25,018 nucleotides of DNA from a virus, in the IMG/VR virus record IMGVR_UViG_3300008267_000337, positions 1-25,018 of that record, one strand, 5' to 3'. Every line of letters begins with the position of its first letter. The stretch's first letter is position 1. Made by a program: the position numbers and the translations under genes. The notes beneath the pieces are model-generated. The model saw only the letters and a program-made list of their open reading frames with translations. It ran no database searches and was not told the DNA's origin. Positions 1-25,018 of this stretch are shown here, in pieces.

Positions 1-2
1 GA

Positions 3-140
3 GATAATGACCATGCCTATGCAGAGAAGCAGTATAATAAGAAGTACTATGAGGCTGGCTACAAGGGCTTCACATTATGCAGGGGATTTGTCAAGCATAT
101 AGGTCACTTACATTCACTAAAGAAACTACAAGTAAGATGA
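3..140 (+). CDS. C-terminal end of an unidentified protein (cut by window edge)
   Basis: The frame is open from the window edge and ends at TGA 138-140, giving the last 45 residues of a protein whose start lies upstream. The visible part is rich in Tyr, Lys and His (it begins DNDHAYAEKQYNKKYYEAGY) and has no motif I recognise. Its stop overlaps the next start as ATGA at 137-140, the same coupling used by many genes here, which supports both calls. No function can be assigned. Confidence 0.6.
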   Translation, partial: DNDHAYAEKQYNKKYYEAGYKGFTLCRGFVKHIGHLHSLKKLQVR

Positions 141-367
141 AAGCAACACTAACCTTTAATCTGGATGATTCAGATGATGCAATTGAACACTTTAGATGCA
201 TCAAGTCACTTGACATGGCACTCTTTATATTTGACTTTGCTGCCAAGCTCAGAGACCTTACCGATACTTCAGAGGATGGCAAGCACATTGATGAGGCTCA
301 CATCTGGGAGAAGTGGGAGGAGACTATGGAAGCTTATGACCTAAACCTAAACAGGCTAGTAATATGA
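137..367 (+). CDS. Small acidic phage protein of unknown function (76 aa)
   Basis: An upstream ATG at 77 exists in this frame, but I prefer ATG 137 because it forms an ATGA overlap with the preceding gene and gives a natural N terminus (MKATLTFNLDD). The stretch between 77 and 137 is already used by the upstream gene in another frame. The product starts with a short beta-like segment and continues into a helical, acidic body (SLDMALFIFDFAAKLRDL). Small phage proteins starting MKATLTFNL are familiar to me from tailed phages but have no assigned role. Its stop overlaps the next start as ATGA at 364-367, so it is probably translationally coupled. Function unknown. Confidence 0.65.
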   Translation: MKATLTFNLDDSDDAIEHFRCIKSLDMALFIFDFAAKLRDLTDTSEDGKHIDEAHIWEKWEETMEAYDLNLNRLVI

Positions 368-543
368 CACAGCTAGAGCAATTGTTGGTTATTGTCAACA
401 AGGAGATAGGCAGTAAGGAGATCATGATGGACAAGGAGAAGCTGCTGCCTGTGAACTCTTTCTACTATGCCGGAGGGCATAGCGCATTGATGTATGTAAA
501 GCACATTATTGAGCGACTAATTGAAGAAGAAGATGGAGAGTAA
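364..543 (+). CDS. Small hypothetical protein (59 aa)
   Basis: This short frame runs from ATG 364 to TAA 541-543. Both ends fit the gene chain: ATGA overlap with the previous stop at 364-367, and an 11-base overlap with the next gene starting at 533. The product is mostly helical and charged, with a Glu-rich C terminus (ERLIEEEDGE) and a central FYYAGGHSALMYVKHI stretch. There is no motif I recognise. Without this gene, positions 368-532 would be an unusual gap in a densely packed operon. Confidence 0.6.
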   Translation: MTQLEQLLVIVNKEIGSKEIMMDKEKLLPVNSFYYAGGHSALMYVKHIIERLIEEEDGE

Positions 544-742
544 AACAGCAGTGGAGTGGTTATTCAATAGCCTCTGGGAAGAGCCAAAAGATAAGATGAC
601 CTGGCATGCTATTCTGGAAAAGGCAAAGGCAATGGAGAAAGAACAGATAGTGGAGGCATTTAATTCAGGTCAGGCTAAAGAGGCTTCTGAATGCTTCTGG
701 ACTAAGGGCAACTTTTACTTTGAAAATAAATATGGAAAATAA
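533..742 (+). CDS. Small helical phage protein, tandem paralogue copy A (69 aa)
   Basis: The start is placed at ATG 533 (MESKTAVEWLF) rather than ATG 521, because the neighbouring paralogue at 732 begins the same way (MENKQTAVEWLF). Both proteins share TAVEWLF, SLWEEPKDKMTW and KAKAMEK/R at the same spacing, then diverge. The motif TAVEWL near the N terminus is common in small proteins of phages and Bacteroidota genomes, but I know of no function. The C-terminal third (from about residue 40) is unrelated to copy B. It overlaps the gene before (11 bases) and after (11 bases). Confidence 0.7.
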   Translation: MESKTAVEWLFNSLWEEPKDKMTWHAILEKAKAMEKEQIVEAFNSGQAKEASECFWTKGNFYFENKYGK

Positions 743-851
743 ACAGACAGCAGTTGAGTGGCTATTCCAGAGCCTCTGGGAAGAGCCAAAGGATAAGATG
801 ACCTGGCAGTCAATACTTCAGAAAGCCAAAGCAATGGAGAGAGACCAGATT
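545..851 (+). repeat. Tandem gene-fragment duplication (545-649 and 747-851)
   Basis: Segments 545-649 and 747-851 align without gaps at an offset of 202 bases. They include an identical run covering the codons for SLWEEPK and a second for DKMTW. Differences are largely third-position. The flanking codons and the 3' halves of the two genes do not align, so only the N-terminal module is duplicated. Confidence 0.75.
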
Positions 852-953
852 GAGCAGGCTCATGAGGATGCATTCATAAGCATGAACATGGCATTCAGAG
901 CAGCACATAGGGCAGAGGCTTACTATGATGAAACCTATTCCGCACAGAAGTAA
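732..953 (+). CDS. Small helical phage protein, tandem paralogue copy B (73 aa)
   Basis: This is a paralogue of the gene at 533-742, with the same N-terminal block (TAVEWLF, SLWEEPKDKMTW, KAKAMERDQI) and a different C-terminal half rich in Ala, His and Tyr (FRAAHRAEAYYDETYSAQK). Start ATG 732 is chosen by alignment with copy A; an in-frame ATG at 720 would add four residues inside copy A. The two copies are still very similar at the DNA level in the shared block, so the duplication looks fairly recent or has been homogenised. Function unknown. Confidence 0.7.
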   Translation: MENKQTAVEWLFQSLWEEPKDKMTWQSILQKAKAMERDQIEQAHEDAFISMNMAFRAAHRAEAYYDETYSAQK

Positions 954-988
954 TGCAAAAGATTTAATTTGCCGTAGATTAATGCACT

Positions 989-1216
989 ATGAATCATCAA
1001 TCACAAATCGAAGAACTTATTGACTTCATCATTGACTGTAAGGATGACATTGATGTCAATGATATATTAATCAAAGCCGAGCTTATCAACATGCGAAGTA
1101 AGCCCAGGCAAGTAGGCTGGTACTTCAATGGGAAGCTCTACTCTGACCTTGATGAACTTAAAGGCAGAACCATGTCAGAGTCTAATAAACCTAAACCACT
1201 ATACTACTATTCATAA
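989..1216 (+). CDS. Hypothetical protein (75 aa)
   Basis: The frame runs from ATG 989 to TAA 1214-1216 and overlaps the next start as TAATG. The N-terminal half is acidic and helical (IEELIDFIIDCKDDIDVNDIL). The C-terminal half contains VGWYFNGKLYSDLDEL and a polar tail ending PLYYYS. Base composition is like the rest of the phage, unlike the AT-rich gene that follows. The 35-base gap upstream (954-988) has no confident promoter. Function unknown. Confidence 0.6.
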   Translation: MNHQSQIEELIDFIIDCKDDIDVNDILIKAELINMRSKPRQVGWYFNGKLYSDLDELKGRTMSESNKPKPLYYYS

Positions 1217-1617
1217 TGGGAGTGCTTAAAGAAATACCTCTTATTCAAGAATTATACTTAAGAGATAATTTTAGATGGAGTTATGACCAAAAAAAATATA
1301 TTAAAACTGATTGTATAATGGATGCTGATGATTGGTTAAATATTTTAGTTGGCAAAAAATATTTTAGAGAAAATCAAATAGATTATTTTGGTGATAATCA
1401 TGATTTTAATGAGGATATTTTTTTATGGTTACAAGGAGGTGGATGTTATGAAAAAGAAACACTTGAAATATTTGGAGAACTAATTTTATTGCTTCAAAAA
1501 TGTGAGGAAAAAGAATTCTACGAATTAGCATTTAATATTAATTACATAATTAATATGATAGGCAATGCCATAAAAGCAGTAAAAATATTTGAAGAAACTT
1601 ATGATTTGCCTTTTTAA
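1216..1617 (+). CDS. AT-rich hypothetical protein (133 aa)
   Basis: The frame starts at ATG 1216 in a TAATG overlap with the previous stop. The product is acidic and rich in aromatic and Asn/Ile/Lys residues, with YFGDNHDFNEDIFLWLQGGG in the middle and a helical C terminus (INMIGNAIKAVKIFEETYDL). The DNA is much richer in A and T than its neighbours and uses AT-ending codons such as AAA, ATT and GAT almost throughout. The change is sharp at both gene ends. This suggests recent acquisition of a single gene (a moron). I recognise no domain. Confidence 0.65.
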   Translation: MGVLKEIPLIQELYLRDNFRWSYDQKKYIKTDCIMDADDWLNILVGKKYFRENQIDYFGDNHDFNEDIFLWLQGGGCYEKETLEIFGELILLLQKCEEKEFYELAFNINYIINMIGNAIKAVKIFEETYDLPF

Positions 1618-1619
1618 CT

Positions 1620-1880
1620 ATGGGAGATATTCTTAGCAGTTATCTAGAGAGCCTGCCGGATGCTGATCCATTGCAGGCAGTCAATCACCCTATCCACTAT
1701 GGAGGGCAAGACAGTACCTATGAGGCTATCAAGGTCATTGAAGCTTGGAAGCTAGGCTTCTGCTTGGGCAATGTCATTAAGTACATATCAAGAGCTGGTA
1801 AAAAAGGCAGCAAGCTAGAAGACCTAAAGAAGGCTCAATGGTATCTCAATCGGGAGATTGAGAAGTTATGCGAAAAGTAG
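1620..1880 (+). CDS. DUF3310-like protein (86 aa)
   Basis: The central part matches the pattern I know for DUF3310: NHPIHY at residues 22-27, then YEAIKVIEAW, LGFCLGNVIKYISRAGKK around residues 45-62, and EDLKKAQWYLNREIE at 67-81. Proteins of this family are small, widespread in phages and sometimes annotated as nucleotide-kinase-like, but the biochemical role is not established. Codon use and base composition match the phage core and contrast with the AT-rich genes on both sides. It starts two bases after the upstream stop, and its last 13 bases overlap the start of the next gene. Confidence 0.8.
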   Translation: MGDILSSYLESLPDADPLQAVNHPIHYGGQDSTYEAIKVIEAWKLGFCLGNVIKYISRAGKKGSKLEDLKKAQWYLNREIEKLCEK

Positions 1881-2185
1881 AATTAGATAATATAAGCAAT
1901 AATCCTAATGTGCTATTATGTGCTGTTATGGATATAAATGAGATTACAAATAAACTTAATCAAGTGAATGGATGCTCATTTAATTATATTTTGTGCTTAG
2001 AAAATGAGATAGTATATATAGGATATAGCAGCAGACTTTGTATGAGATTACACCAGCATAAATATGATAAAGATTTTGATAAAGTAATTCTTATTGAATT
2101 GACAGATAAAAAGGCTGCAAGATTATTGGAAAAGAATTTAATCAAGCAATATAAACCAAAATTAAATTATCAGTATTTACACTAA
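1868..2185 (+). CDS. GIY-YIG nuclease-like protein (105 aa)
   Basis: Residues 38-100 fit a minimal GIY-YIG fold: NYILC at 39-43 in place of GIY, VYIGYSS at 49-55 for YIG, the conserved Arg in LCMRLHQHK (R60), and a Glu in RLLEKNLIKQYKPKLN (E88) where the metal-binding Glu normally sits. This family includes homing endonucleases, UvrC-type nucleases and small stand-alone phage proteins, so the exact role is open. There is no DNA-binding extension, and the 35-residue N-terminal region is unfamiliar. The gene is strongly AT-rich, the composition change falling at the end of the DUF3310 gene it overlaps. It may be a mobile or accessory gene. Confidence 0.65.
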   Translation: MRKVELDNISNNPNVLLCAVMDINEITNKLNQVNGCSFNYILCLENEIVYIGYSSRLCMRLHQHKYDKDFDKVILIELTDKKAARLLEKNLIKQYKPKLNYQYLH

Positions 2186-2186
2186 A

Positions 2187-2223
2187 TGCATCTAATTCGA
2201 TGAAATTGACATTGATTAGTGCA
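2187..2223. terminator. Imperfect inverted repeat between convergent genes; possible bidirectional terminator
   Basis: Between two convergent stops, TGCA-CTAAT (one-base bulge) at 2187-2195 pairs with ATTAGTGCA at 2215-2223, with a further ATG/CAT pairing inside. No long U-tract follows on either strand, so the termination role is inferred mainly from position. Confidence 0.4.
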
Positions 2224-2225
2224 GG

Positions 2226-3260
2226 CTAAGGTCTTACAAACCCCTGCTGAATCAGCCCGGCATTATCGCAATTAAAGCACAGACCTTCACCTCTTAGGTT
2301 CAGTTGCCTAGCCCAGATGGCAAGGCTTTGCTGATAGCCCTCAAGGAAGGTAGCCATAGCTCTCTCAGTGAACTCTCTGTTGCCTTGGCTAAAGTAGTTA
2401 GCCCTTGGTGATGCAACCTTTTGCCAGAGTATCTGGTAGCATAATAGGTTTGCCCAGGCATCCAGAAGAAACTCTCTCTGTTGGCAGATAAAGCTATCAA
2501 GTGAGCAGAGAAGCTGAGCATCCATATAGACTCCTGACTGGCTATTATCCTGACTCCATGAGTCTCCAAAGCCATAGCCTAGAGGAGCAGTAACCGGGAA
2601 GATGCTCCAGCCATTGCGCCAGAGATAGGTAAACCTAGAGGCACACTCCAAGTCCATCTGCGCCCAGCCATAGTCTGAGAACATGCCTGTGCTGGTAGGT
2701 AGGTTAGTGCAGTCTACTGCTACCATGATGTTGAGCTTATCGAAGTCAGAGTAGAACTCTTTATTGACAGGCACATAGTTCATGCCTTCCACCAGGTCAG
2801 CTGTGCCTGACTCTAGCAGCTTACCATCTTGGGTCTGATAGATGTACCAGTCAATGCCATTGACAGCAGGGCCAGCATTATATATGTATATCTGCTTCAC
2901 CCTCATACTAAGATACTTGCTGCCTTGGATGCTGACAAAAGTTCCCTTAAGAATTGCCTCCGCTGGTACTGTCTGCACTTGTTGCCATTGCTGCACAAAG
3001 CTTTTCCGTGTTTGGAAAAGCACCTGATCTAGCTGTGCTTCTGCTGAGCTGAATAGTGCAGCCTGCACATCACGCTTGAGCCTTACATAGCTTACAGCTT
3101 GTGCTGAGTTCCACATGCCCACATAAGACACTTGCTCCGGTGTGGCTATCTTATCCAGCAGCTCCGAACTCATGCCCGGGTAATCGTTTATGTATAGGCC
3201 AGAGAGAGGCTGACCTGTGGTACAGCCCTTGAGTCCGATGTAATCTTCGAGGCAATTCAT
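2226..3260 (-). CDS. Putative phage structural protein (344 aa)
   Basis: The product begins MNCLEDYIGLKGC and ends near CFNCDNAGLIQQGFVRP, with a Cys pair at each end. N-terminal residues 18-50 (SGLYINDYPGM, then LDKIATPEQ) resemble a type of large conserved protein I associate with virion gene clusters of Bacteroidota phages. The middle (about residues 100-220) looks beta-rich and the C-terminal third helical. It is the last gene of the leftward virion and lysis array, and its stop faces the plus-strand genes. It could be a tail-tip, neck or head component. No enzymatic motif is visible. The spacing to the upstream membrane gene is only 9 bases. Confidence 0.6.
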   Translation of the reverse strand: MNCLEDYIGLKGCTTGQPLSGLYINDYPGMSSELLDKIATPEQVSYVGMWNSAQAVSYVRLKRDVQAALFSSAEAQLDQVLFQTRKSFVQQWQQVQTVPAEAILKGTFVSIQGSKYLSMRVKQIYIYNAGPAVNGIDWYIYQTQDGKLLESGTADLVEGMNYVPVNKEFYSDFDKLNIMVAVDCTNLPTSTGMFSDYGWAQMDLECASRFTYLWRNGWSIFPVTAPLGYGFGDSWSQDNSQSGVYMDAQLLCSLDSFICQQREFLLDAWANLLCYQILWQKVASPRANYFSQGNREFTERAMATFLEGYQQSLAIWARQLNLRGEGLCFNCDNAGLIQQGFVRP

Positions 3261-3269
3261 GGTGCTAAA

Positions 3270-3500
3270 TTAAGCATTATCAGAGTTATTGTGACCTGCT
3301 GCCGGAATGCGGAAAATCTTACTAGTCAATGCTGCCCATGAGCCAAGTACCTGGGCAAGTATAAACATCAGCACCGAATCAGAAGCAGCTACCTGATTGG
3401 TCTTATAGAGATAGCCTACTCCTAAGAGCAGGCCGACTAAGACAAGACTTGTGCAAGTGTAGGCATACACTTGGAATCTCTTGCCAAAGCTGTTGAGCAT
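3270..3500 (-). CDS. Two-helix membrane protein, holin candidate (76 aa)
   Basis: Two hydrophobic segments are visible: residues about 12-32 (YTCTSLVLVGLLLGVGYLY) and about 43-61 (VLMFILAQVLGSWAALTSKI), joined by a short polar loop. The C-terminal tail is polar. Size and topology fit a class II-type holin, and the gene lies three genes downstream of an M15 peptidase, as in many phage lysis cassettes. Holins are too diverse to identify by sequence alone, so this is a context call. It shares a base with the upstream gene's stop at position 3500. Confidence 0.5.
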   Translation of the reverse strand: MLNSFGKRFQVYAYTCTSLVLVGLLLGVGYLYKTNQVAASDSVLMFILAQVLGSWAALTSKIFRIPAAGHNNSDNA

Positions 3501-3820
3501 TATAGCTTGGGGAAAAGCCCCTTGATCAGGCCACCTAAGAACCTACCCCTCCTCTCTGCTCTCTCACTCTTGAAGCTCTTTGTCTGGGTGCATGAGTCAA
3601 GGTAGATGACTGTCTCTGCCAGTGCCTTATTCTGAGCTTTAAGGCTATCAACTCTTGCCGACATATTAGCTGTCCGGTAGAGGCACTTGACTGACATGCT
3701 ATCTGACTGTTCAATGAATGACTCCAGTCTGTTATGGGTCTTGTTCGCATTATACACATCAAGTCCAATGTAGGCAACAAAGACCAGCATCAGAAATAAA
3801 GTATCCTTCTGAATGTTCAT
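3500..3820 (-). CDS. Single-pass membrane coiled-coil protein (106 aa), possible spanin-like or lysis-associated
   Basis: An N-terminal hydrophobic segment (residues about 8-22, LFLMLVFVAYIGLDVY) is followed by a heptad-like helical region (about 28-78, with RVDSLKAQNKALAETVIYL) and a basic tail (SERAERRGRFLGGLIKGLF). This resembles the layout of i-spanin-like or other membrane-anchored lysis proteins, but no lipobox partner is evident, so the assignment is tentative. It overlaps the upstream gene by 4 bases and the downstream holin candidate by one base. Confidence 0.55.
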   Translation of the reverse strand: MNIQKDTLFLMLVFVAYIGLDVYNANKTHNRLESFIEQSDSMSVKCLYRTANMSARVDSLKAQNKALAETVIYLDSCTQTKSFKSERAERRGRFLGGLIKGLFPKL

Positions 3821-4110
3821 TTGAATAACTTTTTAAATTGCAAATAAAGCTTCTTATACCCGGTCATCATTACCACCTCCCCTTTCTCATCAGGCCATAG
3901 CTCCTTAACTACTAGCCTCTTGTGGATGTCTGAGGCAATCACAAACAACCTATATAGCAGAATGACTGCCCAGCCGTGTGAGTAAGCCCATGCCTCAAGG
4001 TCATTGTAAAATTGCAAGTCAGGATTAGTCAATTTAGTCAGGAGGATAGCACCATAGGCAGGCATATCATTCAAGAACTTCACCAGCTCTGCCTTGATTA
4101 ACATATTCAT
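3817..4110 (-). CDS. Hypothetical protein between lysis genes (97 aa)
   Basis: The product has one moderately hydrophobic helix (WAVILLYRLFVIASDI, about residues 47-62) and a basic C terminus (YKKLYLQFKKLFK). It starts in a TAATG overlap with the stop of the M15 peptidase gene and ends in an ATGA overlap with the next gene, so all four genes from 4484 to 3270 are probably co-translated. A lysis or membrane-associated role would fit the neighbourhood, but I recognise no family. Confidence 0.55.
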   Translation of the reverse strand: MNMLIKAELVKFLNDMPAYGAILLTKLTNPDLQFYNDLEAWAYSHGWAVILLYRLFVIASDIHKRLVVKELWPDEKGEVVMMTGYKKLYLQFKKLFK

Positions 4111-4484
4111 TAGTATGTCCAGATGAGAGACTGTGGCTTAGTAGGGTCACAGTCTACATGTACGAATGTGCCATCAATGCCTATGCGCTTGAACCCAGCC
4201 TCAAGCAGGGCATTGATAATAGTGAATCTAGAAGCTGAGTCATTGCAATGAATATCAGCTGCCCATCCACCTAAGTGAGGTGAGTTAGTCACAGCCTTAT
4301 AGCCACGCTTCTGCAGGCTGACATTATGAGCCTTGGTTCTGAAGCCTGAGTTAATCTTGAATGGTATGCCAGCAATTGCTCTGGCCTTGTCGAGCTTAAT
4401 CAAGAACTCCTCCTTCATGTTGCTCCCTGAACCAGGTGCATCTGGTGAGTCGAATTCAGAAAGTGTAAAGTGCTTCAGTTGCAT
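4110..4484 (-). CDS. M15-family peptidase, probable endolysin (124 aa)
   Basis: The zinc-site pattern of the M15A group is present: H70 in SPHLGG, D77 in WAADIH and H109 in FVHVD, with the conserved Arg of SGFRT (R49). Family members are D-Ala-D-Ala carboxypeptidases or L-Ala-D-Glu endopeptidases that cut peptidoglycan cross-links. The opening (LKHFTLSEFDSPDAPGSG) is typical of phage members, and 124 residues is normal for the single-domain form. No signal peptide is visible, so export would need the holin candidate downstream. A virion-associated role is possible, but the position beside membrane proteins favours lysis. Confidence 0.88.
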   Translation of the reverse strand: MQLKHFTLSEFDSPDAPGSGSNMKEEFLIKLDKARAIAGIPFKINSGFRTKAHNVSLQKRGYKAVTNSPHLGGWAADIHCNDSASRFTIINALLEAGFKRIGIDGTFVHVDCDPTKPQSLIWTY

Positions 4485-4493
4485 TCTGTAAAG

Positions 4494-4727
4494 TTAGTTA
4501 ACCCTTGTGAATTTTTTTGCTGCACTTTTTACAGCTTTTTTCCCGACACATCCCCAAGCCTTCCGGCTTAAGTCATTGGCACAGGGAGGGTTCTTGCACT
4601 TCTTAATGCCAGAAGACCTTGCACAGTAGTTGTCTCCCTTCGGAGTACCAGGTGCAATGCTGTAACCTTTCGCTCCGAACTTGACAGTCTTACCGCCAAC
4701 TTTAGTTTTAAACTTCTTATCTGCCAT
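4494..4727 (-). CDS. Small basic Cys-containing phage protein (77 aa)
   Basis: The protein is very Lys-rich (FKTKVGGKTVKFGAKGYSI at the start, KKAVKSAAKKF at the end) with a central GDNYCARSSGIKKCKNPPCANDLSRKAWGC segment. Its four Cys residues (C..C..C..C) could bind zinc. I recall small phage proteins with a similar central pattern (YCARS, KKC, CANDLSRK), but their role is unknown to me. The charge suggests nucleic-acid binding, for example with packaged DNA. It starts in a TAATG overlap with the upstream 41-residue basic protein, so the two are probably made together. Confidence 0.7.
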   Translation of the reverse strand: MADKKFKTKVGGKTVKFGAKGYSIAPGTPKGDNYCARSSGIKKCKNPPCANDLSRKAWGCVGKKAVKSAAKKFTRVN

Positions 4728-4852
4728 TATCTCCCTTGTCCTCTGTACTTCTTCTGTCTGCCTTCCTTTGGCCTTCTGGCCTTTCGATGCTTGCCTTCTC
4801 TTCGCTTGCCGAAGTTAATCTTAACCGATGACTCTTTACTTGCCTTTTTCAT
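4727..4852 (-). CDS. 41-residue highly basic mini-protein
   Basis: A short frame reads from ATG 4852 to TAA 4729-4727. Of 41 residues about half are Lys, Arg or Gly (GKRREGKHRKARRPKEGRQK in the middle), and it ends KKYRGQGR. Its stop overlaps the next start as TAATG, the same coupling seen across this operon, which makes it a credible gene despite its size. Such a charge suggests DNA or RNA binding, possibly neutralising packaged DNA. It is the first gene of the minus-strand set facing the divergent gene at 4902. Confidence 0.65.
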   Translation of the reverse strand: MKKASKESSVKINFGKRREGKHRKARRPKEGRQKKYRGQGR

Positions 4853-4877
4853 AATGTAAATATCCTAATTTATCACT

Positions 4878-4885
4878 TACTTTTG
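4878..4885 (+). promoter_or_regulatory. Bacteroidota-type -7 promoter element (TACTTTTG)
   Basis: TACTTTTG matches the TAnnTTTG consensus in the only divergent intergenic gap (4853-4901) and lies 16 bases before the start at 4902. No clear -33 TTG is seen at the expected distance, so strength is uncertain. A promoter is expected here because this plus-strand gene has no upstream neighbour. Confidence 0.5.
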
Positions 4886-4901
4886 TAATCCATTATGAGC
4901 C

Positions 4902-5402
4902 TTGAAGATAACATTTACAGAACGAGAAATGGAGCTGCTCCGGGTACTTGCCAAGGGCAGGCACTTCTTAAAGGATCAGGCTAATCCTAACCGATATAAG
5001 CAGCACTGGGGCAATGACCAGCAGACTGCTGACATGCTTGGAGTGATGGGTGAGTATGCAGTCAGTAAGGCACTAAAGATTCCAATGGACATGAGTTGTG
5101 GCCTAGAGGGAGATGGAGGCACAGACCTAATGATGGATGAGTATAACCTAGATGTCAAGACTACCAAGTACAAGACAGGTAGGCTAGTCTTCAATCTGAA
5201 TGATGAGCTAAAGGCTGATGTCTACATCTTATGCTGGGCAATTCAAGAGGCAGCAGAGGTAATCCTTCAGGGATATATTAGAAAGCAAAGCATGGCTTCT
5301 GTAATGGTCAAGCAGAACTTAGGGCATGGAATGCGAAATGTCATTGAGCAGAGGCATCTAAAACCCATCTCCCTACTTATTGCTTATAGGGAGAAAAAGT
5401 AG
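4902..5402 (+). CDS. PD-(D/E)XK nuclease-like protein (166 aa)
   Basis: The order GVMGEYAVSKAL (E51), then GGTDL (D75), then LDVKTT (D84, K86) and a strand-rich region ADVYILCW fits the PD-(D/E)XK fold, where the acidic residues and Lys coordinate metal for DNA cleavage. Phage members include Holliday-junction resolvases, exonucleases and restriction-like enzymes; which applies is not clear. The start at 4902 is TTG, giving MKITFTEREMELL. An in-frame ATG at 4929 would remove nine residues and is the alternative. It is the only plus-strand gene inside an otherwise minus-strand block and sits just after a TAnnTTTG element, so it is probably transcribed alone. Confidence 0.65.
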   Translation: MKITFTEREMELLRVLAKGRHFLKDQANPNRYKQHWGNDQQTADMLGVMGEYAVSKALKIPMDMSCGLEGDGGTDLMMDEYNLDVKTTKYKTGRLVFNLNDELKADVYILCWAIQEAAEVILQGYIRKQSMASVMVKQNLGHGMRNVIEQRHLKPISLLIAYREKK

Positions 5403-5443
5403 GGTGAAAGTGTGACAAATTGGAACAGGTTGTAATTACTTTG

Positions 5444-5508
5444 TAACCACTTTGAACCACTTTCAGAACCACCTTGAACCACTTTCAGAACCACCTTTAG
5501 AACCACCT
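5444..5508. repeat. Periodic AACCAC repeat with an exact 22-bp tandem duplication
   Basis: Six AACCAC units start at 5445, 5455, 5467, 5477, 5489 and 5501 (spacings 10, 12, 10, 12, 12). Within them the 22-bp unit at 5454-5475 is repeated exactly at 5476-5497. The array fills most of the gap between the convergent genes ending at 5402 and 5507. The near-helical spacing is compatible with protein binding on one face of DNA, but simple slippage could also create it. Confidence 0.8.
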
Positions 5509-6373
5509 ACCTTAGTCCTGTTCTGCCTCTCTCCTTTGCAGACTCATACTGCTCTTTAGCCACAGGCCAGAGCTGATGTCGGCAATTATAACCTCCACGA
5601 TAAATGAATATAGTGCTGCTGTTAGTTCCAGCCATCCTACCCTGCCAACCTTTAAGACTTGCCCACTTCTCTACTTCTGCCTTGGTAAAGTAACGGCCTG
5701 CCCGGGCTTGGCAGAACTCTCTCGTGTCTGATATGATTGTGCCAGAATAGAGGTAGTACTCTACCCCAAGGTCATCAGCAATGGTTTGAATGTACTCTGA
5801 ATTAAATGTCATCACAGAGTCATTGGTAGTCTGCTTAATGTACCGATTTAAAAAGGCTTTCTCAGTGTCTGTGCCTTCAATAAACTTTCTCAGAGTCTCA
5901 TTAAGCTGAGACCTTGTGCCTATGCCTGCTATGTTATCCTTTAATACTTCCTGAATGGCTGTGCCGAAGTTATTTCTGATGCCAGCACCTAAGAGAGCAT
6001 CCTTAGTGGTGGCTATGTTGGTCTCAAGGATGGCCTTGTATAGCTCAGTCTTAGGCTTAAAGTCATCTAGAATGATGCTGATGTAGTCATTAGATAACTT
6101 ACTGAGCTGGTCAAAGCCTGCAATGACTTCTGCTACCTGAGTCTGGTAAAGGCTATTGTTGACTATAGTGTCAGCAATGTCCTTTTTTAGCTTGATCATA
6201 TCCCTTAAAGTCTTTGCTCTATCCTTGGCATCTAGGCTAAGATTGCCAGACAGGTCAATCACCTGGTTAGATAGCTTCTCAAAGACCTTAGGAAGTGCAT
6301 CATCCATGCGCTTCTCAATGGCAAGCTGAAGCTGCTGAATTTTCTTGATTAATTCCAGCTGCTTCTCATCCAT
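5507..6373 (-). CDS. MuF/gp7-type minor head protein (288 aa)
   Basis: The C-terminal quarter carries the signature of the phage Mu F / SPP1 gp7 head-morphogenesis domain: SDTREFCQARAGRYF (about 215-229), EVEKW, and GGYNCRHQLWPV (260-271), with the paired Cys and His typical of the family. The N-terminal 200 residues are helical, as usual. In model phages such proteins are minor capsid components bound near the portal and may enter the host with DNA. The gene follows the portal gene after one base, the classical portal-MuF order. There is no C-terminal toxin or enzyme extension. The stop lies next to the repeat array at 5444-5508. Confidence 0.8.
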   Translation of the reverse strand: MDEKQLELIKKIQQLQLAIEKRMDDALPKVFEKLSNQVIDLSGNLSLDAKDRAKTLRDMIKLKKDIADTIVNNSLYQTQVAEVIAGFDQLSKLSNDYISIILDDFKPKTELYKAILETNIATTKDALLGAGIRNNFGTAIQEVLKDNIAGIGTRSQLNETLRKFIEGTDTEKAFLNRYIKQTTNDSVMTFNSEYIQTIADDLGVEYYLYSGTIISDTREFCQARAGRYFTKAEVEKWASLKGWQGRMAGTNSSTIFIYRGGYNCRHQLWPVAKEQYESAKERGRTGLR

Positions 6374-6374
6374 A

Positions 6375-8339
6375 TTAGCTTATCTCTGCCAGTAGATTGT
6401 TAATCTTGTCATTCAAGACCTTGAATAGCTTGGCATTGCCTGCCTTATTAGCCCTCTCAGCTGCAAGTGATAGCTGCTGAATAGCCAGAGGTAGCTTGCC
6501 TAGATTATCAGCCTCTTCTGCCGGAGTGGAGGTGTCTTCTACATCATCCATAAGAGGCACTAATCCAGACTTAATCTGGAGCTGCTTCTCTGCTGCCAAG
6601 GCATAGACATCAGCCTGCTGCTGGCTGAATGATAGCTCATACCATTGAGGGTTTTCCTCTAGTTTCTGCATCACAAAGGCTGCTAGGTTAGCACTTAGAA
6701 TGTAGTCCAATTGAGTGCAGCCATTGCTTGAGAGCAGCACAGTCTTCTCATCGGTGGTCTTGAATGGCAATGGATCAAGGCTACTAAGCAGCTTCAGGTA
6801 GGTCTTCTTCATGCTATTGTCACCATAGAGCTTTTCGACATAATCCATCTCAATCCCTGCAATAATCAGAGGGTTAAAGTTGCCTGAGATAGCCTTGTTA
6901 AGCTGCTCACCTACCATCTCTGTGGTCATGATATCATAATCAGTAGGCACAGTAATCTGAGGCAGTGCTGCCTGTATCTTATCACTGTCCATAAGGCTGC
7001 TGCTGAAAAGGCTATTGTACCTCTGGTACATAATGTAAAAGCAGACCTTCCTATATACTTGAGCCAGATGTACAGTCACTGAGAAGCAGAAGGTATTAAG
7101 CTCCTTCCGGTCATACTCCTTGGCTATGCCTGACTGAGCTGCTGGTATCTGACCAAGCAATTCCAGACCAATAGCCTTGAAGCCTTGAAACTCCTTCTGC
7201 ACAATGTCCTCCTGGAATAGTCTGACAGTCTCAGTTGGTCTCTCAATGTATCCAGCCGGAGGTACAGGTGGTATCTGTGGATTAGGATTGATAGCACTAG
7301 ACCTATCAATGTTAATCTCCATAAGGCCAAATGGTGAGCTGCTAGCCCTTCCAGAGCCGGAGCAATCATTACAGCTAACCTTCTCCTCCTTACGATTAGT
7401 TCTTATCCCTGTGCCATTACAGGTCTTACAGGGAGACATCTTCAATGCCCACTTCTGTGGCAGGGCATGCATTGCCCATAATATATTTAAGTCATCAGTT
7501 CTGAACAGCACCTCATTCCAAGCAGGAAGGCAAGGAGCAAGCACCGAATCATAGACTAACTGACCATCTTCTTCTTCGTAGATAATGTTGCCTACCTTAC
7601 AGACTGGCAGATAGCCGAACTGATAGGGCATGATAAAGACCTGGAAAGGCTGGTCATAGGTGTACTCATTGACCTGCCTGAACAGCATCAAGCCCTCAAC
7701 AGTTATGCAAAGGAACTGATCCCACTTCCTCCGGTTCATGTCCTTATAATCCTCTGCCTTGATGATTACATAGTCCTCACCTTCCCAGATTAGGTCTTCA
7801 GACTCTACTATCTGAGGGTAAGGTCTTGACCAATCCAGAGTAGTAGTAGCTGCCGGGTCTTCAATAAATTCATTGTAGTCTGGCAGAGTTATTACTATGG
7901 CATTGGCATCCTTCAGGTAGGTCTTCAGGAAGACATTAAAGAGCCACTTCTCAAGGCTTCCTGTCTTCGGCAGCTCATCCTCCACATAGTACTGCAGAGT
8001 GTTGTTGCTAAGCCCTATGCGCTCTGCTATGCCTGTTTTCTGGAAGTCATCCTCGAACTTAATCTTAAAGTCATCAGCCTGCTGAATCTTTTGCAGGAAA
8101 GTGTAAACCCTTCCGGTGGCAGTAGTAGTAGGAGCTTGCCATCTTCTCCTCCTGTACTCCCTCATCCAAGGCTCTTCACTCGGATGCTGAGTAATCAAGA
8201 GCTTTTCGGGGTACTCATTTTCAAAGTGATACTCAAGCTCTTCAGCCTTTTCTCTAGCCTCCTCAATGTAGTCGTGCCTGCCTTCACGGATTTTCCGGTC
8301 TAGCAACTTCGATAGTAGTACCCCGATTAACTCTTCCAT
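6375..8339 (-). CDS. Probable portal protein with internal zinc-finger motif (654 aa)
   Basis: Size, position directly before a MuF gene, and the helix-rich C-terminal half (LNKAISGNFNPLIIAGIEMDY; LSLAAERANKAGN near the end) make this the best portal candidate. The portal forms the dodecameric ring through which DNA enters the head. No universal portal motif is visible, so the call rests on context. Unusually, residues 304-330 contain CKTCNGTG and CNDCSGSG, a two-repeat CxxCxGxG signature like the DnaJ zinc domain, probably binding one zinc. A Pro-rich linker follows (INPNPQIPPVPPAG, 350-363). It starts 6 bases after the upstream tail gene's stop. Confidence 0.65.
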   Translation of the reverse strand: MEELIGVLLSKLLDRKIREGRHDYIEEAREKAEELEYHFENEYPEKLLITQHPSEEPWMREYRRRRWQAPTTTATGRVYTFLQKIQQADDFKIKFEDDFQKTGIAERIGLSNNTLQYYVEDELPKTGSLEKWLFNVFLKTYLKDANAIVITLPDYNEFIEDPAATTTLDWSRPYPQIVESEDLIWEGEDYVIIKAEDYKDMNRRKWDQFLCITVEGLMLFRQVNEYTYDQPFQVFIMPYQFGYLPVCKVGNIIYEEEDGQLVYDSVLAPCLPAWNEVLFRTDDLNILWAMHALPQKWALKMSPCKTCNGTGIRTNRKEEKVSCNDCSGSGRASSSPFGLMEINIDRSSAINPNPQIPPVPPAGYIERPTETVRLFQEDIVQKEFQGFKAIGLELLGQIPAAQSGIAKEYDRKELNTFCFSVTVHLAQVYRKVCFYIMYQRYNSLFSSSLMDSDKIQAALPQITVPTDYDIMTTEMVGEQLNKAISGNFNPLIIAGIEMDYVEKLYGDNSMKKTYLKLLSSLDPLPFKTTDEKTVLLSSNGCTQLDYILSANLAAFVMQKLEENPQWYELSFSQQQADVYALAAEKQLQIKSGLVPLMDDVEDTSTPAEEADNLGKLPLAIQQLSLAAERANKAGNAKLFKVLNDKINNLLAEIS

Positions 8340-8345
8340 GTTACT

Positions 8346-9239
8346 TTATTCTCCGCAATTAACGACTAGAGTAATTGTCTCCTGACCGAATACACAGCCA
8401 TACTCATTGGTAACGGTCACAGTGAAAATGTAAGTGCCGACAAATGTTTCTGGATTCCAAGTAATCACACCAGTTTCAGTGTCAATCACAAGACCAATCT
8501 CAGTGATGTCATCACTTCCATCAGCCTGCTCAATTGACCAGACTTGTGCTGGCGCACCAGAGATAGCTCCAATGTTCAGGACTGCTGAAAAAGTCACAGT
8601 CTGTGGGTCTGTACAAGCACTTGTGATAGTGTTGCCAACATAGGTACTACCTGAACCTCCGGTAAAGCTAATGATGTAGTACAGCCCCTCAAGGAAGCTA
8701 TCGGTGTCGAACTCATAAGGCAGAGGGTTCACCTTGCTCACCCAGTTAACTGTTACTTCAGCCATCTGGTAAGTGTTCAGGTCAGCTGTGATGATTGGGT
8801 CACCAATTACAGTCACATAGTAGCCAGAGGCATCCCAGATTCTGCCGGGAGTGAAATAGTAAAAGTCGAAGTTCTGAGCAGTAGCTAGAATATCATTGTA
8901 GAACTGAACATTGCTCTGAACTACTCCCTGCATGTCCTGATAGGTCAGGGTGTGAGTCTTGGCTAGAGCTTTAGTGTTTTGCATACCCCTACCAGCAGTA
9001 GTAGCTGTCTCAGGTTTTGGCTTTTCTCCGCTAGTGTTGAACACAAGGTAAGCCTCACCATCAAGGTAACGCTCATAGAGAGCAGCTATCCAGAGGTCAG
9101 CAGTTGACTTCTCATTAGCAGTTAGGGCAGCAGACTTGCGAACATAAGCCACCGCCACGATTTTATTCTGAAACTCTGGGTCGCAGAGGAAATTCTGATA
9201 ACAACCTACATCAGGGCAGGTCAGTGAAAATATTGACAT
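8346..9239 (-). CDS. Probable tail-tube or other virion structural protein with C-terminal Ig-like domain (297 aa)
   Basis: The N terminus has a Cys cluster (MSIFSLTCPDVGCYQNFLC). The middle looks like an alpha/beta structural subunit (VTVIGDPIITADLNTY; AEVTVNWVSKVNPLPYEFD around residues 140-180). The last 90 or so residues resemble a putative Ig-type domain: TGVITWNP followed by GTYIFTVTVTNEYG. Tail-tube proteins often carry such add-on Ig domains displayed on the virion surface, so a major tail protein is my preferred guess. A capsid protein with a surface Ig domain cannot be excluded, because no other major capsid candidate is evident. Confidence 0.5.
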   Translation of the reverse strand: MSIFSLTCPDVGCYQNFLCDPEFQNKIVAVAYVRKSAALTANEKSTADLWIAALYERYLDGEAYLVFNTSGEKPKPETATTAGRGMQNTKALAKTHTLTYQDMQGVVQSNVQFYNDILATAQNFDFYYFTPGRIWDASGYYVTVIGDPIITADLNTYQMAEVTVNWVSKVNPLPYEFDTDSFLEGLYYIISFTGGSGSTYVGNTITSACTDPQTVTFSAVLNIGAISGAPAQVWSIEQADGSDDITEIGLVIDTETGVITWNPETFVGTYIFTVTVTNEYGCVFGQETITLVVNCGE

Positions 9240-9243
9240 TTTA

Positions 9244-11415
9244 TTAGCAGTTTAAACAACTTGAGTTTTTAGGCTGAAAGCCTTGAACCAGTGCCTGAAA
9301 CTTTACTTGAGATAAAGTCTCAAAAGAGCTTTGTGTAGTGTAGTCTTGAGTGGTGGCTACCTCAATGTCACCCTTCACAAAAATTGACTTCCCTTCCCAG
9401 ATCAGGTTGCTATGCCGGGTGGCATCGACAAGAGCTAGCTGAGTGGCCTCATCAAGGAAATCAGTATGCAAATCTAAGGATAAATCCTGCTTTGATTGTG
9501 GCCTTCTGTGGACTCCGTTAGACTGTCTATATAGACTCTCCTCTATCACAGGTTTAGCCCCTCCTCCATTGATGCCTAGCCTTACCTTCTGCTTCCAGCC
9601 TCCGGTATACTCAAAGCCCTCTGCTATGCTTGTGCTGTCTGACCAGTACTCCAGCAGTGTGCTGAAGCAATCAGATGCATCAATGTTGATGATGTTGCTC
9701 AGTGAGTAGAGGTCATAGAGATTAGGATTGAAAGGCTCACACTCACAGCTCTGATATGCTGTGCTGAATTGACCATCAAGGACATTACCATCACCATCAG
9801 CTATGTAATTTCTCATCAAGAAATTAGTATCGCATTCTACCATTACTGTCCAAGTCCATTCAAGAGTGTCTGCCTCTGAGTCATAGGTGCATACCATTCC
9901 AGGAATAGTATTGCTCCAGTCTACAATGTCCTCAATACTGAACCCTCCAGATGACACAGGAGGTACTTGGATTGAGTACTCCTGAGAGTAATTAGTGCCA
10001 TCGAATAGCCCGAAGGTGTAGTATTGAAGCTCATAGTTCTCATTTATCTGGTCAACATAATTATTGACTCCTCCATCAAGCAGATAATTGAACACAAGCT
10101 CACAAGTAGTCTCTCCTCCTGATGAGCCTATATTATAAAGCCCCATCCGGTAGCAGCCCCTTTTACTAGGAATTGTAACAGTTGCCTGCATCTGAGTGTT
10201 GTTGCAGTCATCTGGCAGCACAGCTGTGCCTATCTGCTGGATAAACTGACCATCTTCTGTAAACAGACCTACGCTAGCATTAACTATGCTCTCAAGGTTG
10301 CCATCTACTACATTGAACTGCCATTGATCTCCCGGCTTAGCTGGCATAGCGTAGAACTCAGGAGACACATAGCATCCTGAATTGAACTCAACGAATTCAA
10401 GGTCATAGGTAGAGTTTTCGTAGAGCCATCTGCCTGCCAGATTAGGTTCATAGGGTAGCTGAGCAGCCTCTGAATAGCCTACAATGAAGTTATAAGCTGC
10501 ACCTGATAGGTCAGAGACAAATCTCTGCCAGAGCCATGAGCCATCTAGCCTACCTACTAGAATAAACTTCCTCCTGTTGCCATCAATGAAGTTGAACTGC
10601 GCTCTTCTGTAGGTAGTGAATGCTGGTGAGCTAACACTGAATGTCCATCCATCAGGCTCATTAGCTTCATAGGTATAGTAAGTTGCCAGCACCGAAGTAG
10701 TCCAGTCTGAGTCATTAAGGCTAGCCTCAATGATTCGCTCCATTATGGTCAGGATATAGCTGTCATCAGCATTGAGCTGGGGAAGGCTGAATGTCCTTTG
10801 GTTTTCATAAGGTGCTGTAGGGGCTGGCAATCGGTTAGCCTCATCATTGACAAGCTGCCAATTGCTACCCCTAGCAAGACCTGAGGTAGCTATGTTGGTC
10901 AGTGGGTCGAATGAGTAGGTAATCGGGAAGATGGCTGAGCCATTCAGATTGACTACATTCAAAGCCTCCTTAACCTTTAGTTCCTCTGCAATCAATGTGG
11001 CAACAGTTGTGCTTGTATAACTGCCCGGAGTGAATGGTAATAAGGTAGCACCTGACAGCACCTTAGTTGTGTTGTTGAAATAGCCAGTAATGTCTAGTAT
11101 CTGTGTGTTGTCATTCACATAGAGTGAGCTATTGCGAACATAGACATGATACTCCCAGAGAGGTGGATCAGGTGCAGTGGCTAAGTCAACCACTAGCTCA
11201 CCGAAGTAAGGTGATGCATTGTAGCCATCAATAATAGTCTGCACTTCCTGCTTGAGCTTATAGATGGTTGTTGTGCCTGGTATAGCTATTGATGGCAGTG
11301 CTAAACTAATTGCCAGATGCACCTCATTGAGTAAGTCAGAGACTATCTGGTTGTCAGGGTAGAACCCAGCATTCCAGGCATGGTCAAAGCGGTAGAACGG
11401 ATGTGCGTTACCCAT
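9244..11415 (-). CDS. Large virion structural protein, tail or baseplate region (723 aa)
   Basis: A long beta-rich protein without enzymatic motifs. The N terminus (MGNAHPFYRFDHAWNAGFYP) and the C-terminal region (HRRPQSKQDLSLDLHTDFLD, then LIWEGKSIFVKGDIEV, ending SSCLNC) look like distinct conserved modules. The central part (about 200-560) has repeated aromatic and Asp/Asn-rich strands such as WTWTVMVECD, suggestive of carbohydrate-binding or tail-tip domains. It lies between the small gene at 11408 and the structural gene at 8346, in the tail and adsorption module. Possible roles are baseplate, tail tip or accessory fibre. It overlaps the upstream gene's end by 8 bases. Confidence 0.6.
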   Translation of the reverse strand: MGNAHPFYRFDHAWNAGFYPDNQIVSDLLNEVHLAISLALPSIAIPGTTTIYKLKQEVQTIIDGYNASPYFGELVVDLATAPDPPLWEYHVYVRNSSLYVNDNTQILDITGYFNNTTKVLSGATLLPFTPGSYTSTTVATLIAEELKVKEALNVVNLNGSAIFPITYSFDPLTNIATSGLARGSNWQLVNDEANRLPAPTAPYENQRTFSLPQLNADDSYILTIMERIIEASLNDSDWTTSVLATYYTYEANEPDGWTFSVSSPAFTTYRRAQFNFIDGNRRKFILVGRLDGSWLWQRFVSDLSGAAYNFIVGYSEAAQLPYEPNLAGRWLYENSTYDLEFVEFNSGCYVSPEFYAMPAKPGDQWQFNVVDGNLESIVNASVGLFTEDGQFIQQIGTAVLPDDCNNTQMQATVTIPSKRGCYRMGLYNIGSSGGETTCELVFNYLLDGGVNNYVDQINENYELQYYTFGLFDGTNYSQEYSIQVPPVSSGGFSIEDIVDWSNTIPGMVCTYDSEADTLEWTWTVMVECDTNFLMRNYIADGDGNVLDGQFSTAYQSCECEPFNPNLYDLYSLSNIINIDASDCFSTLLEYWSDSTSIAEGFEYTGGWKQKVRLGINGGGAKPVIEESLYRQSNGVHRRPQSKQDLSLDLHTDFLDEATQLALVDATRHSNLIWEGKSIFVKGDIEVATTQDYTTQSSFETLSQVKFQALVQGFQPKNSSCLNC

Positions 11416-11623
11416 TGGTAATGGTTTTATAGAGCATCTCTACCGATGTCTGGAGGACATCATTGATAATAGTCTCATTGGCTACTAAGGCTATAGTAGG
11501 GTTGTATTCGGTGTTGTACACTTGAACAAGCACCACAATGTCTGAACTTATCTCGGCAGAGACTACCATGTACTCAATGCCTCTGTAGACTATCTTATCT
11601 CCGGTTTGGGTGATTACTTCCAT
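11408..11623 (-). CDS. Small beta-rich protein in tail module (71 aa)
   Basis: The product is short, with strand-like segments (DKIVYRGIEYMVVSAEI, DIVVLVQVYNTEYN) and no Cys or membrane segment. It starts in a one-base overlap with the fibre gene's stop at 11623 and overlaps the next gene by 8 bases, so it is embedded in the tail operon. A small structural or assembly protein is likely from context only. I recognise no family. Confidence 0.6.
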   Translation of the reverse strand: MEVITQTGDKIVYRGIEYMVVSAEISSDIVVLVQVYNTEYNPTIALVANETIINDVLQTSVEMLYKTITNG

Positions 11624-13314
11624 TAGATTTGGCTGATTATTATTGCTCTTGATGAGTTGTCTCCGGTTACTGAAGTACTAAATGCGCTAACCACAAGGTA
11701 CTGGTTGACTGTCCAGTCAATAGCTGCATTGGTGTTTGTGCCAGCACCAAAGTCAGTGGTTACATTATTAGCTACACTGTTGTAATTGGTAGTAGTAGTC
11801 GCATTGATTACTGAGAAGCTTCTAATAATTCTAAAAGCAGTTTGTACGCCACTTGCGAACTGCCAGCTTCCAAAGTTAGTGCCTCCAATTGCAGCAGTAG
11901 TATTCAGGTAGAATCTAAAGTTTGACTGCCCTGAGCTGGCAGGTCTTGTGAACCTAAAGTTAATCTGAAAATGATTGTCAGAAACAAAGGTGTTAGCTGG
12001 TATCAGCACTGATACAAGCAATTGCTCAGTTGTGCCTGTTACTGTATTGGCTGTAATGTCTGTGATGTATGGCCTGCCACCATTATTCACCCAGCTAAGA
12101 GTGCCTGATCCATTAGTCTGAAGGACTTGACCAGAGCTTCCATCGGCATTGGGCAAAGTAAGGCTAACATTGGCAGCTAATGTTGATGCTGCCTTTAGTG
12201 CTAAATAATTAGTGCCACCTCCACTGCCCTCTAGTAACCTTATCTCTCCTGCGCTTGCTCCATTGTCGAAGCTGGCTATGCCAGTAATTGCCGGAGTAGT
12301 GATTGCAGGAGTTGTCAGAGTCTTATTGGTAAGAGTCTGGGCTAATGTGTCAAGCACAACATTACCAGAGGCATCTGGCAGGGTTATAGTCCTGTCAGCA
12401 GTAGGGGCAGTTAATTGTATATAGGTCTCATGTGTGTCTGTTTCTGCTCTGAAACCTAATGCTCTGGTTGCCTTTTGCCAAAACATAGTCAGGTAATCAG
12501 TAATGCCTGTAGGTGCAGAGTTGGCAGAATGAATGTGAAAGTGACCATTGCCATTGCCTGTGCCTATCTTAGGACTCTCAATCTGGACAAATCCACCTAT
12601 ATAGGTAAGCTCAGAAGCTCCATCAAAAGTGCCTGCATTGTTGTACTGAAACTCTGTGGTAAGCCCTCCCGGAGAGCCACCACCTCCACTGCCATTGGTA
12701 GCAGCAGTTACTCTACCATAGGCATCAACTGTAATATCTGCATTGGTAAAGCTTCCTGATGGGTCTGGAGTAACAACATCAAGGCTAATGTCTGGAGCAT
12801 TACCTCCGGTTGAGCTGAGTGGACTTGAGGCAGTAACTGCTGTAACTGTGCCTACTGGAAGACCTGTGCCAGGAAAGTAGCCTACTACCCTCCAGCTGCC
12901 TGCTCCCTCACTTATCAGCATCATGCAGTCGCCTGCTGTGGTTGTGATGTTGGCTGCTCCAGGTATGATTAGAGTAGTGGCATTGTAAGTCACTACTACT
13001 GAATCATCAAAGCACACAATGAACCTAGCACCAGCTGAGACAGTGCCAAAGCTGGTGATGGTAGTAGTGCCAGACACATGCACAAAGTTGCCTGTAGCCA
13101 GACTAAGGTTGACTGTAGCTGCTGCTGTCAGAGTGCTACCTCTGCACTCATAGAATGCATTCTCAAATGTTGAGACATCCTTCTGTGTGACAAAGCTATC
13201 AATGCCATCCGTGATCCAGTCTCTTAGGTCGAATGGAGAGATGAGCTGTGAGGTATTATCCGGGAAGTTGCTAGCACTTACTGTGCTGAGTGTTGCTCTG
13301 GTAACATTAGCCAT
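11623..13314 (-). CDS. Probable tail fibre / receptor-binding protein (563 aa)
   Basis: The composition is that of a trimeric fibre: very rich in Thr, Ser, Asn, Gly and Ala, few charged residues, and hallmark repeats such as LTNKTLTTPAITTPAI (about residues 336-351), ITLPDASGNVV and LTLPNADGSSGQVLQTNG. A Gly linker (NGSGGGGSPGG) separates an N-terminal attachment part from the shaft. VGTVTAVTASSPLSSTGG is another pattern common in fibres. The C-terminal 150 residues look like a beta-sandwich head (INFRFTRPASSGQSNFRFYL) and would contact the receptor. No chaperone domain or sialidase motif is seen. It shares one base with the upstream tail gene's stop. Confidence 0.75.
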   Translation of the reverse strand: MANVTRATLSTVSASNFPDNTSQLISPFDLRDWITDGIDSFVTQKDVSTFENAFYECRGSTLTAAATVNLSLATGNFVHVSGTTTITSFGTVSAGARFIVCFDDSVVVTYNATTLIIPGAANITTTAGDCMMLISEGAGSWRVVGYFPGTGLPVGTVTAVTASSPLSSTGGNAPDISLDVVTPDPSGSFTNADITVDAYGRVTAATNGSGGGGSPGGLTTEFQYNNAGTFDGASELTYIGGFVQIESPKIGTGNGNGHFHIHSANSAPTGITDYLTMFWQKATRALGFRAETDTHETYIQLTAPTADRTITLPDASGNVVLDTLAQTLTNKTLTTPAITTPAITGIASFDNGASAGEIRLLEGSGGGTNYLALKAASTLAANVSLTLPNADGSSGQVLQTNGSGTLSWVNNGGRPYITDITANTVTGTTEQLLVSVLIPANTFVSDNHFQINFRFTRPASSGQSNFRFYLNTTAAIGGTNFGSWQFASGVQTAFRIIRSFSVINATTTTNYNSVANNVTTDFGAGTNTNAAIDWTVNQYLVVSAFSTSVTGDNSSRAIIISQI

Positions 13315-15596
13315 TAATCATAGCCTGTATCATAGCCTGAGTCGAATGCACCGCCAGCCAAGGCATCTTGTGCTGACACAAGCAAGGTAAAAGTAGTAGT
13401 ACCTCCGGCAGAGTCTTCAGGCTTATTCTTGGCCTCAGTAATGAAGCCTTGAATGTCTAAGCTGCCTGAAGTGAGCCTGACTTTCCGGTATTGCTCATCT
13501 TGGCTCAAAGTTAAGAAATCACATAGACTTTGAGGATATGTAAATTGAACACTGATAGGCTTGAATAGGTAGTCTTGCGCTCCAGCTCTTAGAACTGTAG
13601 TATCAATGCTGACATTCTCGTAAAGTGGTGTATCAATTAGGTACTGCTGACAAGGCTCTTGAGCATCATCTATCTGACTGAAGTAGGTTGTCTGATACTC
13701 GCCTATCTGGAATTGCAGTGATGGGTTGCCTGTAGCTGGCAAGACTAGCCCATAGGTGTTCATGCCAAGCACCTTCCACCAGCGCATCCCTACTCTGGCA
13801 GGGGTGTGGAATATGTTGTAGAGATTCTGCATGACTCCAGAGCTGAAGGCTATCAGGCTGCTTGGCATGCTGACCTCTCCCGGGGCAAAGGTCACTGAGC
13901 CTGTTTCCTCAGGAAGATTAAAGCATGTTCCTTGTACATCTTCAAGAGCAATCTCCTGCCGATTCAGCCAGATTATGAAGGTATCATAGTCATTAGGTCG
14001 GTCTGAGGTAGCACCTCCATTAGTTATGGCTGATGCTCTCCGGTTGAACTCTATGCAGTAACCTTCAGCAATAATCTCGCTCCGAATGTCTAAGGCAGCA
14101 GTGCTGTTCTCAGCCATTGCCCGGTTATCAATAAAGTAATTGCGGTCAGTGTGGATGGCATAAGCTCCAGAGATTTGGATGTTCTTCCATTTATCGGAGA
14201 ATCCTAAAGTGATATTATTAACCAGGTCTTCTGACTTAGCCATCTGATCAACCTCGCCTACATTGGTAAAGGTCTGGCTGATGGTGTTCTGGTAGAAATA
14301 CTCCCTTGGCTCTACCCTTACCTTCCACTCTGTACCTGTCCATTCAAAAGCCCAGCCCAAGCAGAAGATTCTGTCTAGCCCCTCAAAGACTTGCTTCCAT
14401 GTGGTTTTTAAGGTCTGGAAGCCAGCAAAAGGATCTACTCCTCTAATTCTGCCTCCTGTGGTCAGGGCATTGTTCCAGTAACAGCCACCATCTGACTCAC
14501 TGAACACATCAGAGAGCAGCATGTTGTTGTTACCAGTCATCACATAGATTGCCCTGCGTAACCATTGCTCAATGGTCAGCACATTGCAGGTGCTGGCATA
14601 CTCCCCTGAGTTAATCTCCTCCAGAGTTATTGTGTAGCCATCATATAAGGTAATCTCAGTAGCTCCACCTACACTAAGGTTTTGATTAAAAAGCACTGTA
14701 AGCTTTATGCCGGGCTGAATAGTAATAGTTCCGGTGTAAGTAGTATTGATTGTCTCAGTTGCCAGAGGAGCTAGTGTGCTATTATGAAGCACAATTGATG
14801 GAGGGAATGGCTCTGGAATGTTGCCATTCACTTGCAACATCAGCAGCTCATAGGTTGCAGTTGTTGAGCCTGTATTGGTTGCATCCCAGTTAGCTGTTAT
14901 AGTGTATGAAAAAGTTCTGGCAAAGCCTCCATTGTTGACAAATATTGAACTATTGCCAAGGTTACCTGTTCCGGTGAGTAAGATGGTAGTAGTATTGGCT
15001 GTATTGCCATACTGCTCTACAAAGTCACTATTCTGAAAAAAGGTTGGGCAAAGAATAAAAGTCTGAGTTGCTGGCACTCCTGTATTCACTAATGTACCAG
15101 TAAAGTCAGCATAGTTCTTACCAAAGGCAGACAGATAGAGGTCTTGCCTGTGCAGCCTAATGTTTTTAAAGGTCAGCGCACTTATGGTATCACCATTCAG
15201 GTCAGTTGTGCTTGTCAGGTCTATCTCTACATCCTGCCGAGCTTTGAAGTCTTCCCGGAAGTCATCATCTATGATGCCTACTGTCACTTCGAAGCTGTCT
15301 GTATCGCAGACATTATGCTCCTGATAGATGGCTAGGTTGAGGAAGCCATCGAATTGATAGTCTTGCCCATCATAGCCAACATCTGAAGTGATGGTTATGG
15401 CAATAGGTCTATTTATGTAGAACTGGTCAAAGATGAGCTTAATGTACCTAGCCCCTTTATTGTAGAACTTGACCTCTGTGCTGAATGGCTGGTCAATACC
15501 ATGACTCTCCATCCGGATAGCAGTGAATTCAATGCCATCCCAGCCTATAGGCTCTTCAACCTCAATGTTGTCTAAGTAGAATTTCCAGCCTGCCAT
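13314..15596 (-). CDS. Large tail-associated structural protein, distal tail or baseplate candidate (760 aa)
   Basis: The gene lies immediately downstream of the tape measure and before the fibre gene, where distal-tail, hub or baseplate proteins usually sit. The N terminus (GWKFYLDNIEVEEPIGWDGI, then HGIDQPFSTEVKFYNKGARY) and the mainly beta character fit that role. Residues about 240-330 look like an inserted Ig or jelly-roll module. The last residues form a short repeat (DSGYDTGYD). There is no peptidase motif. ATG 15596 lies only four bases after a TAnnTTTG element placed behind the tape-measure terminator, so this gene may start a new transcript with almost no leader. Confidence 0.6.
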   Translation of the reverse strand: MAGWKFYLDNIEVEEPIGWDGIEFTAIRMESHGIDQPFSTEVKFYNKGARYIKLIFDQFYINRPIAITITSDVGYDGQDYQFDGFLNLAIYQEHNVCDTDSFEVTVGIIDDDFREDFKARQDVEIDLTSTTDLNGDTISALTFKNIRLHRQDLYLSAFGKNYADFTGTLVNTGVPATQTFILCPTFFQNSDFVEQYGNTANTTTILLTGTGNLGNSSIFVNNGGFARTFSYTITANWDATNTGSTTATYELLMLQVNGNIPEPFPPSIVLHNSTLAPLATETINTTYTGTITIQPGIKLTVLFNQNLSVGGATEITLYDGYTITLEEINSGEYASTCNVLTIEQWLRRAIYVMTGNNNMLLSDVFSESDGGCYWNNALTTGGRIRGVDPFAGFQTLKTTWKQVFEGLDRIFCLGWAFEWTGTEWKVRVEPREYFYQNTISQTFTNVGEVDQMAKSEDLVNNITLGFSDKWKNIQISGAYAIHTDRNYFIDNRAMAENSTAALDIRSEIIAEGYCIEFNRRASAITNGGATSDRPNDYDTFIIWLNRQEIALEDVQGTCFNLPEETGSVTFAPGEVSMPSSLIAFSSGVMQNLYNIFHTPARVGMRWWKVLGMNTYGLVLPATGNPSLQFQIGEYQTTYFSQIDDAQEPCQQYLIDTPLYENVSIDTTVLRAGAQDYLFKPISVQFTYPQSLCDFLTLSQDEQYRKVRLTSGSLDIQGFITEAKNKPEDSAGGTTTFTLLVSAQDALAGGAFDSGYDTGYD

Positions 15597-15600
15597 GTCG

Positions 15601-15608
15601 CAAAGTTA
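15601..15608 (-). promoter_or_regulatory. -7 promoter element (TAACTTTG) before the tail gene at 15596
   Basis: On the minus strand TAACTTTG is an exact match to TAnnTTTG, located between a terminator (15608-15637) and the ATG at 15596. Only four bases separate element and ATG, which predicts a leaderless or near-leaderless mRNA if it is used. No clear -33 TTG was found. Confidence 0.5.
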
Positions 15609-15637
15609 AAAAGAAAAAGCCCCTGTATAACAGAGGC
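15608..15637 (-). terminator. Intrinsic terminator downstream of the tape measure gene
   Basis: In minus-strand RNA a 7-bp stem (GCCUCUG / CAGGGGC, one G-U pair) with a 5-base loop is followed by UUUUUCUUUUU. It lies 33 bases after the tape-measure stop. Confidence 0.8.
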
Positions 15638-15669
15638 ACTTTCCGAATCTAAACCAATTAGAAATGACA

Positions 15670-18201
15670 TCAGCTTCTGAACCGATTGTTGAGGATTTTG
15701 GTAGTCCTCCGTTCGGTGCGAATATACTTCTCAAAACCTTTCTCATCCATGTTAAGCTGGGTTATGGGTAGCCCTTTCAGGATGCTGCCTAACTCATCCA
15801 GCTTGCCATACATTGGATTGGTTGCCTGAGAGCCTCCGTTGTATCTGGAAGCATAGAACAGCTCTTGCTTACTTAGTGCATGGTTAGGAATTACTTGAGA
15901 ACCTTTTGGAAGATCAACGAGAGTGGCTGTTGGTGGAGTGAAGTAGACCTTGCCTGATGCAGTCACTACCTTCTCAACTCCTCGCTCACCTACCATTGCC
16001 CTACCTCCTTCGAAGGCTTTGCCCTTAGTACCTTCGGCAAACTCAGGCACAGGCTGAGCTAAGATAAACCCTATCTGTGCTGCCTGGTTAGCTAGGGTCA
16101 GAGCAGCTAAAGGCAGGGTAACTGGATTGCTTGACCACTTAGCTATTATGGAGGCAGTTTCAAAGATTACTCTGGCAATGGCTGCTGCCTGCTCAGCTTG
16201 GAAGGCTTTAGTCTTGAGCTGCTTCTCCTGCTCTGCCCTCCGGTTATTAATCTCTTGAATCTTCTGCTCATTGCCTTCAGCCATTGCTACCTCATTGTCA
16301 TACCTCTTATTCATGGCAGCAATCTCATTGTTGATAGAGGTCTGGTACATGTTGCTGAAGCCACTTAGTAAAGTTCCTGTAAGCTGGAATGTAGCATCAA
16401 TCTTTGCCTGCTTATCTGCTTCAGCCTTTTCTCTTGCTTGTTTCTCATATTCCAGACCTTGCTCATATTGCTTTTGCCATGCCTTCATTTGGGCTAGCCT
16501 ATTATCATTCCTTTTCTTCTCCTCTTCCTCCTCACTTTTAGTGATGTCTTTTTGGAACTTCTCGACTGCATCCTTTGGCTTTAAGAATAGCTTAGCATAA
16601 GCTTTCTCATATTCTTCAATTGATTTCTGAGCAGTAAGCTTAGCTATCTCAACTTCTCTCTCACTTATGCCTATGCCTCTCTTCTGGAAGTCCTCTTTAA
16701 TCTTAGCTACCTTCTGTTGGTAGATGATCTCTTGAGCCATTCCAGCCTCTTTGCCTGCTCCTTGAATCTCAAGTATTAATGTCTGTTGATCTTTCTCTAG
16801 TTGAGCAAGTTTAAGCTGATTCTGATACTGCTCTTTCGTTTGAGCAAGTTGTTCTTCTCTTGCCTTCTTAGCATTTTTTGCAGCTAATTCTGCTGCTGCC
16901 TTATCTGCTTTACTTTTGGCTGCTGCTGCTGCATCTGCTTTAGCTTTTTCATCACCTCTCAGCTTCAGCTCCTCCTTAATTGCTCCATTGACTCCATCAA
17001 GTGCAGCTTTTTGTTCTTTTGCAGCCTTTGCTTCTCTTCCGCTTGTTAATGCTCTGGTAGCTTGAACTGCTGAAAGATCAAGTAACCCAAGCGTACTAAC
17101 TTTGATAAGCATCCCATATTTACTTATGGTCTTGCTGGTCTTGTCATACTCCCCTGCAACACTATTAAGAGACTTGAGCTTTTCATTATTAGCTTTTAAT
17201 TCAGCCTGAAGCTGCTCATCTGTTAGCTTAGCTATCCTGCCCTTTGCCCCTTTATAAGACTCAACCTCAAGGTCAGCATTCTTTTTGCTTTCATCCTTGC
17301 CTAGCTTAAAGATTGAGTTAATTCCAGCCATGAAGTCGCTGGTAAGCTCAAGAGCTGACTGGAGGATAGGGCCTAACATTGTGCCTATCTGATTCAAGAA
17401 TCCATCCCAGGCATCACCCAAGTTATTGACCTTGCCTCCTAATGTTTCACTGATTGCTGCTGATGCTCCGGCTACTCCTTCATAGTCTCCTAGGCTGACT
17501 AGATAATCTCTTATAGCCTCATTTGTGAACTTAGTCTGAGTTTCTACTCCCTTAAAGCTAAAGGTTACCTGATCCCCTGACTTGCTTGCTCTTACTCCAA
17601 ACTCCTTTAGCCTTTCAAATTCTCCAGTTTGAGCATCAATTATTGCTTCAGCTAATTGGTCGAATGACTTGCCTGTAGATGAGGCTAGGTCACCTAGCTT
17701 ACGCATCTGATTTACATTAGGTGTAAAGCCTTGGTTAGCCAGCTTTACAAACGATGCAGTGAGTTCTTGCACCGAAAATGGTGTAGTCTTTGCAAACTCC
17801 TTAATGCTCTCCAGAGCAACATTAGCAGCAGCTCCGCTTCCTAATGTGTTCTTAAGCACCGAACCCATCTTTTCAAACTCAGCAGTAACCTTAAACACTG
17901 ACTGAGCAAAGCCAATGACAGCTTGAATGCTGAATGCTCCGGCTATTGCTGGGCCGATTGGCCCTAGGTTCTTAAGAAAGCCATCAATACCACCTCCTGC
18001 TTGCTTGAATGCACCAGACATCTTACTGCCTGCATCGGAAGCATTAGAGCTTGTCTTATTAAGTTCTGAATTGAACTTCTTTAGCTCCCTTATTGCATCC
18101 TGCTCTTCTGCCGTGATTTTATCAAAACCCTGCTGTGCCTTGGATAGCTCAGTAGTGTCTATGACATACCTAATCTTAATGTCATTGCTTGAAATAGCCA
18201 T
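15670..18201 (-). CDS. Tape measure protein (843 aa)
   Basis: The protein sets tail length and is expelled with DNA during infection. Regions in order: an N-terminal segment (IKIRYVIDTTELSKAQQGFD), a hydrophobic Gly/Ala/Ile stretch near residues 75-105, a tape-measure core (SIKEFAKTTPFSVQEL; LANQGFTPNVNQMRKLGDLA; LGDAWDGFLNQIG), a long Ala/Lys-rich coiled coil (about 410-480), a hydrophobic pair near 690-735, and a C-terminal FAEGTKGKAFEGGRAMVGERG motif typical of such proteins. The start is set at 18201 (MAISSND): an upstream in-frame ATG at 18243 lies inside a terminator hairpin and is rejected. At about 0.15 nm per residue the tail would be near 125 nm. Confidence 0.9.
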   Translation of the reverse strand: MAISSNDIKIRYVIDTTELSKAQQGFDKITAEEQDAIRELKKFNSELNKTSSNASDAGSKMSGAFKQAGGGIDGFLKNLGPIGPAIAGAFSIQAVIGFAQSVFKVTAEFEKMGSVLKNTLGSGAAANVALESIKEFAKTTPFSVQELTASFVKLANQGFTPNVNQMRKLGDLASSTGKSFDQLAEAIIDAQTGEFERLKEFGVRASKSGDQVTFSFKGVETQTKFTNEAIRDYLVSLGDYEGVAGASAAISETLGGKVNNLGDAWDGFLNQIGTMLGPILQSALELTSDFMAGINSIFKLGKDESKKNADLEVESYKGAKGRIAKLTDEQLQAELKANNEKLKSLNSVAGEYDKTSKTISKYGMLIKVSTLGLLDLSAVQATRALTSGREAKAAKEQKAALDGVNGAIKEELKLRGDEKAKADAAAAAKSKADKAAAELAAKNAKKAREEQLAQTKEQYQNQLKLAQLEKDQQTLILEIQGAGKEAGMAQEIIYQQKVAKIKEDFQKRGIGISEREVEIAKLTAQKSIEEYEKAYAKLFLKPKDAVEKFQKDITKSEEEEEKKRNDNRLAQMKAWQKQYEQGLEYEKQAREKAEADKQAKIDATFQLTGTLLSGFSNMYQTSINNEIAAMNKRYDNEVAMAEGNEQKIQEINNRRAEQEKQLKTKAFQAEQAAAIARVIFETASIIAKWSSNPVTLPLAALTLANQAAQIGFILAQPVPEFAEGTKGKAFEGGRAMVGERGVEKVVTASGKVYFTPPTATLVDLPKGSQVIPNHALSKQELFYASRYNGGSQATNPMYGKLDELGSILKGLPITQLNMDEKGFEKYIRTERRTTKILNNRFRS

Positions 18202-18218
18202 GTGCTTAATGTTTGGCT

Positions 18219-18226
18219 CAAAGATA
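18219..18226 (-). promoter_or_regulatory. -7 promoter element (TATCTTTG) before the tape measure gene
   Basis: TATCTTTG on the minus strand is an exact TAnnTTTG match, 17 bases before ATG 18201 and just after a terminator. This order supports a separate transcript for the tape measure. No convincing -33 TTG is seen. Confidence 0.55.
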
Positions 18227-18231
18227 GGAAT

Positions 18232-18257
18232 AAAAAAAGCCACCCGATTGGATGGCT
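18232..18257 (-). terminator. Intrinsic terminator upstream of the tape measure gene
   Basis: In minus-strand RNA, AGCCAUCC pairs with GGGUGGCU (8 bp including one U-G pair) around a 4-base loop, followed by seven U residues. It ends transcription coming from the terminase and chaperone genes. Confidence 0.85.
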
Positions 18258-18281
18258 ATTTCCTCATGAGAACAAACAAAT

Positions 18282-19090
18282 CTAACCCTTTACTCTGTTT
18301 TTCTTCTTCTTTAGGTCGCTAATATAAGCATTATAAATCAAGTAGTACTCGTAAACTGGCCTTTCGACCAGATGCTTAATTTCTCTAAGATGTCCACCTG
18401 TGATTGCAAACTGCTCATCAAATCGCTGTCTGTGCTGTCTAATGACTGAAGTGTAATAATGTGCTTCAGGTTGTTTATGTTTTGCAGAGTTTCGCCCTGT
18501 AAATAGGTCGGGAAATTCTGACTGTATTCGGTCAAAGAGGGCAGATAGGCGTACTCCGGCAGTTTCAAAAAAAAACCCTCTACATCATTGTGCTTCATCC
18601 AATGCTCCATTTTCTTCTTATTGTATGGATACTGGTAATCTAGTGGGTTCTCCTCTTCATCAAAGTAGATAACTGTTGCCAGCTTGAGCTGCCTGGTCAG
18701 GCTCATGCTGATGTCCAGCTGCTCCTTGAGTCTGGATGCTAAGATGCCTATCTCATAGAGCTTCTTCTCATCCTTCTTCTTTCGGTCAGTGATTAGATTA
18801 ATCAGGCCATTATTCCATCCCTTGAGGAAGTCAGGGTTAATCTGCCATAGTTCCTCTGTAAATATATCCCTGGCAGCTATTGCCCTCTGGAATGGCACAT
18901 TTACTTCCGTAGTAAACTTAAAGTAATTGACTCCACCAGATGTGAATGCAAACTCAATTTGATCCCACCGCTCTTGTGGAGCTACTCCTCTGTAATGTAT
19001 TCGGCCAGCTTCTCCTTGAAGAGGAGCTTCTTCTGCCATCGGTTCAGCAGGAGGAGGCACAGATGGTTTGCGCCTAAAAAGATTAAACAT
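18282..19090 (-). CDS. Frameshifted long form of the tail-assembly-chaperone candidate (about 269 aa)
   Basis: If ribosomes slip -1 on the U9 run at 18567-18575, translation from ATG 19090 continues in a frame open to TAG 18284-18282. That frame holds 97 sense codons from just behind an upstream TGA and has no ATG or GTG, only a late TTG, so it cannot easily be made from its own start. The extra region reads as a normal protein (FAITGGHLREIKHLVERPVY, then EYYLIYNAYISDLKKKKNR) and extends 54 bases past the zero-frame stop, filling a gap that would otherwise be empty up to the terminator. A gene in this position before the tape measure commonly uses -1 frameshifting (lambda G-GT). A homopolymer sequencing error is the main alternative. 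Confidence 0.65.
18338..19090 (-). CDS. Tail-assembly-chaperone candidate, zero-frame form (250 aa)
   Basis: The gene immediately precedes the tape measure, the usual place for tail assembly chaperones. The first 174 residues are common to both forms: a Pro/Glu-rich start (FRRKPSVPPPAEP), a beta segment (WDQIEFAFTSGGVNYFKFTT), and a helical charged middle (LITDRKKKDEKKLYEIGI; ATVIYFDEEENPLDYQYPYN). After GFF at about residue 174 the zero frame continues 76 residues rich in Leu and Ser to TGA 18340-18338. In lambda the short form is abundant and the slipped form rare; that ratio cannot be judged here. Its first 109 bases overlap the membrane-protein gene upstream; a later in-frame ATG at 19039 would reduce this. 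Confidence 0.65.
   Translation of the reverse strand: MFNLFRRKPSVPPPAEPMAEEAPLQGEAGRIHYRGVAPQERWDQIEFAFTSGGVNYFKFTTEVNVPFQRAIAARDIFTEELWQINPDFLKGWNNGLINLITDRKKKDEKKLYEIGILASRLKEQLDISMSLTRQLKLATVIYFDEEENPLDYQYPYNKKKMEHWMKHNDVEGFFLKLPEYAYLPSLTEYSQNFPTYLQGETLQNINNLKHIITLQSLDSTDSDLMSSLQSQVDILEKLSIWSKGQFTSTT
18566..18575 (-). promoter_or_regulatory. Putative -1 ribosomal frameshift site (U9 slippery run)
   Basis: In minus-strand mRNA the zero-frame codons read GGU UUU UUU UUG AAA. A tRNA pair on UUU UUU or UUU UUG can re-pair perfectly or nearly so one base back. The -1 frame has a TGA four codons before this run and is then open for about 97 codons. No strong downstream stimulatory stem was identified by eye. 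Confidence 0.65.
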
Positions 19091-19377
19091 AAGTAGAAAG
19101 GGTAATTAAATATGAGATAACTGATGACCAGGTACTGCCAAGCACCAGAGCAGAATGGACATTCACCCAGCGGCTTTGCCCAGTTCATGGGTAGCCTCTG
19201 GATTAGGGAGAGATACCACTGCCCCAATGGGTGATCCTCCAGCAGATAGTCCAGAAACAAGGAGAAAGATGCGCTGAGTGCAGCTATGAGCAGCAACATC
19301 AGCATGCTCTGCATCGTGTGGTAATTCGACAATGCAGCAGCCTCTACGCTTGCCACCGCAGCTAGATTCAATGTCAT
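18982..19377 (-). CDS. Integral membrane protein with CxxC motif (131 aa)
   Basis: Hydrophobic segments are visible near residues 23-43 (QSMLMLLLIAALSASFSLFL) and 83-112 (YLVISYLIFNYPFYLCLIFL, LLLL). Between them lies GECPFCSGAW, a Cys pair just before the second membrane region. Small membrane proteins with a CxxC before a Trp are seen in the DUF1360-like group, and I would place it near there with low confidence. A membrane protein between terminase and tail genes is unusual; it could act in DNA entry, superinfection exclusion or membrane remodelling. The start overlaps the previous stop as ATGA, and the 3' end overlaps the chaperone candidate by 109 bases. Confidence 0.6.
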   Translation of the reverse strand: MTLNLAAVASVEAAALSNYHTMQSMLMLLLIAALSASFSLFLDYLLEDHPLGQWYLSLIQRLPMNWAKPLGECPFCSGAWQYLVISYLIFNYPFYLCLIFLGANHLCLLLLNRWQKKLLFKEKLAEYITEE

Positions 19378-19769
19378 AGGTCAAGGGTGTCATTATTAAT
19401 TGCGTTAATAGATATAATGTTGGTCTCTAGGTTAGTGTAGGCCACTTGGAAGGTCAGGCAGATGCTGTCATGAATCTTACCATCCAGTGCCATGAAGTCA
19501 ATGACCTGGTTAGTGTCTGGGTCAATGAAGGTGATACTGTACTGACCTCCGTAAGGGCTAAAGAAGCCCTCTGGTAGCCCTTCCATATCAAGCTCAACAA
19601 AGCCATCAATGCCAACACTTAGCAGCTGCTGAATGGCTACATTAACACCGGGCTTAATGATGTCAACCAGCACCGAATCATAGCCTATTGGTGCATATAT
19701 GTAGACAGCATCTGGGCAGCTATTGAATGGCTGACAGATAGGGTAGCAATCATTGCAGCATAGTGCCAT
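19374..19769 (-). CDS. Cys-rich small virion-module protein (131 aa)
   Basis: The N terminus is Cys-rich (MALCCNDCYPICQPFNSC, five Cys in 18 residues) and the rest looks like a compact beta domain (SVLVDIIKPGVNVAIQQLL; EGLPEGFFSPYGGQYSITF; ICLTFQVAYTN). It resembles a type of small conserved protein I associate with Bacteroidota phage structural clusters. It follows the large terminase gene, overlapping it by 20 bases, and precedes the membrane protein with an ATGA overlap. Possible roles are a head-tail connector, a completion protein or a decoration protein. The Cys cluster may bind zinc or form disulfides. No firm function. Confidence 0.55.
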   Translation of the reverse strand: MALCCNDCYPICQPFNSCPDAVYIYAPIGYDSVLVDIIKPGVNVAIQQLLSVGIDGFVELDMEGLPEGFFSPYGGQYSITFIDPDTNQVIDFMALDGKIHDSICLTFQVAYTNLETNIISINAINNDTLDL

Positions 19770-21084
19770 ATTTTTCTAGATTAAAGTTGCTGGTTATCTC
19801 GGCAAAGTTAGAGAAAATAAAATACCGGAAGGCATCCAGAGCGTGGCTCTTGTCTGGGTTCTTATTCTTCCAGCTGTCAAGGCTACCCTGCCTATCTACC
19901 TTTGCCTCCTTGAGGTCAGTGACTAGAGCAGGACAGGCTTTCTCACTGATGGTGATCTTGGCCTTTTGAAACATCAGGATAGTGATGAGCCTGCTGGCAA
20001 TGTGGCTAGGGTTACTCTTAGGCACTTGCAGCTGCATGTCTACTAAGTTGAGGTAGTTCTTGATAATTAAGTAGGCTGAGATGTTGCCCTGAGTAAAGGC
20101 ATTCCTGGCAGCACCAGAGGCATCACCATTGATCACATACATCATGTCTGGGTACTCTTGCTTGATTGTCTGGCAGAGAGTGGATAGGTCACCTATCCGG
20201 TAGGTCTTTAGCACATTAATGGTGGCATAATTGGCTGACTCACTGCCATACTTGATGTACTGGCAAGCTACGCATGTGTTAGTGACATTGAAGTCAAAGG
20301 CTAGGTAGAGTGGGTAGGCTGGGTTTGCCTTGATGTAGCCTCCAAAGACATGCTTAGAGTAGTCAAAGGTGTAGGCAAAGAGGCTCTCTCTATCCCAAAC
20401 TCCCCACTGCCCTAGTGCATAGACCTCATAGTAGGTCTGGTTAACTGTCTTGAGAGCCTCCATCCTTGTGACATACTCATCATCAAGGAAGTTGAGTGCA
20501 TCCCGGTAAGTGCCATGCAGCCTAAGTATATGGTTGGCCTCCTTCTCAGGCACATCATCAAAGAACCTTTTCTTTATCCAATGGCTGTCTGATACAGGGT
20601 TAAAGGTCAGAAAGAATCTCTTAGGATGCTCAGACTTACCCCTAAGTCGGAGGGTTATCTGAGTAAAGTCCTCTAGAGTCAGCTCAGTTGCCTCCTCAAT
20701 CCAGATGTACTTAGCCTGGCTAAGTGACTTGAGCTTCTCAGGATCATCACAGCCTAAGAACACAATACGATTAGTGCCAGACTGAAGCTCAAGGTAGCCT
20801 GTCTTAGCCTTGATTACCTTGTCAAAGCCCCATTGGCTAATCTTATTCCTGAAGTCAGCAAAGACTGAGTTTCTCAGGGTAGCTGCTACCTTACGGATGA
20901 CAAAGTAGGTCTGGTATTGGTTGGCCTTGTTGTCAATGATTTCGCTCAAGAAAATCTGAATCATTGTCTGACTCTTGCCCGAACCAGCTCCACCCCAAAG
21001 GATGTTATAGGTCTTAGGCTCAACTAAGGCAGGCAGATACTTCTGACTCCACAGCTCACCGCTGGATAGGTCATACAAAGCCAT
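19750..21084 (-). CDS. terL: Terminase large subunit (444 aa)
   Basis: This is the DNA-packaging motor ATPase and nuclease. The ATPase half has Walker A GGAGSGKS (31-38), Walker B YIWIEEA (126-132) and the coupling motif LTFNP (159-163). The nuclease half has the three acidic sites of the RNase H-like fold: D264 in LAFDFN, D321 in NGDASG and D417 in HALDAFRYF. All key residues are present, and 444 residues is a normal length. It works with the small subunit encoded just upstream (TAATG overlap at 21082-21086) and docks on the portal, whose gene lies far downstream beyond the tail module. Confidence 0.95.
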   Translation of the reverse strand: MALYDLSSGELWSQKYLPALVEPKTYNILWGGAGSGKSQTMIQIFLSEIIDNKANQYQTYFVIRKVAATLRNSVFADFRNKISQWGFDKVIKAKTGYLELQSGTNRIVFLGCDDPEKLKSLSQAKYIWIEEATELTLEDFTQITLRLRGKSEHPKRFFLTFNPVSDSHWIKKRFFDDVPEKEANHILRLHGTYRDALNFLDDEYVTRMEALKTVNQTYYEVYALGQWGVWDRESLFAYTFDYSKHVFGGYIKANPAYPLYLAFDFNVTNTCVACQYIKYGSESANYATINVLKTYRIGDLSTLCQTIKQEYPDMMYVINGDASGAARNAFTQGNISAYLIIKNYLNLVDMQLQVPKSNPSHIASRLITILMFQKAKITISEKACPALVTDLKEAKVDRQGSLDSWKNKNPDKSHALDAFRYFIFSNFAEITSNFNLEKYGTMLQ

Positions 21085-21542
21085 TACTCAGCCTCAGGCT
21101 TGCGTAAGACTTTCGGCAGGATTACTTCATTGACCTGCATGTTGACCTGCTCTTGATTCATGAGACCTAAGTCTCTTGCAATGATATTGTGATTGAATAG
21201 CCCACTTGCAGCACCTTCCAGCTTGCTTGTGTAGATTGCCTGCTCTATGCGTGTAAAGACACTACCGAAATCTTTTGATTTGGTCTTGTACTCAGAAAGC
21301 TTAGTCCAGCAGGAGAACCCACAAGCAAGCGCAAAGCCTTCTTTAGTCAGCAGCCTTTTCTTAGGCAGCCTGACCTCAGTTGCATCCTTGCCTCTGAAGT
21401 CTACTTCAATCAATGGGTTCTCTTCAGCCCATTGAACATACTGCTCAAAGTTCTCAAGGATTTCATCTGGTGTCTTGAACTTGCCATCTAAGCCGTGCTT
21501 CAATCGAAGCATCCAGCATTGGTTGCCTTTCGGTGCTGCCAT
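21084..21542 (-). CDS. terS: Terminase small subunit, gp3-like DNA-packaging protein (152 aa)
   Basis: The start MAAPKGNQCWMLRLKHGLDG, the ENPLIEVDFRGKDA segment (42-55), the LPKKRLLTKEGFALACG block (59-75) and NIIARDLGL near the C terminus fit the gp3-like DNA-packaging family. These proteins recognise phage DNA and load the large subunit. The location immediately upstream of the large subunit, sharing a base at 21084, supports the role. A helix-turn-helix lies probably in residues 64-90. The recognition (pac/cos) site itself is not identifiable here. Confidence 0.85.
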   Translation of the reverse strand: MAAPKGNQCWMLRLKHGLDGKFKTPDEILENFEQYVQWAEENPLIEVDFRGKDATEVRLPKKRLLTKEGFALACGFSCWTKLSEYKTKSKDFGSVFTRIEQAIYTSKLEGAASGLFNHNIIARDLGLMNQEQVNMQVNEVILPKVLRKPEAE

Positions 21543-21582
21543 AATTTTAGTACCGGGATTACTCCCCTTGTTTTGTGTTTGA

Positions 21583-21726
21583 TTACTTCTTTTTCGCTGC
21601 CTTCTTAGCCTTCTTAGCTACAGACAGAGCAATGGCTACAGCCTGCTTCTGAGGCTTGCCTGACTTCATCTCTGTCTTGATGTTGCTGCTAACTGTCTTA
21701 GCACTGTATCCTTTCTTCAACGGCAT
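21583..21726 (-). CDS. Small Lys-rich DUF6496-like protein (47 aa)
   Basis: The product begins MPLKKGYSAKTVSSNIKTEM, continues KSGKPQKQAVAIALSVA and ends in a poly-Lys/Ala tail (KKAKKAAKKK). I associate this layout, TVSxNIxxEMKxGKPQKQAVAIALS, with the DUF6496 group common in phages. The function is unknown; the charge suggests nucleic-acid contact. It overlaps the upstream gene by 10 bases and ends 40 bases before the small terminase start. That 40-base stretch holds no confident promoter or terminator. Confidence 0.75.
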   Translation of the reverse strand: MPLKKGYSAKTVSSNIKTEMKSGKPQKQAVAIALSVAKKAKKAAKKK

Positions 21727-21998
21727 TGTCTTAGTGATAGTTTTGGCAAAGATAAGTATTTCAACATGGCTTCGTAGATGGCCTTCTGATTGTGCCAGCG
21801 CATCATGTACTTATTCTTATTGTCATGGCCTTGGTGGTCAACAATCTTTTTGTCCAGCTGGCTAATTTTTCGGGTCAGATAGTCCATGCAGTCTTGGTAG
21901 TCTATCTCGGTTTCGATGTGATAATACTTCATATCATTTATATAAGTTCCTGTTCCCTGATAAATTTCGGGTATCATACTAATATGGATATTGCTCAT
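21717..21998 (-). CDS. Hypothetical protein downstream of DnaB (93 aa)
   Basis: A helical charged protein (CMDYLTRKISQLDKKIVDHQ; RWHNQKAIYEAMLKYL) with no recognised domain. The first ATG (21998) overlaps the helicase gene by 20 bases; a later in-frame ATG at 21932 (MKYYHIETEIDY) would avoid the overlap and is a serious alternative. The end overlaps the DUF6496-like gene. A role in replication or packaging is possible from position only. Confidence 0.55.
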   Translation of the reverse strand: MSNIHISMIPEIYQGTGTYINDMKYYHIETEIDYQDCMDYLTRKISQLDKKIVDHQGHDNKNKYMMRWHNQKAIYEAMLKYLSLPKLSLRQCR

Positions 21999-23319
21999 AG
22001 TCCTTAAGCTGCATTAAAGGGGCATCGAATTGCAAAGGTATTATTCCTGTGCTACCTGACCTCATCTTAACCTGGTCAATCAGGCATAGTCCAGCATTAG
22101 GCATTTCGGTGCTGCCGACTTTAGTGGTCGCTGTAGGCTCAAAGTAGTACTCAGGTCTTAGCATCATCCAGATGACATCTGCATCCTGCTCAACAGAGCC
22201 TGACTCTCTGAGGTCGCTCATAAGTGGCATCTTATCACCTCTTTCATCTACTCTCCTGCTGAGCTGGCTGAGTGCTACTACAGGAATCTGTAGTTCTTTA
22301 GCTAGCAATTTAAGACCTCTGCTTATCTCGCCTATGATATTGACTCGGTTGGTCTCCTTTGGATTGACTGAGTTAACTAGGCCGATATAGTCCACAAATA
22401 CAACTTTAACGTTGTGTTTGTTCTTCCACATGGTAGCCTTAGTCCTGATTTTGGAAATATTTAAGTATCCCTCATCGGTAATTTTAATAGGCCACTCCTT
22501 CATCCGGCCTACTGCATCATTGATTGCGCTCTTGTCGTACTGGTTAAGTTCACCTTGCTTGATCTTATATGCCCAGACATTAGACTCCTGAGAGGCTAGC
22601 CTTTGGACAAGCTCATGCTTGGTCATTTCAAGGCTGAACATACCACAGCCTATGCCTTGCTTGGCTAAGTTTCTTATTAAGGAAACTACCAGAGCAGTCT
22701 TACCTTGCCCTGGTCTCGCACCTACTACTATAAGCTCTCCGTTTGTCAGGCCACCGCATAGCTTATCAAGTGCAGCTATGCCTGTCCGGTGTCCTGCTAT
22801 TTCTCCGGGCTTACTTGTCAGCCATTGGTTAGATGACTCAATGAGCTGCTGCTTAAAGTCATCATCGTTTTTGGTTATGGAAGATGCAAAAAGTGCATCA
22901 AGCTTAGTCTGATACTTGGAGTAAATCTCAAACACATCACCAGAGTCAGCCTGAGACTCCTGCAGAAGCTGCATGCTGATGCCATAGAGCTTGGCTCTGA
23001 TGTATTGCTCTACCAGATAGCGACAGTGAACTTCAATATGCCCAGGAGACTTTAGGCTTGAGAATACTTGAGCAATGTATTTAATGCCTCCAGCCTCCTT
23101 GACTAGGCCAGACTTCTTAATCGTGGCTACTGTTGTCTCAAGATCAACAGGCTCTCCGGCATCTTGCTGAGCCTGCACTGCCTGTGCTATTATTCTGTGC
23201 TTGTCAACCTGAAAGCAGTCAATGGTTGGCAAAACTTGAAAAGCTGTGAGCCTATCCTCCGGAGAGAGCATCATAGCTGAGAGGACTTGCCTCTCTAGTT
23301 CATCTTCTTCGAATTTCAT
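21979..23319 (-). CDS. dnaB: Replicative DNA helicase, DnaB family (446 aa)
   Basis: This hexameric helicase unwinds phage DNA at the fork. The N-terminal domain (1-150) begins with the typical ERQVLSAMML. The RecA-like ATPase domain has Walker A GARPGQGKTA (200-209), the catalytic Glu in FSLEMT (E231), Walker B VVFVDYIGL (306-314), the SQLSR sensor (351-355) and SDLRESGSVEQDADVIW (368-384). The length is normal, there is no intein, and all ATPase residues are present. It follows the initiator/loader gene after two bases, so loader and helicase are expressed together. Confidence 0.95.
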   Translation of the reverse strand: MKFEEDELERQVLSAMMLSPEDRLTAFQVLPTIDCFQVDKHRIIAQAVQAQQDAGEPVDLETTVATIKKSGLVKEAGGIKYIAQVFSSLKSPGHIEVHCRYLVEQYIRAKLYGISMQLLQESQADSGDVFEIYSKYQTKLDALFASSITKNDDDFKQQLIESSNQWLTSKPGEIAGHRTGIAALDKLCGGLTNGELIVVGARPGQGKTALVVSLIRNLAKQGIGCGMFSLEMTKHELVQRLASQESNVWAYKIKQGELNQYDKSAINDAVGRMKEWPIKITDEGYLNISKIRTKATMWKNKHNVKVVFVDYIGLVNSVNPKETNRVNIIGEISRGLKLLAKELQIPVVALSQLSRRVDERGDKMPLMSDLRESGSVEQDADVIWMMLRPEYYFEPTATTKVGSTEMPNAGLCLIDQVKMRSGSTGIIPLQFDAPLMQLKDYEQYPY

Positions 23320-23321
23320 TC

Positions 23322-24053
23322 TTATTGGTTTGGGGTAAAATTATAGGTTTCATGAAAATGTCTGCTCTTTTGTTTCAAGTTCTGGTCAATGGCTGTCGGG
23401 GCGGGCGGAACTTCTAAGGTTGGCTCGTTATTTTGGTTTTTAAGTATCCAATTGTTACGCACTGTGCTTTTCCAATTGACTAGCTTTTTGCCAAATTTAT
23501 TGTGCCAGTCAAGCTCCTTATAGTAGAAGTAGCATCTCTCTGCCTCATCTCTGGTAGCTCCATTCTCAATGAAGTAGGCTTCTAATTGGTCATAGGTTGG
23601 AGGTACAAATTGAGTCACTTGCCTTTTGACCTTTTTTGGCTTTGGCTCATTAGTAATAGGTTCATTGGTTTGTTGGTTTATTGGTTTACCTATTGGGTCA
23701 GGTGCTTGCTCAACTGCTTGCTCAGTTGGTGTGTCAAGTGGTGTGTCAGGTGCTTGCTCAAATTTTGACAAGGCAATTATTGAGGCATGATGATATTGAT
23801 TGCATGACTCACGGATTAACTTTATAAACCCATAGTCAATTAAGTCTCCAAAAAGTTTCTTGTATGTATTTCTGCTACCTATTGAAAGCACCTCCATTGT
23901 GTGCAATCTTGGAAGCCCAAACTCTGATTTTTGACCAAAGTAATTCCACCTATCAACAATATAAAAGTAAAGCTCAGCATGGGCTGAAGATAGCTTGCCT
24001 GGATTATTAAATCTCCATTCAAACCATTGTCTAGTCAACTGATAACCGTTCAT
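23322..24053 (-). CDS. Replication initiator / helicase-loader-like protein (243 aa)
   Basis: The N-terminal 95 residues look like a winged-helix DNA-binding domain (LSSAHAELYFYIVDRWNYFG; MEVLSIGSRNTYKKLFGDLIDYGFI). A Pro/Thr/Gln-rich linker follows (about 97-140, with NQQTNEPITNEP). The C-terminal domain (FVPPTYDQLEAYFIENGA; FYYKELDWHNKFGKKLVNW) resembles the replisome-organiser or loader domains of other phages, where a small helical domain contacts the helicase. The position between a J-domain gene and dnaB supports a role in origin recognition and DnaB loading. The start overlaps the upstream stop as ATGA. The linker DNA contains short repeats of CTCAACTGCTTG-like words. Confidence 0.75.
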   Translation of the reverse strand: MNGYQLTRQWFEWRFNNPGKLSSAHAELYFYIVDRWNYFGQKSEFGLPRLHTMEVLSIGSRNTYKKLFGDLIDYGFIKLIRESCNQYHHASIIALSKFEQAPDTPLDTPTEQAVEQAPDPIGKPINQQTNEPITNEPKPKKVKRQVTQFVPPTYDQLEAYFIENGATRDEAERCYFYYKELDWHNKFGKKLVNWKSTVRNNWILKNQNNEPTLEVPPAPTAIDQNLKQKSRHFHETYNFTPNQ

Positions 24054-24343
24054 ATTGAATGCAATAAAATTTCCCTAAACTCATTAAGTGCAATCATAGC
24101 ATTATGATTACCTCCTTTGTCTGGATGGTGTTTTATTACTAGCCTTTTATAGGCTTGGTCAATTATTGACCTATCTACAGCTTTTTTACTCATCTCAAAT
24201 TCTGAGTATCTGTAGTTAATTTCATCAAGGCATGAAGCCTTTAGGTCATAATCTACAAAGTCTTGATCTAATAAATAAGCCAGATAGCTAGTTGGCACAT
24301 CCTCAACAAGACTGCCTTTGAACTTACCAAATTTTAATTCCAT
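24050..24343 (-). CDS. DUF3820-like / J-domain fusion protein (97 aa)
   Basis: Residues 3-45 (LKFGKFKGSLVEDVPTSYLA, then LKASCLDEINYR) match the pattern of DUF3820: FGKxKG, VPTSYL and a terminal ELxxR-like helix. Residues 54-95 form a J domain with helix II (IIDQAYKRLVIKHHP), the invariant HPD at 73-75, a KGG turn and helix III (MIALNEFREIL). J domains stimulate the ATPase of DnaK-type chaperones; helix I is shortened or merged with the upstream domain. In the replication operon it could recruit host DnaK to remodel the initiator-helicase complex, as host DnaJ/DnaK do in lambda; that is an inference. Its ATG directly follows a U-rich tract of a structured element. Confidence 0.75.
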   Translation of the reverse strand: MELKFGKFKGSLVEDVPTSYLAYLLDQDFVDYDLKASCLDEINYRYSEFEMSKKAVDRSIIDQAYKRLVIKHHPDKGGNHNAMIALNEFREILLHSI

Positions 24344-24435
24344 AAAAACAAAAACCTCATCCGGCTTTCCTGCTTGCGACCAGCCAACAGATAGGCTGAG
24401 CAGTACTTACCGAATGAGGTTCTTAATTTCTTCAT
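24334..24435 (-). CDS. Possible 33-residue basic mini-protein or leader peptide
   Basis: ATG 24435 opens a frame of 33 residues (MKKLRTSFGKYCSAYLLAGR at the start, ending FLFLWN) that stops at TAA 24336-24334, overlapping the J-domain start by 10 bases. Overlaps of 10-20 bases are common between neighbouring genes here, which argues for a real gene or a translationally coupled leader. Against it, most of the frame coincides with a strong inverted repeat that can explain the sequence by itself. I recognise no family. Confidence 0.4.
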   Translation of the reverse strand: MKKLRTSFGKYCSAYLLAGRKQESRMRFLFLWN

Positions 24436-24475
24436 AACTGTTTATTAACCGGGGTCGCAATCCGGGGCTTTCGCC
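24345..24475 (-). ncRNA. Candidate structured RNA / attenuator upstream of the J-domain gene
   Basis: In minus-strand RNA, in order: GGC-GAAA-GCC hairpin with GNRA loop (24475-24466); CCGG-N9-CCGG hairpin (24465-24449); a 12-bp stem with one G-U pair (24421-24410 with 24364-24353) enclosing CUGCU/AGCAG and CAGCC/GGCUG stems; then UUUUUGUUUUU up to the AUG at 24343. The loop of the CCGG hairpin contains UUGCGACC (24460-24453), perfectly complementary to GGUCGCAA (24381-24374) in the bulge between the two inner stems, so a kissing or pseudoknot contact is possible. The simple reading is a terminator or attenuator. An origin-like structure is also possible beside replication genes. Confidence 0.5.
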
Positions 24476-24484
24476 TGCACAAAC

Positions 24485-24694
24485 TTAAAATAACTTGTAA
24501 ACTATTGCAACTTCTCCTTTCAAACTTTGTGCGTAGGCTTTACGGACATAATCACATCGAAGGCACACATGATCTGTTGTCTTGTGAATCTTTTTTCCTA
24601 ACTCAGTACACCAGCTGCATGTTTTTCCTGTCTTGGCCTTTTCAACTTCTTCATTTGTTGCTGAGAAGACTTTTACATTTTCTATCCTTTTCAT
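24485..24694 (-). CDS. Small zinc-ribbon protein (69 aa)
   Basis: Start ATG 24694 (MKRIENVKVFS) is chosen because it forms an ATGA overlap with the upstream stop; the longer frame from 24769 would run inside the neighbouring gene. Two Cys pairs, CSWC (26-29) and CLRC (44-47), 14 residues apart, form a likely four-Cys zinc site. The rest is basic and helical (DYVRKAYAQSLKGEVAIVY). Small zinc proteins in phage early operons often act as transcription or host-takeover factors, but nothing here identifies the target. It precedes the structured element at 24345-24475. Confidence 0.65.
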   Translation of the reverse strand: MKRIENVKVFSATNEEVEKAKTGKTCSWCTELGKKIHKTTDHVCLRCDYVRKAYAQSLKGEVAIVYKLF

Positions 24695-24975
24695 AATCTT
24701 ATTGCCCAAACAAAAAGCACTGTAATTGCTAGTCCGTAGCACATCAGAACTATGCCAATGGTTGCCCAAGCATTGTGATGCCTCTTAGACTCTACTAAGT
24801 CATCGGTCACAAGATCATGCTCAGTGTGCCAATACTCAATGTCCTCATTGAGCTTTTCAATTTCCTTACGAAGGGCAGCATTAGTCTCCTTGTGATAGTC
24901 TCTAGACCGCCTGTGATTGTCAGAGTGCCTCTTGCACTCAGCAAGCTGGCTCTGAAGTGTCTGTATCTCTGTCAT
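24691..24975 (-). CDS. Coiled-coil, C-terminally membrane-anchored protein (94 aa)
   Basis: Residues 1-65 are strongly helical and charged with a heptad pattern (IQTLQSQLAECKRHSDN; LRKEIEKLNEDIEYWHTEHD). Residues about 72-91 form a hydrophobic helix (IGIVLMCYGLAITVLFVWAI) ending RL, so the protein is probably tail-anchored with the coil in the cytoplasm. The His/Tyr-rich RRSRDYHKET segment is notable. It is the first visible gene of the minus-strand replication block and overlaps the zinc-ribbon gene by ATGA. It could anchor replication at the membrane; that is speculation. Confidence 0.6.
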   Translation of the reverse strand: MTEIQTLQSQLAECKRHSDNHRRSRDYHKETNAALRKEIEKLNEDIEYWHTEHDLVTDDLVESKRHHNAWATIGIVLMCYGLAITVLFVWAIRL

Positions 24976-25001
24976 TGGTTAGATTTTTTTTTGCAAATAT
25001 T

Positions 25002-25018
25002 TTGTCAAATAATGACAA
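25002..25018. promoter_or_regulatory. Operator-like palindrome upstream of the replication block
   Basis: TTGTCA-N5-TGACAA is a perfect 6-bp inverted repeat at the window edge, 27 bases upstream of ATG 24975, followed on the minus strand by AATATTTG (one mismatch to TAnnTTTG) and an A9 run. The layout resembles an operator with a promoter, but sequence beyond the edge is needed to judge. Confidence 0.4.

Follow-up and report, generated by a model that had tools for sequence, protein, structure and literature searches.

A -1 frameshift is usual for the gene that immediately precedes the tape measure gene, and the known tail assembly chaperones of this class share little sequence among themselves (PMC5009743). 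Lambda G/GT, like the gene described here, is located immediately ahead of the tape measure gene, and its -1 slip adds a second domain to the shared N-terminal one (PMC5009743). Similarly, P2 E/E+E' depends on a -1 slip at T6G, a T run located ahead of the tail length gene (PMC3931495). The nearest annotated relative of the present locus, judged by the tape measure protein (50% identity over 215 residues), is the Flavobacterium phage vB_FspM_pippi8-1 of the Winoviridae, in which the gene before the tape measure gene, gp038, ends in a slip-prone A_AAA_AAG; frameshifting into gp039 at this heptamer, unannotated there, is our reading of the sequence. Two frames can also be joined by transcriptional slippage on a conserved nine-base run (A9/T9), as in Thermus dnaX and IS elements (PMC1088944). 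In potyviruses, expression of P3N-PIPO involves a frame switch that opens an embedded second frame, with long dual coding after the slip (PMC4552492).

Here we analyse a gene apparently of this kind in an environmental viral sequence (IMG/VR record IMGVR_UViG_3300008267_000337), of which the whole stretch of 25,018 nucleotides studied is referred to as the window. The best reading, to which we assign a probability of roughly 0.75, is that the gene encodes a lambda G/GT-like tail assembly chaperone in which a -1 ribosomal slip provides a second C-terminal domain. An earlier reading, made from the sequence only, had proposed a programmed -1 frameshift with a long overlap before the tape measure gene, and this proposal is supported by the conservation of the slip site, the frames, the tails, and the gene position across a family of relatives.

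Organization of the locus

The features of the frameshift locus in the window are as follows:

18982-19377, minus strand: upstream gene for a small putative membrane protein, with very weak DUF1360 similarity
18338-19090, minus strand: zero-frame gene, 250 residues plus stop; a shared N-terminal domain of about 174 residues, followed by the zero-frame C-terminal tail
18569-18575, minus strand: slippery heptamer U_UUU_UUU, in phase as GGU UUU UUU, within the T9 run at 18567-18575
18341-18568, minus strand: dual-coded stretch, 76 zero-frame codons past the heptamer that are read in the -1 frame as well
18282-18575, minus strand: -1 frame extension; 97 codons counted from the slip site, then a stop
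18238-18257, minus strand: terminator-like hairpin with T run, in the gap separating the -1 stop from the tape measure gene
15670-18201, minus strand: tape measure protein gene, with ATG at 18201 and an alternative GTG at 18243 in the list of open reading frames

Read directly from the sequence, the T9 run (18575-18567) has the codons GGT TTT TTT TTG, exactly as the sequence-only reading had given them for the U9 run in the transcript. Its account of the -1 frame is also accurate; a TGA lies in this frame four codons ahead of the run, and the frame then stays open for 97 codons, past the zero-frame stop (18340-18338, 76 codons beyond the heptamer), to its own stop at 18284-18282. The dual-coded length is about 230 bases, and the predicted -1 fusion protein has 269 residues. 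Peptides such as LSIWSK in the zero-frame tail (zero tail) and HLVERPVYEYYLIYNAYISDLK in the tail encoded by the -1 frame (-1 tail) would distinguish the two products. The motif GGT9GA occurs once in the window, against 0.01 expected. When the zero-frame protein is fixed and its codons are redrawn, the probability of an open -1 frame is 0.0006, and in the reverse redraw, with the -1 protein fixed, the probability of an open zero frame is 0.02.

The hairpin at 18257-18238 corresponds to the terminator that had been placed downstream of the -1 frame at 18257, and a comparable hairpin is found in 103 of 109 family members as compared with 16 of 550 random windows. It may hold expression of the tape measure gene under that of the upstream gene; in HK97, a putative terminator is also annotated ahead of the tape measure gene. 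At its other end, the frameshift gene is overlapped over its first 36 codons or so (18982-19090) by the upstream membrane-like gene, which is read in a different frame. This overlap is present in all 94 sequences tested and measures 61-178 nt. With the N-terminal and C-terminal overlaps counted together, about 45% of the frameshift gene is dual-coded.

Elsewhere in the window, the gene order between 5507 and 21084 is unusual in that the terminase gene adjoins those for the tail chaperone and the tape measure protein, with the portal gene and a gene that we take to be Mu gpF-like some 11-15 kb further downstream, past the tail genes. The portal-like protein (6375-8339; phrog_7376, 1.8e-6) contains an insert resembling a DnaJ-type CxxCxGxG zinc finger (PF00684, E 3.9e-4, below the Pfam cut-off). 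Between the tail module and the portal gene, a 297-residue protein (8346-9239) has a C-terminal Ig-like domain (PF05345, 2.1e-6). Two adjacent small open reading frames of 73 and 77 residues at 521-953 are clearly similar (TAVEWLF.SLWEEPKDKMTW) and represent a tandem duplication.

Conservation of the slip site

Relatives were collected by scanning IMG/VR with the shared N-terminal domain, with a motif of the -1 tail alone, and with divergent members as queries. The DNA motif of the -1 tail alone independently recovers the same family with homologous -1 tails, and N-terminal identity to the window goes down to about 62% among the relatives. No relatives were found among the INPHARED phages, and none of 56 pattern hits in GTDB genome contigs was confirmed as a relative. 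The slip site could be inspected in 114 distinct environmental viral sequences and reads GGT TTT TTT TTG (108 sequences), GAT TTT TTT TTG (1), GAT TTT TTT TTA (2), or GAT TTT TTT ATT (3). The run is T9 in 111 and T7 in 3, and U_UUU_UUU is kept in phase in all of them. The three T7 sequences have an A-flanked run with the exact in-phase heptamer, and retain both tails. As for the distribution of these forms, the six GAT-type sequences occupy a few scattered positions among T9 lineages in a tree of the N-terminal domain with many unresolved forks.

Slip-site and start-codon counts were made on 110 complete distinct sequences, window included. Both Phe codons of the slip site are TTT in all 110; TTC accounts for 57% of the Phe codons upstream in the same gene, and four invariant or nearly invariant upstream Phe columns each show a mixture of TTC and TTT. 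The codon preceding the slip Phe codons is GGT in 104 sequences and GAT in 6, with GGT representing just 21% of the upstream Gly codons. The conservation of the heptamer phase and of the synonymous TTT codons thus exceeds the need for particular amino acids, in line with a site of the X_XXY_YYZ type. T8 and T9 of the run need no explanation of their own, because a change at either position replaces an amino acid in one of the two frames.

Both frames are open in all 110 complete sequences. Counted from GGT/GAT, the zero-frame opening is 79, 81, 85, or 88 codons, and 70 codons in one further clade, which leaves 67-85 codons after the heptamer across the family; the zero-tail stop positions are discrete and conserved by clade. 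The -1 frame opening among the relatives is 92-104 codons. The lack of ATG and GTG in the -1 frame, remarked on earlier for the window, extends to the family: ATG is absent from codons 1-60 of the -1 frame in all 110 sequences, and the first ATG, GTG, or TTG past the slip is at codon 68 at the earliest, with a TTG ahead of the slip in four sequences. An independent start of the -1 frame was rejected on this ground. Because the -1 frame is without a start codon of its own, the -1 tail can be produced only as a fusion. In one relative (L367), what looks like an indel lies upstream of the slip site and not at the site itself.

The only exception to the two-frame layout among the relatives is contig L013 (426-1247), where the N-terminal part and the -1 tail share one frame. 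L013 retains the T9 run and, in the other frame, an intact zero tail, and the extra base is located downstream of T9, between a sequence resembling one of the clades and an L172-like sequence. From its sequence, L013 looks like a chimeric assembly of two clades or a very recent one-base indel. An interpretation as a natural ancestral fusion was set aside, given that T9 and both tails are kept and that the extra base falls at the apparent clade junction. Relatives with one uninterrupted frame that lack a homologue of one of the tails were sought, and none was found; five further scans for a single-frame ancestor, with the -1 tail motif and divergent members, returned dual-coded sequences in every case checked.

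Selection on the two tails

Substitutions in 53 nearest-neighbour pairs were sorted into four classes by whether they are synonymous in the zero frame and in the -1 frame; this is a simple count, and the pairs are not fully independent. In the overlap, the ratios are 0.34 (0.23-0.47) and 0.12 (0.07-0.18) for the zero frame, and 0.39 (0.28-0.53) and 0.13 (0.09-0.20) for the -1 frame. The upstream single-coded stretch, which served as control, gives 0.04-0.08 for the real frame and 1.0-2.3 for fake frames. When evolution under one frame only is simulated, the ratio of the other frame becomes 0.77-1.33, and a new stop appears in 41-55% of the pairs, whereas the real sequences have no stop in either frame. 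The contrast between the overlap ratios and both the fake-frame and simulation controls is large. Because the overlap ratios are far below those of the fake-frame and simulation controls in both frames, this comparison across relatives confirms that purifying selection acts in both frames and that both tails are maintained as protein.

The pairwise identities of the tails are equal (0.66 and 0.65), and codon usage relative to the genome, expressed on the same scale, is -0.002 for the -1 tail, -0.161 for the zero tail, and 0.061 for the upstream control. Because the codon usage of the -1 tail is nearer that of the genome, this suggests that the -1 frame is the older one and that the zero tail was overprinted on the -1 tail.

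Two alternatives to dual coding can be weighed against these data. An indel error in the homopolymer, introduced by sequencing or assembly, would mean that the run is really T8 or T10 and that the gene has one product only, of 269 residues, as the sequence-only reading had allowed. Such errors are common, and contig L013 does show the single-frame arrangement, but its frame change is caused by an extra base further downstream, and T9 and both tails are present. Moreover, the T9/T7 phase is identical across more than 100 independent contigs, the zero-tail stop positions are kept clade by clade, and the zero tail is under selection like the -1 tail. Independent assemblies with differing flanks and run lengths (GG-T9, GA-T9, and GA-T7) all preserve one phase, which refutes the error explanation and makes it extremely improbable. 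It is also quite improbable, if less so, that the -1 tail alone matters and that the zero tail is an incidental by-product, held open by the constraints on the -1 tail. An open zero frame is not very improbable in a single sequence once the -1 protein is given (P 0.02), the -1 frame is the better fit in codon usage, and the zero tail is rich in Leu, Ser, Thr, Asn, and Gln, a composition that is associated with overprinted sequences. However, simulated evolution constrained by the -1 frame only gives zero-frame ratios of 0.78 and 1.27, far from the real values of 0.34 and 0.12, the intervals of which are below 1, and introduces zero-frame stops in about 41% of the pairs. The equal conservation of the two tails (0.66 vs 0.65) likewise speaks against a by-product.

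Proposed frame switching and probable role of the gene

We infer the frame switching itself, the product ratio, and the ribosome as the agent along the following lines. Most ribosomes would stay in the zero frame and produce the 250-residue protein, composed of the N-terminal domain and the zero-frame helical tail. A minority would move back by one base at U_UUU_UUU, a heptamer that allows both Phe tRNAs to pair again, and the product would be the 269-residue fusion with the same N-terminal domain and a different C-terminal domain. Unlike in lambda, the non-shifted form would also end in its own conserved domain, encoded by the same DNA as the -1 tail. No conserved downstream stimulatory RNA structure, which is common but not obligatory in ribosomal frameshifting, was detected with RNAalifold over 25 diverse sequences, and there is no conserved Shine-Dalgarno-like sequence just 5' of the slip site, where the codons are variable. 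In E. coli, U_UUU_UUU is reported to be less slip-prone than A_AAA_AAG, and in lambda, a low level of the long form is sufficient, at 30:1 (PMC5009743).

If the parallel with lambda holds, coating of the tape measure protein would fall to the N-terminal domain, with the -1 tail bringing in the tail tube protein. The window tape measure gene is identified by matches to phrog_5062 (2.8e-43), phrog_1716 (6.8e-32), and TMP_3 (2.4e-10), and a tape measure gene follows right after the -1 stop in all 94 testable relatives. The upstream order is conserved too, with terminase, a 131-residue protein, and the small membrane-like protein. Neither product has a sequence match in PHROG, Pfam, or PDB, and the search of the tails against phage proteins brought no support in this respect; fold searches returned only generic helical-hairpin matches typical of chance. 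In AlphaFold2 models, the N-terminal domain consists of a beta hairpin and helices, the zero tail is a helical hairpin (mean pLDDT 69), and the -1 tail folded alone is mostly helical (pLDDT 62), the confidence of both tail models being moderate. The position and architecture of the gene point to a chaperone role as the best reading. The earlier proposal of two chaperone forms with wholly different C-terminal domains is supported with regard to the two domains, both of which are selected, while the designation as chaperone follows from gene position and has no counterpart in sequence or fold matches.

Two further alternatives concern the agent of the frame switch and the function of the products. 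The same two products could arise by slippage of RNA polymerase, if some transcripts carried U10 and yielded the fusion by ordinary translation; some U8 transcripts would then also be made, on which translation would stop at once. The presence of T9 in 111 of 114 distinct sequences, longer than the heptamer requires, would agree with this, as would the lack of conserved stimulatory RNA structure in the 25 sequences and the known behaviour of runs of nine A or T, which tend to cause slippage in bacteria and can serve in recoding, e.g., in Thermus dnaX (PMC1088944). In T9GA sequences, loss of one T creates TTT TGA, an immediate stop (window 18565-18577), and polymerase slippage, if real, could here add a third, truncated product. 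On the other hand, the three T7-only, A-flanked sequences keep both tails and the heptamer phase, although a T7 run is normally too short for efficient polymerase slippage, and dual coding also explains the retention of T8 and T9. Polymerase slippage is accordingly a possible but less probable agent, and the exact heptamer phase, the sufficiency of T7 in one clade, and the established occurrence of -1 frameshifting in genes at this position (PMC5009743) favour ribosomal slippage, to a moderate degree and not decisively. As for function, it is unlikely that this is a real frameshift gene with another role, such as that of a tail completion or scaffold protein encoded before the tape measure gene. 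This would be in keeping with the lack of matches to known tail chaperone families and folds, and with upstream neighbours that are a small membrane-like protein and an unassigned 131-residue protein and not a recognised tail tube gene. Yet a -1 frameshift in a gene placed directly before the tape measure gene (94 of 94) is the usual signature of the chaperone class (PMC5009743), and in pippi8-1, what looks like a G/GT pair occupies the corresponding position.

In this phage lineage, we consider it more probable than not that the frameshift of the chaperone gene selects one of two functional C-terminal domains, that an older T-like domain was overprinted with the zero tail, and that tail assembly needs both forms. 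This raises testable questions regarding the role of the C terminus in the unshifted chaperone and the evolution of two domains on one stretch of DNA. Because the -1 domain has no start codon, gene callers would miss it in a sizeable family of environmental phages.

Comparison with known systems

The conserved nine-base run is reminiscent of transcriptional slippage in Thermus dnaX and IS elements, but in the window family, one clade has T7 only, and the run has the phase of a tandem-slippage heptamer. The long dual coding after the slip resembles that of P3N-PIPO, which differs in that it belongs to a plant RNA virus and arises by transcriptional slippage, with proteins and roles unrelated to those of the window.

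Overlap lengths were compared with lambda, P2, and pippi8-1, with no claim to a record, and the slip positions in lambda and P2 were taken from the annotated records. In lambda G/GT, to which the window gene has no detectable sequence similarity, the zero frame ends 5 codons past GGGAAAG; the 76-codon continuation in the window, which is under protein selection, is indeed far longer, as the sequence-only reading had stated. The P2 zero frame continues for just 6 codons past the heptamer, and that of pippi8-1, whose gp038 and gp039 show no similarity to the window products in profile comparison, for 1 codon, as compared with 76 in the window. A slip site near the zero-frame stop is a typical, although not strictly defining, trait of G/GT genes, from which the window family departs. 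With the slip 1-6 codons from the zero-frame stop in lambda, P2, and pippi8-1, the short form in these phages is essentially a truncated long form, whereas the short form in the window family instead ends in a domain of about 76 residues that is itself under selection, encoded by DNA that overlaps most of the other domain.
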